Shown here piece after piece: positions 1 through 56,232 of a stretch of DNA of 56,232 nt (positions are counted from its first letter, which is position 1; every line of letters starts with the position of its first letter). The DNA comes from a bacterium (GTDB lineage: Bacteria; CAIWAD01), in assembly GCA_030685015.1 (NCBI GenBank), contig JAUXWS010000054.1, positions 1-56,232 of the forward strand. The letters run 5' to 3'. The notes under the pieces are model-generated. The model ran no database searches and was not told the DNA's origin. It saw only the letters and a list, made by a program, of their open reading frames with translations. A program made the translations under genes and the position numbers.

Positions 1-1284
1 GGCCACCAGGTCGGCGGCGGCGCGGGCGTTGACCAAGCCCCAGCCCATCCTGTAGTCCGGGCCGGGATGCTCGCCCGCCTCGTTGGCCGTGTGGATGAGC
101 AGGCCGCGCAGGGTGGAGGAAAGCGGGGCGCGCGGGCTGCCGTCCGCCTGGGCATGGCCATCCTGGTACTGCTTCTGCAGCAGGGCCAGCGCGCCCGCCA
201 CGGTTGGGCTGGCCGCGGAAGTGCCTGAGAACGTGGTGTAGGCGGCGGGTCCTGTGCGGGCCATGGTCTGCAAGGAACTACCATTGGCCACCACGTCCGG
301 TTTGATGCGGCCATCGTCCGTGGGGCCGAAGGAGCTGTAACCGGTCACCACCACGTCGGCGGGCTGGCTCCAGCCGTTGGGCAGGTCGTTGACAGCGCCC
401 ACTGTCAGCACATTCTTGGCCAGGGCCTCCGGACCTAGGCTGTCGTAACCACTCAGGCCGCCGTCCCGCTCGCGCGGCGCCAGGCTGCTCACCCATTGCC
501 CTCCCGTGAAAACGAAGTGCGGCACGCCCTCGGCCGGACCCGCGTCCTGCCGGTGATTGCCGGCGGAGCGGACCATGATCAGGCGGTTCATCAGCCAGGC
601 TGTCTCATCGATCTGGCGCGACACCCCGCTGTAGTAGCCGAAGGCGGCATCCTCCACCGGGCTGATGGCCGGATTGCCGTGCCAGTACCAGTTGGGCGAG
701 CTGTAGTTCCACCCGGTGGAGCTGCCGTAGGAATGGTTGGAGACGCGCAGGCCGACCCAGGCGGCATCCCCCACCTCATCCAGGTCGCTCTCCCAGTCCC
801 AGCACTTGAGGCGGGCGGCGGGGGCCATTCCCTTGGCCGACTCCTGCACGCCCTGCGCGATGAGAATGCCCGCCACGCTGGTGCTGTGGCTGGTCAAGCT
901 GGCCGGGTCGTCCATCACGTCGATGCGGCCCGTCACCTCCTGGTGGGTGGTGAGGGGACGGCCCGTGTCCCACATGCCCAGCCCCGCATAGCCGAGGCCG
1001 TCCATGTTCAGGCCGGAAGCGCCGCCCGGCCACAGCTGGTCCACGCCGATGCTCCGCGCCGCGATGAGCGTGTGGCTCTCATAATAGACCGGGCGATCGG
1101 AGTCGTCCAGGCCGGCCAGATGGAGGCGGGGGTCCAGGTTGAGCACGCCGGCGGGCCCTTCGCTGGCGGCGCGCAGTTGGATCAAGGCAGGGGTCACCCG
1201 CAAGGCGGGAGCGGCGGCCTGGGCCGGAAGCCCCGCCGACAGGATGACCAAGGGCAAAGCAAGCCCCGCAACCATGGGTCGCAT
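1..1284 (-). CDS. Secreted S8 (subtilisin-like) serine peptidase, 3' end cut by window edge
   Basis: Extracytoplasmic serine endopeptidase. The frame is open from an ATG at 1284 to base 1, giving 428 residues, and the C-terminus lies outside the window. A good ribosome site (GGGAGG, then TCC) precedes the ATG. Residues 1-24 form a signal peptide ending near AQA-A. The catalytic triad is visible: Asp106 in GMWDTG, His133 in SHSTSVAG and Ser356 in SGTSAASP, with the oxyanion Asn243 in SAGNH. The His motif reads HSTS where HGT is usual. The missing C-terminus could carry a sorting domain like the one on the 6858-9839 protein. It follows the tonB operon but is separated from it by a probable terminator. 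Confidence 0.93.
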   Translation of the reverse strand, partial: MRPMVAGLALPLVILSAGLPAQAAAPALRVTPALIQLRAASEGPAGVLNLDPRLHLAGLDDSDRPVYYESHTLIAARSIGVDQLWPGGASGLNMDGLGYAGLGMWDTGRPLTTHQEVTGRIDVMDDPASLTSHSTSVAGILIAQGVQESAKGMAPAARLKCWDWESDLDEVGDAAWVGLRVSNHSYGSSTGWNYSSPNWYWHGNPAISPVEDAAFGYYSGVSRQIDETAWLMNRLIMVRSAGNHRQDAGPAEGVPHFVFTGGQWVSSLAPRERDGGLSGYDSLGPEALAKNVLTVGAVNDLPNGWSQPADVVVTGYSSFGPTDDGRIKPDVVANGSSLQTMARTGPAAYTTFSGTSAASPTVAGALALLQKQYQDGHAQADGSPRAPLSSTLRGLLIHTANEAGEHPGPDYRMGWGLVNARAAADLVA

Positions 1285-1417
1285 GGACCTCCCACGTCTG
1301 GCAGTCGGTTGCCGTGTGCTGGGGCGATTGGGTCGCCCTTCATTCCGGACCGCCCAAGTGTATCATTCCAAAGCTGCTTATGGAACTCATACGGTCCTTT
1401 TATGGGCCGCTGGAGGC

Positions 1418-1443
1418 AAAGTAAAGGGCCGCCTGGGCGACCC
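1418..1443 (-). terminator. Probable intrinsic terminator after tonB
   Basis: On the minus strand, 25 bases after the tonB stop, an 8-bp GC-rich stem with one mismatch and a 2-base tip (1426-1443) is followed by TTTACTTT. It would separate the TonB operon from the S8 peptidase gene. Confidence 0.5.
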
Positions 1444-1468
1444 TGTTCACCTCTCGATGCTTTTTCGC

Positions 1469-2128
1469 TCATCGGCTGGTCAGCTCAAAGCGGATGACCT
1501 GCTGCATGCGCACGGCCACGTTCTTGTCGCGCTGCTTGCCGGGCTTGAACTTCATCTTGCGCAGGGCCTCGATGGCGGCGTCCCCGAACCCGAGCCCCTC
1601 CGGTCGTTCACCGGCGATCTCGAAGTCCCGTGGCACCCCATCGGCGCCCACGATGAAGCGGATCTGGGCCAAGCCCTCCACTCCCGCCCGCTGGGCCATC
1701 TCCGGGTACTTGACGGCCTTGTAGAGCGCTTCCGTGCCACCGATCAGCTCGGGCTGCTCCTCGATGGCATAGAAGTCGATGATCTCCTCATCACCACCGG
1801 CCATGGGGGGTGGCGGGGGGGGGGCGATGTCCCAATCGTCCTCGTCGGCGAAGTCGATATCCTCCATGTCCGCCACCTCCTCATCCTCCTGGGCAATGGT
1901 GAAGGTGGGACGGCTGGGCTTGGGAATCGTTTTTTCCTGGATCGTCCGCTCGATCTCCTCGACCTTGATCTCGTCCGGGATGTAGTCCCGGATCTTGATC
2001 GACTTGTTGATCTCCTTGGAGACCAGGAACAAGACCACGAAGAGGGCGAGGGCGAAGGCCAGGCCCGCCTCCGTGAAGACGGGGAGCTTTCGGCGGATGT
2101 CCACATCCGGATGACGGGGAATGTGCAT
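1469..2128 (-). CDS. tonB: Energy transducer TonB
   Basis: 219 residues. TonB links the inner-membrane ExbB/ExbD proton channel to outer-membrane receptors. Residues 18-36 are the single N-terminal membrane anchor. A periplasmic linker follows, then a TonB C-terminal domain (about 125-217) with the typical YPEMAQRAGVEG, FIVGADGV and ALRKMKFKPG blocks. The linker is unusual. It is strongly acidic (EDEEVADMEDIDFADEDDWD) followed by six prolines, not the Pro-Lys/Pro-Glu repeats of proteobacterial TonB, and it is short. It is the last gene of an exbB-exbD-exbD-tonB operon and starts three bases after the preceding stop. Confidence 0.93.
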   Translation of the reverse strand: MHIPRHPDVDIRRKLPVFTEAGLAFALALFVVLFLVSKEINKSIKIRDYIPDEIKVEEIERTIQEKTIPKPSRPTFTIAQEDEEVADMEDIDFADEDDWDIAPPPPPPMAGGDEEIIDFYAIEEQPELIGGTEALYKAVKYPEMAQRAGVEGLAQIRFIVGADGVPRDFEIAGERPEGLGFGDAAIEALRKMKFKPGKQRDKNVAVRMQQVIRFELTSR

Positions 2129-2131
2129 GGC

Positions 2132-2560
2132 TTAGCCCTGGTCCTTGAACCGCGTCGTGTAATTGATGCGCAGGGTGTAGGCCTTGCGGCACTGTTGCTG
2201 GACGTCTGTGACGACTTTCATGCGACAGTCCCGGTCCGCCTTCAGGGAAATCACGGTCTTGGGATTCTCGGTGCGCCGCTGGTAGAGGATCGGCGTCAAC
2301 TCACTCAGGTCATCCTTGTTGTACATCTGATCGTCAAGCACCACTTGATTGTATTTGTCAATCCAGATGTACGCGATATCCCGCTTGCCCACTTCGATCT
2401 TGGCCGTGGTCTTGGCCTCGGGCACGATCACCGGCAGGCCGTCGAACTGCTTGAAGCTGGTCACCACCATGAAAAAGATGAGCAGGGTGAAAATGATGTC
2501 CGGCATGGAGGCCGACGGAATCTTCCCCTGGAAGGGGGCGGGTCGCTTGAGTTGGGCCAT
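2132..2560 (-). CDS. exbD: Biopolymer transport protein ExbD/TolR (second copy)
   Basis: 142 residues. One N-terminal membrane helix (about 21-40) contains the conserved proton-path aspartate in SMPDIIFTLLIFFMV, and a periplasmic domain follows. It begins two bases after the first exbD ends, indicating translational coupling. It differs from the first copy, notably in a longer periplasmic part with two cysteines near the C-terminus (DCRMK, QQCRK). Two ExbD paralogues beside one ExbB suggest a hetero-oligomeric ExbD pair or receptor-specific partners. The family assignment is secure. The division of labour is unknown. Confidence 0.93.
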   Translation of the reverse strand: MAQLKRPAPFQGKIPSASMPDIIFTLLIFFMVVTSFKQFDGLPVIVPEAKTTAKIEVGKRDIAYIWIDKYNQVVLDDQMYNKDDLSELTPILYQRRTENPKTVISLKADRDCRMKVVTDVQQQCRKAYTLRINYTTRFKDQG

Positions 2561-2562
2561 GC

Positions 2563-2997
2563 TTATTCCTCCGGCTCGGCGATGGAGATTTTGCTGGCCC
2601 CGGCGGCTTTCACTTGATCCAGCACGTACATGTAGTCGTCGTAGAGGGTGCCGCCCTGGGTCTTGATCGAGACGATCTTGTGGTACTTGCCTTCGGCGTC
2701 CTTGCCCTTCTCCTCGAGGCTGGTGCGGATGCGGTTGAGCAGTTCGCCCCGGTTGGCCAGCACCTCGGCATCCACCATGATCTCGCCCCCCTCCGAGACG
2801 AGGACGTTGAGCACCATGTCCTTCTTCAACTTGACCGTTTCCGTGCTCTCCGAGAACTCCGGCAGCGTGAGGGAGACGCCCTTGTCCGAGGTGATGGTGG
2901 TGGTCACCAGGAAGAAGATGATCAGCGTGAAGATGATGTCCGGCAGCGAGGCCGTCGGGACTTCACCCTCGAATTTGGAACTGCGTTTCAGCGCCAT
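2563..2997 (-). CDS. exbD: Biopolymer transport protein ExbD/TolR (first copy)
   Basis: 144 residues from the ATG at 2997, which has GAGGTG four bases upstream. An in-frame TTG at 3009 would overlap that ribosome site and is disfavoured. A cytoplasmic N-terminus (KRSSKFEGEVPTASLPD) leads into a single membrane helix with the conserved Asp in SLPDIIFTLIIFFLV. The periplasmic domain then ends in the usual GTLYDDYMYVLDQVKAAG block. With ExbB it forms the proton-driven motor that energises TonB. It lies 36 bases downstream of exbB. Confidence 0.94.
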   Translation of the reverse strand: MALKRSSKFEGEVPTASLPDIIFTLIIFFLVTTTITSDKGVSLTLPEFSESTETVKLKKDMVLNVLVSEGGEIMVDAEVLANRGELLNRIRTSLEEKGKDAEGKYHKIVSIKTQGGTLYDDYMYVLDQVKAAGASKISIAEPEE

Positions 2998-3033
2998 GTG
3001 ACACCTCAAGTTGGCGTGCGAGCCGGGCGCTGG

Positions 3034-3645
3034 CTACTTCCTGCCCTGCACGATCAGGCTCTCGACCAGCTGGACCGAGGCCTCCTCCATGTCCACCACC
3101 AGGGCCTGGATCTTGGCCGTGAAGATGGAGAAGAAGAACTGGGAGATCATGGCGGAGATCAGGCCGAAAATGGTGGTGAGCAACGCCTGGCCGATGCCGG
3201 CGGCCACGATGGAGGGGCTGATGTCGTTGGCTTTGGCAATCTCTTCAAAGGCACTCATCATGCCCGCCACCGTGCCGGTGAAGCCGAACATGGGGGCGAG
3301 GGCGATGGCCGTGGACAGCCAGACAAGGCCGCGCTCCAGCAGGGCCAACTCCACCGAGGCGGCGTTGACGATGGCCTTCTCCACCGTGTCGATGCCACGA
3401 TCGAAGCGGATGAGGCCGGCGTGCATGATCGACGCCACCGGACCGCGGGTGCTGGCGCAGATTTCGCTGGCCTTGTCGACGCCTCCCTCCTTGAGGGCCT
3501 CCTGGATGCGCAGCATGAAGCGCTTGGTGTTCTGGGACGCCATGAAGAGGTGGACCGCCTTCACGATGATCATCATGAGCGCCAGGATCGTGATGATCAG
3601 GATGGGGTGCATGAAGAGGCCGCCGTCGACGTAGTACTTGAGCAT
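3034..3645 (-). CDS. exbB: MotA/TolQ/ExbB proton channel family protein
   Basis: 203 residues, with about three membrane segments: residues 12-34, 105-130 and 150-173. The MotA/TolQ/ExbB core is clear in the GLVWLSTAIALAPMFGFTGTVAGMM block, which holds the proton-path Thr/Gly region, and in GIGQALLTTIFGLI. A strong ribosome site (GGAGG) lies about nine bases before the ATG. It is the first gene of the exbB-exbD-exbD-tonB operon, behind a sigma-70-like promoter. MotA and TolQ are relatives, but the following ExbD and TonB genes make ExbB the best call. Confidence 0.93.
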   Translation of the reverse strand: MLKYYVDGGLFMHPILIITILALMMIIVKAVHLFMASQNTKRFMLRIQEALKEGGVDKASEICASTRGPVASIMHAGLIRFDRGIDTVEKAIVNAASVELALLERGLVWLSTAIALAPMFGFTGTVAGMMSAFEEIAKANDISPSIVAAGIGQALLTTIFGLISAMISQFFFSIFTAKIQALVVDMEEASVQLVESLIVQGRK

Positions 3646-3728
3646 GGGAATGCATCCTCCGCCTGATTGATTGTCCCCCGGAACAGGCTGGCTGCCAGCG
3701 GTCTCGCAGGGGTTTTCAAAGCCGCGAA

Positions 3729-3757
3729 AACCTACTGAACCGCCTGTCCAATGTCAA
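3729..3757 (-). promoter_or_regulatory. Sigma-70-like promoter of the exbB-exbD-exbD-tonB operon
   Basis: On the minus strand a perfect -35 hexamer, TTGACA (3752-3757), is followed after exactly 17 bases by TAGGTT (3729-3734) as a -10. It lies about 85 bases upstream of the exbB start codon. Confidence 0.5.
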
Positions 3758-3814
3758 ACAAGGAGCCTCTCGAGCGGCTTGGGAAGCGCCTGCGCCCCCG
3801 GCCGGCCCGACCTC

Positions 3815-5416
3815 TCAGCGACCCCGGCTGGCCAGGTGCTGGATGCGTTCGGCCTCCCCGAAGAGCAGCCGGGCCTCCGCCACCACGGGATCCATGTCCA
3901 GATCCACCATCAAGGAGGAGTCGCGCCCAAACACGACGCGGGCCACTTCACGTTTGAGATAGCCCTGGATCCAGTGCAGGTCCTGCCGCCACTGCTCCTC
4001 GTTGAAGGCGACCTTGTCGCCCACGAAGTCCGTGAAATCCCGCAGGATGGAATCGCCGGGCTGCCAGGTCCGGCGGAAACCCTCCCAGCCCAGCTCCTCC
4101 AGCTGCCGGCGAAACGGGCCGGAGGTGGCGGCGTGGTTGGCGAAATCGAAGAAGGACTGCTGGATGCGCAGGCGGCTTGTGTACTGGCTGAGGCGGCCGC
4201 TGCGGATGCGCACGTCCGGTGTGATGCCGCCGCCGCCGTAGACCTTGCGCCCGGCGCGGGTGCGGTAGACCGGTCGGTTGGCCGTGCTGTCGGCGATGAG
4301 GTTGGGGTCGGTCTCGTCCCAGGCCTCTTCGTAGTAGGAGGCCAGTCCCTTGTCGAAGGGCCGCTGGATGAGGCGCCGGCTGGGTGTGTAATAGCGGGCG
4401 ATGGTGAGGCGCACGGCCGAGGAGTCCCTCATCTCGAGCTGGCGCTGGACCAAGCCCTTTCCAAAGCTGGTCTGGCCCGCGACCAAGCCGCGGTCGTGGT
4501 CCTGGATGGCGCCGGCCACGATCTCGCTGGCGCTGGCGCTGCCTTGGTTGATGAGCACGACGAGCGGCAGGGCGGGCAGGTCGTCCCCGTCGGTGGATTT
4601 CAACACGCTGCCGAACTGGGGCAGGCGCCCCTCCGTGGACACGATGGTCAGGCCGCCGGGCAGGAAGAGGTCGGCGATCTTGTGGGCCTGCTCCAGGTAG
4701 CCGCCGGAGTTGTTGCGCAAATCGAAGATGAGCTTCTTCATGCCCAGGGTCTGCAGGGTGGCCACGGCCTGGCGCATCTCCTCGTCGGAGGTGGCCATGA
4801 AGCGGTTGAGGCGCAGGTAGCCCACCTCGCCGTCCAGCATGAAGACCGACTCCACGCTGTAAATGGGGATCTTCTCCCGCACGATGGTGAAGGTGAGCGG
4901 CTCGTCCAGCCCCGCCCGCCGCACCTTGATCACCACCGCCGTGCCGCCCTTTCCCTTGAGCTTGCGCTGCACCTCCTCGTTGGTGATGCCCCAGGTGGCC
5001 TTGCCGTCGATCTCGGTGATCACGTCGCCGGGGCTGAGGCCCAGCCGGTCGCTGGGCGTGCCGGGAATGGCGGAGACCACGGTCAGCAGCTTGTCCCGGA
5101 TCTGGAAATAGATGCCGATGCCCTCGAACTCGCCCTGGAACTCCTCGTTGATCTTGCGCAGCTCATCGGCCGGGATGTAGTTGGAGTGCGGATCCAGCTC
5201 GTCCAGCATGCCGCGGATGGCCCCGTCCACCACCTTGGAGAGGTCGGCCTCGTCCACGTAGAAGTCGCGGACCATCTCCATGACGGCGTTGATCTTGCCC
5301 AGGCCTTCCATCGGGCTGCGCACCGAGGCGTGGGGATCCTGGCGGCTGAGGACCAGGAGCAGCCCGAGCAGAAGGATGCCCGGGATCAGCCAAAGGAAGG
5401 AGGCGAGTCGTTTCAT
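3815..5416 (-). CDS. S41 family C-terminal processing peptidase (Ctp/Prc-like)
   Basis: 533 residues. A periplasmic serine peptidase that trims or degrades proteins from their C-termini. It has an N-terminal signal anchor (residues 5-25) and a substrate-capping region with DELDPHSNYI. A PDZ domain (about 95-175, GLSPGDVITEIDG) is followed by the S41 core. The catalytic Ser lies in NQGSASASEIVAGA and the catalytic Lys in TSFGKGLVQ. A C-terminal extension of about 150 residues follows the core. It is 134 bases downstream of dprA. The spacer holds a 7-bp GC hairpin (5454-5472) without a T-run. Confidence 0.95.
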   Translation of the reverse strand: MKRLASFLWLIPGILLLGLLLVLSRQDPHASVRSPMEGLGKINAVMEMVRDFYVDEADLSKVVDGAIRGMLDELDPHSNYIPADELRKINEEFQGEFEGIGIYFQIRDKLLTVVSAIPGTPSDRLGLSPGDVITEIDGKATWGITNEEVQRKLKGKGGTAVVIKVRRAGLDEPLTFTIVREKIPIYSVESVFMLDGEVGYLRLNRFMATSDEEMRQAVATLQTLGMKKLIFDLRNNSGGYLEQAHKIADLFLPGGLTIVSTEGRLPQFGSVLKSTDGDDLPALPLVVLINQGSASASEIVAGAIQDHDRGLVAGQTSFGKGLVQRQLEMRDSSAVRLTIARYYTPSRRLIQRPFDKGLASYYEEAWDETDPNLIADSTANRPVYRTRAGRKVYGGGGITPDVRIRSGRLSQYTSRLRIQQSFFDFANHAATSGPFRRQLEELGWEGFRRTWQPGDSILRDFTDFVGDKVAFNEEQWRQDLHWIQGYLKREVARVVFGRDSSLMVDLDMDPVVAEARLLFGEAERIQHLASRGR

Positions 5417-5550
5417 GGCGCCAACTTAGCAGACGGGAATCGGGTTTTCTTGACGCCGGCGACCGGCCGGCGGGCTCCCTTGATCGAGGCGGCCATCTCC
5501 ATGCAAGTCCCGGGCCATTGTCCGCGAGGCGGCGGGGCCGGATGCATCCG

Positions 5551-6690
5551 TCACACCCCTGTCCACGTGTGGCGCGCCCAGCGGTCGCCGGGCAGGGCGC
5601 GCAGACGGCCGGCCAGCTCACCTTCCAGCAATCGGGCGGCCAGCTCGGAGGGGTCCAGGCCCAGGCGCCCGGCCAGCCGGTCCATGTCGCAGGGTGTTTC
5701 AAGCGCCTGCCATAGAAGCGGGTCGGCCTGGGCCGCCGCATCGTCCCTGCCGCCGCCGTCGTCCGCGCCCTGTTCCAGGTCGGGCATCCCGTCCACGCTG
5801 GGAGTCGGGGCGGGAGCCGGCAGCGGCAGGCACAGGGGCAGGCCGCCCAGGTCCTCGCGCAGGTGCTCGTCCGTGGCACACAGGCGGGCGCCCTCGCGGA
5901 TGAGCCGATGGCTGCCCGCGAAGAGCGGATGGTCGGCCGGGCCGGGGCAGACCAGCACTTCGCGGCCCTCCTCGACCGCGTGGTGCGCCGTGGAGAGGGC
6001 GCCGCTGCGCAGGGGCGCCTGGGCCACGATCACGGCGCGGCTGAGCCCGGCGATGACGCGGTTGCGGCGGGGAAAGCGCCAGGTCTCGGGCCTTGTCCAG
6101 GGCGGCCACTCGCTCACAAGCAGGCCCTCGGCGGCGATGCGGGCGAAGAGGTCGACATGGCAACCGGGATAGGGCCGGTCGAAGCCCGAGCCCAGCACGG
6201 CCACGGTGCGCGCGCAGCCGGCCGCGCCATGGGCGGCGGCATCGATCCCGGCGGCGCCGCCCGAGACGACGACGAAGCCCAGACGGGCCAACCGGGTGGC
6301 GATGCGCCGGGTCCAGTCCACGGCCCTGGCGTCCGGCTGGCGGGTTCCCACCACGGCCACGCCCTCCCCGCGCAAGAGGGAAAGCCTGCCCTGGCAGAAG
6401 AGCGGATCGGGTGGACGGGTCAGGGCGGCCAGGCAGGGCGGATAATGGGCCATGCCCGGTCGCAGCAGCGACAGGCGGCCCGCCGCCAGATCCCTGGAGA
6501 GGCGGCGCCAGCGCTCACTCTCCTCGCTGCCGGGATCCAGGGCTCGGCGCAGGGCGGCGCCCTGCCCCCCGCTGTCTTGCGGGAGCAGGTCGAGGGGCGC
6601 TCGCCCCGACCGCAGGCGATCAAGCATGGCGTCGCGCAGCCCGACGCCCAGTTTGTCGTGGCAGAGGATGGCAAGGCGGGCGGGGTCCAT
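5551..6690 (-). CDS. dprA: DNA-processing protein DprA (Smf)
   Basis: 379 residues. Binds incoming single-stranded DNA and loads RecA during natural transformation. The central Rossmann-like DprA domain shows VVGTRQPD, VVSGGAAGIDAAAHGAA, VAVLGSGFDRPYP, FPRRNRVIAGLS and SGALSTAHHA. The C-terminus (about 325-379) is a winged-helix DprA_WH domain. Two signature positions drift from the textbook form: SGGAAGID in place of SGLARGID, and GSHRLIREGA in place of GTNxLIxxGA. It is transcribed with, and just upstream of, the S41 peptidase. No other competence gene is in the window. Confidence 0.95.
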   Translation of the reverse strand: MDPARLAILCHDKLGVGLRDAMLDRLRSGRAPLDLLPQDSGGQGAALRRALDPGSEESERWRRLSRDLAAGRLSLLRPGMAHYPPCLAALTRPPDPLFCQGRLSLLRGEGVAVVGTRQPDARAVDWTRRIATRLARLGFVVVSGGAAGIDAAAHGAAGCARTVAVLGSGFDRPYPGCHVDLFARIAAEGLLVSEWPPWTRPETWRFPRRNRVIAGLSRAVIVAQAPLRSGALSTAHHAVEEGREVLVCPGPADHPLFAGSHRLIREGARLCATDEHLREDLGGLPLCLPLPAPAPTPSVDGMPDLEQGADDGGGRDDAAAQADPLLWQALETPCDMDRLAGRLGLDPSELAARLLEGELAGRLRALPGDRWARHTWTGV

Positions 6691-6857
6691 TGGCGCTCCT
6701 TTCCGTCGGGAAGGGAGCAGGTACCTCGCGGGGGGCGGCGCGGGTTCCGGCCCAAACGACCAAGCCGGAGCGGGAGGAACGGCCTGTCGGGTGGACTTGA
6801 CAGGGGACCGCCCCCAAGGCGCCGCCCGCTTGCGCCGTCAATCCCCAGGAACAGAGG

Positions 6858-9839
6858 TCATTTGATCAGCAGCAGGCGGGCCGTCTGCTCTTCCCCGGCG
6901 AAGCGGGCCCGGGCGAAGTAGGTCCCGCTTGCCCAGCGCGAGGCGTCCAGGTAGAGGCGATAGACGCCCGGTTCCAGCCGGGCGCGGGCCAGCACGGTCA
7001 TCTCGCGTCCCAGGAGGTCGTAGACGCGCAGGTCCAGTTGTCCGGCCCGGTCCAGCTCAAGTTCCAGCGTGGTGGACGGATTGAAGGGGTTGGGATAGGG
7101 TGGCCGCAGGCGGAAGCGCTGGGGCAGCTCGGCCAGGCCCGGCTGCGGCGCATGGACGAAGCCCTCCACCGGCGTGTAGGCGGCTTCCGTCGCCAGCGGG
7201 CCGCCCCGCCAGCCAATGTCGGCGCGGCTGCCGTCGAAGGCGTCCAGCCATTGGGGCGAAGGATCGCCGGCGTCCACCAGCGGCGAGTCGGCGAAGAGCC
7301 GGAAGTCGGCCCCCTCGTCCACGCGCGGACTGCCCTGGCCGGCCCGCAAGTCGCTGAGCAGGCGCGTGCTGTCGTTGAAGGCGACCCAGTGGGTCACGTT
7401 TACCAGGCTGTTGTCAGCCTGGCGCAGCCAGCCGTTGCGGCAATCGAACCAGTTCCATTCGGCGCGGACCGTGCTGGCCGCGTCCAGCCAGAGGGCCCGC
7501 GGCGTGCTGGCCAGGTAGATGTCGCGCTGGGCATTGGTGAAGTACTCGCCGAAGTGGACGCTGCGCCACTGGAACAGGTTGTTGCGCACGTCCAGCGTGG
7601 AGTTGAGCGACTGCACCCGGCCGAAGCCCAGGTGGGTCGTCTGCGGCCAGCGCGGGAAGCCGGCGCTCAGGATCTGCACCGTCTGGAAGCTGTTGTTGGC
7701 GATCAGCGCCTCGCCGTCCACCACCGTGACGCCCACCACCGGGTTGATGAACAGGTTGTTCTGGACGCGGTGGCCCTGACCGCCCGCCAGATAGACGGCG
7801 GAGCTTCCCAGCAGCAGGCTGTCGGCGGGGCGCTCGAAGCGGCAGCGCGCGATCTCCACCGGCGTGTCCACGGACAGCACGCTGGTCCGCGTGCGGACGA
7901 AGCGGCAATCGGAGATGGGGATCGGGCTGGTGTTGCCCACGTGCTCCAGTTGCAGGGCGGTGGCGTAGCCCTCGAACTGGGCGTGGGCGATCCCCTCGAT
8001 CACCGCCCCTTCCTGGGCTCGGAGGAAGTGTGGACGACGGTCGGAGGAGCGGGTGTGGGTGGCCAGGGAGCGGAAGATGACGGGCTTCTCCGCGCTGCCC
8101 TCCACGCTCAGGGAACCGGCCACGTCGAAGACCCAGCCTTCCAACGGCATGTCGCCGGACACGAGGCTGCTGCCCTCCTCGATGCGCAGGCTGGCTCCCG
8201 CCGGGACATGCACCGGACCCACCAGGAAGACGGCGCCCGTGGACTCGGCGATCACGCCGCTCACCTCGCCCGAAAGCAGGGCATAGCGCGGACGGATGTC
8301 CAGCGTGAGGCTGTCCGAGGCGAAGGTGTCGGTGAAGCGCACGTCCAGGCGCACGACGGCGGTGTCCAGTTGCAGGTTCAGCCACAGGCTGTCGCCCAGC
8401 ACCATGGGCTGCGGCACGCCGTTCAACCAGGTGTTGTAGCGGTAACTTTGCAGCACGCCCAGCCGCCCGGCGTTGTCGTCCACCACGCGCAAGCGGACCT
8501 GGGCGATGGATCCCGCCGTCAAATGGTCCACCACCACGACCGGTTGGCCCAGGCAATCTCCCGCCGGACAGGGCTCCACCTGCACCAGGCGCGGCGGCAC
8601 GTTGGGCTCGAAGTCCAGGACGGCGGTCAGGGAATCCTCATGGACCTGATCCTCCACCTGGTTGACGCCGTGCACGCGCACGGTGAACTGGCCGGTCTGC
8701 TGGAACTGGCGTGGCCAGATGAGGGCAAGGCGGTTGCGGTTCATCTGCTGAAGCTGAAGGCCGGGCGGCCCCTCCAGCAGGGTCCAGGTGGCGGGCGGGT
8801 AGGCCTCCATCTCGATCTGGCCCAGGTAGGAATAGCCCAGCACCCACTGGGAAGGACTCGGGAGGGTGAGGATGCGGCAGGGGGCGATGGCTCCCAGCGA
8901 ATAGAAGGGACCGATGTCGGACCTCGTCTGGTCCGGGTCCTGGTAATCCGGATCACCGGCGTCGATCAGCGGCGACTCCGCCAGCGGCACGAGGAACTCG
9001 TCAAGCAAAGGGTCGGCCAGCACATGGGTGGAGTCCGGGTCGTGCTGGGTGTACTCGGTCTCATTGCTGGAATAGGTGGTGATGAAGTTCTGCCACTCGT
9101 TCGCCGGCCCACCATAGAAGCAGTTGTAGCGGACCTGCTCGAAGACCGGCGCGACCGGGTTGAAGAGCATCACGCCGTAGGCCCAGGTGTTGACCGAGTG
9201 GGGGAGGAAAATGTTGTTGATCACATCCATCCGCGCCCCGGCGGAATAGAGGGCGAAGGTGGAGATCTCGTCGAAGAGGCAGTTCTGGAACCAGTAGCGA
9301 CCTGGTCCGTAGCAGACCGGCCCCAGGTTCGAATTGGTGAAGAGGCAGCGCTCGACCCGGGCCGAGATGCCGTCCGTTCCCGCCGGGGGCTTGTTCATGT
9401 TGAGGACGGAGTTGGCGGCGTTGACATGGGCATAGCGCAGGATGGAGCGGGTGCTGTCGCTGCCCGCCACCTGGCGCAGCTGGATGCCCAGCCAGCGGGA
9501 GAGGGCGCCCTCGGCCAGATCGAAGCGAACCAGGCTGTCGCGCTTGCCTTCCACGATCAGCGTGCCGCTGACGATCAGGCCGGATCCGTTGGCGAACCGC
9601 AGGGTGGCGCCGGGCCGCGCGCGCAGCGTGTCGCCCGCCATCACATTGACGGTGGTCTCGCAGAGGTAGGGGCTGCCTTCGGCCGTCAGCCAGAAGGTGC
9701 GGCCTTCCTCCGGACGCAGGGTGTCCGGCAGCATGGTCTGGCCCTGGGCGGCCGCGCCCGCCGCCAGGATGAGCAACAGGCGGGTGAGTTGGCGCCAGGC
9801 GCCTGTGGATAGCATCATGGACTGTGGCACCCCTTCCAT
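6858..9839 (-). CDS. Secreted right-handed beta-helix protein with C-terminal PNPFNP sorting domain
   Basis: Up to 993 residues. A signal peptide is visible (LLLILAAGAAAQGQ). The start may be the ATG at 9839 or, with GGAAGGGG about 11 bases upstream, the ATG at 9818. Long stretches carry parallel beta-helix/pectate-lyase-like repeats (VINNIF, VQNNLFINPVVG, VRNNLFQW, SPLIDAGDPDYQDPD, SPLVDAGDPSPQW), and a middle region resembles an Ig-like or cadherin module. The last 85 residues form a FlgD-like/T9SS type A sorting domain, with YPNPFNPSTTLELELD, YDLLGRE and a terminal RLLLIK. It is probably a cell-surface or secreted protein. No catalytic residues can be assigned. Confidence 0.88.
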   Translation of the reverse strand: MEGVPQSMMLSTGAWRQLTRLLLILAAGAAAQGQTMLPDTLRPEEGRTFWLTAEGSPYLCETTVNVMAGDTLRARPGATLRFANGSGLIVSGTLIVEGKRDSLVRFDLAEGALSRWLGIQLRQVAGSDSTRSILRYAHVNAANSVLNMNKPPAGTDGISARVERCLFTNSNLGPVCYGPGRYWFQNCLFDEISTFALYSAGARMDVINNIFLPHSVNTWAYGVMLFNPVAPVFEQVRYNCFYGGPANEWQNFITTYSSNETEYTQHDPDSTHVLADPLLDEFLVPLAESPLIDAGDPDYQDPDQTRSDIGPFYSLGAIAPCRILTLPSPSQWVLGYSYLGQIEMEAYPPATWTLLEGPPGLQLQQMNRNRLALIWPRQFQQTGQFTVRVHGVNQVEDQVHEDSLTAVLDFEPNVPPRLVQVEPCPAGDCLGQPVVVVDHLTAGSIAQVRLRVVDDNAGRLGVLQSYRYNTWLNGVPQPMVLGDSLWLNLQLDTAVVRLDVRFTDTFASDSLTLDIRPRYALLSGEVSGVIAESTGAVFLVGPVHVPAGASLRIEEGSSLVSGDMPLEGWVFDVAGSLSVEGSAEKPVIFRSLATHTRSSDRRPHFLRAQEGAVIEGIAHAQFEGYATALQLEHVGNTSPIPISDCRFVRTRTSVLSVDTPVEIARCRFERPADSLLLGSSAVYLAGGQGHRVQNNLFINPVVGVTVVDGEALIANNSFQTVQILSAGFPRWPQTTHLGFGRVQSLNSTLDVRNNLFQWRSVHFGEYFTNAQRDIYLASTPRALWLDAASTVRAEWNWFDCRNGWLRQADNSLVNVTHWVAFNDSTRLLSDLRAGQGSPRVDEGADFRLFADSPLVDAGDPSPQWLDAFDGSRADIGWRGGPLATEAAYTPVEGFVHAPQPGLAELPQRFRLRPPYPNPFNPSTTLELELDRAGQLDLRVYDLLGREMTVLARARLEPGVYRLYLDASRWASGTYFARARFAGEEQTARLLLIK

Positions 9840-9990
9840 CGATCCCGCCCGCTAAGGACGTGGCAGTCTGTCGACGGGCCCGCGAGAAATAGGAAATGGC
9901 GGGGGGTCCTCCAAGCCGGCCTCAGCCGCCGGGAGCAGCCCCCCACCATTGTTTTCGGAATCCCACGGGGCCAACTTCACGAGGAGCCCA

Positions 9991-10146
9991 GGCGGAATTG
10001 GCCGCTGCGCGGTCTCTTTCACCCCCATCGCCCCGGATCTTCCGCAGCCATCTTGCCCCATAAGACCAGTATGCGTTGCAAGATCTCCGCGAGCCGGTTT
10101 CTATCTGGGCGCGAATCCCATCGAAGACCAAGGCCCGACAATATCC
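9991..10146 (+). repeat. Dispersed inverted-repeat element, copy A (most degraded)
   Basis: About 155 bp lying in the 342-base gap between the HEAT-repeat gene and the beta-helix gene. It shares both ends with copies B and C. The left end contains TTGGCCGCTGCGCGGTCT...CATCGCC (about 9998-10031). The right end contains GGGCGCGAATCCCATCGAAG, then CCAAGGCCCGACA (10108-10140). The terminal inverted repeats are recognisable but decayed, and a small insertion interrupts the left conserved block. The middle is unrelated in sequence to B. The rest of the gap (9840-9990) shows no gene or clear promoter. Confidence 0.7.
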
Positions 10147-10181
10147 TGGGGCGACCCTCCGTCCGTGGGCCAACTTCGGGT

Positions 10182-12026
10182 TCAGTCCTTCAACTGGGCC
10201 AGACTCCGCTCGATGGCCGCGCGCACGCGGTCCACCTCCTCGCGAGCCAATCGGCGCCGCAAGGCCGGCCGGGCGGCGGCATCCCCCAGATCCCCCAGCA
10301 AGCGGGCCGCGCGCAGACGGACCACCTCCCGTTCTTCATCCAGCAGGCGGCTCACCGGCTTGACGGCCTTCGAGGCGAAGTTGCGCAGGGCGATCTCGCA
10401 GGATTCGCGCACACTCCACACTTCGTCCAGCAGACCGGAGGAAAGGACGGGCACGGCCCGATCCATGACCAGGCGTCCCAGGACACGGGCCGCCTCCACG
10501 CGCACGCCCGGCGCGCTGTCCTTCATGGCTGCCAGGGCGGTGCGGAAGCGCAGATCCTTGTCGACGCCCAGGGAACCAAGCACTTGCAGGGCCGTGCGCC
10601 GCACGAAAAAGCGCGCATCGGTGTCCGCCACCCGCGCCAGGGCCTTGCCCACGGCGGGCACGGCGAAGCGGGCAAGGGAATGCACCGCCCGGTTCCGCAC
10701 GTAGTAGGACGGGTGCTCAAGGCTGGGCAGCAAGGCCTCCGCCTCCGCCTCGGTCGCCACCTGCCCCAGCACGGCCAACAGGCAGTAGCGCTCCCAGCTG
10801 GCGCAGCCCAGCCGGTAGAGGGCCTGGTTGACGCCCCGGCGCAGGGGGAAACCTTCCTCGTCCGCCGCCTGGTCGCGGATGGCCTTGAGGTGGGGAACCG
10901 CGGCATGGTTGCCCGTCTCCCCGATGACCCGGATCAGACGCAAGCGGCCCTCCAGGCTGGCTTCCTCGCGGAGCTGCCGCAGCAGGCCCTCCACTTCCGG
11001 GCTGCCCACCCGTAGCAGCGGAAGCAGGTCGTGCACCAGACTGGGACCGTAGGCGACCAGGGCCTGGATGGTGGCCTGCCGCACATGGAAATAACTGGAG
11101 CGCAGACCCTCGCGCAGGAGGGGCAGCGCTTCGGGGGCGCCCAAGCGTCCCAGCAGGATGATGCAACGGACGCGCAGGCGCGCGCAGGTCTCGTGCTGCA
11201 GCAGCTCGATGATGGGGGCGACCGCTTCGGAACCCAGCTCGGCCAGGGCGGCGCCTGCCGCGTCGCAAACATCCTCCTGGCGCACGGCCATCATGCGCAC
11301 CAAGGTGCGGGCCGCGTCCGGACCGCCCAAGCGGCCCAGGGCCTCGGCCACGGCGTGTCGCACCCGGCGGTCGGGATGGCCGGCCAGGCGCACCAGCTCG
11401 GGCAGGCTGTGCTTGTCGTACAGCAGGCCCAGCACCCGCACGACTCCGGCCAGCATGGAGGGCGAAGGCTCATGCAGGGACTCCCGCAAGGCGGGCAGGG
11501 CGCGGCTGCCGTGGCGGCACAGGTTGCGAATGACGAGGGGCCGCAGCGTCTCGCTCTCCAGGAAGAGCAGGTGGATGAGGGTATCCACGGCAGCGCCGGC
11601 GTGGGGGCCGGTCGTGCAGTCGCCCAGCCGGCCCACCGCCTCGGCCAGCACCTTGCGCGCCTCGTTGCGCACCAGCCAGTCCTTGTCCTGCAGGTGACGG
11701 GTGAGGGGGATGATGTCGCGCGGATCCCCCAGCCGGCCCAGGGCCTGGACGGCGCTCCAGCGCAGGTTGGGATCCGGGCTGTCGAGGATGCGCGGCTTGA
11801 GCAGTCCGTCCCTGGCCTCGGCCAGGCCCAGACGACCCGCCACCAGCACGGCGGCGTGGCGCACGTCGTCGCTGAGGTCGCCCAGGGCCCTCTCCACGTG
11901 CGGCCAGGCCAGGGGCGGCGCCACGTCGGTAAGGGCCAACACGGCCCGCCGCCTTTCCCGCCATTCCACGGCCTCCAGCGAACGGCCCAGCGCCGCCGGG
12001 ATGCTCTTGTTCCGGGGCGCGCTCAT
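10182..12026 (-). CDS. HEAT-repeat protein
   Basis: 614 residues from the ATG at 12026, which overlaps the preceding stop (TGATG). No signal peptide. Nearly the whole protein is a tandem array of roughly 31-residue HEAT/PBS-type helical repeats. Examples are PNLRWSAVQALGRLGDPRD, DRRVRHAVAEALGRLGGPD, LRVRCIILLGRLGAPEA and VVRLRAARLLGDLGDAAA, about 15 in all. Such superhelices are protein-binding scaffolds. The start is translationally coupled to the 178-residue unknown protein, itself coupled to acetate kinase, so a shared process is likely. The function is unknown. A phycobilin-lyase role is not suggested by the context. Confidence 0.88.
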   Translation of the reverse strand: MSAPRNKSIPAALGRSLEAVEWRERRRAVLALTDVAPPLAWPHVERALGDLSDDVRHAAVLVAGRLGLAEARDGLLKPRILDSPDPNLRWSAVQALGRLGDPRDIIPLTRHLQDKDWLVRNEARKVLAEAVGRLGDCTTGPHAGAAVDTLIHLLFLESETLRPLVIRNLCRHGSRALPALRESLHEPSPSMLAGVVRVLGLLYDKHSLPELVRLAGHPDRRVRHAVAEALGRLGGPDAARTLVRMMAVRQEDVCDAAGAALAELGSEAVAPIIELLQHETCARLRVRCIILLGRLGAPEALPLLREGLRSSYFHVRQATIQALVAYGPSLVHDLLPLLRVGSPEVEGLLRQLREEASLEGRLRLIRVIGETGNHAAVPHLKAIRDQAADEEGFPLRRGVNQALYRLGCASWERYCLLAVLGQVATEAEAEALLPSLEHPSYYVRNRAVHSLARFAVPAVGKALARVADTDARFFVRRTALQVLGSLGVDKDLRFRTALAAMKDSAPGVRVEAARVLGRLVMDRAVPVLSSGLLDEVWSVRESCEIALRNFASKAVKPVSRLLDEEREVVRLRAARLLGDLGDAAARPALRRRLAREEVDRVRAAIERSLAQLKD

Positions 12027-12562
12027 CACAGCCTCTCGATGAAGCCTTCCACGACCCCGTCGGGGTGGATGGCGGTGATCTCGTAATCGCAGTCGATGCC
12101 GGCCAGCAGCTTGACGGCGGCCCGGAAAGCGCCCAGCCGGGCGTTGGTCATCTCCCGCACCGACTGGCCGGGAATGCGCAGGGCGCGATAGGTCTCCGAG
12201 TAGATGTCGCGGTAGATGGTGATCTCGATCTTGTTGGGGCTGACCTCCTTCAAGCGGAAATCGGAGGCGTCGCGGAAGAGCCCGGCCTTGAGCCCGATCT
12301 CCACGTAGCCGCGCAGGGCCTCGATCATGCTGCCGCCGCGCGGGAAGAGGAAGTCGTACTCGTGCTCGAGCAGGCCGATCCAAGTGGCCGTGGCGTGCTC
12401 ATAGGCGCGGTCCAGGAAGATCTTGGGCCAATTGCCGTGGAAGTCGCGGGCCGTCTCCTCCAGGGCGCCCAGCCAGACGCGGGCCAGGATCCAGCCGGTC
12501 TCGGGCAGCCCGGGGGCGCCGGGGCAGGCCGTGGCCTGCGCGTTGTGCTGCGATCGGTTCAT
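12026..12562 (-). CDS. Uncharacterised 178-residue protein, possible divergent V4R-like sensor domain
   Basis: I do not recognise the family with confidence. It has no signal peptide or membrane helix. The ATG at 12562 overlaps the ackA stop (ATGA), and the stop overlaps the HEAT gene start (TGATG), so the protein is translated as part of a three-gene unit. The layout looks like a compact alpha/beta sensor fold. A helical N-terminus (WLGALEETARDF) is followed by a strand pattern, EVSPNKIEITIYRDIYSE, a helix with NARLGAFRAAVKLLAG, and final strands CDYEITAIHPDG-VVEGFIERL. That last arrangement recalls 4-vinyl-reductase (V4R) domains, but this is an inference from pattern only. Confidence 0.7.
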   Translation of the reverse strand: MNRSQHNAQATACPGAPGLPETGWILARVWLGALEETARDFHGNWPKIFLDRAYEHATATWIGLLEHEYDFLFPRGGSMIEALRGYVEIGLKAGLFRDASDFRLKEVSPNKIEITIYRDIYSETYRALRIPGQSVREMTNARLGAFRAAVKLLAGIDCDYEITAIHPDGVVEGFIERL

Positions 12563-13971
12563 GCGGCGCGCTCCTCTCCTTCCATCAGGCCCATCCTTGT
12601 CAACAACAGCCGCACGGCGTCGGGGCTTAGCTCCCGCTTGAGGCGGTGATTGATCCGCGCCGCCAGGGTGGCCAGGTCGCCGCCGCGGGATTCCGCCCAC
12701 AGCAGCACCAGTTCCCGGCGCTCCTCAAGCCCCAAGCCGGCCACCTCCCGCGCGATCTGGGCCTCGTCGCGGACCCTGGCTTGGCTCAGGGACTTGACCA
12801 CGTCCATGGTCTCCCGCGCGATGGCCAGCTCCTCATTGGTGGGGATGACCATCACCTTGACCTTGCCGCCCGAGATGAGGGCCTGCTTCGCCTGGTTGGC
12901 CTCCGGGTCGAGGCGGATGCCCAGGAGCTCCAGGTGCTCCAGGATGCGGGCCCGGATCTGCACCGCGTTCTCGCCGATGCCCCCGGTGAAGACCACCCCG
13001 TCCAGTCCGCCCAGCTCCGCCGCGTAGGCGCCGATGTACTTGCGGACGCGCAGGCAGAAGATGTCCAGGGCCAGGCGCGCCCGCTCGTTGCCGCGGCCCG
13101 CCTCCTCCTCCAGCTCGCGCATGTCGTTGGAGACACCCGACAGCCCCAGCAGTCCGCTCCGCTTGTTCATGAGGGCGTCCACCGACTGGGTGTCCAGCTT
13201 TTCGCGCTCCTGGAGGAAGCCGACGATGGCCGGATCCATGTCCCCGCAGCGGGTACCCATCACCAGGCCCTCAAGGGGAGTGAAGCCCATGCTCGTGTCG
13301 ATGGAGACGCCGCCGTCGATGGCGGCGATGGACGAGCCGTTGCCCAGGTGGCAGGTGATCAGCTTGAGCCGGGTCAGCGGCTTGCCCAGCATCTCGGCCG
13401 CCCGCTGCGCCACGAAGCCATGGCTGGTGCCGTGGAAACCGTAGCGGCGGATGCCGTGCTTCTCGTACATCTCGTAGGGCAGGCCGTAGAGATAGCTGGC
13501 CCGCGGCATGCGGCTGTGGAAGGCTGTGTCGAACACGCCGACCTGTGGCAGGTCGGGCATCAGCTTGCGGGCCATGCGGATGCCCATGATGTTGGCCGGA
13601 TTGTGCAAGGGTGCGAAAGGAACGCAGCGTTCCATCGCCTCGATCACCTCCGGCGTGATGAGGGCGGCCCCGCTGAACTCCTCGCCGCCGTGGACGGTGC
13701 GGTGCCCCACCGCGTCCACCTCCTTCATGCTGCGGATCACGCCGTGTTCCGGATGGGTGAGGATCTCCATCACGAGGCGCACCGCTTTCTCATGGTCCGG
13801 GATCTCCAGCACGTCCCGGATGGGGGAGGCCTGGCGGCCACTGAAGGTGAGCATGGCCCGGCTGGAGCCGATCTTCTCCACCAGGCCCTTGAGCAGGACC
13901 CGCTCATCCTTCATATCGAAGAGCTGGAATTTGAGTGATGATGAACCGCAGTTCAGTACAAGGATCTTCAT
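12559..13971 (-). CDS. ackA: Acetate kinase with a C-terminal extension
   Basis: 470 residues from the ATG at 13971 (AAAGGA upstream). Interconverts acetate plus ATP and acetyl phosphate plus ADP. The ASKHA fold motifs are clear: MKILVLNCGSSSLKFQLF, VGHRTVHGGEEF, VFDTAFHSRMP, YGFHGTSH, THLGNG-type (CHLGNGSSIAAI), DTSMGFTPLEGL and FTGGIGENAVQIR. The usual C-terminus (IPTNEELAIARE) is reached near residue 390. About 75 further residues are unlike ordinary AckA and predicted helical (EERRELVLLWAESRGG, SPDAVRLLLTRMGL). No phosphotransacetylase gene is adjacent. The stop overlaps the next gene. Acetyl phosphate could link this operon to signalling. Confidence 0.95.
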   Translation of the reverse strand: MKILVLNCGSSSLKFQLFDMKDERVLLKGLVEKIGSSRAMLTFSGRQASPIRDVLEIPDHEKAVRLVMEILTHPEHGVIRSMKEVDAVGHRTVHGGEEFSGAALITPEVIEAMERCVPFAPLHNPANIMGIRMARKLMPDLPQVGVFDTAFHSRMPRASYLYGLPYEMYEKHGIRRYGFHGTSHGFVAQRAAEMLGKPLTRLKLITCHLGNGSSIAAIDGGVSIDTSMGFTPLEGLVMGTRCGDMDPAIVGFLQEREKLDTQSVDALMNKRSGLLGLSGVSNDMRELEEEAGRGNERARLALDIFCLRVRKYIGAYAAELGGLDGVVFTGGIGENAVQIRARILEHLELLGIRLDPEANQAKQALISGGKVKVMVIPTNEELAIARETMDVVKSLSQARVRDEAQIAREVAGLGLEERRELVLLWAESRGGDLATLAARINHRLKRELSPDAVRLLLTRMGLMEGEERAA

Positions 13972-14030
13972 CCACGTCCTTTCGCCGGGGACCGCACCCC
14001 GCTCGTTAACTGATGAACAGGCTTGCTTTG

Positions 14031-14059
14031 AATCTGGCACAAGCGGCAGCGTGGGTCAA
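14031..14059 (-). promoter_or_regulatory. Sigma-70-like promoter of the ackA operon
   Basis: On the minus strand TTGACC (14054-14059) is followed after 17 bases by CAGATT (14031-14036), about 60 bases before the ackA start. The -35 is flanked by an inverted repeat, GCGGCA (14043-14048) and TGCCGC (14066-14071), which could be an operator. The -10 is a weak match. Confidence 0.35.
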
Positions 14060-14121
14060 GTTGATTGCCGCGGGGGGGATCCTTCCGCGCGTCGGACGGC
14101 CTGCGACCGCCGCCGGCCCAG

Positions 14122-15669
14122 TCAGGAGGCCCAGCGGACCTCGGTCAAAGCGGTGCGGCGCTTCATCTCCTCCACCGTGCGCTGGATCTCCGCCGTGATC
14201 ATGGCGGCCCGGACCCGCTCCTCCACCGCCCGGCGCAGGCCGACGCTTTCAGCGATCTGGGGCAGGCGCCGTCCGATGAGGCTGTAGAAGACCCAGCGGC
14301 TGGTCCGGCCGGGCTGCCTCAACTCCATCACATCGCTCCATTCGTCCGGATCCAGGTCGATGAGGGCGCCGTGGATCTCGGCGGGCAGGGCCCGGGCCGC
14401 CTCGGCGCTCAGCTCGCGCGGATGAAGCGTCAGCCCCAGACGCTCGGCCAGCATGGCCGGATCGAGTTTCTCGCGGCGGGAGAGGTCGCGGGCGGCCCGC
14501 GCCTTCTCCCGGGTGGGGAACTCGAAGGTCCAGAGGCCGAAGGCGCGCTCGGCCAGGAACTCCTGCGGGTTGGCCCAGAGGTAGTTCTCCAGGTCCTCCT
14601 CCGTGGGCCGGATGGCGGGGGCGATCTGCTCGTTGACGAGCAGGGCGCTCTTGAGCAGGCGCTCGCGCAGATCGACTAGATCCAGGGTCTCGCGGCTGAG
14701 CCAGGTGCCGTCGCGGCGCGCCTCCCGCAGCCAGGCGTCCTGCTCGACCCAGAAGCGCAGGAAGTCCGGGCCCAGGTTCGCGGTGGCCATGCCGCTCTGG
14801 GCGCCGAAGGCCTGGCGCATCATCTCGTCCAGTTGGCCCCGCGTGAGGGTTGTGTCCGCCGTGTGGGCCACGATGGTGCCGGCGGACACGCCGGCGCCCG
14901 AAGCCGCGGCGGTGAAGATCTCGATGCGATGGTTCTTCCAGAGGCGGGCCTGGACCTCCAGCTCGGCCCGGTGGCGGGCGTGCCGTTCCAGGATGCCGCT
15001 CAGCTCGGCGCGCTCGATCGGCCCGAACTCGATGTCGCGCTCGCGCAGGCTGTCCAGGCGGATGATGTGCCAACCAAAGGGCGATTCCACCGGCGGCGAT
15101 ACCTCCCCCGGGCGCAGGCGCAGCAGGGCGTCCTCGAACTCCAGCACGGTCTGCCCGGTGAGCAGCGCGCCCAGGCTGCCGCCCAGGGTGGCCGATCCCG
15201 GATCCCTGGACAACCGGCGGGCCAGCTCGGCAAAGGACTCGCCGCGGGAGAGGCGTTCAACCGCGCGGCGCGCCGCCGTCTCGTCCGCCAGCAGGATGTG
15301 GCTGGTGAAGTAGACATAGCGGGAGAGCTGCTCGTAGTCGTCCACGTTGACGGGCGGAACGGAAGCCATGCCCAGGCGACGTTCCCGGCAGAGGCGCACG
15401 GCGATCTCCCGGTGGGCCTGCTCCAGCTGGTCCAGCTGCTGGGGTGTCAGCCGCCGCCCCTGCCCCTCCCAGGCCAGGGCCAGCAGGGTGTGCTCGTGGA
15501 TCTCGGGCAGGACGGCCTGCATCAAGTCGTCCAGCATGGGCTTGTCCAGCGGGACGCCCTTGGTGAGCAGATACTCGCGGGCCTGGGCGCGGGTGACGAA
15601 GACGGGGGCGGCTCCGGCGTGGTGCGCCGCGACCAGGATGGCCAGGAGGCAGAACAGGAAGCGTGGCAC
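14122..15669 (-). CDS. Secreted parvulin-type peptidyl-prolyl isomerase (PpiC/SurA-like)
   Basis: 515 residues with a signal peptide (LFCLLAILVAAHHAGA-A). The parvulin rotamase domain lies at about 118-212: YVYFTSHILLADE, FAELARRLSRDPGSATLGGSLG, FEDALLRLRPGEVSPPVESPFGWHIIRLD. The N-terminal helical segment and the long C-terminal helical region resemble SurA/PrsA chaperone lobes, including a second weaker region near LENYLWANPQEF. It is probably an envelope chaperone assisting folding of exported or outer-membrane proteins. It lies 16 bases after the PIN-PhoH gene on the same strand and 150 bases upstream of ackA, which seems to have its own promoter. Confidence 0.9.
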   Translation of the reverse strand: MPRFLFCLLAILVAAHHAGAAPVFVTRAQAREYLLTKGVPLDKPMLDDLMQAVLPEIHEHTLLALAWEGQGRRLTPQQLDQLEQAHREIAVRLCRERRLGMASVPPVNVDDYEQLSRYVYFTSHILLADETAARRAVERLSRGESFAELARRLSRDPGSATLGGSLGALLTGQTVLEFEDALLRLRPGEVSPPVESPFGWHIIRLDSLRERDIEFGPIERAELSGILERHARHRAELEVQARLWKNHRIEIFTAAASGAGVSAGTIVAHTADTTLTRGQLDEMMRQAFGAQSGMATANLGPDFLRFWVEQDAWLREARRDGTWLSRETLDLVDLRERLLKSALLVNEQIAPAIRPTEEDLENYLWANPQEFLAERAFGLWTFEFPTREKARAARDLSRREKLDPAMLAERLGLTLHPRELSAEAARALPAEIHGALIDLDPDEWSDVMELRQPGRTSRWVFYSLIGRRLPQIAESVGLRRAVEERVRAAMITAEIQRTVEEMKRRTALTEVRWAS

Positions 15670-15685
15670 GGTCAGCCTTTCGCCC

Positions 15686-17005
15686 TTAGAGAAGCTCCGC
15701 CGCCAGCCCGGCCAGGCGGCTGCGTTCCCCCTTGCTCAAGGTGGCGTGGGCGCTGACCGACTGATCGCGGAAGCGGTCGATGACGTAGGAGAGGCCGTTG
15801 GACATGGCGTCCACATAGGGATTGTCGATCTGCTCGGGGTCGCCCGTGAGCACCACCTTGGTGCCGTTGCCGGCCCGCGTGATGATCGTCTTCACCTCGT
15901 GGGGCGTGAGGTTCTGCACCTCGTCCACGATGAAGAACTGGCGCGGCAGGCTGCGTCCCCGGATGTAGGAGAGGGGCTCCACCTCGAGCACGCCGGACTG
16001 GCGGAGCTTCTGCTCCGTGAGCTTCTGTCCCTTGCGGCCATTGCCCGCCAGACCGTCCAGGAGCTGTTCCAGGTTGTCGTGGATGGGCGTCATCCAGGGA
16101 CCCAGCTTCTCTTCAAGAGAGCCGGGCAGGAAGCCCAACTCCTTGCCCATGGGGAAGACGGGCCGGCTGACCACCATGCGGCGGTAGGGCGAGTCCTCGT
16201 CCAGCACCTGGCGCAGGCCGGCGGCCAGGGCGAGCAGGGTCTTGCCCGTGCCGGCGCGGCCGGCCAGGGTCACCAGCTGGATCGTCTCGTCCAGCAGGAA
16301 ATGCAGGGCGAAATGCTGGCCCAGGTTGCGGGCGCGGATGCCCAGGCCGGCGTCCTCCGTGCGCAGCAGGTGCAGGCGGCTGGGGTTGGCCTGGAAAGTG
16401 CCCAGGGCGGTGCGTTCCGGCCTCTCGGCGTCCTGCAGGACGACGCCCTCGTTGGGGTGCAGGCCCGAGTTCTCCTCCATGTCCAGATGGCCCACGGTGA
16501 AGAACTCGTCGATCCAGCCGGCCGGCACCTGGATGAGATGGTAGCCCTGGAAGAGGTCGTCCACGCGCACGCGGCGGTCCTCGAAGCCCGTGGCCTCCAG
16601 GCCGTAGGCTCCCGCCTTGATGCGCATGTTGACGTCCATGGTGACGAAGAGCTTGGGCCAGCCGCGGGGCGCCTTGTACTGCAGGCCGATGGCCAGGATG
16701 CAATCGTCGGCAAGGCCGGGGCTGAGGCCTTCGGGGAATTCGATCCGCTCCCCGGCGCCGGCCACGGTGAGGGTCCCTCCCTCCGGCATGGCCACGCCCT
16801 GGGTGAGGGAACCCAGCCGCCGCAGATCGTCGATCTGCCGGCTGGCCTCGCGGGCGTTGCGGCTCACCTCGCCCACGCCCTTCTTGAACTTGTCGATCTC
16901 GGCGATGACCGTGATGGGGATGACCAGGCGTGAACCGTTGAAGGCGTAGAGGGCTCTGGGATCATGCAGCAGGACGTTCGTGTCCAGGATCACGGTCCGC
17001 CTCAT
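15686..17005 (-). CDS. PhoH family protein with N-terminal PIN domain (YlaK-like)
   Basis: 439 residues. An N-terminal PIN ribonuclease domain (about 1-150) starts RTVILDTNVLLHDP with the first metal-binding Asp. A C-terminal PhoH ATPase domain (about 200-439) shows Walker A GRAGTGKTLLALAAG, RPVFPMGKELGFLPG, RGRSLPRQFFIVDEVQNL and a GDPEQIDNPYVDAMSNG segment. PIN-PhoH proteins couple an RNA-helicase-like ATPase with RNase activity. This is the second PhoH in the segment. The other, at 19413-20426, lacks the PIN domain. It lies 16 bases downstream of the unknown gene. Confidence 0.94.
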   Translation of the reverse strand: MRRTVILDTNVLLHDPRALYAFNGSRLVIPITVIAEIDKFKKGVGEVSRNAREASRQIDDLRRLGSLTQGVAMPEGGTLTVAGAGERIEFPEGLSPGLADDCILAIGLQYKAPRGWPKLFVTMDVNMRIKAGAYGLEATGFEDRRVRVDDLFQGYHLIQVPAGWIDEFFTVGHLDMEENSGLHPNEGVVLQDAERPERTALGTFQANPSRLHLLRTEDAGLGIRARNLGQHFALHFLLDETIQLVTLAGRAGTGKTLLALAAGLRQVLDEDSPYRRMVVSRPVFPMGKELGFLPGSLEEKLGPWMTPIHDNLEQLLDGLAGNGRKGQKLTEQKLRQSGVLEVEPLSYIRGRSLPRQFFIVDEVQNLTPHEVKTIITRAGNGTKVVLTGDPEQIDNPYVDAMSNGLSYVIDRFRDQSVSAHATLSKGERSRLAGLAAELL

Positions 17006-17021
17006 GCCAAGGCCTCCCTTC

Positions 17022-17630
17022 TCACAGGGTACTCAGCTCGGTGGGGGCCTCTCCTTCGGATGGGAAGAAGGTCTGGTGCAGCTGACGGGTCAGGCCCAGG
17101 TAGGTGCGACGCAGGTCGCCCAAGTCCACCGGCACGCGCAGCTCCACGTTGTAGAACTGCCGGTGCTGGCGGGGACCCATGCTGATGCGGATCTTGGCGC
17201 CCGTCATGCCCACCACGTAGGCGGCCCCCAGGTCGTCGTCGACGTTGAGGTCGAGGGCCACGTCGCACCTGAGTCCGGCCACCTGGTTGAGCAGGCGGTT
17301 GGAGGGCAGGCGCAGGGCGTTGAGATCGTCGTCCGCCCAGGCGAGGGCGTGGGAGATGAGGCGGGAGTCGATCCAGTTCTTGAAGGTCTCGTGGAGAAAG
17401 GTGTGGATGCGCACCGGGCCATCCTCCCCGGTGGTGAAGTGCCGCAGATGCACCAGCACGTGGCGGGCCGCCTCGAAGCAGGTGGGGTCGCGCGGCATGA
17501 CCACCAGGATGGGGCCCTGCCGCGCCAGCTCCTCGAAAAAGCTGACCGGCACCGGCTCGCGGGCGGTGTAGCGATGATGGGTGGCGGCGTAGAGATTGGC
17601 CAGCCTGCCCCTAATTCCCGTCGCGCTCAT
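17022..17630 (-). CDS. Conserved protein of unknown function (DUF6913-like?)
   Basis: 202 residues; no signal peptide or membrane segment. The start overlaps the end of the CNNM gene by 20 bases, so it is co-translated with it. The block LLNQVAGLRCDVALDLNVDDDLGAAYV followed by TGAKIRISMG looks like the GT9/heptosyltransferase-like fold of small Bacteroidota proteins of unknown function (a hydrophobic strand, D-x-N/S, then a K-x-R/K-x-G element). The N-terminal half (PILVVMPRDP) could be the preceding Rossmann half. This is pattern inference and not a firm family call. Confidence 0.75.
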   Translation of the reverse strand: MSATGIRGRLANLYAATHHRYTAREPVPVSFFEELARQGPILVVMPRDPTCFEAARHVLVHLRHFTTGEDGPVRIHTFLHETFKNWIDSRLISHALAWADDDLNALRLPSNRLLNQVAGLRCDVALDLNVDDDLGAAYVVGMTGAKIRISMGPRQHRQFYNVELRVPVDLGDLRRTYLGLTRQLHQTFFPSEGEAPTELSTL

Positions 17631-18897
17631 TTCTTGCCACTGGCTCCACGCGCTTGGTCTTCACCAGACCGATGCGATGCCGCTTCATCGTCATCACGGT
17701 GAAGCGCCAACCCAGATGCTCATAGGTGTCGCCGGCCTTGGGCACCTCGCCAGCCAGCTCGTAGATGAAGCCGCCCAGGGTCTCGTACTCCTCGGCCGTG
17801 GGCAGGATCTCCTCCTCGAGCAGGGCGTTGACGTCCTCCAGCAGCATGCCGGAATCGATCACCCAACCTTCGTCCGCCGTCCGCCGCCAGGGCGGGGCCT
17901 CGGCGTCGAACTCGTCCTGGATCTCCCCCACGATCTCCTCGAGGATGTCCTCGAGGGTGACCAGGCCGGCGGTTCCGCCGTACTCGTCCACCACGATGGC
18001 CATGTGGATGCGGTTGGCCTGGAACTCGCGCAGCAGCTCGTCGATCTTCTTGCCCTCCGGCACAAAGTAGGGCAGGCGGGCAAGCTGATCAAGCGCCGGC
18101 AGGGCCTCGCGCTGGTGCAGGAAGGGGATCAAGTCCTTGGCGTAGAGCACGCCGATCACATTGTCCACCCGCTCCCTGTACATGGGGATGCGGCTGTGCC
18201 CCTCGCGGCGGATCAGGTCCACCGCCTCCTCCAGGCCGGTGTCGTGGGCAAGGCAGATCATGTCGATGCGCGGCACCATCACCTCGCGCACCGTGGTCTC
18301 GCCAAACTCGAAGATGGAGTGGATCAGCTCCTTCTCGTCCTCCTCCAGGCTCCCCTCCTCGGCGCCCACCTCGAGCAGGGTCTTCAGCTCGCCGGGGGTG
18401 AAGGGGACGCCGTCCTCGTCCTTGAAACGGCGGCGGACGACGTTGGTGATGGCGAGGATGGGCTTGACCAGCGGCCAGAGCAGCACCTGGGAGAGCTGCA
18501 GGGGCAGCGCCGCGGCCCGCGCCAGCTCCACGTTGTGCCGGAAGGCCAGGGCCTTGGGCGTCACCTCGGAGACGATGAGGAGGGAGAGGGTCACGAAGAT
18601 GATGGTGACGGGGATGACCAGCTCGAGGGAGAGGCCCACCGACACCGCCCAGTGGTGGGCCATCAGGGTGGCCAGGGTGGCGGCCGCCGTGTTGGCCACG
18701 GTGTTGCCCACCAGGATGGTCACCAGCAGGCGCTGGGGCTTGCCCAGCAGATGGGCGACCCGCCGACCGGGCGCGCCGCCATCCTCCCGCTGCTGCTTGA
18801 TCTGCAGCTTGCCCAGGCTGAAGAAGGCCGTCTCGCTGCCCGAAAAGAAGCCCGACAGCACCAGCAGCAGGGCGAAAAGGACCAGCTCAGCCAGCAT
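17611..18897 (-). CDS. CNNM/CorC (HlyC) family transmembrane protein with CBS pair
   Basis: 428 residues. Four N-terminal membrane helices (DUF21/CNNM, about 1-185) begin LVLFALLLVLSGFFSGSETAFFSL. A CBS pair follows (about 205-330: VREVMVPRIDMICL, HSRIPMYRERVDNVIGVLYAKDL, IVVDEYGGTAGLVTLEDILEEIVGEI). A CorC_HlyC domain ends the protein (about 340-420: GGFIYELAGEVPKAGDTYEHLG). Members are implicated in magnesium or cobalt efflux and were once called hemolysins. It overlaps ybeY by 11 bases. The ybeY-corC neighbourhood is a widely conserved arrangement. Confidence 0.95.
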   Translation of the reverse strand: MLAELVLFALLLVLSGFFSGSETAFFSLGKLQIKQQREDGGAPGRRVAHLLGKPQRLLVTILVGNTVANTAAATLATLMAHHWAVSVGLSLELVIPVTIIFVTLSLLIVSEVTPKALAFRHNVELARAAALPLQLSQVLLWPLVKPILAITNVVRRRFKDEDGVPFTPGELKTLLEVGAEEGSLEEDEKELIHSIFEFGETTVREVMVPRIDMICLAHDTGLEEAVDLIRREGHSRIPMYRERVDNVIGVLYAKDLIPFLHQREALPALDQLARLPYFVPEGKKIDELLREFQANRIHMAIVVDEYGGTAGLVTLEDILEEIVGEIQDEFDAEAPPWRRTADEGWVIDSGMLLEDVNALLEEEILPTAEEYETLGGFIYELAGEVPKAGDTYEHLGWRFTVMTMKRHRIGLVKTKRVEPVARNERDGN

Positions 18898-19438
18898 GGC
18901 GGCCGCCTTTCAGCCAGGACTCGATCCCCGGCAGGAGATCCAGGCCGGCCAGCAGCTCGTCCTCGCGGGCGCGCATGCGCCGCCGGCGCGACGGATGGTC
19001 GTCGCGCCAACCGCACAGGTGCAGCACGCCGTGGATGGCCACCCGGGCCAGTTCGCGGCGGGGCGTCTCCCCGTAGTCCACGGCCTGCTCCACACAGACT
19101 TCGGGGCAGATGAGGATGTCCCCCGAGACCTCACCCGGCGGGGCCTCGTACTGGAAGCCCAGATGGTCGGTGGCCTCGTCCAGGCCATGGAACTCGCAGT
19201 TGGCGGCCCGCATCTCCTCCGGATCGAGCAGGGCCAGGGTCAGCTCGCGGGGGCGCACCCCCTCGGCGGCGAGGGCATGGCTCACCACGCGCCGCAGCAG
19301 GCGACGGTTGACGCGAACCCGTGATCCGGAAAGGGCGACGTCCAGCCGCCCGCTACTTCGTGAATCGGGATCGTCCAGTTCGGGCTGGGGGAAAGGGTGG
19401 GGGTCGGCGCCGTCAGCTTTCGGTCGTTGTCGTGGCAC
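18887..19438 (-). CDS. ybeY: Endoribonuclease YbeY (rRNA maturation factor)
   Basis: 183 residues from a GTG at 19438, which has GAGGAG about ten bases upstream. An ATG at 19474 is also in frame but lies deeper in phoH and lacks a ribosome site. The zinc-dependent RNase for 16S rRNA 3'-end maturation and quality control is identified by the three-histidine signature ARVAIHGVLHLCGWRDDHPS, with GDILICPEV upstream. The canonical form is HGxLHLxGxDH; here one extra residue (WRDDH) sits before the third histidine. The gene overlaps phoH by 26 bases and the CNNM gene by 11. Confidence 0.94.
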   Translation of the reverse strand: MPRQRPKADGADPHPFPQPELDDPDSRSSGRLDVALSGSRVRVNRRLLRRVVSHALAAEGVRPRELTLALLDPEEMRAANCEFHGLDEATDHLGFQYEAPPGEVSGDILICPEVCVEQAVDYGETPRRELARVAIHGVLHLCGWRDDHPSRRRRMRAREDELLAGLDLLPGIESWLKGGRHAG

Positions 19439-20422
19439 GGCCGTCGTACTCCTCATAGGCGTGAATGATGTCACGGACCAAACGATGGCGAACTACATCG
19501 GCCTTTTCAAGTTCGACGAAGGCCACGTCGCGCACTCCGCGCAGGATCTGCCGGATCTGAACCAGTCCGCTGCGCCCCGGATCGACCAGGTCGATCTGCG
19601 TCACGTCGCCGGTCACCACGGCGCGGCTGTTCTGCCCCAAGCGCGTGAGGAACATCTTCATCTGGCCGGGAGTGGTGTTCTGCGCCTCGTCCAGGATGAT
19701 GAAGGCGTTGTTGAGCGTTCGTCCCCGCATGAAGGCGAGGGGCGCCACTTCCACAATCTGCTGCTCCACCAGGCGGGCCATGCGCTCCGGCTCCATCATG
19801 TCGAAGAGGCTGTCGTAAAGCGGGCGCAGGTAGGGGTCCACCTTCTCCTTGAGGTCGCCGGGCAGGAAGCCCAGGTTTTCCCCCGCCTCCACGGCCGGCC
19901 GGGTGAGCACGATGCGTTGCACGCGGCGCTCGACCAGCGCGGCCACGGCCATGGCCACGGCCAGGTAGGTCTTGCCCGTGCCGGCCGGGCCGATGGCGAT
20001 GGTGACCAGGTTGGCCCCCGCCGCCCGCACCAGCCTCTCCTGGCCGGCCGTGCGCGTCCGGAGGGGACCGGTGGGCGTGTTGACCACGACTGAGAACTGC
20101 CCGGGATCGGCGTCCGCCACCTGGCCGGCCATGGTCAGGCGCAGCACGGTGTCCACGTCCTCCAGCTCCAGCAGGCCCTTGCGCCGCGCGATGGCCGCCA
20201 TGTCCCCCACGGCCCGCCGCAGCAGGTCGACGTCGCTGCGGCAGGAGACGATGCGCAGATCCCCTCCGCGCAGGGCCAAGCGCGCCGAGAAGACCTCCTC
20301 GATCTTGCGGATGTGGACGTCGCCCGGGCCGAAGAGGGCCTGGGGCTCGAGACCGTCCAGCGCCAGCAACAGGCTTTCGTTGTCCATCAGGCTCCCGGAT
20401 TGGCGGGCCGCCGCCGCCCGGC

Positions 20423-20426
<4 letters not shown>
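19413..20426 (-). CDS. phoH: PhoH family ATPase (YbeZ type)
   Basis: 337 residues. An N-terminal region (about 25-110) resembles the KH-like part of PhoH (FGPGDVHIRKIEEVFSARL). The P-loop ATPase domain shows Walker A GPAGTGKTYLAVAMAV, RPAVEAGENLGFLPGDLKEK, FMRGRTLNNAFIILDEAQN (Walker B), GQMKMFLTRLG and VVTGDVTQIDL. PhoH/YbeZ interacts with YbeY in RNA metabolism in other bacteria, and here the two genes overlap. The ATG at 20426 overlaps the aspS stop (ATGA), so aspS, phoH, ybeY and the CNNM gene form one coupled operon. Confidence 0.95.
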
Positions 20427-22210
<1,784 letters not shown>

Positions 22211-22256
22211 GATCCCGTCTCCCGCTATTGGCGGCCGGCCGCGACGGCGGCCCATC

Positions 22257-22290
22257 AAGAAACCCCGCTTCGCCATCCGGTGAAGCGGGG
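22257..22290 (-). terminator. Intrinsic terminator after rpsU
   Basis: On the minus strand a perfect 9-bp stem CCCCGCTTC / GAAGCGGGG (22263-22271 and 22282-22290) with a 10-base loop is followed by TTTCTTG. It lies 50 bases after the rpsU stop and 47 bases before the aspS start. Confidence 0.8.
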
Positions 22291-22339
22291 CCGGAAGGAT
22301 TTCCTTCTCCATGCAGCGGAACCGGTCGGGGACCGGCCG

Positions 22340-22549
22340 CTAGATCAAGCCCTGACGGCGCTGCTCGGACATCATCTTGCGTTGCTTCCGCTTGGCCGCG
22401 TTCAGCATCCGCTTGCGGATCTCCGAGGGCTTGTCGTAGCGCTGCTTGCGCCGCAGTTCGCTGAGGATGCCCGCCTTCTCACAGGATTTGGTGAATCGCC
22501 GGAATGCCCGATCAAAAGGTTCCCCCTCGCGAACACGAATATGCGCCAT
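22340..22549 (-). CDS. rpsU: 30S ribosomal protein S21 (bS21)
   Basis: 69 residues beginning [19 protein letters not shown], with a strong ribosome site (GGAAGGGGGTG) before the ATG at 22549. The bS21 core is obvious ([30 protein letters not shown]), followed by a basic tail. It binds the small subunit near the 3' end of 16S rRNA and promotes initiation. It is monocistronic: its own terminator follows, and the divergent rhomboid gene lies upstream. In the shared 144-base gap, TTGCAG and TACTCT spaced 17 bases apart are a weak promoter candidate. Confidence 0.97.
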
Positions 22550-22693
22550 GCCGTCACCCCCTTCCAGCGCATTAGCCCAAAGGGCAGCAAGAGTAGCATC
22601 TGGAATTGGTCGCTGCAAGGCAATGAGGAACAATCGGCTATTTTCCGAACAGAGAAGCGTTGCAGCCTGCTGGGGGCTTTGGCAACTTGCGGC

Positions 22694-23554
22694 ATGAGTC
22701 TGGAGCATCGCATCGAGGGCTGGCGGGAGCTGGATCCCATGGCCCGGCCGGGACCCGTCCTGCGCGGCTTGATGCTGGCGCTGGCGGCCGTCTACCTGTT
22801 GCAGGGGCCCCTGGAGCTGGAGCGCTGGGCCATCCTCCGTCCCGAGGAGGCGCTGCTGCAGGGCCGCCTCTGGCAGCTGCTCAGCTACGCCCTGCTTCAT
22901 CAGGGCCTGCTGCACCTTCTCTTCAACCTGCTGGGCCTGTGGGTCTTCGGCACGGAGCTGGAAAGAGTCTGGGGCTCCCGGCCCTTCCTTTACTATCTCG
23001 TCTTCTGCGCAGTGGGAGCGGGGCTGGCCCACAGCCTCATCGATCCCTTCATCAGCGGCGAACCGGTGGGCGTGGCGGGCGCCTCGGGCGCCGTGTACGG
23101 GCTGATGGCGGCCTATGGCCTGCTCTTCCGTTCGCGCAAGCTCTTCTTCCTTGGGATCATCCCTGTGCGCGCCGGCGTGCTGGCCCTGGGATTCGCCGCG
23201 CTGGCCATTTTCTCCGGCGTGTTCCAGAGCGGGGACGGCGTGGCCCACGTCGCCCATCTGGGCGGCATGATCAGCGGCCTGGGCCTGTTGCTGGCGGCGC
23301 CGGTCCGCAACCAGTGGCGCTTGTGGCGGCATCGGCGGCGCATGCTGCGCCATTTGCGGCGCAAGGGCGGCAACGACCCGTCGCCCGCCACCCGGATCGC
23401 TCCGGGGGCGGACCTCTCCCGGATCGAGGCCCGCCTGGACGAACTGCTCGACAAGGTGTCGCGCCAAGGCCTCGAGGCCTTGACCGGCGAGGAGCGGGCT
23501 TTCCTCGACGAGGCTTCGGCTTGGCTGCGTGAACGCCGGAAGCAGGGCCGATGA
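22694..23554 (+). CDS. Rhomboid family intramembrane serine protease
   Basis: 286 residues, with about six membrane helices. Catalytic Ser in [18 protein letters not shown] and catalytic His in [15 protein letters not shown]; the [18 protein letters not shown] segment is the usual L1/TM2 signature. The C-terminal soluble tail ([33 protein letters not shown]) matches the DUF6576-type tail of many FCB rhomboids. The start may be 22694 or the ATG at 22739, which has GGGAG nine bases upstream. Codon usage between them looks coding. The stop overlaps the rsmE start (ATGA). Confidence 0.93.
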
Positions 23555-24270
23555 AGCGGACAACCAGGCTGGTGCTGCCGGCCCTTCCCCGCGAGGGTGG
23601 CTGGGTCGATCTGGATGACGGGAAGAGCCACCACCTGCTGCGCGTGTTGCGACTGGCGGAGGGCCAGGATCTGGAGGTCCTGGATGGCGCCGGGGGCTTG
23701 GCCACGGCCCAATTGACTGTGGATGGTCGGCGGGTCCGGCTGCACTGCCAGCCCCCCTGGAGCCTGCCCCACCCTTCCCCGCGGCTGGAGGCCTGGATGC
23801 CGCTCATCCGCCCGGAGCGCCTGGAGACGGCCGTCGAGAAGTTGACCGAACTGGGCGTGGCGCGGATCCTGGTCTACTCCAGCGAGCGGACGGGCAACCA
23901 GCGTCGTCCGCCCGAGCTGGCCCGCCTGTGGCGCCTGATGGATGCCGCGCTGGAGCAATCAGGCAACCCCTGGCGGCCGGAGCTGACTGCGGTCGTTCCG
24001 CTGGCCGGGCTGCTGGCCCAGGTGGAGCCGCCCCTCCTCGTCGCCGGGCGGGACCACGCCGTCGCCGGGCCTTTTCCCGAGAGGCTGCCCGGCAGGCTGG
24101 CCCTCCTCGCCGGTCCCGAGGGCGGCTTCTCCCCAGATGAGGAGCTTCTCCTGGCCGGGCGCGTCCTGGGCCGGATCAGCCTGGGCCAGCATGTCCTGCG
24201 GGCCGAGACGGCCATGATCGCGCTGGCCGCCGCGGTGCAGGCCCGGGCCAGCATCCATGAAAAGTCTTGA
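23551..24270 (+). CDS. rsmE: 16S rRNA (uracil-1498-N3)-methyltransferase RsmE
   Basis: 239 residues. SAM-dependent SPOUT methyltransferase that methylates U1498 in the decoding centre. An N-terminal PUA-like domain ([20 protein letters not shown]) precedes the knotted C-terminal domain. There [47 protein letters not shown] and [13 protein letters not shown] are near-perfect family signatures. It is translationally coupled to the rhomboid gene (ATGA overlap) and ends 73 bases before the M16 gene. Confidence 0.97.
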
Positions 24271-24343
24271 TGATCATGAAACTTCGGCCCCGGATGCGGG
24301 TCGGTTGGTCCCTGCAGTTAACCTATTGGCACGGAGGATAGAG

Positions 24344-26095
24344 ATGAACGATCGACACGGCCCCGGCGCGGGCTGGATGGTGGTGGTGGCCTTGCTGGCC
24401 GCCGGCGCCCTCCAGGCCGCGCTTCCGGTCACGGAGCACGTGCTGGCCAACGGCATGCGCTTCCTCATCATCGAGGACCACACCGCGCCCAGCGTCATGG
24501 GCGCTTGGGTGGCCCACGTGGGGTCCAGCAACGAGGTCCCCGGCCAGACGGGCCTCACCCACCTGCTGGAACACATGATGTTCAAGGGCTCCCACACCAT
24601 CGGGACCAAGGACCTGGAGAAGGACCTGTCCCTCCTGGCGCGTCAGGAGGAGCTGAAGGAGCAGATCCGCCGCCGCAGCCGCGAGCTGCGCCTGCAGGTG
24701 CGCCAGGGGCAGCAAGCCAGCCTGGCGGAGGCCCAGAAGAAGGACCCGCTCTGCCAGCAACTGGAGACGGAGTTCCAGCAGCTGGTCGCCGCCCAGCGGG
24801 AGAACATGATCCCCAATGAGTTCGACCAGATCATGCAAAAGAATGGGCAGCTGTTCGGCAACGCCTTCACCAGCGAGGACATGACCGCCTACTTCAACGT
24901 CCTGCCCGCCAACAAGCTCGAACTATGGTTCTGGATGGAGTCCGACAGGCTGATCAACCCTGTCTTCCGCGAGTTCTACGCCGAGCGCGATGTGGTCTAC
25001 GAGGAGCGCCGCATGCGCACCGAATCCACCCCGACGGGCGTGCACGAGGAGGCCGTCAACGCCATTTTCTGGCAGGCCTCCCCTTACCACTGGCCGGTCA
25101 TCGGCTGGCCCAGCGACGTCTCCGAGCTGAGCATGGCCCAGGCCCAGGACTACTACCACACCTGGTACGGCCCCGGCAACGTCACCGCCATCCTGGCGGG
25201 CGACCTGGACACGCCGGAGGCGATCCGTCTCGCCGAGCGCTACTTCGGACGCATGGAGGCGCGGCAGGATCCTCCGCCCCTGGTCACGCTGGAACCGGTC
25301 CAGCTGGGCGAAAAGCGCTACACGGGCGTGGCCGAGGTCAACCCCACGGTCAACTTGCGCTACCACTGCGGCGGCTTCAAGCACGTCGACTCCGGTGTCC
25401 TGGAAGTGGTCGCCTCGCTGCTCAGCGGCGACACCGGGCGCCTGCAGCGCAGCCTGGTGCAGGAGGGCCGGCAGGCGGTGCGGGCCTGGGCCTACTACGA
25501 ACGCAACAAGCATGAAGGAGCCTTCCAGGTGGAGGCCGAGGCCGCCGCCGGAGTTGGCAACGAGGCCCTGGAGGCCGCCCTCGACGCGGAACTGGCCCGC
25601 CTGGTGGCGGAACCCGTGCCCGACCGCGAGCTGCAGAAGGTCAAGAACACCTGGTTCGTGGACACTTACCGCGCCCAGCAGAGCCCCATCCGCGCCGGCT
25701 TCGAGTTGATCATGAACGCCGGCATGGGGGACTGGCGCGAGCAGGAGGCCTATGCCGCCCGCATCCAGGCCGTCAGCGCCGCCGATGTGCAGCGCGTGGC
25801 CGGCGCCATGCTCCGCCCGGAGAACCGCATGGTGACCTGGTGGGTGCGCCAGGAGGGCGCCGCCGCCGGTCCGGCTGACGAGCTGGCCTCCCTCCCCGCC
25901 GAAGTGCAGGGCATGGCCCGTCAATTCAAGACACAAATGGGCTTGGTGACGGACCGGGACATGCTGCAGAGCATCCTGGCGCAGCTGGCCGCCGAGGAGC
26001 CGGAGGATGAGCAGCAACGGCACTTGGGCCAAGTGCTGATGGGAGTCGTCGAGGCGCGGCTGGCCGCGTTGGAAGCCAAGGAGGAGAATCGATGA
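24344..26095 (+). CDS. M16 zinc peptidase (insulinase/pitrilysin family), catalytic member
   Basis: 583 residues from the ATG at 24344, with GGAGG seven bases upstream. A signal peptide is present (MVVVALLAAGALQAA). The inverted zinc motif HLLEH sits in TGLTHLLEHMMFKGS, with the distal Glu region FYAERDVVYEERRMR. Two M16 half-domains follow. A charged helical insert of about 60 residues (LSLLARQEELKEQIRRR to LVAAQRENMIPNEF) lies between the zinc motif and the GNAFTSEDMTAYF segment. It probably acts in the periplasm with the next gene's product, whose start overlaps this stop (ATGA). This two-gene arrangement is typical of PqqL-like heterodimers. Confidence 0.95.
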   Translation: MNDRHGPGAGWMVVVALLAAGALQAALPVTEHVLANGMRFLIIEDHTAPSVMGAWVAHVGSSNEVPGQTGLTHLLEHMMFKGSHTIGTKDLEKDLSLLARQEELKEQIRRRSRELRLQVRQGQQASLAEAQKKDPLCQQLETEFQQLVAAQRENMIPNEFDQIMQKNGQLFGNAFTSEDMTAYFNVLPANKLELWFWMESDRLINPVFREFYAERDVVYEERRMRTESTPTGVHEEAVNAIFWQASPYHWPVIGWPSDVSELSMAQAQDYYHTWYGPGNVTAILAGDLDTPEAIRLAERYFGRMEARQDPPPLVTLEPVQLGEKRYTGVAEVNPTVNLRYHCGGFKHVDSGVLEVVASLLSGDTGRLQRSLVQEGRQAVRAWAYYERNKHEGAFQVEAEAAAGVGNEALEAALDAELARLVAEPVPDRELQKVKNTWFVDTYRAQQSPIRAGFELIMNAGMGDWREQEAYAARIQAVSAADVQRVAGAMLRPENRMVTWWVRQEGAAAGPADELASLPAEVQGMARQFKTQMGLVTDRDMLQSILAQLAAEEPEDEQQRHLGQVLMGVVEARLAALEAKEENR

Positions 26096-27573
26096 GAGCG
26101 CATGCGATCCTGCCGGCCCTCCTGCTGGCCTTGCGGCTGGCCGTGCCGGCCGGGGCGGCGGCCATCGCCGGCCATCCCGACCAGCTCAGCTTCCCCCCCC
26201 TGGTCTACCACCCGCCCGTGGCCAAGGAGTACCGCCACCAGCTGAAGAACGGTGTCACCGTCTTCGTCGTGGAGGACCGGCGCGTGCCCCTTGTCGACGT
26301 GGCCTTCCACATCCGCGCCGACAACAAGCAAGTGCCGCGCCACCTGGACGGCCTGCACGGCGCCGCCTTCGTATTGATGACCAGCGCGGGCAGCGGCAAG
26401 CACGACGCCACCTGGATCGAGGAGGAGACGGCCTTTCTGGGCGCGCGCCTGGACAGCCGGCCGGACACCTTCGGGGGCATCGTCACCCTCCAGACCCTGA
26501 CCAAGGATCTCGACCGCGGCCTGGACATCGCCTTCGAGCTGCTGCGCGATCCGCGCTATCAGGAGGACCGGGTCCGCGAACTTCAGGACCGTGTGCTCGC
26601 CTCCTTCAAGAAGCGCAACGACTCGCCGGAGGATCTGGAGCGCGCCGAGTGGAGGCGCCTGATCTACAACGATGAGGAGTACCGGCCGGGGACGCAGGCC
26701 AGCATCGAGGCGATCACGCCGGCGGCCCTGCGCCAGTGGCACGACCGTTGGGTGCAGCCCCGCCATCTGGTCATCACGGTCAGCGGCGACGTCACCGCCA
26801 AGGACATCCTGCCCCGCCTCGAGAAGCGCATGAAGGACTGGCGGGGCGAGGAGCAACGCTTCACCAGTCCGGAGCCGGGTTACGCCGTCGTGGCGCCCGG
26901 TGTCTATCTCATCCACAAACCGGTCAACCAGTCGCGCGTGCGCTGCTTCCTGCCCGGACTGGATCGCGACGACCCGCGCTGGCAGGCCGCCTGGCTCATG
27001 AACGAGCTGCTGGGCGGCGGCGGCATGTCCTCGCGCCTGCTCAACCGCATCCGCACCGAGGAGGGCCTGGCCTATTCCGTGGGCAGCCAGCTGGAGGAGC
27101 GCGAGTTCGGCCGTGGCCTGTTGTGGGCCGCCTTCCAGACCAAGACGGAGAGCACGCAGTACGCCATGAGCCTGCTGGTCGAGGAGTTGGAGCGGATGGC
27201 GGCGGGCAACATCGACGAACAGGCGCTGGCCGATGCGAAGAACCAGGTCATCCTGGCCTTCCCAACCTGGTTCTCCAGCGCCCAGGCCATTGCCGGCAGC
27301 CTGGCCGACGAGGAGCTGAGCGGCCGAGCCAAGAGCAATCCCGGCTACTATCAAGACCTGCGCGACAAGGTGGCGGCGGTGACGGTGGAGGACGTGCGCG
27401 CCATGGCCAGGGACCTCCTCCGCCCCGGCCAGCTGATCTGGCTGGTGGTGGGGGACGCCGCCGCCGTCACGCGTCCAGACGAGGCCAAGGGATTGACGCT
27501 GGAGCGCTTCGGGCCGGTGACCCGCCTGCCACTGCGCGATCCCATGACCCAGGAGCCGCTGCCTTTCGACTGA
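26092..27573 (+). CDS. M16 family peptidase-like protein, non-catalytic partner
   Basis: 493 residues with a signal peptide (LLLALRLAVPAGAAA). Both M16 half-domains are recognisable (LKNGVTVFVVEDRRVPLVDVAF; a C-terminal GGGGMSSRLLNRIRTEEGLAYSVGSQ segment). The zinc-binding HxxEH is absent: the equivalent position reads LDGLHGAAFVLMTSAG. It should therefore be the inactive half of an obligate heterodimer with the upstream gene. The R/Y-type substrate-binding loop (GLAYSV) is kept. It overlaps the previous gene by four bases and ends before a strong hairpin. Confidence 0.94.
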   Translation: MRAHAILPALLLALRLAVPAGAAAIAGHPDQLSFPPLVYHPPVAKEYRHQLKNGVTVFVVEDRRVPLVDVAFHIRADNKQVPRHLDGLHGAAFVLMTSAGSGKHDATWIEEETAFLGARLDSRPDTFGGIVTLQTLTKDLDRGLDIAFELLRDPRYQEDRVRELQDRVLASFKKRNDSPEDLERAEWRRLIYNDEEYRPGTQASIEAITPAALRQWHDRWVQPRHLVITVSGDVTAKDILPRLEKRMKDWRGEEQRFTSPEPGYAVVAPGVYLIHKPVNQSRVRCFLPGLDRDDPRWQAAWLMNELLGGGGMSSRLLNRIRTEEGLAYSVGSQLEEREFGRGLLWAAFQTKTESTQYAMSLLVEELERMAAGNIDEQALADAKNQVILAFPTWFSSAQAIAGSLADEELSGRAKSNPGYYQDLRDKVAAVTVEDVRAMARDLLRPGQLIWLVVGDAAAVTRPDEAKGLTLERFGPVTRLPLRDPMTQEPLPFD

Positions 27574-27600
27574 ACAAGACCCTGATTGAGTTGGACCTGC

Positions 27601-27625
27601 AAGGGGCGGCCGGCGGCCGCCCCTT
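27601..27625. terminator. Symmetrical hairpin between convergent genes (bidirectional terminator)
   Basis: Perfect 10-bp stem AAGGGGCGGC / GCCGCCCCTT with a 5-base loop, located between the convergent M16 and SGNH-chimera genes. There is no long T-run, but the A-T ends give two U's on either strand. Confidence 0.55.
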
Positions 27626-27657
27626 CGATGTCCAGCCCGCGCTGGGTTCTGATGCGG

Positions 27658-28227
27658 CTAACGCAGCAGGGTGAGAGGGATTGCTTCCCGGGCCTGGTCG
27701 TCGCGGACAAGCAGGGCCCAGAACCGGCCGGAAGGCCAGGCGGCGCCGTCCAGGAAGAGCTGGTGGGGACCGGGACGCAGGTGGTCCAGCTCCCGGCGCG
27801 ACACGAGGCGGCCGCCGGCGTCGCGGATCTCCAGGTGGCTGCCATCAGCCGCCAGATCGAGGGCGAGTGTGCAGCCCGGATTGAAGGGATTGGGCCGGGC
27901 CCCCAGCAGGTGCCGGCGGGGCCTGAAGGGCTGTTCCACAAGGGGCGGCAGCGGCAGTTGGGCCGCCGCCTGCTCCTGCAGCCAGAGGGCGCGGGTGGTC
28001 GGGTTGGTGGCGTGCTGGTCCAGCGTGTAGCCGCCGATCAGGCTGCGGCCGGTGGCCAGCGGACGTCCGGCCGCGGCCGCCAGGCCCTCCACCAGGGCAG
28101 GCAGGTCGTTGACATAGGTATGGCTGTTGCCGATGAAAAGCACGGCCAGGGAGTCCTGCCCCCGCGCGGGGCCGGCCGGCGACAGCCCCAGCAGCAGTCC
28201 CAGGCAGCAGGCGGTCGCCCGGCGCAT
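27658..28227 (-). CDS. Truncated SGNH-hydrolase N-terminus joined to a PNPFNP sorting domain
   Basis: 189 residues. After a signal peptide (CLGLLLGLSPAGPARG) comes the first block of an SGNH/GDSL-type esterase (LAVLFIGNSHTYVNDLPAL, with the nucleophile Ser in GNSHT). The protein then passes almost directly (about residues 75-105) into a FlgD-like sorting domain (ARPNPFNPGCTLALDLA, IRDAGGRLVSRREL, SGRFWALLV). The Gly, Asn and Asp-x-x-His blocks of the SGNH fold are missing, so it should be inactive. An in-frame internal deletion of a longer esterase is the simplest explanation. It starts one base after the transketolase stop. Confidence 0.75.
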   Translation of the reverse strand: MRRATACCLGLLLGLSPAGPARGQDSLAVLFIGNSHTYVNDLPALVEGLAAAAGRPLATGRSLIGGYTLDQHATNPTTRALWLQEQAAAQLPLPPLVEQPFRPRRHLLGARPNPFNPGCTLALDLAADGSHLEIRDAGGRLVSRRELDHLRPGPHQLFLDGAAWPSGRFWALLVRDDQAREAIPLTLLR

Positions 28228-28228
28228 C

Positions 28229-30217
28229 TCAGGTCTCCAGCAGTTCCCGGGCGACGTCCAGCACGGCCTGGACGGTCATGCCCAACTCCGCCATGACCTG
28301 ATCGGCCGGGGCGCTGAGCCCGAAGCGTTCGATGGAGAGGACGCGGCCGTCAAGGCCTGTCCAGCGGTGCCAGAGGGCGCCCGAGCCCGCCTCGACCGCC
28401 AGGCGGCGCCGGCAGGCGGGGGGAAGCAGCTCATCCCGCTGCTGGCGCGGCATCGCCGCGAAACGCTCCAGGCAGGGCACGGACAGCACGCGCACGCCGC
28501 GACCCTCCGCCGCCAGGCGTTGCGCCGCGGCAACAGCCAATTGCACTTCGCTGCCCGTGGCCAGGATGACCAATTCCAGCGGCGCCTGCTCGCGGCACAG
28601 CACATAGGCTCCCTGGCGCACGCCCTCTCGCCGCGACGCGGCATCACCGCCCAGGGCGGGCAAGGCCTGGCGGCTGAGGGCCAGGGCCGTGGGCCCGCGA
28701 CGGCGGGCGAGGGCCTCCTCCAGGGCGGCGGCCGTTTCTTCGGCATCCGCCGGGCGGAACACCTCCAGGCCGGGGATCAGGCGCAGGGAGGAGAGCTGCT
28801 CCACCGGCTGGTGGGTGGGGCCATCCTCCCCGACCCCGACCGAGTCGTGGGTGAACCACCAGATGACCGGCAGGCCGGCCAGGGCGGACAGGCGCAGGGC
28901 GGGTCGCAGGTAGTCGGAGAAGACAAGGAAGGTCGCCCCAACGGGGCGGAAGAGGCCGTCATAGGCCAGGCCGTTCATCATGGCGCCCATGGCGTGCTCG
29001 CGGATGCCGACCCGCAGGTTGCGTCCAGCCAGGCGGCCCGGCAGGATCTCCCCCCCGCCGGCGATGTAGTTGAGATTGGAGCCGAAAAGGTCGGCGCTGA
29101 AGGATTGAAGCAGCGGCTCCCCGGCCGCCAGATGCTGCAGGGCCGTCTCGGCGGCCTTGCGCGTGGCCAGGGCCGTGCCGGGCGCGAAGTGGGGGACGGG
29201 GGCGGGCATGGGGCGACGCCCCGCCAGCACCTCTTCAAGCTCACCTGCCTTCTCCCCCTCCGCGGTCTGCCAGGCCCGCCGCTTCTCCTCCCAGGCCCGT
29301 GCCGCTGTCACCAACTCCTGCTTCCGCTCCCGGAAGGCCGTCCTCAATTCCTCCGGCACGTGGAAGTCTTCCGGAGGCAGTCCCAGTCCGTCCTTGGCCT
29401 TCCCGCGGAAAGTGGCGCCACTCTCGCCATGGCCCTTGGGTGTCCCCGCCACCTCGGGAATGCCGCGGGCGATCTGGGTGCGGGCAATGACCAGCACCGG
29501 TCGCGGCGACCTCCGGCTACTCTCCAGGACGGCGGCCAGCGCCTCCACGTCATGGCCGTCCACCTCCTCCACCTGCCAACCGCAGGCGCGATAGCGGGCC
29601 GTCGCCTCCATGCTTTGGGTCTGGCTGGCGGGAGCGTCCAGGGTGACGTCATTGGCGTCCCAGATCAGGGTCAGACTGTCCAATCCCAGGTGGCCGGCCA
29701 GCTCGGTGGCCTCCAGGGCCACGCCTTCCTGCAGACACCCGTCGCCGGCCAGGCAGAAAACCCGCCAATCCAGCAGGGGGTGGGCCGGACTATTCCAACG
29801 GGCGGCCGCCAACTTGCCCGAAAGGGCCATTCCCACCGCATTGGCCACACCTTGACCCAGCGGCCCGCTTGTCACCTCCACGCCCGGCGTGTGACCGAAC
29901 TCGGGATGGCCGGGCGTGCGGCTGCCCAGGCGCCGGAAGGCTAGCAGATCCTCCCGCGCCAGATCAAAACCGGCCAGGTGCAGCCAGCTGTAGAGGAACA
30001 TGCTGCCGTGTCCGGCCGACAAGATGAAGCGGTCGCGGTTGACCCAACGGGGGCGGTCGGGGTCCAGCCGCAGGATCCGGCCGAAGAGGACGGCTCCGAT
30101 CTCGGCGGCCCCCAGGGGCAAGCCCAGATGACCGGATTTGCAGGCGGCGACGGCGTCGATGGCCAGGCCGCGCGCCACGGCGGCGGCCAGATGGAGGTGC
30201 GTTTGGCTCAGGGGCAT
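28229..30217 (-). CDS. tkt: Transketolase
   Basis: 662 residues, the usual length. Thiamine-diphosphate enzyme moving two-carbon units between sugar phosphates in the pentose-phosphate pathway. The N-terminal domain shows CKSGHLGLPLGAAEIG, RFILSAGHGSMFLYS, EVTSGPLGQG and the ThDP motif AGDGCLQEGVALEA through LIWDANDVTLD. The Pyr domain shows RVGIREHAMGAMMNGLAYDG with the catalytic Glu, and FTHDSVGVGEDGPTHQPVEQL. The C-terminal domain contains VILATGSEVQLAV. It lies 116 bases downstream of pilZ. That gap holds only a 5-bp hairpin followed by CTTCCTT, which may be a weak terminator. Confidence 0.97.
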   Translation of the reverse strand: MPLSQTHLHLAAAVARGLAIDAVAACKSGHLGLPLGAAEIGAVLFGRILRLDPDRPRWVNRDRFILSAGHGSMFLYSWLHLAGFDLAREDLLAFRRLGSRTPGHPEFGHTPGVEVTSGPLGQGVANAVGMALSGKLAAARWNSPAHPLLDWRVFCLAGDGCLQEGVALEATELAGHLGLDSLTLIWDANDVTLDAPASQTQSMEATARYRACGWQVEEVDGHDVEALAAVLESSRRSPRPVLVIARTQIARGIPEVAGTPKGHGESGATFRGKAKDGLGLPPEDFHVPEELRTAFRERKQELVTAARAWEEKRRAWQTAEGEKAGELEEVLAGRRPMPAPVPHFAPGTALATRKAAETALQHLAAGEPLLQSFSADLFGSNLNYIAGGGEILPGRLAGRNLRVGIREHAMGAMMNGLAYDGLFRPVGATFLVFSDYLRPALRLSALAGLPVIWWFTHDSVGVGEDGPTHQPVEQLSSLRLIPGLEVFRPADAEETAAALEEALARRRGPTALALSRQALPALGGDAASRREGVRQGAYVLCREQAPLELVILATGSEVQLAVAAAQRLAAEGRGVRVLSVPCLERFAAMPRQQRDELLPPACRRRLAVEAGSGALWHRWTGLDGRVLSIERFGLSAPADQVMAELGMTVQAVLDVARELLET

Positions 30218-30333
30218 GGTTCATCCGTCTTCGTGGGCGTGACGGAGATCAAGTTAAGGAAGGAGGGCCTCCCTCACGGGATGGCGGCAGGATCAACCCT
30301 TCTTGTGGACTGTCCAGTGTGGAATCTTCCCAC

Positions 30334-30714
30334 CTACTCAATGCGGCGCTTGAGGCCACAGTGCCGGCTCATCTCGTCCTCGGCCTCCGGCGCGCTCGGT
30401 GCGTTGTGCAGAATCAGGCGACGCAAATGCTCCAGTGATTCCGCGCCGCGAATGCCCAGGAATTCCACTCCCACACCATCCGCATCCGCCCGGACGACCC
30501 GACCCGAGATCTCCACGCGAACGGCCTGGGGACCTTCACCCAGCACCAGACAGAGCTCGCAGTTCTCGCCCTGCTGGATCTGATCCAGGTGCGACACGCG
30601 GACGCCACGCAAACTGAGATCCTGCGTGCAGGCCCGGACTTCCAGTCTGTCGCCGCCGCTCAACAGAATGTCGATGCTCAGTGGCACCCGGGTGAATTCT
30701 CGTCGTTCGCTCAT
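30334..30714 (-). CDS. PilZ domain protein (c-di-GMP receptor)
   Basis: 126 residues from the ATG at 30714, two bases after the cheR stop. The two c-di-GMP contacts of PilZ are intact: RxxxR in RREFTRVPLS and DxSxxG in TQDLSLRGV, with the C-terminal strand VGVEFLGIRG. As the final gene of the chemosensory operon it should be made together with CheA and CheR. It probably modulates motility or a chemosensory output in response to c-di-GMP. A short tail (EAEDEMSRHCGLKRRIE) follows the domain. Confidence 0.9.
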   Translation of the reverse strand: MSERREFTRVPLSIDILLSGGDRLEVRACTQDLSLRGVRVSHLDQIQQGENCELCLVLGEGPQAVRVEISGRVVRADADGVGVEFLGIRGAESLEHLRRLILHNAPSAPEAEDEMSRHCGLKRRIE

Positions 30715-30716
30715 GT

Positions 30717-31541
30717 TCACCGCCGAATTCGATAGTAAACGGTCTTGCCCGTTTGGACCCGCTCCCATGCCTCGTCCAGGTTGAGCGTGGTTTCGGCCCC
30801 ACCCAGAAACAGCACGCCCTCGGGCTTCATCACACTCCGTGCCCGTTTGAGGATCTGACGCTTCGTCTCCAGGTCGAAGTAGATGAGCACGTTGCGCAGG
30901 AAGAGGAAGTCAACGCCGCTCTGGACCGGCCAGGAGCCGGCCAGATTCAGCTCGTGGAACTGGATCATGTCGCGCAGCTCCTCCTTGATCTGCCACGAGG
31001 CGCCTTCCTTTCGGAAGTGCTTCACCAGCATGGGAGCCGGCAAACCCCGATTGACCTCCAACTGGCTGAAGAGTCCCTCCTTCGCCCGCCTCAGCATCTC
31101 GCGGGAAATGTCGCCGGCCAGCAGGTTGACCCGCCACCCGCTCCGCAGCTGGGGGAAGGAGTCGTTGATCAGCATGGCAAGGCTGTATGGCTCCTGGCCG
31201 CTCGAGCAGGCCGCGCACCAGATGGTCAGGTTGCGCGAGCCCTCGTTCCGCCGCATGGCCTGCGGCAGCAACTCCAACCTCATGGTCTCGAATGGGTGCA
31301 GATCGCGGAAGAAGCTGGTCTCATTGGTCGTCATGGCGTCCAGGACCTGGGCGTGGAGCGGACCATGGGCGGAGCTTCGCAGCTTGCGGGCCAGCTCGTC
31401 GACATTGTCGAAACCCTCCATCCGAGCCAGCGTGGAGAGGCGCATCTCGACCAGATACTCCTTGGACTCGTCCAGCACGATGGACGACCGCTCGCGGACC
31501 AGCTGCCGCAGGTAGTCGAACTCCACCCGATTCAGCGCCAT
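30717..31541 (-). CDS. cheR: Chemotaxis protein methyltransferase CheR
   Basis: 274 residues from the ATG at 31541; the start overlaps cheB by 10 bases. SAM-dependent glutamate methylation of chemoreceptors. The CheR N-terminal helical domain (FDYLRQLVRERSSIVLDESKEYLVEMRL) is followed by the Rossmann domain (TIWCAACSSGQEPYSLAM, LLAGDISREMLRRAKEG, DFLFLRNVLIYFD, VLFLGGAETTL). TNETSFFRD is the usual loop. Its presence implies methyl-accepting receptors elsewhere in the genome, as none is encoded here. Confidence 0.96.
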   Translation of the reverse strand: MALNRVEFDYLRQLVRERSSIVLDESKEYLVEMRLSTLARMEGFDNVDELARKLRSSAHGPLHAQVLDAMTTNETSFFRDLHPFETMRLELLPQAMRRNEGSRNLTIWCAACSSGQEPYSLAMLINDSFPQLRSGWRVNLLAGDISREMLRRAKEGLFSQLEVNRGLPAPMLVKHFRKEGASWQIKEELRDMIQFHELNLAGSWPVQSGVDFLFLRNVLIYFDLETKRQILKRARSVMKPEGVLFLGGAETTLNLDEAWERVQTGKTVYYRIRR

Positions 31542-32743
31542 GGCCCGGCCCCCGTGGTGGTCGACCTGTCCCGCCGCAGGCTTTGAAGCAGGTGGGGCGC
31601 CAACTGGTCCAAGGGCAGCACCTGGTCGGCCACGCCCGCATTGCTCACGGCGCCCGGCATGCCCCACACCACGCTGCTCTCCTCATCCTGCGCCAGGACC
31701 AGGCCTCCCCCCTCGCGGATGGCGCGGGCGCCGCGCAGCCCGTCCCGCCCCATCCCGGTCAGGACGACGGCCACCGCAGTGGCGGGGCAGGCCTGCGCCG
31801 CCGACTGGAAGAGCGTGTCGACGGCGGGGCGGCAGGAGTTGACTTGCGGCCCCTGATGCTCTTTCAGCAGCAACTGTCCGCTTTCGCGCGCCACTTCCAT
31901 GTGCCAGTCGCCTTTGGCCACCCAGGCCTCGCCGGGCCGCAGGACGGCGCCGGCCTCGGCCTCGCGGACCTTGAGCTGGCTGTTCTGATCGAGCCGGTCA
32001 GCCAGCATGCGGGTGAAGAGGGGCGGCATGTGCTGCACGATGAGAACGGGGACGGGCAGGTTGCCGGGCAGGGCCGGTATGAAACGGGCCAGGGCGTTGG
32101 GTCCCCCCGTCGAGACGCCGACCACCACCAGCTCCGCGGGTCGCATCAAGTGACGGCCGCTCGGCTGAAAAGGGCGTCGTTCCGGATAGCGCTCCCGGTG
32201 CTGCATCAGTTGGGCCGAGGTGCCCGCACGCTGCAGGGGCGGTGGGCCGACCTGGGCGGGGCCTGAGGTGGATGGTGCTGTCATGTTGGAGCGAAGATCG
32301 CCTCTCGCTGGCTGATCCTGTCCGCGTTCCTCCCGGACGCGGACCAGGGCCCGTACTTTTGGCACAAGGTCCTGGCGCAGCCTTTCCATGCTTTCCATCA
32401 GACTGGTGGCGCCTGCCGGCTTGGTCAGGTAGTCGCTGGCCCCCAGGCTGAGCGCCTCGATCGTGGTGGCGGCCCCCCGACTGGTCAGGGTGGAGAACAT
32501 GATGACGGGCAGGCGAGGGCGCCGGCGCCGGATCTCCACCAGAGTGGCCAAGCCATCCATTTCCGGCATCTCAACGTCCAGGGTCACCAGGTCGGGCGCC
32601 AGGGCATCCAGCTTCTCAAGGGCCAGCCGGCCGTTGGCGGCCTGTCCGGCCACGGCCAAACCCGGCTCTTCCTCGATGACGCGGGTCAGCAGTCGCCGCA
32701 CCACCGACGAATCGTCAATGATGAAGATGCGGATGTCGCCCAT
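31532..32743 (-). CDS. cheB: Chemotaxis response regulator protein-glutamate methylesterase CheB
   Basis: 403 residues. N-terminal receiver (1-120) with acidic pair IIDDSS, phospho-Asp in VTLDVEMPEMDG, and Lys in YLTKPAG. A linker of about 80 residues rich in Pro, Gln and Arg leads to the C-terminal methylesterase (about 205-390). The catalytic Ser is in GVSTGGPNALARF, His in IVQHMPPLFT and Asp in LTGMGRDGLRGARAIREGGG. It deamidates and demethylates receptors for adaptation. The start overlaps the cheY stop (TGATG), and the stop lies inside cheR. Confidence 0.96.
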   Translation of the reverse strand: MGDIRIFIIDDSSVVRRLLTRVIEEEPGLAVAGQAANGRLALEKLDALAPDLVTLDVEMPEMDGLATLVEIRRRRPRLPVIMFSTLTSRGAATTIEALSLGASDYLTKPAGATSLMESMERLRQDLVPKVRALVRVREERGQDQPARGDLRSNMTAPSTSGPAQVGPPPLQRAGTSAQLMQHRERYPERRPFQPSGRHLMRPAELVVVGVSTGGPNALARFIPALPGNLPVPVLIVQHMPPLFTRMLADRLDQNSQLKVREAEAGAVLRPGEAWVAKGDWHMEVARESGQLLLKEHQGPQVNSCRPAVDTLFQSAAQACPATAVAVVLTGMGRDGLRGARAIREGGGLVLAQDEESSVVWGMPGAVSNAGVADQVLPLDQLAPHLLQSLRRDRSTTTGAGPWR

Positions 32744-33114
32744 CAGACCGGATCAATGCCAAGCAAGGCAAGCTTCTCAAGCAGGGCTTCACGGGAGAAG
32801 GGTTTCATGATGTACTCGTCGGCCCCGGCCTCCAGCGCTTCCATCACACTTTCGATCTGGTTGACGGAGGTCACCATCAGCAGTTTCAGCTCGTCCCGCG
32901 TGTAGGATTCCCGCGCAATCCGGATGAATTCGATGCCGTCCATGACCGGCATTTGCCAATCCACCAGGGCAAAATCGAAGGGGCCTTCGCGGGCCAGCGC
33001 CTCCATCGCCTCCCGGCCGTTGGCGGCTTGGGCGTGGGTCACGCCCAACTCGTCCAGCAGACGCGCCAGCAGCAAACGCATGGTGGACGAGTCGTCGATG
33101 ATGAGGGCTTTCAT
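32743..33114 (-). CDS. cheY: Single-domain response regulator (CheY-like), copy 1
   Basis: 123 residues, receiver domain only. Acidic pair in ALIIDDSSTMR, phospho-Asp in FALVDWQMPVMDGIEF, conserved Thr/Ser in LMVTSVN and Lys in YIMKPFS. The Q-M-P-V-M-D-G loop and DEYIMKPFSREALLEKL tail are typical of CheY-type regulators in FCB and deltaproteobacterial clusters. It overlaps the cheW end by four bases (ATGA) and the cheB start. Two CheY copies in one operon suggest one motor-directed regulator and one phosphate sink, but which is which is not visible. Confidence 0.94.
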   Translation of the reverse strand: MKALIIDDSSTMRLLLARLLDELGVTHAQAANGREAMEALAREGPFDFALVDWQMPVMDGIEFIRIARESYTRDELKLLMVTSVNQIESVMEALEAGADEYIMKPFSREALLEKLALLGIDPV

Positions 33115-33569
33115 CCAAGGTCCCGCAACTTGGCATCGGCACCATCCAGCTGCGTGAGGTTCTTCACGTCCAGCAGCAGGAGCAGCTGATTCTCCAGCTT
33201 GTGGGTGCCGGTGATCAGTTCACGCATGCGCCCTTCCAGGGTGTCGGGCGGCGCCTCCCATGTGCTCTCATCCACGCTGACCACGTCGCCCACCTCATCG
33301 ACAAGCAGGCTATGGACCGTCTCGGCATCACGGATGACCACGTTCATGGGCGCCTTGGAATCGTCCCGATCCGGCATCTCCAGGCGCCGGCGCAGGTCGA
33401 TGGCCGTCACGATCTGGCCTCGCAGATTGATCAGGCCGCTGACCACCCGGGGCGCCATGGGCACGGGTGTCATCGACTGGAAGCGGTTCACCTCCTGAAC
33501 GATCTTGACATCCACGCCGAAGAAGAACCCATTGAGGTAGAAGGTGCAGACCTGTTGTTGCTCAGCCAT
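33111..33569 (-). CDS. cheW: Chemotaxis coupling protein CheW
   Basis: 152 residues, a single CheW domain: VCTFYLNGFFFGVDVKIVQEV, VSGLINLRGQIVTAIDLRRRL and HSLLVDEVGDVVSVDES, ending LLLLLDVKNL. It couples chemoreceptors to CheA. It starts only four bases after the cheX stop. With the two CheW domains in CheA, the operon encodes three CheW modules. Confidence 0.95.
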   Translation of the reverse strand: MAEQQQVCTFYLNGFFFGVDVKIVQEVNRFQSMTPVPMAPRVVSGLINLRGQIVTAIDLRRRLEMPDRDDSKAPMNVVIRDAETVHSLLVDEVGDVVSVDESTWEAPPDTLEGRMRELITGTHKLENQLLLLLDVKNLTQLDGADAKLRDLG

Positions 33570-33573
33570 GTCG

Positions 33574-34041
33574 CTACTCCAACTTCATCGTGACTTCCAT
33601 CACGAAGCGATGCTTGCCGATTTCGAAGGGGATGACCATGACCGGGACATCTCCCTTGTGTCCGATGGTGTGCCCCGGCCCCACCACGATCGTGGGAATG
33701 GAGATGTTGAAGGTGATGTTCTCCTTGGAGAGCTCCGTCTTGGCGCCGCCGGCAACGATGTTGGCCAGTTCGCCCACCACATCCTGCACGTCGTTGGTGA
33801 TGCGGTACACCTTCTCGCCCATCATCAGGCTGTAGAACTTCAGCGCCACGGGTGTTGGGAGACTAAGCGCCACTGAACCCGTCACGCACGGTCCGGCGAA
33901 GCCGATGATGGCGGAAATGTCGCCCTGCGTCTGGCCTTCGCGCTTGAAATAGGGGGTGCCACGCTCCGGGGTGATGCTCAGCATCGTTTCCAGGGCATTG
34001 ACCAGGGCCATGACAAAGGGATTGATGTACTTGGCTTCCAT
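33574..34041 (-). CDS. cheX: Chemotaxis phosphatase CheX
   Basis: 155 residues. The CheX fold is seen in INPFVMALVNALETMLSI, GPCVTGSVALSLPTPVALKFY and the CheC/CheX/FliY active-site helix with acidic and Asn residues in DVVGELANIVAGGAKTEL. It dephosphorylates CheY-P, the usual signal-terminating phosphatase in bacteria without CheZ. Located 11 bases after the second cheY gene, its probable substrate. Confidence 0.93.
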   Translation of the reverse strand: MEAKYINPFVMALVNALETMLSITPERGTPYFKREGQTQGDISAIIGFAGPCVTGSVALSLPTPVALKFYSLMMGEKVYRITNDVQDVVGELANIVAGGAKTELSKENITFNISIPTIVVGPGHTIGHKGDVPVMVIPFEIGKHRFVMEVTMKLE

Positions 34042-34052
34042 GTTGGCTTCCC

Positions 34053-34412
34053 CTACTGCTGCATGATCAGTTTGACCTTCTCGCCAAGCACCTCCTTGGT
34101 GAATGGCTTGACGATGTAATCGTTGACGCCGGCGGCGAGGGCTTCCATCACTTCGTCGCGCGCACCCTCAGACGTGATCATGATGATGGGCAGACGGGCC
34201 GTGGCGGGCGCGTCCCGCAAGGTCTTGACCAGTGTCAGACCATCCATGGTGGGCATGTTCCAGTCAGTGAGCAGAAGAGTGACCCCGTCCATGGTTTGCA
34301 GCGCCTGTTGCCCATCTCCCGCCTCGACGATGTCGTCAAACCCAACAGCCCGGAGACTGTTGCAGATGATGCGACGCATGGTAGTGGAATCATCCACGAC
34401 CAGGATTCTCAT
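34053..34412 (-). CDS. cheY: Single-domain response regulator (CheY-like), copy 2
   Basis: 119 residues, canonical CheY: ILVVDDSTTMRRIICNSL, phospho-Asp in LLLTDWNMPTMDGLTLVK, conserved Thr/Ser in IIMITSEGARDEV and Lys in YIVKPFTKEVLGEK. The W-N-M-P-T-M-D-G loop is the form seen in motor-binding CheYs, so this is the better candidate for flagellar switch control. It is sandwiched between cheA and cheX, its likely kinase and phosphatase. Confidence 0.95.
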   Translation of the reverse strand: MRILVVDDSTTMRRIICNSLRAVGFDDIVEAGDGQQALQTMDGVTLLLTDWNMPTMDGLTLVKTLRDAPATARLPIIMITSEGARDEVMEALAAGVNDYIVKPFTKEVLGEKVKLIMQQ

Positions 34413-34449
34413 ATCCTCCTCCCGCTTGAGTCCCGCTTCTTCTCCGCGC

Positions 34450-36768
34450 TCAGCCTACCTTGCGGGCCAGCAGCTCCAAATCGAGCATCTCGGTGATGCG
34501 ATCATGCACCACCACGACGCCGGTCACGCCTTCCCGCGTGGCCTCCCGGCGCACGGCGATCTCCTCATGCGCGATGTCCTCGATGCCGTCCACCACCAGG
34601 CCGTAGCTGCTGGATCCATGTCGGTAGACGACCACCTGGAGCATGGCCGTGGCCTCCTGGCCATCTCCGCGGCGCTCCCGGCGTCGCTCCGGCAGATGGT
34701 CGGACGGACGCACGAGCGGCAGGATGCTGCCTCTGTATTGCACCACTTCCTGGGTCCCGGTGCGCTCGATGCGGTCCAAAGGCAGCTCCTCGAGGCGGTC
34801 GACCTGGTCCAGCCGCACGGCCATGTGGCTGTCACCGATCCTGAAGAGGAGCAGGGTCTCACGATCCTCGGCACCCTCCCGTTGGCTCTGCGACAGCTCG
34901 GCCAGGGCTTCGTGGCGGCTCTCGCTGATCACGTGACTCTGCTGGGCCAGGCCCAACACGTCCAGGATGAGGGCCACCGAGCCGTCCCCCATGATGGTGG
35001 CGCCGGCGAAGAGGCGGATATGCTTGAGGGCAGCCCACAAGGGCTTGACGACGATCTCCTCGGTGTCGGTGATTTCGTCGACGATCAAGCCGAATGGTCG
35101 GCCGTCGGCCTGCAGCACGACAATGTTGATACTGCTGTCGTCCGCCGCTCCGGGTTTCCCCAGCTGCGACCGGAGGTTGACCAGCGGCAGCAGGCGGCCG
35201 CGCAAACGGTAGACGGGGGCGCCGTGGATCTGTTCGATGCCCCTGCGCGCCTGTTCGCCTTCCAGGCGGACCAGCTCCAACAGGTTGACCTGTGGCACCG
35301 CGAAGCGCTCGTCGTCGATCTTGACGACAAGGGCTGGAATGATGGCCAGGGTCAGAGGGATCTTGATCTTGAGGATGGAGCCCTGCCCCCGCTCGCTGGT
35401 CATGTCCACCGTGCCGCCGATGCGGGTGATATTGGTCCGCACCACGTCCATGCCGACGCCGCGCCCGGAGACGTTGGAGACCTGCTTGGCCGTTGAAAAG
35501 CCCGGCATGAAGACGAGGTTGACCAAGTCGCGCTCGCTCATCTGGTCGGCCACCTCGGCACTCACCACATGGCGCTCCACCGCCTTGCGCCGGATGGATT
35601 CCGTGTCCAGCCCGGCACCATCGTCGCGGATCTCGATGTTCACCTGTCCGCCCTCGTGGAAGGCCCGCATGTGGATCACGCCCTCCACGGCCTTGCCGGC
35701 GGCCAGCCGATCCTCCGGACTTTCCACGCCATGATCGACCGAGTTGCGGACGATGTGGGTGAGGGGATCCTTGATCGCTTCCAGGATCGTCTTGTCCAGC
35801 TCGGTGTCCTTGCCTTCCGTCTCCAGACGGATCTGCTTGCCGCAGCCGTGGGCCAGGTCGCGCACGATGCGCGGGAACTTGCTCCACACATTGCCGATGG
35901 GCTGCATGCGGGTCTTCATCACCCCCTCCTGCAGCTCCGTCGTGATGATGTTGAGCCGTTGCAGGATGGGATTGAAGCCGGCATCGTCGATGCGGGTGGA
36001 GAACTGCAGCAACTGGTTGCGCACGAGAACCAGCTCTCCGGCCAGATTCATCAGGCGGTCCAGATGGTGGACGTCCACGCGCAATGTGCTGTCGGCCACA
36101 CTGCCCTCGCGTGCCTTGCCCTCCTGCTGCCGGGCCAGGGCGGTGCGGATCGCCTCCGGTTCCACGGCGCCCTTCTCCACCAGAATCTCACCGACATGGC
36201 GCGGATCGCCCTGCGCCTGCTGTCTCAGTGCCTCGTCCAGCTGGTCCTCCCGCGCCACGCCCGTCTCCACCAGGATCTGGCCCATGGCCGGAGTGGGAGT
36301 GGGGGCCGGCGTCCCGCACTCCGCCGCCGGCTCTCTGGCGGACGTGGCGGCGGTCGTGTCCTGCGGCGGGGAAGGCGTGCCCAGGTGGGCGGCCAGGGCC
36401 TGGATGAGCGGGCCGTAGTCCGCCGTGCCTTCGCCCTGGGTGGCCTCGATGGACTTCAACATGACGCGCACCGCGTCGACCATGGCCAACAGGTCGGTGG
36501 TGACCGCCGGATCGAGCGCCTTCCTTCCATCCCGCAACAGGCTGAGGAGGTTCTCACCCGTGTGGGTGAGCCGCTCCAGCTTGCCCAGGCCGAAAAAGCC
36601 GCTGGTTCCCTTGATCGTATGGATGGTGCGGAAGATGTCGGCCAAGACCTCCTTGTTTCCCGGGTCCTCCTCCAGCACCACGAATTGCTGGTCCAAGCGG
36701 TCCAGGTTCTCGTAGCTTTCCACCAGGAACTCGCGAAGGATGTCTTCCATTCCGGCAAATGCGCTCAT
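34450..36768 (-). CDS. cheA: Hybrid chemotaxis histidine kinase CheA with MshEN-like insert and two CheW domains
   Basis: 772 residues. The P1/HPt domain (1-115) has the phospho-accepting His50 in IHTIKGTSGFFG. No ordinary P2 is visible. Instead residues 161-214 contain two 24-residue MshEN-type units (MGQILVETGVAREDQL; VGEILVEKGAVEPEAI) six residues apart. A P3 dimerisation segment (LDRLMNLAGELVLVRNQLLQF) precedes the HATPase (HIVRNSVDHGVESPEDR; DDGAGLD; GRGVGMDVV). Two tandem CheW domains complete the protein (about 505-635 and 645-772). GGGAGAAAAC precedes the ATG. First gene of the che operon. Confidence 0.95.
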   Translation of the reverse strand: MSAFAGMEDILREFLVESYENLDRLDQQFVVLEEDPGNKEVLADIFRTIHTIKGTSGFFGLGKLERLTHTGENLLSLLRDGRKALDPAVTTDLLAMVDAVRVMLKSIEATQGEGTADYGPLIQALAAHLGTPSPPQDTTAATSAREPAAECGTPAPTPTPAMGQILVETGVAREDQLDEALRQQAQGDPRHVGEILVEKGAVEPEAIRTALARQQEGKAREGSVADSTLRVDVHHLDRLMNLAGELVLVRNQLLQFSTRIDDAGFNPILQRLNIITTELQEGVMKTRMQPIGNVWSKFPRIVRDLAHGCGKQIRLETEGKDTELDKTILEAIKDPLTHIVRNSVDHGVESPEDRLAAGKAVEGVIHMRAFHEGGQVNIEIRDDGAGLDTESIRRKAVERHVVSAEVADQMSERDLVNLVFMPGFSTAKQVSNVSGRGVGMDVVRTNITRIGGTVDMTSERGQGSILKIKIPLTLAIIPALVVKIDDERFAVPQVNLLELVRLEGEQARRGIEQIHGAPVYRLRGRLLPLVNLRSQLGKPGAADDSSINIVVLQADGRPFGLIVDEITDTEEIVVKPLWAALKHIRLFAGATIMGDGSVALILDVLGLAQQSHVISESRHEALAELSQSQREGAEDRETLLLFRIGDSHMAVRLDQVDRLEELPLDRIERTGTQEVVQYRGSILPLVRPSDHLPERRRERRGDGQEATAMLQVVVYRHGSSSYGLVVDGIEDIAHEEIAVRREATREGVTGVVVVHDRITEMLDLELLARKVG

Positions 36769-36795
36769 GTTTTCTCCCTAAGGATCGCCGCCACA

Positions 36796-36823
36796 TGATC
36801 GGCCCTTGGATGGTTCAACTTGA
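36796..36823 (-). promoter_or_regulatory. Sigma-28 (FliA)-like promoter of the che operon
   Basis: On the minus strand TCAAGTTG (36816-36823) is followed 12 bases later by GCCGATCA (36796-36803). The FliA consensus is TAAAGTTT, 11 bases, GCCGATAA, so the match is 6/8 and 7/8 with one extra spacer base. The -10 ends 27 bases before the cheA ATG. Confidence 0.55.
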
Positions 36824-36928
36824 GAAGAGTTGCCCCAGCCTGGAAGCGTTTTGGGCTCGCCAGGGAGAAACCTGCTTCGGGAGCGTGGTCAAAGGGCCTT
36901 TCCCGGCGCCGCAGGATGGTTCGGAAGC

Positions 36929-37113
36929 TAGCAGCAGTCGGACTTGGCCGCTTCGCGGTCTTCATCGCCCCACCCGACGCTCGCGTCGGGCCTGTCGGTC
37001 CCATTCGACGCAGATTTCTTGCGAGAAAAAGCCATTTCGCGACGCGAATTCTCCGCCGAATGGCCCTCGACATGGGCGCGAATCCCATCGAAGGTCCAAG
37101 CCCGACAGGCTGC
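36929..37113 (+). repeat. Dispersed inverted-repeat element, copy B (best preserved)
   Basis: About 185 bp in the 437-base gap between cheA and the divergent GIN-domain gene. The left end TAGCAGCAGTCGGACTTGG (36929-36947) is an inverted copy of the right end CCAAGCCCGACAGGCTGC (37096-37113). Just inside the ends are blocks shared with A and C: GCCGCTTCGCGGTCTTCATC (from 36948) and GGGCGCGAATCCCATCGAAG (from about 37074). The interior holds a perfect palindrome, CCCGACGC-TC-GCGTCGGG (36973-36990), and a GCCATT/AATGGC stem (37031-37066). It encodes no credible protein. The remainder of the gap is the cheA promoter on one side and the leader of the GIN-domain gene on the other. Confidence 0.8.
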
Positions 37114-37205
37114 CAGGGACCCTGCGGCTTCGGGGAGCATTGGCCGGGCATCCGGCACGGCCTGCCAACCGTCAGTGATCGACAGGTTCAGCTTTGGAGT
37201 GACTC

Positions 37206-37859
37206 ATGTGGAAGACTGTCTTGCTCTTTATCCCGCTCGGACTGGTCCTCAGTTGCTGCGCCCAGGCCGGAGTCCGGGGCAACGGGCAGCGGGCCGTCCG
37301 CGCCCTTGATCTGGCCCCCTTCAACCATGTGGAGGCCGGATCCGTGCTCAAGCTGGTCATCCACGCCGGAGAGCCCGCCCGTGGTGAGATCAGCGGCGAT
37401 GCCAATCTGGTCGAGCTGGTGCGCGTGAAGCAGAAGGGCGAACGGCTGACGTTTGAAGTGGAGAAGGAGGTGGACACCAAACTGCCCCTTCAAGTGGAGC
37501 TGTGGATTCCCGACCTTCGCTCGCTGGATCTCTCCGGCGCCAGCTCCTGTGAGGCGCTGGAGTTGGACCAGCCGAAACTTCGCCTGAACGCCAGCGGTGC
37601 CAGCCGGGTGGTGCTGGCAGGTCAGGTTGGCGTGCTGATGTGCGATCTGTCGGGTGCTTCCCGCCTGATCGCCCGCGCCTGCCAGGCCGCCCGGGCGGAG
37701 GTGGAACTGTCCGGCGCCTCCAAGGGGGAGATCAGCGTCCAGGAGGTCCTCAGCATGTCGTGTTCCGGGGCCTCCCATCTGGAATACTGGGGCAGGCCCA
37801 CCCTGGACCGGATGGACACCTCCGGCGCGGCATCGATCAAATCCCACGACGTGGATTGA
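37206..37859 (+). CDS. GIN-domain (DUF2807) secreted protein
   Basis: 217 residues with a signal peptide (LLFIPLGLVLSCCAQAG). The Ser-Cys-Cys at its end leaves open lipidation. The rest is the head-GIN beta-helical domain: FNHVEAGSVLKLVIHAG, ANLVELVRVKQKGERLTFEV, ELWIPDLRSLDLSGASSCEAL, then a ladder of D/E-x-S-G-A-S rungs (LNASGASRVVLAG, CDLSGASRLIARA, VELSGASKGEI, MSCSGASHLEY, MDTSGAASIKSHD). These proteins are common in Bacteroidota and relatives. Their function is unproven; an adhesin-like or envelope role is assumed. GGAGTGA precedes the ATG. Confidence 0.9.
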   Translation: MWKTVLLFIPLGLVLSCCAQAGVRGNGQRAVRALDLAPFNHVEAGSVLKLVIHAGEPARGEISGDANLVELVRVKQKGERLTFEVEKEVDTKLPLQVELWIPDLRSLDLSGASSCEALELDQPKLRLNASGASRVVLAGQVGVLMCDLSGASRLIARACQAARAEVELSGASKGEISVQEVLSMSCSGASHLEYWGRPTLDRMDTSGAASIKSHDVD

Positions 37860-37870
37860 TCGGACGGATG

Positions 37871-37908
37871 ACCATGAGCAGAACCCGCAAACGGGCTCTG
37901 TTCATGGT
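37871..37908 (+). terminator. Long imperfect hairpin after the GIN-domain gene
   Basis: Two 17-base arms (37871-37887 and 37892-37908) pair with one mismatch and one G-U around a CAAA loop, starting 12 bases after the stop codon. There is no T-run, so it may be a Rho-assisted terminator or an mRNA-stabilising 3' structure. Confidence 0.5.
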
Positions 37909-37965
37909 CTGTTCAGGGGATCAGGCGCTTCGTCCGCGCCGGCTCTCGTTGGACCCGGCGACCCG

Positions 37966-37994
37966 GAAAAAGAAAGAGCCCGCATGGGGGCTCT
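37966..37994 (-). terminator. Intrinsic terminator after rpmA
   Basis: On the minus strand AGAGCCC / GGGCTCT (37975-37981 and 37988-37994) with a 6-base loop is followed by TTCTTTTT. It lies 22 bases beyond the rpmA stop. Confidence 0.8.
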
Positions 37995-38015
37995 GCTTGT
38001 TGGCTGTCCATGGAA

Positions 38016-38267
38016 TCAGGCGCCCTGCACCCTCACCAGCTTGCGACCGGCCCGGGAATAAAACTCGACCACGCCGTCGCAGGTGGCATACAGTGTATCA
38101 TCGGATCCGATGCCCACATTCTTGCCGGGGTGGAAATGCGTGCCCCGTTGCCGGACGATGATGTTGCCGTTGATGACGGCTTCGCCACCGAACTTCTTCA
38201 CGCCCAGGTACTGGGGATTGGAGTCGCGCCCGTTGCGGGTTGAACTCTGGCCTTTCTTGTGCGCCAT
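38016..38267 (-). CDS. rpmA: 50S ribosomal protein L27 (bL27)
   Basis: 83 residues: [59 protein letters not shown]. It lies near the peptidyl transferase centre of the large subunit. The N-terminus begins directly with AHKKG, without the Firmicutes-type cleavable extension. It follows rplU by 25 bases and is followed by a strong terminator, ending the rng-rplU-rpmA run. Confidence 0.98.
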
Positions 38268-38292
38268 GCGTGGTCTCCTCGATTCCGGGCGA

Positions 38293-38604
38293 TCAGGCGG
38301 TGATGCCGTTGACGGCGATCAGGGTGAAATTCTGACGGTGGCCCCGCTTGCAGCGGAATCCCTTGCGACGCTTCATCTTGAAGTTGATGACCTTGTTCGC
38401 CTTGCCGTGCTCCAGCACCGTGGCATCGATCGTGACGCCGTCCAGGGCCGGGCTGCCAAAGCGGCTCTTGTCGCCGTCGATGAGGGCCAGGACGCGGTCG
38501 ACCACCACTTTGTCCCCCGCGGCGGCGGACAGCAGCGGCACGCGCAGCTGGGCGCCCTGGGTGAGCTGGAACTGGCGGCCGGCGATCTCCGCGATGGCAT
38601 GCAT
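38293..38604 (-). CDS. rplU: 50S ribosomal protein L21 (bL21)
   Basis: 103 residues from the ATG at 38604, preceded by GGAGGA. The bL21 signatures are present: [62 protein letters not shown] with the RRKGFRxxxGHR motif, and a C-terminal FTLIAVNGI. It binds 23S rRNA. Located between RNase G and rpmA, the standard rplU-rpmA pairing. Confidence 0.98.
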
Positions 38605-38661
38605 GTGGCTTCCTCCGATCCGTTGCAAAGGCGGAAAACTTAGCGCCTCCCGCCGCAAGAG

Positions 38662-40308
38662 TCAAGGCTCGTCATCCACATCCAGTTGGCGGCGGAGTCC
38701 CAGCCCGGGTGAATCCTGTTCGAACTCCCGCGCCTCCGCCGCGTCCCACTCCTCCGCATCGTGGTTCGCACCCGGGGCGGCGTCGGTCTGGGCCCCGGTC
38801 ATGCGCTGCGCGCCCACCCCGCGGGCGTAGTCCTGGGTCAGTTCCCGGCCCTGGCGGGGCGACACGCAACGGAATTCCGTTTCATCCAGCCGTTCGTCCA
38901 CCTTCAGCCGGATCAGCATGAAGTGGCGCCACATCATGCGCCACAACAAGTTGCGCTTTCCCGCCGTGAGGTGGGCATGCAGAGGGGGCGCCACCAGGAT
39001 GAGCAGGCGGCGCTCGCCTGTGGCCGCCTTGAAACGGCGCACCCAGCGGTCCAGCTCCGTGAGCAGGGTCTCGCGGGAGGGAACCAGGCCTGTTCCGCCA
39101 CAGCGCCGGCAGGGCTGATGCAGAGTGTGGATGAGGGCCGGCCTGACCCGCTCCCGCGTCATCTCCATGAGGCCGAAGCGGGAGAGGGGGGCCACGTCGG
39201 TCTGGGCGCGGTCGTGTTTGAGGATCTGGCGCATCTCCTGCAGCAGGCGCAGGCGGTGCTCCTCCTCCTGCATGTCGATGAAGTCGATCACGACCAGTCC
39301 GCCCAAGTCGCGCAGGCGCAGCTGCCGCCCGATCTCGCGGGCCGCCTCGAGGTTGACGCGCAGGGCGTTGTCCTCCAACGTGCGTTTGCGGGCGAAGCGG
39401 CCGGAGTTGACGTCGATGGTCGTCATCGCCTCCGTCGACTCGATGATCAGGTAGCAGCCGCCCTTGACCCACACCCGCCGCTCGATGCTGCGCTCGATCT
39501 CCTCCTCGATCCCCATGGCGTCGAAGAGAGGTTCGCGGCCGGTGTAGAGGCGCACGTCCTCCGTGAGGGCGGGCAGCACCTCGGCCACGTAGGCCTTCAG
39601 CTCCTTCCACAGGCCGCGGTTGTCGCAGACCACCTCGTCCAGGTCCGCCGTGAAGAGGTCGCGCATGACGTGGGAGACCATCCCTGGTTCGCGATGGGCC
39701 ATTTCGCCCGGCTGGGCCGTGCCCAGTCGGCGGCGGACCTCCTCCCAGTGCTGCATCAGCTCGCGCAGGTCGGCCTCGATCTGGGCCTGGCTGTGCCCCT
39801 CGGCCACGGTCCGCAGGATGAGTCCAAAGCCGTCGGGGCGGATCTCGCGCACCAGGGTCTTGAGACGTCGCCGTTCGGAGGTCGACTTGATCCGCCGACT
39901 GACTCCGGTCATGCTGTCGCCCAGCAGCAGGACGAGATAGCGGCCCGCCAGGCTGAGCTGCATGGTGAGGCGGGCGCCCTTGGTGCCGATGGGCTCCTTG
40001 ACCACCTGGACGGGGAAGACCTGATCCACCTGCAGGCCGGCGCGCTGGGGCGCGGCGTCGGCCTCTCCGCGCCAGCGGTTGGGCGGAACGCAGTCCGAGT
40101 AGGGCAGGAAGCCGTCCGATTCCTGGCCGATGGCGACGAAGGCCGCCTGCATGCTGGGGGCCAACTTGACGACCCGGCCCATGAAGATGTGCCCTAGCAG
40201 GCGGTCGCGCTCGGCCCGCTCCACGTAGAAATCGGTGAGGCGCTCCTCCTCGAGGATGGCGACGCGGCTCTCCGCCGGCGAGCTGTTGATGACGATCTGG
40301 CGCTTCAC
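38662..40308 (-). CDS. rng: Ribonuclease G/E family endoribonuclease
   Basis: 548 residues from a GTG at 40308 that overlaps the preceding stop (GTGA). Single-strand endoribonuclease for rRNA processing and mRNA decay. An S1 domain (about 35-125, GHIFMGRVVKLAPSMQAAFVAIG) precedes the RNase H-like and DNase I-like catalytic region. The metal-binding residues lie in TIDVNSGRF and VVIDFIDM, and the Zn-link is CRRCGGTG. The C-terminal tail of about 60 residues is acidic and probably disordered. It lacks the long scaffold of RNase E, so RNase G is preferred. Confidence 0.95.
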   Translation of the reverse strand: MKRQIVINSSPAESRVAILEEERLTDFYVERAERDRLLGHIFMGRVVKLAPSMQAAFVAIGQESDGFLPYSDCVPPNRWRGEADAAPQRAGLQVDQVFPVQVVKEPIGTKGARLTMQLSLAGRYLVLLLGDSMTGVSRRIKSTSERRRLKTLVREIRPDGFGLILRTVAEGHSQAQIEADLRELMQHWEEVRRRLGTAQPGEMAHREPGMVSHVMRDLFTADLDEVVCDNRGLWKELKAYVAEVLPALTEDVRLYTGREPLFDAMGIEEEIERSIERRVWVKGGCYLIIESTEAMTTIDVNSGRFARKRTLEDNALRVNLEAAREIGRQLRLRDLGGLVVIDFIDMQEEEHRLRLLQEMRQILKHDRAQTDVAPLSRFGLMEMTRERVRPALIHTLHQPCRRCGGTGLVPSRETLLTELDRWVRRFKAATGERRLLILVAPPLHAHLTAGKRNLLWRMMWRHFMLIRLKVDERLDETEFRCVSPRQGRELTQDYARGVGAQRMTGAQTDAAPGANHDAEEWDAAEAREFEQDSPGLGLRRQLDVDDEP

Positions 40309-40475
40309 GAGGAGGGCTTGTCCTCGTCGTCAAGCACCTCGAACTCCGCCTCTTCCGCCTTGCGGAATGGGGAGCCTCCGGCCGGCCCGGGGACGGATCG
40401 GCCGCGGGCGCCCCGCAGAAGCCGCCAGACACTCCAGGCGAGCAGGGCGTAGACAAGCAGTTTCAGCAGGCGCAT
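40305..40475 (-). CDS. Small single-pass membrane protein, unknown function
   Basis: 56 residues, starting MRLLKLLVYALLAWSVWRLL and ending DDEDKPSS. One N-terminal membrane helix is followed by a basic patch (RGARGRS) and an acidic cytoplasmic tail. GAGG lies five bases before the ATG. The frame fills the gap between the deoxynucleoside kinase (stop 40482) and rng, whose GTG start overlaps the TGA, so translation is coupled. Coding is supported by these junctions and by high third-position GC. It could tether RNase G to the membrane, but that is speculation from position. Confidence 0.7.
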   Translation of the reverse strand: MRLLKLLVYALLAWSVWRLLRGARGRSVPGPAGGSPFRKAEEAEFEVLDDEDKPSS

Positions 40476-40481
40476 GGGGCC

Positions 40482-41123
40482 TCAAATGCCGGGGTTGAAG
40501 TACATGGTGCCGCTCACGGGCCGGGCCAGGCGGTCGAGCAGGGCCTGGCGGTGGGCGGCGTTGTGCACGAAATCGATCTCGTTGGCGTTGACGATGAGAA
40601 GCGGAGTCCGCTGGTAGTTGAGGAAGAAGGCATTGTAGGCGTCGTTGAGCTGGCGGATGTAGTCCGTGCTCATCTCCCGCTCGTAGCTGCGGTTGCGGAT
40701 CTGGATGTTCTTCAGCAGCCGCTCCACATTTGACTGCAGGTAGACGACGAGGTCCGGCCGGTGGATCTCCTGCTCCATGAACTCGATGATCTTCTCGTAG
40801 AGGACCAGTTCCCGCTCGTCCAGGTTGAGATAGGCGAAGATGCGGTCCTTGTCGAAGAGGTAGTCGCTGACCGTGATCTCCGCGAAGAGGCTCATCTGGC
40901 GGTGGCGCAGCAGCTGGTTGTAGCGGGCGAAGAGGAAGTTGAGCTGGACCTGGAAGGCGAAATGCCGCGGCTCGCGGTAGAAATCCTCCAGGAAGGGGTT
41001 CTTGTGCGGCTCCTCGAGGACCAGTTGGGCGCCCCACTCCTGGGCCAGGATCTGGCACAGGCTGGTCTTGCCCACGCCGATCACGCCCTCCACCGCCACC
41101 GACTTCAGCTGTTCCGGCACCAT
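40482..41123 (-). CDS. Deoxynucleoside kinase (dCK/dGK family)
   Basis: 213 residues from the ATG at 41123, with GGAGG seven bases upstream. The P-loop is AVEGVIGVGKTSLCQIL. The EEPHKNPFLEDFYREP segment holds the catalytic Glu, the DR-type motif is SDYLFDKDRIFAYLNL, and the LID region is RNRSYEREM. Phosphorylates deoxynucleosides for nucleotide salvage. The start overlaps the folK end. A folK-dNK pair is common in Bacteroidota and relatives. Substrate specificity cannot be read from the sequence. Confidence 0.93.
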   Translation of the reverse strand: MVPEQLKSVAVEGVIGVGKTSLCQILAQEWGAQLVLEEPHKNPFLEDFYREPRHFAFQVQLNFLFARYNQLLRHRQMSLFAEITVSDYLFDKDRIFAYLNLDERELVLYEKIIEFMEQEIHRPDLVVYLQSNVERLLKNIQIRNRSYEREMSTDYIRQLNDAYNAFFLNYQRTPLLIVNANEIDFVHNAAHRQALLDRLARPVSGTMYFNPGI

Positions 41124-41653
41124 CCGGCATCCTCCATTTGCCGCGCCGAGGCGGGATCCTGCCCCACCAGGCGCCGCAGACTCTCGGCCAATCCGCCGCC
41201 CGCCCATCGCTCGGCCACGACCTCGTCCAGCTGAAGCAGGGGCGCCAGCACAAAGACGCGCTCCCGCAGGCCGGGGTGGGGCAGGGCCAGATCCGCCGCC
41301 CGCGCCTGGACGACGCCGTCCTCCACGGCCAGCAGCAGGTCCAGGTCCAGCTCGCGTTCCCGCCAGCGCGGCCGTGCCTGGCGGCCCAGCCCGCGTTCGA
41401 TCTCTTTCAGCCGGCCCAGCAGGGCGCGTGGGCCCAGCGCCGAGGCCAGCCGAACCACCGCGTTGAGATAGTCCGGCTGTCCGGGCGGCCCCATGGGCTT
41501 GGTCGCCCACAAGCCGGAGGCGGCCAGCAGGCGCAGGGGACCACGATCCAGCTCGGCGCAGGCGCTGCGCAGCGTGTCGCGGACATCGCCCAGATTGGCG
41601 CCCAAGCCGATCCAGGCGATCACGCGCCGCCCCCGGCGGCAGGCCATCTCCAC
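41105..41653 (-). CDS. folK: 2-amino-4-hydroxy-6-hydroxymethyldihydropteridine pyrophosphokinase (HPPK)
   Basis: Up to 182 residues; the start may be GTG 41653 or ATG 41647. Transfers pyrophosphate from ATP to the pterin in folate synthesis. Signatures: AWIGLGANLGDVRDTL, LWATKPMGPPGQPDYLNAVV, LLGRLKEIERGLGR, RWRERELDLDLLLA (metal-binding DLD) and LPHPGLRERVFVLAPL. It follows folB by 33 bases and overlaps the deoxynucleoside kinase by 19 bases. Confidence 0.95.
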   Translation of the reverse strand: MEMACRRGRRVIAWIGLGANLGDVRDTLRSACAELDRGPLRLLAASGLWATKPMGPPGQPDYLNAVVRLASALGPRALLGRLKEIERGLGRQARPRWRERELDLDLLLAVEDGVVQARAADLALPHPGLRERVFVLAPLLQLDEVVAERWAGGGLAESLRRLVGQDPASARQMEDAGWCRNS

Positions 41654-41686
41654 AAGGCGGGCGCGGGGCCGCCCGGTCCCCCCGCC

Positions 41687-42154
41687 CTACTCGCTCCCAT
41701 GGGCGCCATCTCCCCCGGGCCCGGCCAGCCAGCGCGGATGGACCCGGTTGATCTCCACCTCCACATGCCCGAAGAAATTTGGAATGGGCGGGTGGGGCTT
41801 CCGGATGCAGAGCTGCAGGGCGTCCACCTGGGGAAACTGGCGGAAGATCTCGTCGGCCAGCCCCTCCACCAAGCATTCCAGCAGGTGGAAACGGCGGGTG
41901 GTGACCCACTGCGTCACGCTGGCGTGCAGGCTGTGGTAGTTGAGGGCGTCCTCCAGCGCGTCGCTGCGCCCCGCCGTGGAGCAGTCCAGGAAGGCCTGGA
42001 CCGACAGCTGGAAGCGCTGGCCCAGGGTGGACTCCTCCGCCCGGTGGCCGTGATAGGCGTAGAACTGGATGCCTTCGATGCCCACCCGGTCGGAGTTGCG
42101 CCGGATGCGGGGAAAGACCTTGTGATGCATGGCGCGCAAGGTATCAAAGTCCAC
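41687..42154 (-). CDS. folB: Dihydroneopterin aldolase
   Basis: About 155 residues from a GTG at 42154; an ATG at 42130 is the alternative. Converts dihydroneopterin to the hydroxymethyl pterin that FolK uses. Signatures: VGIEGIQFYAYHGHRAEESTLGQRF with the conserved Gly-His region, DALEDALNYHSLHASV, FHLLECLVEGLADEIF with the substrate-binding Glu, and IRKPHPPIPNFFGHVEVEI with the catalytic Lys. The C-terminal dozen residues (GPGGDGAHGSE) are extra. It is 22 bases downstream of the ABC permease. Confidence 0.94.
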   Translation of the reverse strand: MDFDTLRAMHHKVFPRIRRNSDRVGIEGIQFYAYHGHRAEESTLGQRFQLSVQAFLDCSTAGRSDALEDALNYHSLHASVTQWVTTRRFHLLECLVEGLADEIFRQFPQVDALQLCIRKPHPPIPNFFGHVEVEINRVHPRWLAGPGGDGAHGSE

Positions 42155-42176
42155 CTCGTCGCGGCGGGGCGGCGGC

Positions 42177-43403
42177 TCAGGAGCGGAAGATCACTTCCTC
42201 CCGCTGGAAGAGCTTGACCGCCACCCAGAGCGAAAGGGCGGCGTAGCCCAGGTTGATGAGGAAGACGAGGCCCATCAGCCCCAACTGGCTGTAGTCCTGC
42301 AGCAGCGCGTCCTTCATGAGGATGGTCACGTTGAAGACGGGCACGAAGGCGAGGCCGATGCTGAGCTTGAGGCCCGGGATCATGCTGGCCATGCTGGGAA
42401 AAATGACCAGCATCATGAGCGGCCCCAGGTAGCTCTGCGCCTCCTTCATGGAGCGGGCATAGAGGCAGACGGCGAGCAGCACGGCGGCGAAGGTGAGGGC
42501 CACCGGCAGCAGCAGCAGCAGGCCGAGGCCGAGGGCGGAGGGCTCCACGCTGAAGGGCAGGCCGCCCTCGATGAAGGAGTTGGCCGCCACCTTGAAGAAG
42601 ACGTACTGGCCGCCCAGGGTGAAGACGGCGCTGCCCAGGGCCATCACCGAGGTGGCGACGTACTTGCCCAGCACGATGTCGAGCCGCGACACCGGATTGA
42701 CGAGCAGGGTCTCGATGGTGGAGCGCTCCTTCTCCCCCGCCGTCAGGTCCATCGCCGGGTACATGGCGCCCTGGATGCACAGGATGAGGATGATGTAGGG
42801 CAGGAAGCGGGCCAGCATGTCGGCCGCCTGGCGTTTGGGCGGCGCCGTCTCCACATGCTCGACCAGCCAGGGCGTGCTCAGGTCGTGGCGCAGGCCCTGG
42901 CCGCGCAGCCAGCCCTCCAGCCGCCCGTTGCGCAGGTCAAGCAGGCGCTGCCGCAGCTCCGACCCGGCCATCTTCGCCTCGTCGTCGGTGGTGTCGTAAT
43001 AGAGCCGCACGACGGGCGGCGGCCCCTCCTCGTCCGGCCGGGTCAGCCGCTCCAGGGCGCTCGCCAGGCCCGGTCCGAACTCCAGCACCACGCGCGTGTC
43101 CCCGCGGGCCAGCAGGCTGTCCACTGGCAGGTCGGGGTTGGCCACCTCGCGAAAGACGAAGCGCCCCTCCTGGCGTCGCAGCGAATCCAGCAGGCCGGCG
43201 TCCAGCCCGGCCCCGCGCACGGCCACGCCGGTCTCCAGGCCGCGCATGCGCTCCAGCGAATGGGTGGTCAGCCAGAACACGCCGGCCAGCAGCAGGGGAA
43301 TGGTCAGAACGGGAATGACCACCATCGAGATGATCGTGCGCCGGTCCCGCAGCAGGTCGCGCAGTTCCTTGTCCGCCACGACTTTCACCACGCGCAGACT
43401 CAT
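42177..43403 (-). CDS. ABC-2 type transporter permease (NatB-like)
   Basis: 408 residues. Layout is that of ABC2_membrane_3 exporters: one N-terminal helix (RTIISMVVIPVLTIPLLL), a large extracytoplasmic loop of about 150 residues, then five helices. The signature cytoplasmic helix is AGEKERSTIETLLVNPVSRLDIVLGKY. NatB-type proteins pair with an ATPase to export ions or drugs. The matching ATPase gene (44763-45503) is separated from it by the BrkB gene. The ATG overlaps the BrkB stop (ATGA), so all three are translated as one unit. Confidence 0.93.
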   Translation of the reverse strand: MSLRVVKVVADKELRDLLRDRRTIISMVVIPVLTIPLLLAGVFWLTTHSLERMRGLETGVAVRGAGLDAGLLDSLRRQEGRFVFREVANPDLPVDSLLARGDTRVVLEFGPGLASALERLTRPDEEGPPPVVRLYYDTTDDEAKMAGSELRQRLLDLRNGRLEGWLRGQGLRHDLSTPWLVEHVETAPPKRQAADMLARFLPYIILILCIQGAMYPAMDLTAGEKERSTIETLLVNPVSRLDIVLGKYVATSVMALGSAVFTLGGQYVFFKVAANSFIEGGLPFSVEPSALGLGLLLLLPVALTFAAVLLAVCLYARSMKEAQSYLGPLMMLVIFPSMASMIPGLKLSIGLAFVPVFNVTILMKDALLQDYSQLGLMGLVFLINLGYAALSLWVAVKLFQREEVIFRS

Positions 43404-44779
43404 GCCTTGTCCTCCCCCCTGGCCCCAGTGGCGGCGTCCTCGTCATGCCGCTGCGGCGCGGCCTCCCTCTCCGGCGCCTCCCCGGTCAGGGCCGTCAACA
43501 TGGCCCTGTGCCGGGCGGAAAGCCGCCCCAGGGTGGCCAGCAGGTAGGCCGGCCGCTCCTGCTTGGTGAACTCGGCCGGATCGCGCAGGAAGAGTCCGGC
43601 CACGGCGGCGGCGTCCAACTGGCTCCGCGGCCGCGCCGGCAGGACCAGGGTCTGCTCGCCCTGCGGCGCCCGGCGCAGGAGACCGCCCTCCGCCATCGTC
43701 TCCACCACGGCGTTGATGTCCGCCTCGGGCAGCCACAGCAGGCGCCCCAGGCGCTCCACCGTCAGCTCCGCGCCGTGCTCGAAGCTGTCCAGCACGGCGT
43801 CGCGCACGGCCAGGGCGACGATGTACTCGGGCAGCGGGCCGTCCTTGCGGCTCTTGCGGCGCAGGAGCAGGGCGCGACGGTTCTGCACGATGAAGGAGAG
43901 TTCGGCCCCGGTCAGGACGATCACCCAGGTCAGGTAGACCCAGATCATGAAGAGCGGCAGGGCGGCCAGCGATCCGTAGACCACGTTGTAGTTGTGGGCG
44001 CGCACGGTGTAGATGCCGAAGCCGATCTTGGCCAGTTCCCAGGCGCCGGCGGCGAAGGCGGCGCCCACCACGGCGGGCACGAGGCGCACGCGCGTGTTGG
44101 GCATGGCCCAGTAGAGGAAGAGGAAGCCGCCGAACTGCACGGCCATGGGCAGGAAATGGCCGCGCGCCTCGTTGACCCACTCCGGCAGCTCATGGAAGAT
44201 CTTGACCACCGCCGCCTCGCCCGAGAGGAAGATGGAGACGCCGGCCACCACGGGGAGCAGGGTCATGAGCAGCCAGTAGCTGCTCAGGCGCTGCCGGATG
44301 CTGCGCGAGCGCCGCACCCGCCAGATGTTGTTGAGGTCCGTCTCCACCGTCGAGATGAGCGTGTAGACGCCCAGCCCCAGCGTGAGCACGCCGAAGACCC
44401 CCAGGGTGGAGAGGTCCAGCTCCGCCATCCGCATGATGAGGAACTGCGTGACGAGCTGGGAGCCGTCGGGGCTGAGGTACTCGGCGAGGATGGGCTGCAG
44501 TTGCTCCATCAGCCACTGGAAGCCGCCCACCTGCTTGAAGATGACCACGACCAGGCCCAGCAGGGGAATCATCGAGAGCAGGGTGGTGTAGGTGAGGGCG
44601 GCGGCCCGGGCGGCGGCGCCGCGCTGGAAGAACTCGCGCATCGTCTCGTAGAAGAGGAGGACGATGTCGCGGAAGAAGAAGACGGGATTCTGCTCCGACA
44701 TGACCAGGCGGCCCAGCTGGCTGGCCGTGGCGGCCACGAAGCCGGCGTGCTCCCGGGCGGGATCAGGCTTGTCCGTCAT
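43400..44779 (-). CDS. YihY/BrkB family inner-membrane protein with C-terminal cytoplasmic domain
   Basis: 459 residues. The YihY/BrkB core of about six helices (about 60-330) contains ARAAALTYTTLLSMIPLLGLVVVIF, DLNNIWRVRRSRSIRQRLSSYWLL, LLPVVAGVSIFL and GAAFAAGAWELAKIGFGIYT. The C-terminal 110 residues look like a winged-helix domain (ILFR-type DAVLDSFEHGAELTVERLGRLLWLPEADINAVVETMAEGG). Once called RNase BN, the family function is unresolved. The start overlaps the ABC ATPase end by 17 bases; an alternative ATG is 44701. Insertion within an ABC operon is notable. Confidence 0.92.
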   Translation of the reverse strand: MTDKPDPAREHAGFVAATASQLGRLVMSEQNPVFFFRDIVLLFYETMREFFQRGAAARAAALTYTTLLSMIPLLGLVVVIFKQVGGFQWLMEQLQPILAEYLSPDGSQLVTQFLIMRMAELDLSTLGVFGVLTLGLGVYTLISTVETDLNNIWRVRRSRSIRQRLSSYWLLMTLLPVVAGVSIFLSGEAAVVKIFHELPEWVNEARGHFLPMAVQFGGFLFLYWAMPNTRVRLVPAVVGAAFAAGAWELAKIGFGIYTVRAHNYNVVYGSLAALPLFMIWVYLTWVIVLTGAELSFIVQNRRALLLRRKSRKDGPLPEYIVALAVRDAVLDSFEHGAELTVERLGRLLWLPEADINAVVETMAEGGLLRRAPQGEQTLVLPARPRSQLDAAAVAGLFLRDPAEFTKQERPAYLLATLGRLSARHRAMLTALTGEAPEREAAPQRHDEDAATGARGEDKA

Positions 44780-45503
44780 GGCCCGTCACCTTGAGGAAAA
44801 TGGAGTTGAGGTCCCGCGTGCCGTGGCGGGCGGTGATCTCGTCCAGCGTGCCGTCCTCCACGATGCGGCCCTTGTGGATGAAGGCCAGGTCGTGACAGAG
44901 GCGCTCCGCCTCGGGCAGGATGTGCGTCGAGAACAGGACGGTGCGGCCCTCCTCGGCGCAGCGGCGGATGAAGCCCACCACGCTGGCCGAGGCGATCACG
45001 TCGAGGCCGCTCGTCGGCTCGTCGAGCACGATCACCTCCGGCTCGTGCAGGGTGGCGCGGGCAATGCTGCATTTCTGCTTCTGCCCGGTGCTGCACTTGC
45101 CCACCCGCCGATGGAGGAACTCGTCCATGTCGAGCAACTGGGCCAGTTCCCGCGTGCGGCGGGCGATGCGCTCCTCGCTCATGCCCTGCAGGCGTCCGAA
45201 GTACTGCAGGGTCTCGGCCGGACTGAGGCGGTCGTAGAGACCGGTCGCCCCGGTGAGAAAGCCCAGCCGTGCCCGCACGGCGTCCGGCTCGCGGGCGGTG
45301 TCGTGGCCGGCCACCTCGATCAGGCCCTCGTCCGGCGAGAGCAGGGTGGCGATGGCGCGCAGGGTGGTGGTCTTGCCCGCCCCATTGGGACCCAGCAGGC
45401 CGAACACCCGCCCGGGCATGGCCCGCAGGTCGATGCCGTCCACCGCCAGGACGCGCTTGTCGCCCCGGCCGAAACTCTTGCGTAGGCCCTCGATGCGAAT
45501 CAT
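44763..45503 (-). CDS. ABC transporter ATP-binding protein (NatA-like)
   Basis: 246 residues from the ATG at 45503, with GAGG upstream. Walker A GLLGPNGAGKTTTLRAI, the Q-loop replaced by GFLTGATGLYDRLSP, signature region GKCSTGQKQKCSIARA (an STGQKQK variant of LSGGQ), Walker B EVIVLDEPTSGLD and switch His in LFSTHILPEAERL. Drives the permease at 42177-43403. The STGQKQK form and the missing Q at the Q-loop are characteristic of NatA/CcmA-like exporters. It begins 171 bases after the GWxTD gene ends. That gap shows no gene. Confidence 0.94.
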   Translation of the reverse strand: MIRIEGLRKSFGRGDKRVLAVDGIDLRAMPGRVFGLLGPNGAGKTTTLRAIATLLSPDEGLIEVAGHDTAREPDAVRARLGFLTGATGLYDRLSPAETLQYFGRLQGMSEERIARRTRELAQLLDMDEFLHRRVGKCSTGQKQKCSIARATLHEPEVIVLDEPTSGLDVIASASVVGFIRRCAEEGRTVLFSTHILPEAERLCHDLAFIHKGRIVEDGTLDEITARHGTRDLNSIFLKVTGHDGQA

Positions 45504-45674
45504 GCTTGCCTCGTCTGACCTGTCCACTGCCGTGCCCGACCAAGGATGACACCGATGAGGCGTCCATTGCTCCCTTAGGACCGGACAGCCGGCGGGCAAC
45601 CTGACCGGCTCCATCCGCGCCGCCCCATGCAACCGCGACCGTGCGGTCCAGGCCCCTTCCACCCGGCGCGGGCC

Positions 45675-47069
45675 TCAGGGAAAGAGCTTGCGCCCCCACT
45701 GGGGATCGTAGTACTCGCCACTCTTGGTGGAGTGGACCAGTTCGAAAGTACCGAATCCCTGCAGGTCGATGAAGATGAACTCCACGCCACCCTCGATCCG
45801 GTTGTAGAGCCACAGTTCGAAGTCGCGATGGCCGCTGCCCGCCTGGCTGTCCCGGCTGCCCAGCTGGTAGCCGAAGCGGGCGTTGAGCAGGCTGAAGTCG
45901 GTCTCGACGGCGTCGGGCGGCCCGTAGCGGACAAAGATGCGGGCGCGGTCGCCCAGTTCGCTGCCGCGTCCGCCCTGGGGCCAGCGCCGCTTCGCCTCCT
46001 CCAGGCGGGCGGCCAGACGCAGGCGCTCCTCGTTGACCAGGGTGTTACCGTCCGGATCCCGCCCCCGCCAGAAGTCGCGCAGGAAGGCGCGCCGGCCTTC
46101 CAGGTCCTGGCGCTCCCAGGCCTCCTGCTCGTAGTGGCTGGCCAGGAGGCGGGCCAGCTCCCATTGGCGGTTCAACTCCTTCGGCTCGGCGCGGCTGAAG
46201 TCGTCGCCCTCCGGTTCCGGCGCCGGCGCCTCCACCGCCGGATTGTGCATCCAGAAGGATTTGCGCAATCGGCCCAGGCTGTGCTCCCCATCGAGCAGTT
46301 CGGCCTCCAGATGGTAGGCCCCGCTGGGCAGGTGGCCCACGGACAGGGCAAGGGCGAGCAGGCCTTCGTCATCGGGGGACCGCGGCCAGGAGGCCAGCGG
46401 CCGGGGCAGGCGGCTCTCCAGGCGGTTGCCGCGCTCCCCGAGCAGGGCCAGGCCCAGCAGGAGCGAATCCGCCCCGGGGCGGGCGCCCACCTGGATAAGG
46501 GCGTGCAGGGTGTCCAACCCCGAGCCGAAGAGGGCGTCGGCATAGGGCAGGAAGCGCCAGCCGCCCCGGCGGAAGGGACCCTCCTCCGCGACATGGGGGG
46601 CGGCCACGCCCAGGACCAGGCCGCCCAGGAGGGCCGTGCTGTCCGCCGCGGCCAGGCGCAGGGTCTTCTCCACGGCCGGCCCGCCCGCCAGGTCGGCCAC
46701 GGCCACGCGCAGGCGTCCGCCGCCGGGCGGAGCGGCCAGGCTCACCTGGTCGGGCAGCTTCTCGGTGCGGCCCACCTCCTCGCCGGCGCCTCTCCAGTCC
46801 GTGCGCGTCCAGCTTGTGTCCAGCGCGATGCGGCCGCCTTGCTCCAACACGGCTCGGACGCGCCAGGCGGCCTCGCCGCCATCATCCCGTGCCGTCCATT
46901 GCAGGCTGGCGCGCTCCAGCATCAGGTTGATCTCAAGGAGCGGGGGCGATCCCAGGCACCAGAAGGCGTCCAGGGAGCAGACGGGCTGCGCCCCCAGGCG
47001 GCCGGCGCCCGCCAGCAGCAGGACCAGGACGACGACGGCCGGGCCCGTCATTCTTCTAAGCGCCTTCAT
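45675..47069 (-). CDS. Secreted GWxTD domain protein
   Basis: 464 residues with a signal peptide (VVVLVLLLAGAGRLGA). The C-terminal GWxTD domain (about 300-464) is recognised by FLRDFWRGRDPDGNTLVNEERLR followed by RARIFVRYGPPDAVETDF and FELWLYNRIEGGVEFIFIDLQGFGTFELVHST. The Gly-Trp-x-Thr-Asp pentapeptide itself is not conserved here (GRGSELGDRARIF). The N-terminal half is a beta-rich region. The family is restricted largely to the FCB group and its relatives, and its function is unknown. The start overlaps the smc stop by 14 bases. Confidence 0.88.
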   Translation of the reverse strand: MKALRRMTGPAVVVLVLLLAGAGRLGAQPVCSLDAFWCLGSPPLLEINLMLERASLQWTARDDGGEAAWRVRAVLEQGGRIALDTSWTRTDWRGAGEEVGRTEKLPDQVSLAAPPGGGRLRVAVADLAGGPAVEKTLRLAAADSTALLGGLVLGVAAPHVAEEGPFRRGGWRFLPYADALFGSGLDTLHALIQVGARPGADSLLLGLALLGERGNRLESRLPRPLASWPRSPDDEGLLALALSVGHLPSGAYHLEAELLDGEHSLGRLRKSFWMHNPAVEAPAPEPEGDDFSRAEPKELNRQWELARLLASHYEQEAWERQDLEGRRAFLRDFWRGRDPDGNTLVNEERLRLAARLEEAKRRWPQGGRGSELGDRARIFVRYGPPDAVETDFSLLNARFGYQLGSRDSQAGSGHRDFELWLYNRIEGGVEFIFIDLQGFGTFELVHSTKSGEYYDPQWGRKLFP

Positions 47070-50000
47070 GGAACTGCACGCTGACGATGGAACTGACCCC
47101 CTCCTCGGCCATGGTGACCCCGTAGAGCTGGTCGGCGTAGCCCATCGTCTTCTTGTTGTGGGTGATGATGATGAACTGGGTCATGCCGCTGAACTCCTGG
47201 ATGAGGGTGTTGAAGCGGGCGATGTTGGCGTCGTCCAGCGGGGCGTCCACCTCGTCGAGGATGCAGAAGGGACTGGGCTTGACCATGTAGATGGCGAAGA
47301 GGAGGGCGATGGCCGTCAAGGTCTTTTCCCCGCCGCTCATCAACATCAGGTTCTGGATGCGCTTGCCGCTGGGCGTGGCGCTGATCTGGATCTCCGCCTC
47401 CAGCGGGTCCTCCCCTTCCAGGGCCAGGTCGGCCCGGCCGTCGGTGAAGAGCTTGCGGAAAAGGTACTCGAAGTTGGCGCGAATGCTGGAGAAGGTCTCC
47501 TCGAAGAGTTCGCGGGCCACCCGGTTGATGCGGCCGATCGTCTCCTTGAGCATGGCCTCCGCCTCCAGCAGGTCGTTCAGCTGGGCGCGCAGGAAGCCGG
47601 CGCGCCGGCTCTCCTCCTCGAACTCCTCGATGGCGAGGAGATTGACCGGACCCAGCCGGCGCAGGGCGTCCTTCAGCTCCACCACGCGGCGGCGCGCCTC
47701 CTCCCGCCGCGCCTCGTCCGCCGCCTCGTCGTCGCCGGCGGGCGCTTCCTCCAGGCTTCCCGGCGCCGGCGGCTCCAGGACCAGCTCATGCTCGGCCTGG
47801 ATGCGCTCCACCAGCGCGGCGATGCGCGCCTCGAGACCGCGCGCCTCCAGCTCGGCCTGGTGGCCCTCGTCCTTCAGGCCGTCCCGCCGGGAACGCAGGG
47901 CATCCTCCCCCTCGCGCAGCTCCCGCTGCCGGCCGCGCAGCTCCGCCTGCCGGGCGCGTCGCTCCTCCTGGCGGGCCTCCTCCTCCTCGCGGGCCAGGGC
48001 GGCGGCGATCTGCAGCCTCTCCAGCTCCCCCAGCCGCTCGCCCAGGCGCGTGCGCCGCTCCTCGCCCTCGCTTCGCTCGCCGGCGGCGCGCGCCAGCCGC
48101 ACGCCGCCCTCGGCCAGGAAGCGGCGCAAGTCCTCCCGCTCGCGGCGGTGGGCCTCCAATTGGAGAAGCCCGCCGGCGGCGGCCATCTGCGCCGCGCCGC
48201 GCTCCTCCACCAGGATGCGGGTGCGCGCCGCCTGCTCATCGAGCAGGGTGGCCAGGCGCAGATTCTCGCCCTCCGCCTCGTCCCGCCCGGCCTGCAGGTC
48301 GTCCAGCTGCCGGCGGAGGGAACGCTCGCGGGTCTCCAGCTCCCGCACCTGTCCGGCCAGGGTGGTCAGACTGCGCCGGGCACCCTCGGCGTCCCGACCG
48401 GCCCGCTCCTCTTCCAGGGCGAGTCGTTCGCGCTCCCGTTCCAGGTCGCGCAACTCCCCGGCCGCGGCCTGAACGGCGGCCTCGGCCCCCTCCAGGGCCA
48501 GGCGCCGCTGCTGGAGAAGCTCCTCGCGCGCCGCCACGAGGGATTCCTGCTCCGTGCGCCTTGCCGCCAGGGCCGCCCCATCCTCCTGCATGTGCTCCAC
48601 CTGGTAGCGCAGGCCCAGATGGCCGCCGCCGCCACGGCCGTGGCGGCTGAGGAAGGGCGGGCGCCGGCTCTCGCCATCGGGCAGGACGAAAAGGCCGGCG
48701 GCGCTCTCCCAGGGGGCGACCCCGGCGTCATCGACCAACCAGCAGCCGGCCAGCAGGTGCTCCAGGAGCGGACGAACCCGCCCGTCGCAGCGCAGCACCC
48801 CAAGCAGGGGACGGCACCCGGCGGGCGCGGACTCCGCCCGTTCCGCCACCGGAGGCAGACGGTCCAGCCGGGCCAGGGTGCAGCCGCCCTTGCCCGCCCG
48901 GCGCAGCACCTGGGCGGCGGCATGGGCCGCGGCCCCGTCCTCGACCAGGATCCAGCCCGCCGCCTCGCCCAGGGCGCTTTCCAGGGCAGGAAGGTGCTCG
49001 GCTTCGGCGTGCACGAGGTTGCCCAGCATGTCGGGCACGCCGGGCAGTCCGGCCTCGAGGACGGCCCGGGCGCCACCCGGCACGCCCTCGAAGCGGGAGA
49101 GGAGCTGTTCCAGCAACTGGCGGCGGCCTTCGAGGGCGCGCTCCTCGGAGCGCAGCTCCTGCAGCTGCGCCCGCGCCTCCTGCAGGCCCTCCCGCGCCGC
49201 CTCCACCTCCTCGCCCGCCTGGCGCCGACTCTCCTCGCGCTCACGCTTGCCGGCCTGGGCCTTGGCCAGACGCCCCTCCACCTCTTGACGCAGTCCGGCC
49301 CGCTTCGTCCGCTCCTCGCCCAGCTGGGCCTGGTCGGCCTCCAGGTCGGCGCACCGCCGGCGGTGACCCTCCAGGCCCGCCGCCGCCGCCGCCTGCTCGC
49401 TGCCCAGGTTCGACTGCTTGCCCAGGAGATCCAGCACCCGCGCCCGCGCCAGCTCCAGTTGACCGCGCAGATTGTCCAGGCGGCTCTCCGCCTGGCCGGC
49501 CAGGGAGGCGGCCTTCTCCAGGGCGGCATCCAGTTCCGCCTGGCGGGCGCCCGCCTCCTCGACCTGGCGGGCCAGCAGGGACTCGCGACCGCGGCTCTCG
49601 CGCAGGCGGGGCTCCAGTTCGGCCGCCTCGCGCTCCAGGCGGGCCTGGTCGCGCTCCAGCGCCTTCAACCGCTCCCGCGCCACCAGCGCCTCGTCCTCCA
49701 GGCGGCGGCAATCCTCCCAGCGCTGTCGCAGGACGAGATCCCCTTCGGCCACCGCCTCCTCGGCGCGCAGCAGCTCGTTGGCCTGCGAACTGAGCAGACT
49801 CCCCTGCCGGGCCAGCTCCGCCTCCAGGCGCGCGGTGGCCAGCCCCCCCTCCTCCAGCCGTCGGCGCAGGGGCGCCAGACGGGCGCTCCAGCGCAGCAGA
49901 TCCTCGCGGGCCAGGGACAGCTCCGTCTCGCGCAGTTCGCGGCTCAGGTCGCGATGGCGCTCGGTGCGGCCAACCTGGCGCTTGAGGGCCGCCACTTGGC

Positions 50001-50598
50001 GCTCCGCCTCCGCCACCACGTCCTCCAGCCGCAGCATGTGCTGGCGGGTCTCCTCCAGCTTGCGCAGGGCGGCGCGGCGGCGGTGCTTGTACTTGGTGAT
50101 GCCCGCCGCCTCCTCGAAGAGCTGGCGGCGCTCCTCCGGCCGGTCGGAAAGCAGGTCCTCCACCATCTTCAGCTCGATGACGGAGTAGGAGCCGGCGCCC
50201 ATTCCCGTGTCCATGAAGAGGTCGTTGATGTCCTTCAGTCGGCAGGGCTGACGGTTCATCAGGTACTCGGACTCCCCCGAGCGGTAGAGGCGGCGGGTGA
50301 GGACGATCTCGCCGTACTCCACGGGCAGGATGCCGCGGCTGTTCTCGATGGTGAGGCTGACCTCGGCCATGCCCAGCGGCCGTCGCTGAAGGGATCCGGC
50401 AAAAATGACGCTCTCCATCCGGTCGCTGCGCAGCGTGGCGCTGCGCTGCTCGCCCAGCACCCAGCGCACGGCGTCGAGGATGTTGGTCTTGCCGCAGCCG
50501 TTGGGACCCACCACGCAGGTCACGCCGCTGGACAGCTCCAGCACGGTGCGTTGGGCGAAAGATTTGAAGCCGTAGAGGTCAAGCCGGGACAGGTACAT
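47056..50598 (-). CDS. smc: Chromosome segregation ATPase SMC
   Basis: 1180 residues, the usual length. The N-terminal head (1-165) has MYLSRLDLYGFKSFAQ and Walker A VGPNGCGKTNILDAVRWVLGEQ. Long arginine- and glutamate-rich coiled coils (about 165-495 and 650-1010) flank the hinge (about 500-640), which contains a VPGGARAVLEAGLPGVPDML segment. The C-terminal head has the signature LMLMSGGEKTLTAIALLFAI and Walker B FCILDEVDAPLDDAN. It organises and segregates the chromosome with ScpA/ScpB, which are not in the window. It starts 35 bases after tatC ends. Confidence 0.97.
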   Translation of the reverse strand: MYLSRLDLYGFKSFAQRTVLELSSGVTCVVGPNGCGKTNILDAVRWVLGEQRSATLRSDRMESVIFAGSLQRRPLGMAEVSLTIENSRGILPVEYGEIVLTRRLYRSGESEYLMNRQPCRLKDINDLFMDTGMGAGSYSVIELKMVEDLLSDRPEERRQLFEEAAGITKYKHRRRAALRKLEETRQHMLRLEDVVAEAERQVAALKRQVGRTERHRDLSRELRETELSLAREDLLRWSARLAPLRRRLEEGGLATARLEAELARQGSLLSSQANELLRAEEAVAEGDLVLRQRWEDCRRLEDEALVARERLKALERDQARLEREAAELEPRLRESRGRESLLARQVEEAGARQAELDAALEKAASLAGQAESRLDNLRGQLELARARVLDLLGKQSNLGSEQAAAAAGLEGHRRRCADLEADQAQLGEERTKRAGLRQEVEGRLAKAQAGKREREESRRQAGEEVEAAREGLQEARAQLQELRSEERALEGRRQLLEQLLSRFEGVPGGARAVLEAGLPGVPDMLGNLVHAEAEHLPALESALGEAAGWILVEDGAAAHAAAQVLRRAGKGGCTLARLDRLPPVAERAESAPAGCRPLLGVLRCDGRVRPLLEHLLAGCWLVDDAGVAPWESAAGLFVLPDGESRRPPFLSRHGRGGGGHLGLRYQVEHMQEDGAALAARRTEQESLVAAREELLQQRRLALEGAEAAVQAAAGELRDLERERERLALEEERAGRDAEGARRSLTTLAGQVRELETRERSLRRQLDDLQAGRDEAEGENLRLATLLDEQAARTRILVEERGAAQMAAAGGLLQLEAHRREREDLRRFLAEGGVRLARAAGERSEGEERRTRLGERLGELERLQIAAALAREEEEARQEERRARQAELRGRQRELREGEDALRSRRDGLKDEGHQAELEARGLEARIAALVERIQAEHELVLEPPAPGSLEEAPAGDDEAADEARREEARRRVVELKDALRRLGPVNLLAIEEFEEESRRAGFLRAQLNDLLEAEAMLKETIGRINRVARELFEETFSSIRANFEYLFRKLFTDGRADLALEGEDPLEAEIQISATPSGKRIQNLMLMSGGEKTLTAIALLFAIYMVKPSPFCILDEVDAPLDDANIARFNTLIQEFSGMTQFIIITHNKKTMGYADQLYGVTMAEEGVSSIVSVQFHEGA

Positions 50599-50633
50599 GG
50601 ATCATCCTTGGCTGGCGGGCGCTCCGGCCCGCA

Positions 50634-51446
50634 TCATGGCCGCTCCTCGTCCCGGCGGGCGGCCCGCGGCGCCCCGTCCCCCTCGCTCCGCCGCCGGCGC
50701 TCCACCAGCCGGCCCCCCAGGATGGACAACTCGTAGAGCACGTACAAGGGGCCGGACATCAGCACCAGCGACAAGGGGTCCTGCATGGGAAGCAGGGCCA
50801 CGGCGACGAGGATGCCCACCACGGCGTGGCGTCGCCAGCGGGACAGCTGGGCCGTGGCCAGCACGCCCAGCCGCACCAGCAGCATGAGGACGAGGGGCAG
50901 TTGGAAGGCCAGCCCCAGCCCCAGCATGATCTGGGCCGTGAAGCTGAGATAGCTGCCCAGGGACCAGAGGTTGCCGATGGAGGGCGTGGCGAAGGCAAGG
51001 AGGAACTCGGTGGCCAGGCCCATGATATGCCAGCCGAAGACCGCCCCCATCAGGAAGAGGAGCGAGGCGGCCAGGGTGATGGGCAGGACCAGCCTCTTCT
51101 CGCTGGCATGCAGGCCCGGCGCCACGAAGGTCCAGAGTTGCCAGAAGACCACCGGGCTGCCCAGCAGCAGGCCGCCGAAGAGGGCCAGCTTGATGCGCAC
51201 CAGGAAGCCCTCCGTCGGCGTCAGGAGGGCAAGGGTGCCGGCCGTGGGGCCGATCCTGGCCGCCGCCCGGGCATAGGGCATGACCAGCAGGTCCTGCAAG
51301 TAGGCGGCGAAGGCGAAGCAGAGGGCCATCCCCGCCAGCACGGCCACGGCAGAACGCAGGATCACGCCGCGCAGGGCATCGAGGTGGTCCCAGAAGCTCA
51401 TCTCAAGAGGGCTGCCCGCCCCCCCTTCGCCCGCCGCCCGGCTCAT
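50634..51446 (-). CDS. tatC: Sec-independent protein translocase TatC
   Basis: 270 residues with six membrane helices. Exports folded proteins with twin-arginine signals. N-terminal signature EMSFWDHLDALRGVILRSAV, where the usual Glu of HLxELR is Asp-Ala; then TPTEGFLVRIKLALFGGLLLGSPVVFWQLWTFVAPGL and the LYVLYELSILGG end. The C-terminal 25 residues are charged and cytoplasmic. No tatA/B gene is adjacent. The ATG overlaps the purQ stop (ATGA). Confidence 0.94.
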   Translation of the reverse strand: MSRAAGEGGAGSPLEMSFWDHLDALRGVILRSAVAVLAGMALCFAFAAYLQDLLVMPYARAAARIGPTAGTLALLTPTEGFLVRIKLALFGGLLLGSPVVFWQLWTFVAPGLHASEKRLVLPITLAASLLFLMGAVFGWHIMGLATEFLLAFATPSIGNLWSLGSYLSFTAQIMLGLGLAFQLPLVLMLLVRLGVLATAQLSRWRRHAVVGILVAVALLPMQDPLSLVLMSGPLYVLYELSILGGRLVERRRRSEGDGAPRAARRDEERP

Positions 51447-52144
51447 AGGGTGTGCAGCGTCTCGACGGCGCCGGCCAGGGAGCGGAAGACGACCCCCCCG
51501 TCCGCGCTGCCCAGGGTGGCGGCGGCGGCGCGCTCGGGATGGGGCATCATGCCCAGCACATTTCCCTGGCCGCCCAGGATGCCGGCGATGTTCTGCAGGC
51601 TGCCGTTGGGGTTGGCCTCGGCCGTGGCGCGGCCTTCGGCGTCGCAGTAGCGGAAAAGGATGCGGCGCTCCTCCTCAAGCTGGTCCAGCTCCTGGGGCGA
51701 GCAGACGTAGCGGCCGCCATGATGGGCGATGGGCAGCTTGAGGACGGTCTGGCGGTCCAGGGCCAGCGTGAAGGGCGTGTCCCGGCGCTCCACCTTGAGA
51801 TGGACGTCCCGGCAGAGGAAGCGCAGGCCCGTGTTCGTCATGAGGGCGCCGGGGAGCAAGCCGGACTCGCACAGGATCTGGAAGCCGTTGCAGATGCCCA
51901 GCACCAGCCCGCCCCGCCTTACGTGGGCCTGCACGTCCTGCATGACGGGGCTGACCGCCGCGATGGCGCCGGTGCGCAGGTAGTCGCCGTAGGAGAAGCC
52001 GCCCGGCAGGACGATGAGATCCAGCCCGTCCTCGATGCGATCCTTGTGCCACAGCATGCGGCAGTGGGCGCCCAGCAGTTCCAGGGCCCAGCGGGTGTCG
52101 GCGTCGCAGTTGGAACCCGGGAAGACGACGATGCCGGCCTTCAC
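51443..52144 (-). CDS. purQ: Phosphoribosylformylglycinamidine synthase subunit PurQ
   Basis: 233 residues from a GTG at 52144, which overlaps the purS stop (GTGA). Glutaminase subunit supplying ammonia to PurL in purine synthesis. Class I amidotransferase triad: nucleophile Cys in LVLGICNGFQIL, and the His and Glu in GMMPHPERAA. N-terminal GIVVFPGSNCDADT and LPGGFSYGDYLRTGAIA are typical. The separate purS-purQ arrangement implies a small-type PurL encoded elsewhere. Confidence 0.97.
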   Translation of the reverse strand: MKAGIVVFPGSNCDADTRWALELLGAHCRMLWHKDRIEDGLDLIVLPGGFSYGDYLRTGAIAAVSPVMQDVQAHVRRGGLVLGICNGFQILCESGLLPGALMTNTGLRFLCRDVHLKVERRDTPFTLALDRQTVLKLPIAHHGGRYVCSPQELDQLEEERRILFRYCDAEGRATAEANPNGSLQNIAGILGGQGNVLGMMPHPERAAAATLGSADGGVVFRSLAGAVETLHTL

Positions 52145-52419
52145 GCGCCGGCCTCCCCCGCCGGCGGATCGGGCAGGGTCAGGTAGGTGGCCGTCCACGA
52201 CTCGGTGTTGGGGTTGACCAACAGGCGCCGGCAGATCTGCTCCACTTCGCGCTCCACCTCCCCCTGGTCGGCGCCGTGGAAATCAAGGGTGACGAACTTG
52301 CCCACGCGGCAGGCGTGGGCGGCCGCGAAGCCCAGGCTGGCCAGGGCGTGGAGGACGGTCTGGCCCTGGGGATCCAGGATGGAGGCCTTGGGCATGATGC
52401 GGATGTGGGCTTGAATCAC
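52141..52419 (-). CDS. purS: Phosphoribosylformylglycinamidine synthase subunit PurS
   Basis: 92 residues from a GTG at 52419, with GGAG five bases upstream. Structural subunit bridging PurL and PurQ. The family pattern is clear: ILDPQGQTVLHALASLGF, then RVGKFVTLDF and ICRRLLVNPNTESWTA. It follows pssA by 46 bases and is coupled to purQ. Confidence 0.95.
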   Translation of the reverse strand: MIQAHIRIMPKASILDPQGQTVLHALASLGFAAAHACRVGKFVTLDFHGADQGEVEREVEQICRRLLVNPNTESWTATYLTLPDPPAGEAGA

Positions 52420-52465
52420 AACGACTCCAGGTTTCGGCCAGCCGGACGGGCGGCGGCCGGGACTG

Positions 52466-53257
52466 TCAGAAGTGGGTCTTGTCCGTCCACTCCTCCTCGT
52501 CCGCCTCGTCCTCGTCCAGCGTCGGGGCCGGATCCTGGCGCAGGTGGCGGATGATCGAGTAGGCCAGGTAGAATGCGGCGGCGGGGAAGAGCGCCTTGGC
52601 CTGCAGGAACATGACGCTGCCCAGGATGGCCACCAGCAGCAGGAGGCGGGTCAGGTTGCGGCTGCCCTGGCGGAGGCTGAAGTAGGGCATCCCCTCGAAG
52701 CGCACGCGGCTGACCATGAGGAAGGAGGCGAGCAGGGTGAGGGGCAGCAGGCCCTGGCTCCAGACCTCGTCGAAGAGGTCGAGGCAGAAGAGGACATAGG
52801 AGGCGATGAGGCCGGCCGCCGCGGGAATGGGCAGGCCGGCGAAAAGGGCGCTCTTCTTCTCCTCCACCGAGGTCTCCACGTTGAAGCGGGCCAGGCGGTA
52901 GCAGCCGAAGGTGAGCGGCATGGCGGAGATGAGGAAGCCGGCCAGGGCGAAGAGGGGGCCGCGCTCGCCCCAGGCGGAGAAGTGCAGGGTATAAAGCAGG
53001 ACCGAGGGCGCCAGGCCGAAGGAGACGGCGTCGGAGAGGCTGTCCAGCTCCTTGCCGAACTGGCTCTGGTGCCCGATGGCCCGCGCCAGCTTGCCGTCCA
53101 TGGCGTCCAGCATGGCGGCGATGAGGATGAACCAGGCCGCCTGGGCCGGCCCGCCGCCCAGGCCCTGGGACCAGCGGATGAGGCTGGCCACGGCGGCGAA
53201 GCCGAACACCACGTTGAGGAAGGTGATGAGGTTGGGCAGACGCGCCAGTTGGCTCAT
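52466..53257 (-). CDS. pssA: CDP-diacylglycerol--serine O-phosphatidyltransferase
   Basis: 263 residues from the ATG at 53257, which overlaps the psd stop (ATGA) and has GGGAG seven bases upstream. An ATG six bases earlier is less well placed. Integral membrane CDP-alcohol phosphatidyltransferase. The catalytic motif DGxxAR...G...D...D is intact in MDGKLARAIGHQSQFGKELDSLSDAVSFG. About eight hydrophobic helices; an acidic C-terminal tail (DEDEADEEEW). It makes phosphatidylserine, which the adjacent psd product decarboxylates to phosphatidylethanolamine. Confidence 0.95.
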   Translation of the reverse strand: MSQLARLPNLITFLNVVFGFAAVASLIRWSQGLGGGPAQAAWFILIAAMLDAMDGKLARAIGHQSQFGKELDSLSDAVSFGLAPSVLLYTLHFSAWGERGPLFALAGFLISAMPLTFGCYRLARFNVETSVEEKKSALFAGLPIPAAAGLIASYVLFCLDLFDEVWSQGLLPLTLLASFLMVSRVRFEGMPYFSLRQGSRNLTRLLLLVAILGSVMFLQAKALFPAAAFYLAYSIIRHLRQDPAPTLDEDEADEEEWTDKTHF

Positions 53258-53925
53258 GTCCATTCTCCCAGGATGCTTTCGCCGGCCTTCACGCGCTGGC
53301 CGGTCCTCAGGTCCACCCGCACGGCGGCGGGCAGGAAGTGGTCCATGCGCGAGCCCAGCTTGATGATGCCGTAGCGCTGGCCGCGCTCCAGCCGCTGTCC
53401 GGGCTCCACGCTGCAGACGACGCGACGCGCCAGGAAGCCGGCGATCTGCCGCTGGGCCGTGCGGCGCCCCGCCTCGTCCTCGATCACGAGCAGGCAGGCC
53501 TCGTTCAGCTCGGACGACTTCTCGTGGAAGGCCATCAGGTACTTGCCCGGGCGGTAGTCCACGGCCGCCACCCGCCCCGCCGCCGCCACCCGGTTGACGT
53601 GCACGTCGAGGGGACTCATGAAGATGCTGACCTGGGTGCCGGGGCCGCCCAGCTCGGGGATGTGCTCGCGCCGCAGCACCTGGATCACCCGGCCGTCCGC
53701 GCCGGCCAGGAGCGCCCCGGGCGGGGCCGTCGCCCGCCGCTCTGGGTCGCGGTAGAACCACATGAGAAAGAGGGCGGCGAGGAAGACAAGCAGGCCGGGC
53801 ACATGCATCAGGGCCCGCGGAAAGCAGTGCAGGAAGGCCATGCCCAAATCGCCCAGCACGAGCAGGAGGACGCTCAGGGTGAGCAGGCGCAAAATGGGTG
53901 GATGTCCGGCGGAGTGGATGATCAT
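53254..53925 (-). CDS. psd: Phosphatidylserine decarboxylase (short type)
   Basis: 223 residues from the ATG at 53925, which overlaps the purC stop (TGATG). Pyruvoyl-dependent enzyme producing phosphatidylethanolamine. Two N-terminal hydrophobic helices (about 10-28 and 40-57) precede FYRDPERRATAPPGALLAGADGRV, VSIFMSPLDVHVNRVAA and KYLMAFHEKSSELNEACLLV. The self-cleavage Gly-Ser is in GIIKLGSRMDHFLP. It is the archaeal/short Psd-B form without the long N-terminal region, and is paired with pssA as in many bacteria. Confidence 0.95.
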   Translation of the reverse strand: MIIHSAGHPPILRLLTLSVLLLVLGDLGMAFLHCFPRALMHVPGLLVFLAALFLMWFYRDPERRATAPPGALLAGADGRVIQVLRREHIPELGGPGTQVSIFMSPLDVHVNRVAAAGRVAAVDYRPGKYLMAFHEKSSELNEACLLVIEDEAGRRTAQRQIAGFLARRVVCSVEPGQRLERGQRYGIIKLGSRMDHFLPAAVRVDLRTGQRVKAGESILGEWT

Positions 53926-54620
53926 CAGCCCAGCACCTTCTCCAGCACGTCCCGGTAGGCGGCCTCGGCGCCGGCCAGTCCGGAGCGCATGCAGTCCGAG
54001 TCGTACTTGCGGCGCGTGCGGCGGTCCCACAGGCGGCAGGTGTCCGGGCTGATCTCGTCGCCCAGGAGCAGGCCCCCCTGGGTGCGCCCGAACTCCAGCT
54101 CCACGTCCACCAGCAGGATGTCGCGGCGGTCGAAGAAACTGCGCAGCACGGCGTTGATCTTTGTCGCCAGGCGGTCCACGCAGCGCAGCTCCTCCTCGCT
54201 GGCCAGGTGGAAGGCCTGGCAGTGGCTTGGGTTGACGGGCACCGCCTCCTGGCCGGGACGCTTGTAGAACAGCTCGAGGATGGGCACGTCCAGCACCTGG
54301 CCCTCCGGCACGCCGAAGCGGGCGGTAAGGTCGGCGGCGGCGATGCTGCGCACCAGGACAGTCAAGGGCAGCATCTCCAGGCGGCGCACTTTCATCCGGT
54401 TCTCGCCCGTCATGCCCAGGAAGTGGTGGCCGATGTTGTAGCTCTCCAGGTAGCGGAAGACCGCCTCGGAGAAGCGGGCACAGAGGGCGCCCTTGCCCTT
54501 GAAGGGCGCCTTGAGACGCCCGTCGGGCAGCACGGCCTGATCGAGGAATTCGATCTCCAGGGTGCCGGGGCCGTCCTCGTGGAGTCGCTTCGTCCGATGT
54601 GTCACGCCGCTCTTGCCCAC
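53925..54620 (-). CDS. purC: Phosphoribosylaminoimidazole-succinocarboxamide synthase
   Basis: 231 residues from the GTG at 54620, which has GGGAGG four bases upstream. The first ATG in frame (54659) would add 13 residues but has no clear ribosome site and lies inside repeat copy C. Ligates aspartate to CAIR in purine synthesis. Motifs: THRTKRLHEDGPGTLEIEF (ATP loop), VRSIAAADLTARFGVPEG, LELFYKR, LVDVELEFGR and ISPDTCRLWDRRT. First gene of a purC-psd-pssA-purS-purQ-tatC run in which purine and phospholipid genes alternate. Confidence 0.95.
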   Translation of the reverse strand: MGKSGVTHRTKRLHEDGPGTLEIEFLDQAVLPDGRLKAPFKGKGALCARFSEAVFRYLESYNIGHHFLGMTGENRMKVRRLEMLPLTVLVRSIAAADLTARFGVPEGQVLDVPILELFYKRPGQEAVPVNPSHCQAFHLASEEELRCVDRLATKINAVLRSFFDRRDILLVDVELEFGRTQGGLLLGDEISPDTCRLWDRRTRRKYDSDCMRSGLAGAEAAYRDVLEKVLG

Positions 54621-54650
54621 GCCGCCTCCCGTCCTTGGCTCCTTGCGCCG

Positions 54651-54822
54651 TGCGGACATGGCCGCTTCGCTGTCTTCATCGCCCCTGCCGGCCTGGATCC
54701 TCCGCCGCTTGCCCGTCCATGCCGCCGGGACGCGCCGCGAAATCTCGGACAACCGGTCCCGCCATGGGCACGCGCGCCTTCGGCGCGGATCCCGGCAAAG
54801 GCCCAAGCCCGACAGGCTGCTA
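54651..54822 (+). repeat. Dispersed inverted-repeat element, copy C
   Basis: About 172 bp filling most of the gap between the HtrA-type gene and purC. The left part, GCGGACATGGCCGCTTCGCTG and GTCTTCATCGCCCC (54652-54685), and the right part, GCGCGGATCCCGGCAAAGGCCCAAGCCCGACAGGCTGCTAAC (54783 on, given here as one block of conserved end), match copies A and B in the same orientation. The right terminal TAGCAGCC (minus strand) provides the stop codon of the protease gene at 54820-54822. The interior contains a CGCGCC-TTC-GGCGCG hairpin (54773-54787) not found in B. Confidence 0.75.
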
Positions 54823-56061
54823 ACGTCCCTGCCGCGCGCCGGGCGCGTTCCCCGTCGGCGGGGCCTTCCCCGTCTGCGGGGCCTGGCCCGCCCGCATGGC
54901 GATGGTCAACACCTTGCCCTCGCGAAAGACCTCGAGCAGGACCCGGTCGCCCACCTTCACGTCGGTGTCCGCGATGATCTCCTTGATGCTCGCCGTCGTC
55001 TTGACAAGACGGCCGTTCAGCTTGATCAGGATGTCGTGCACTTGCACGCCGGCCTGCGAGGCCGGACTGCTGTCGGCCAGCTCCACGACCAGCACGCCGC
55101 CCTGGCCGCGATAGCCCAGGGCCTGGGCCATCTTGCGGTTGAGGTCGCGGATCCAGATGCCGGTCCAGATGTTGCGGTCCACGAAACCGTGGTCCTGCAG
55201 GTCGCCGATGATGGCCTTGACCCGGTTGACGGGAATGGCGAATCCCAGGCCCACGCTGCCGCCGCTGCGGCTGTAGATCATCGTGTTCATGCCGATGGCC
55301 TGCCCCAGCGCGTTGACCAGCGGTCCCCCCGAGTTGCCGGGGTTGATCGCGGCGTCCGTCTGCAGCATGCCGATGTAGACGCGCTCGTCGTTCTGGGCGC
55401 CGAAATCGCGGTCGGTGGCGCTCACCACGCCCACCGTCACGCTGGGGCTGGCGCTGGAGAAGAGACCGTAGGGATTGCCCACGGCGATGGCCCACTCCCC
55501 GATCAGCACCTCGTCGGAATCCCCCAGGGCCAGGACGGGATAGCCCTCGCCGTCCAGGTCGAGCAGGGCGATGTCCGAGTTGTAGTCCGCCCCCACCAGC
55601 CTGGCATTGACCTCGCGCCCGTCGGGCAGGGTGACGACGATCTTGCTGGCGCGGTGCACGACGTGCTCGTTGGTGACGCAGAGGCCGTCGGCGCTGATGA
55701 TGAAGCCGGATCCCAGGTTCTGCACCGGGTGCTCGATGACGCGGTCGGGGAAGAACTGGCCCCAGAAGGGGTCGCGGCTGAAGGGGCTGCGCTCGATGTA
55801 GCGCTCCACCTGCACCACGTTGATGCCCACCACCGCCGGCTCGGCCGCGGCCACCGCCCGCGTGATGGCCGTGTGGCGCGTTCGTGTGACTCCGTCCTGG
55901 ACCAGGGCCGTGACCGCGTCCCCGCCCTCCTGGCCGGCCGCTTCGAAAGCGCCGGGTGTCTGGGCCCGCATGGGCGTGAGGGCGCGCAGCAGGACCAGCC
56001 CCAGCACCATGCCCAGGGCCAGCCAGACGCCCTCCACCAACCGCTGCACGGCCTTCCTCAT
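54820..56061 (-). CDS. HtrA/DegP-family trypsin-like serine protease (S1C) with one PDZ domain
   Basis: 413 residues. Membrane-anchored (residues 12-30) periplasmic protease/chaperone. Catalytic His in CVTNEHVVHRASKIV, Asp in ADYNSDIALLDL and Ser in AAINPGNSGGPLVNALG, all intact; VGNPYG and GLGFAIPVN are typical. A single PDZ domain (about 300-390, GGVLVVELADSSPASQAGVQVHDILIKLNG) follows. The last 24 residues are a low-complexity G-x-A-P-x-T-G tail encoded by tandem palindromes (54850-54863, 54868-54881). The stop codon lies in the terminal repeat of element copy C. Confidence 0.95.
   Translation of the reverse strand: MRKAVQRLVEGVWLALGMVLGLVLLRALTPMRAQTPGAFEAAGQEGGDAVTALVQDGVTRTRHTAITRAVAAAEPAVVGINVVQVERYIERSPFSRDPFWGQFFPDRVIEHPVQNLGSGFIISADGLCVTNEHVVHRASKIVVTLPDGREVNARLVGADYNSDIALLDLDGEGYPVLALGDSDEVLIGEWAIAVGNPYGLFSSASPSVTVGVVSATDRDFGAQNDERVYIGMLQTDAAINPGNSGGPLVNALGQAIGMNTMIYSRSGGSVGLGFAIPVNRVKAIIGDLQDHGFVDRNIWTGIWIRDLNRKMAQALGYRGQGGVLVVELADSSPASQAGVQVHDILIKLNGRLVKTTASIKEIIADTDVKVGDRVLLEVFREGKVLTIAMRAGQAPQTGKAPPTGNAPGARQGR
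54850..54881. repeat. Two tandem 14-base palindromic units at the 3' end of the HtrA-type gene
   Basis: CCCCGTCGGCGGGG (54850-54863) and CCCCGTCTGCGGGG (54868-54881) are separated by CCTT. Each can form a 5-bp CCCCG/CGGGG stem with a 4-base loop. They encode the APPTGNAP-like tail of the protease and sit about 30 bases before its stop. Confidence 0.65.
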
Positions 56062-56232
56062 GGCTGCCTGTCCTCCTTGGGCGCCGGCCTGCTCAGAGCT
56101 TGTGAATCAATTGCGACCCCCGATCCTGCTCCTCGATCGCGTGGTGGATCGCAGCAGCCACATCACGACGTTGCGTCCCTTATGTGATCACCTGGTGCTC
56201 CTCTTGCGTCATGGTCCAGGCAGACGTGTGCC
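56062..56232. other. Right-edge sequence without an identified gene
   Basis: 171 bases upstream of the HtrA-type gene. GGAGG precedes its ATG at a usable distance (AAGGAGGACAGGCAGCC). On the minus strand a frame open from the edge ends in TAA at 56180-56182 (…WTMTQEEHQVIT). It could be the last dozen codons of a gene outside the window, but this cannot be decided from so few codons. Confidence 0.3.

What the first reader, a model, noticed from the sequence alone, without database searches (positions are those of the whole stretch)
35950..36400. CheA carries a two-copy MshEN-like module where P2 is expected, and PilZ closes the same operon
Seen directly: residues 161-214 of CheA contain two 24-residue units of the form xxGxxLVxxG(6)LxxxLxxQ spaced by six residues. 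Established: MshEN domains of type II secretion ATPases bind c-di-GMP through such paired motifs, and PilZ proteins bind it through RxxxR/DxSxxG, both present at 30334-30714. Inference: the kinase itself may sense c-di-GMP, making a c-di-GMP-gated chemosensory pathway. The first Arg of each MshEN motif is missing (Ala and His here), so binding may be lost or altered.
Basis: partly seen in the sequence, partly recalled or inferred. Interest (0 to 1): 0.62.

Follow-up and report, generated by a model that had tools for sequence, protein, structure and literature searches.

The report
c-di-GMP-type domain inside chemotaxis kinase
The main chemotaxis kinase of this uncultured bacterium carries a small built-in domain of a type that in other proteins binds the signal molecule c-di-GMP, so swimming control may be tied directly to that signal; the combination was noted once before in the literature, and nobody appears to have tested it.

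Summary
CheA (window 34450-36768, - strand, 772 aa) has two 24-residue MshEN-type units at residues 161-184 and 191-214 (window 36127-36288). NCBIfam NF053729 ("c-di-GMP_motif, MshE-related") matches at 8.6e-13, above its cut-off; Pfam MshEN (PF05157) does not. AlphaFold gives an autonomous four-helix module between two disordered linkers. Foldseek's best 14 matches are all MshE/PilF/PilB N-domains (5HTL, c-di-GMP-bound, rmsd 1.0-1.1 Å over 54-55 columns).

It does not replace a P2 domain: this CheA family lacks P2 with or without the module (31 of 81 relatives have it; 11 changes on the tree). Gly3 is invariant and the ligand-contacting Gln24 nearly so, while the position-1 Arg varies family-wide. 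Lacking that Arg does not exclude binding: Thermus PilF GSPII-B binds at 6 nM with Lys/Leu there. But Ala/His is untested, and Ser abolished binding in an engineered PilF domain. Operon PilZ is real but confined to this genus.

The genome has one CheA, flagellins, MCPs and GGDEF/HD-GYP genes, so a c-di-GMP-gated flagellar kinase is plausible but undemonstrated. The MshEN-CheA association was mentioned in 2016. Verdict: new member of a known, uncharacterised architecture; moderately interesting.

The parts
34450..36768 (-). cheA, 772 aa: Hpt (P1) 9-101, MshEN module 161-214, dimerisation (P3) 227-286, HATPase (P4) 334-473, two CheW domains (first 479-610, second about 636-772); no P2
36127..36288 (-). 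MshEN-type module, CheA residues 161-214: two 24-residue units with a six-residue spacer
   Evidence: NF053729 8.6e-13; AF2 four-helix bundle; Foldseek 5htl rmsd 1.0-1.1 A
36217..36288 (-). unit 1, residues 161-184 (position 1 = Ala161, Gly163, Gln184)
36127..36198 (-). unit 2, residues 191-214 (position 1 = His191, Gly193, Gln214)
34053..34412 (-). cheY (receiver domain only)
   Evidence: Pfam Response_reg 5.1e-26; NCBIfam CheY 2.4e-33
33574..34041 (-). cheX-type CheY-P phosphatase; no MshEN match
   Evidence: Pfam CheX 1.6e-23; NF041094 1.5e-19
33111..33569 (-). cheW
   Evidence: Pfam CheW 3.9e-28
32743..33114 (-). second cheY-type receiver
   Evidence: Pfam Response_reg 1.6e-25
31532..32743 (-). 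cheB
   Evidence: Pfam CheB_methylest 1.3e-64
30717..31544 (-). cheR
   Evidence: Pfam CheR 5.5e-55
30334..30714 (-). single-domain PilZ protein with REFTR and DLSLRG motifs, start 2 bp after the cheR stop
   Evidence: Pfam PilZ 3.7e-14; sequence

Best explanation
This is the only CheA of a flagellated bacterium, and the likely kinase of its chemotaxis system. Between P1 and P3 it carries an autonomous MshEN_N four-helix module on two flexible linkers. Most likely the module is a cyclic-dinucleotide (c-di-GMP) receptor. Two c-di-GMP guanines would lie against the paired Gly3/hydrophobic 2-17-21/Gln24 pocket, with His191 perhaps stacking in place of one Arg. Binding would then order the linker or make the module dock on P3/P4, changing how freely P1 reaches the ATP-binding P4 domain, and so kinase output. 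[quoted passage not shown] Inferred: ligand binding, its sign and the coupling to kinase activity.
For: The curated c-di-GMP_motif profile matches above cut-off, and matches 23 of the 38 CheA relatives scanned at E <= 0.001. The predicted fold matches c-di-GMP-bound MshE and PilF GSPII-B at about 1 A (VIA Z 8-9). The module is confidently folded (pLDDT about 90) and isolated by linkers with pLDDT under 50 at 132-156 and 222-233. Across 28 CheA modules Gly3 is 28/28 in both units, and Gln24 is 28/28 and 26/28, while its neighbours 22-23 are highly variable (entropy 2.2-3.1 bits). 28 of 33 modules keep the whole contact set in both units. In characterised domains Gln24 is lost in non-binders: both copies in PilF GSPII-A (PMC12002112) and Q61V in XpsE (PMC5013675). 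Missing arginines are compatible with 6 nM binding in PilF GSPII-B (K/L), and GSPII-C binds with Pro at position 1 of motif II (PMC11731258). The N-terminal subdomain alone suffices in MshE (350 nM, PMC11731258). The module is retained in the three sampled genomes of the genus, and against L002 it is 72% identical while the preceding linker is 10%. The genome has 3 GGDEF, 6 HD_5, 2 PilZ, 7 MCP and 4 flagellin matches and one CheA.
Against: No binding data. Position 1 is Ala/His, outside Wang's relaxed [RKPN] and the extended [R/K/L] consensus. In an engineered PilF GSPII-A fragment a Ser at position 1 of motif II removed measurable binding (PMC12002112). Pfam MshEN does not match. The module is patchy in the CheA family: 31 of 81, at least 11 changes on the tree. 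Fold and motif similarity alone do not show ligand binding. The coupling to kinase activity is pure inference.
Confidence: 0.5

Rival explanations
1. A non-binding MshEN-fold docking or tethering module: it holds CheY, CheX, CheW or another partner (possibly the operon's PilZ protein) near P1, doing the job that P2 does elsewhere.
For: It sits exactly in the P1-P3 linker of a P2-less CheA. Both Args are missing. MshEN-fold domains that lost c-di-GMP binding do serve as protein docks: X. citri PilB N-domain with PilZ (PMC8389850; structural hits 7lkm-7lko).
Against: Gln24 and Gly3 in both units, which are ligand contacts in MshE, are among the most conserved sites, while many other exposed positions are free. 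In X. citri PilB the PilZ contact uses mainly the second subdomain ND1, absent here. PilZ is not linked to module presence across the family. P2-less relatives without the module are equally common.
Confidence: 0.28
2. A cyclic-dinucleotide receptor with altered specificity or affinity: the Ala/Ser-His version of the pocket binds c-di-GMP weakly or prefers another dinucleotide such as 3',3'-cGAMP.
For: His at unit 2 position 1 occurs in 8 modules, and all 8 (and no other) have a small residue (A/S/N/T) at unit 1 position 1, in four separate branches of the CheA tree. That looks like a co-ordinated pocket version rather than random decay. MshEN_N binds cGAMP weakly (PMC5013675).
Against: Post-hoc observation. 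Only two independent contrasts are on well-supported branches, too few for a test. Nothing points to a particular alternative ligand.
Confidence: 0.14
3. A passive remnant: a folded spacer without function in the linker.
For: Patchy presence; relatives work with a low-complexity linker.
Against: Module strongly conserved against its flanking linker (72% versus 10% identity to L002, 54% versus 12% to L003); key residues conserved across several phyla.
Confidence: 0.08

Closest known systems
MshEN_N domain of Vibrio cholerae MshE (PDB 5HTL)
   Same: Two 24-residue units, Gly3, hydrophobic 2/17/21, Gln24; predicted four-helix fold within about 1 A
   Different: Arg9/Arg38 replaced by Ala161/His191; six-residue instead of five-residue spacer; no MshEN_C subdomain (Asp108); in CheA, not an ATPase
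[quoted passage not shown]
   Same: c-di-GMP receptors without the full Arg pair (K/L in B, Pro at motif II in C). The CheA profile matches a PilF stretch from the start of GSPII-C best among PDB sequences (E=8e-13 for that stretch). GSPII-C has a seven-residue spacer.
   Different: Part of a pilus ATPase; position-1 residues differ from Ala/His
MshEN-CheA fusions noted by Wang et al. 2016 (PMC5013675)
   Same: Same domain combination, listed there among MshEN architectures
   Different: Only mentioned; no member described in the main text, and its supplement could not be read here, so it is unknown whether this CheA family was listed
MapZ-CheR1 (Pseudomonas aeruginosa) and PilZ-bearing chemoreceptors (Cbp1, PMC6454048)
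   Same: c-di-GMP input into chemotaxis; here a single-domain PilZ gene directly follows cheR
   Different: Those act on CheR or receptors, not through a domain inside CheA; the window PilZ had no MapZ hit

Membership tests
MshEN-type domain (NF053729 c-di-GMP_motif) | Curated profile score above cut-off | tested here: met
   47.9 bits against 38 in full CheA; 69.7 bits as fragment; also own-genome scan 52 bits
MshEN-type domain | Four-helix MshEN_N fold | tested here: met
   AF2 helices 162-168, 174-185, 192-198, 204-220; best 14 Foldseek hits all MshE/PilF/PilB
MshEN-type domain | Gly3, hydrophobic 2/17/21 and Gln24 in both units | tested here: met
c-di-GMP-binding MshEN (canonical motif) | Arg (extended: Arg/Lys/Leu) at position 1 of both units | tested here: not met
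   Ala161 and His191. Hence filed as an MshEN-type domain, not as a proven canonical c-di-GMP receptor.
Pfam MshEN PF05157 | Match above gathering cut-off | tested here: not met
   No match; PF05157 did hit the pilus-type ATPase of the same genome
c-di-GMP receptor | Measured ligand binding | not testable with these tools
   Needs ITC or NMR
CheA | Hpt, dimerisation, HATPase and CheW domains | tested here: met
   Four Pfam families above cut-off
Classical five-domain CheA | P2/CheY-binding domain | tested here: not met
   No P2 match in this or 37 relatives; between P1 and P3 the model shows only a short helix (119-127), the module and linkers
MapZ-type PilZ adaptor | Sequence relation to MapZ and binding to CheR | tested here: inconclusive
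   phmmer against PDB hits other PilZ domains only, not MapZ; CheR binding not testable

The most novel reading that the evidence does not exclude
The sole chemotaxis kinase of a flagellated bacterium is itself a cyclic-dinucleotide receptor through an arginine-free (Ala/Ser-His) version of the MshEN pocket. c-di-GMP would then gate CheA phosphorylation directly, while a PilZ protein from the same operon adds a second c-di-GMP input, for example at CheR.
Probability: 0.35. Interest if true: 0.7.

Novelty: new member of a known kind. Interest (0 to 1): 0.45.

Why it matters
Known routes from c-di-GMP to chemotaxis go through receptors, CheR adaptors or the motor. A receptor domain inside the kinase would be the shortest route, and in this genome the kinase is the only CheA. 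A dedicated survey of CheA architectures (PMC10542144) does not mention MshEN in its main text, although 31 of 81 sequences in the sampled CheA family carry it, so a testable input has been overlooked in many environmental bacteria. Because most CheAs lack P2, this also bears on what the P1-P3 linker does.

Tried and rejected
P2 replacement: rejected as stated, since P2 is absent from the whole family with or without the module. PilZ-module co-evolution: rejected as a general link. PilZ lies near cheA in the window and L002, L003, L009 among module-bearers and in L019 and L062 without it (Fisher p=0.20); the PilZ profile was home-made and some flanks are short, so this is a rough count. MshEN in the operon's CheX (a fusion noted by Wang 2016): NF053729 did not hit it. 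Literature search for c-di-GMP binding by CheA found nothing. Window-wide Rfam scan: no RNA family. A regex survey mis-parsed L041, L067 and L075; corrected by hand.

Full report
Anatomy. CheA is encoded at window 34450-36768 on the - strand (772 aa). Pfam finds Hpt 9-101, the dimerisation domain 227-286, HATPase 334-473 and two CheW domains, and no P2. Residues 161-214 are two 24-residue units, AMGQILVETGVAREDQLDEALRQQ and HVGEILVEKGAVEPEAIRTALARQ, with the six-residue spacer AQGDPR; in DNA 36127-36288. The operon continues cheY, cheX, cheW, cheY, cheB, cheR, pilZ; pilZ starts 2 bp after the cheR stop. The genome (3.6 Mb, 97% complete) has one CheA-type dimerisation domain, 7 MCP (22), 4 flagellin (24), 3 GGDEF (19), 6 HD_5 (25) and 2 PilZ (23) matches. 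The c-di-GMP_motif profile NF053729 has one other match in the genome besides CheA, in a 594-aa pilus-type ATPase.

Identity of the module. NCBIfam NF053729 (cyclic di-GMP-binding domain-containing protein, MshE-related) matches residues 162-214 at 8.6e-13, above its curated cut-off. The Pfam MshEN model PF05157 does not match. A profile made from 28 CheA modules finds, among all PDB sequences, PilF, PilB and MshE N-domains, with E from 6e-25 (PilF) to 2.6e-8 (5htl). AlphaFold2 on the fragment gives four helices, pLDDT about 84 in the core. On the whole protein the module has pLDDT about 90 between linkers under 50 at 132-156 and 222-233. Foldseek ranks 5htl first (rmsd 1.0-1.1 A over 54-55 columns, probability 1.00) and its first 14 hits are all MshE, PilF or PilB N-domains; E-values are only 0.04 and above because the domain is short. 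VIA-align gives Z 8-9 to c-di-GMP-bound PilF GSPII-B and MshE; for a helical bundle that Z alone would be weak, but it agrees with the sequence evidence.

Family survey. Eighty relatives were fetched. With the window, 31 of 81 have the module at the same place; the rest have a proline/alanine-rich or acidic linker (corrected). On a tree of the P3-P5 core, module presence needs at least 11 changes (many branches poorly supported), so it is gained, lost or exchanged often. Carriers lie in Acidobacteriota, Planctomycetota, Gemmatimonadota, Actinomycetota, Armatimonadota and the window's own group. No family member scanned has a P2 match, in line with the published finding that over half of CheAs lack P2 (PMC10542144).

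Does it bind c-di-GMP? In MshE the ligand is held by the amides of Gly3 and the next residue, the hydrophobic residues 2, 17 and 21, Gln24, and by stacking of Arg1 (PMC5013675). In the 28 aligned CheA modules Gly3 is invariant in both units and Gln24 is 28/28 and 26/28, whereas the adjacent positions 22 and 23 vary freely. 28 of 33 modules (two of them from the four-unit CheA of G004) keep the whole contact set in both units. Gln24 is lost in both motifs of the non-binding PilF GSPII-A (PMC12002112) and in motif II of non-binding XpsE (PMC5013675). Position 1 is the exception: 12 of 33 modules have Arg/Lys at both, and the window has Ala and His. This does not settle the matter. PilF GSPII-B binds at 6 nM with Lys and Leu, and its K167R and L196R substitutions weaken binding; GSPII-C binds with Pro at position 1 of motif II (PMC11731258). 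Against that, Ser at position 1 of motif II removed measurable binding in an engineered GSPII-A fragment (PMC12002112). I put about one in two on real c-di-GMP regulation in this protein.

A sub-pattern. All eight modules with His at position 1 of unit 2 have Ala, Ser, Asn or Thr at position 1 of unit 1, and no other module does. On a CheA tree these fall in four separate places, and both traits change together each time, but only two contrasts rest on well-supported branches, too few for a test. This suggests a second, co-ordinated version of the pocket rather than decay; it was seen after the fact and needs a larger survey.

PilZ. The PilZ protein is genuine and has both motifs. PilZ near cheA is seen in the window's genus (window, L002, L003), in L009 among other module-bearers, and in L019 and L062 without the module. 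The association is not significant. Its place right behind cheR is reminiscent of MapZ, which acts on CheR1, but sequence search did not return MapZ. The X. citri PilB-PilZ complex shows that an MshEN-fold protein can dock PilZ, but mainly through the second subdomain ND1 (PMC8389850), which is absent here.

Mechanism, inferred. The module would sit on flexible tethers between the phosphodonor P1 and the dimer core. A ligand-dependent change in its shape or contacts could alter P1 access to P4 and so kinase output. The direction is unknown.

Novelty. Wang et al. 2016 already list CheA among proteins that carry MshEN, in one sentence, and NCBIfam annotates the motif, so the kind is known. I found no experimental study, and the CheA architecture survey does not mention MshEN in its main text. 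Supplements could not be read.

Noticed in passing
L115:9934-12798 (+), genome G004 of the same family: A different-lineage CheA (954 aa, two Hpt stretches by Pfam, one CheW) with four MshEN units, i.e. two modules in tandem, in its P1-P3 linker (NF053729 6.6e-18). MshEN units entered CheA linkers more than once, or multiplied there.
   Followed up: partly
window residues 161 and 191 of CheA; L002, L003, L004, L011, L024, L029, L031: Small residue (A/S/N/T) at position 1 of unit 1 and His at position 1 of unit 2 always occur together, in four tree branches; possible second version of the ligand pocket.
   Followed up: partly
G000:C75:19179-19589 (L082): The genome's other MshEN protein is a 594-aa pilus/secretion-type ATPase with Lys at position 1 of both units (KIGEILVRKG, KLGQVMLDLN) and, by eye, Asn instead of Gln at the end of motif I.
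   Followed up: no
window 34450-34860: CheA has a second CheW domain at its C-terminus; a duplicated CheW is reported for F5-class CheAs (PMC10542144). The chemosensory class was not determined.
   Followed up: no
L003 (DYSB01000007.1): The record is titled Acetofilamentum sp. (Bacteroidota), yet its CheA is 74% identical to the window's and the locus has the same operon with PilZ; the label is probably wrong.
   Followed up: no
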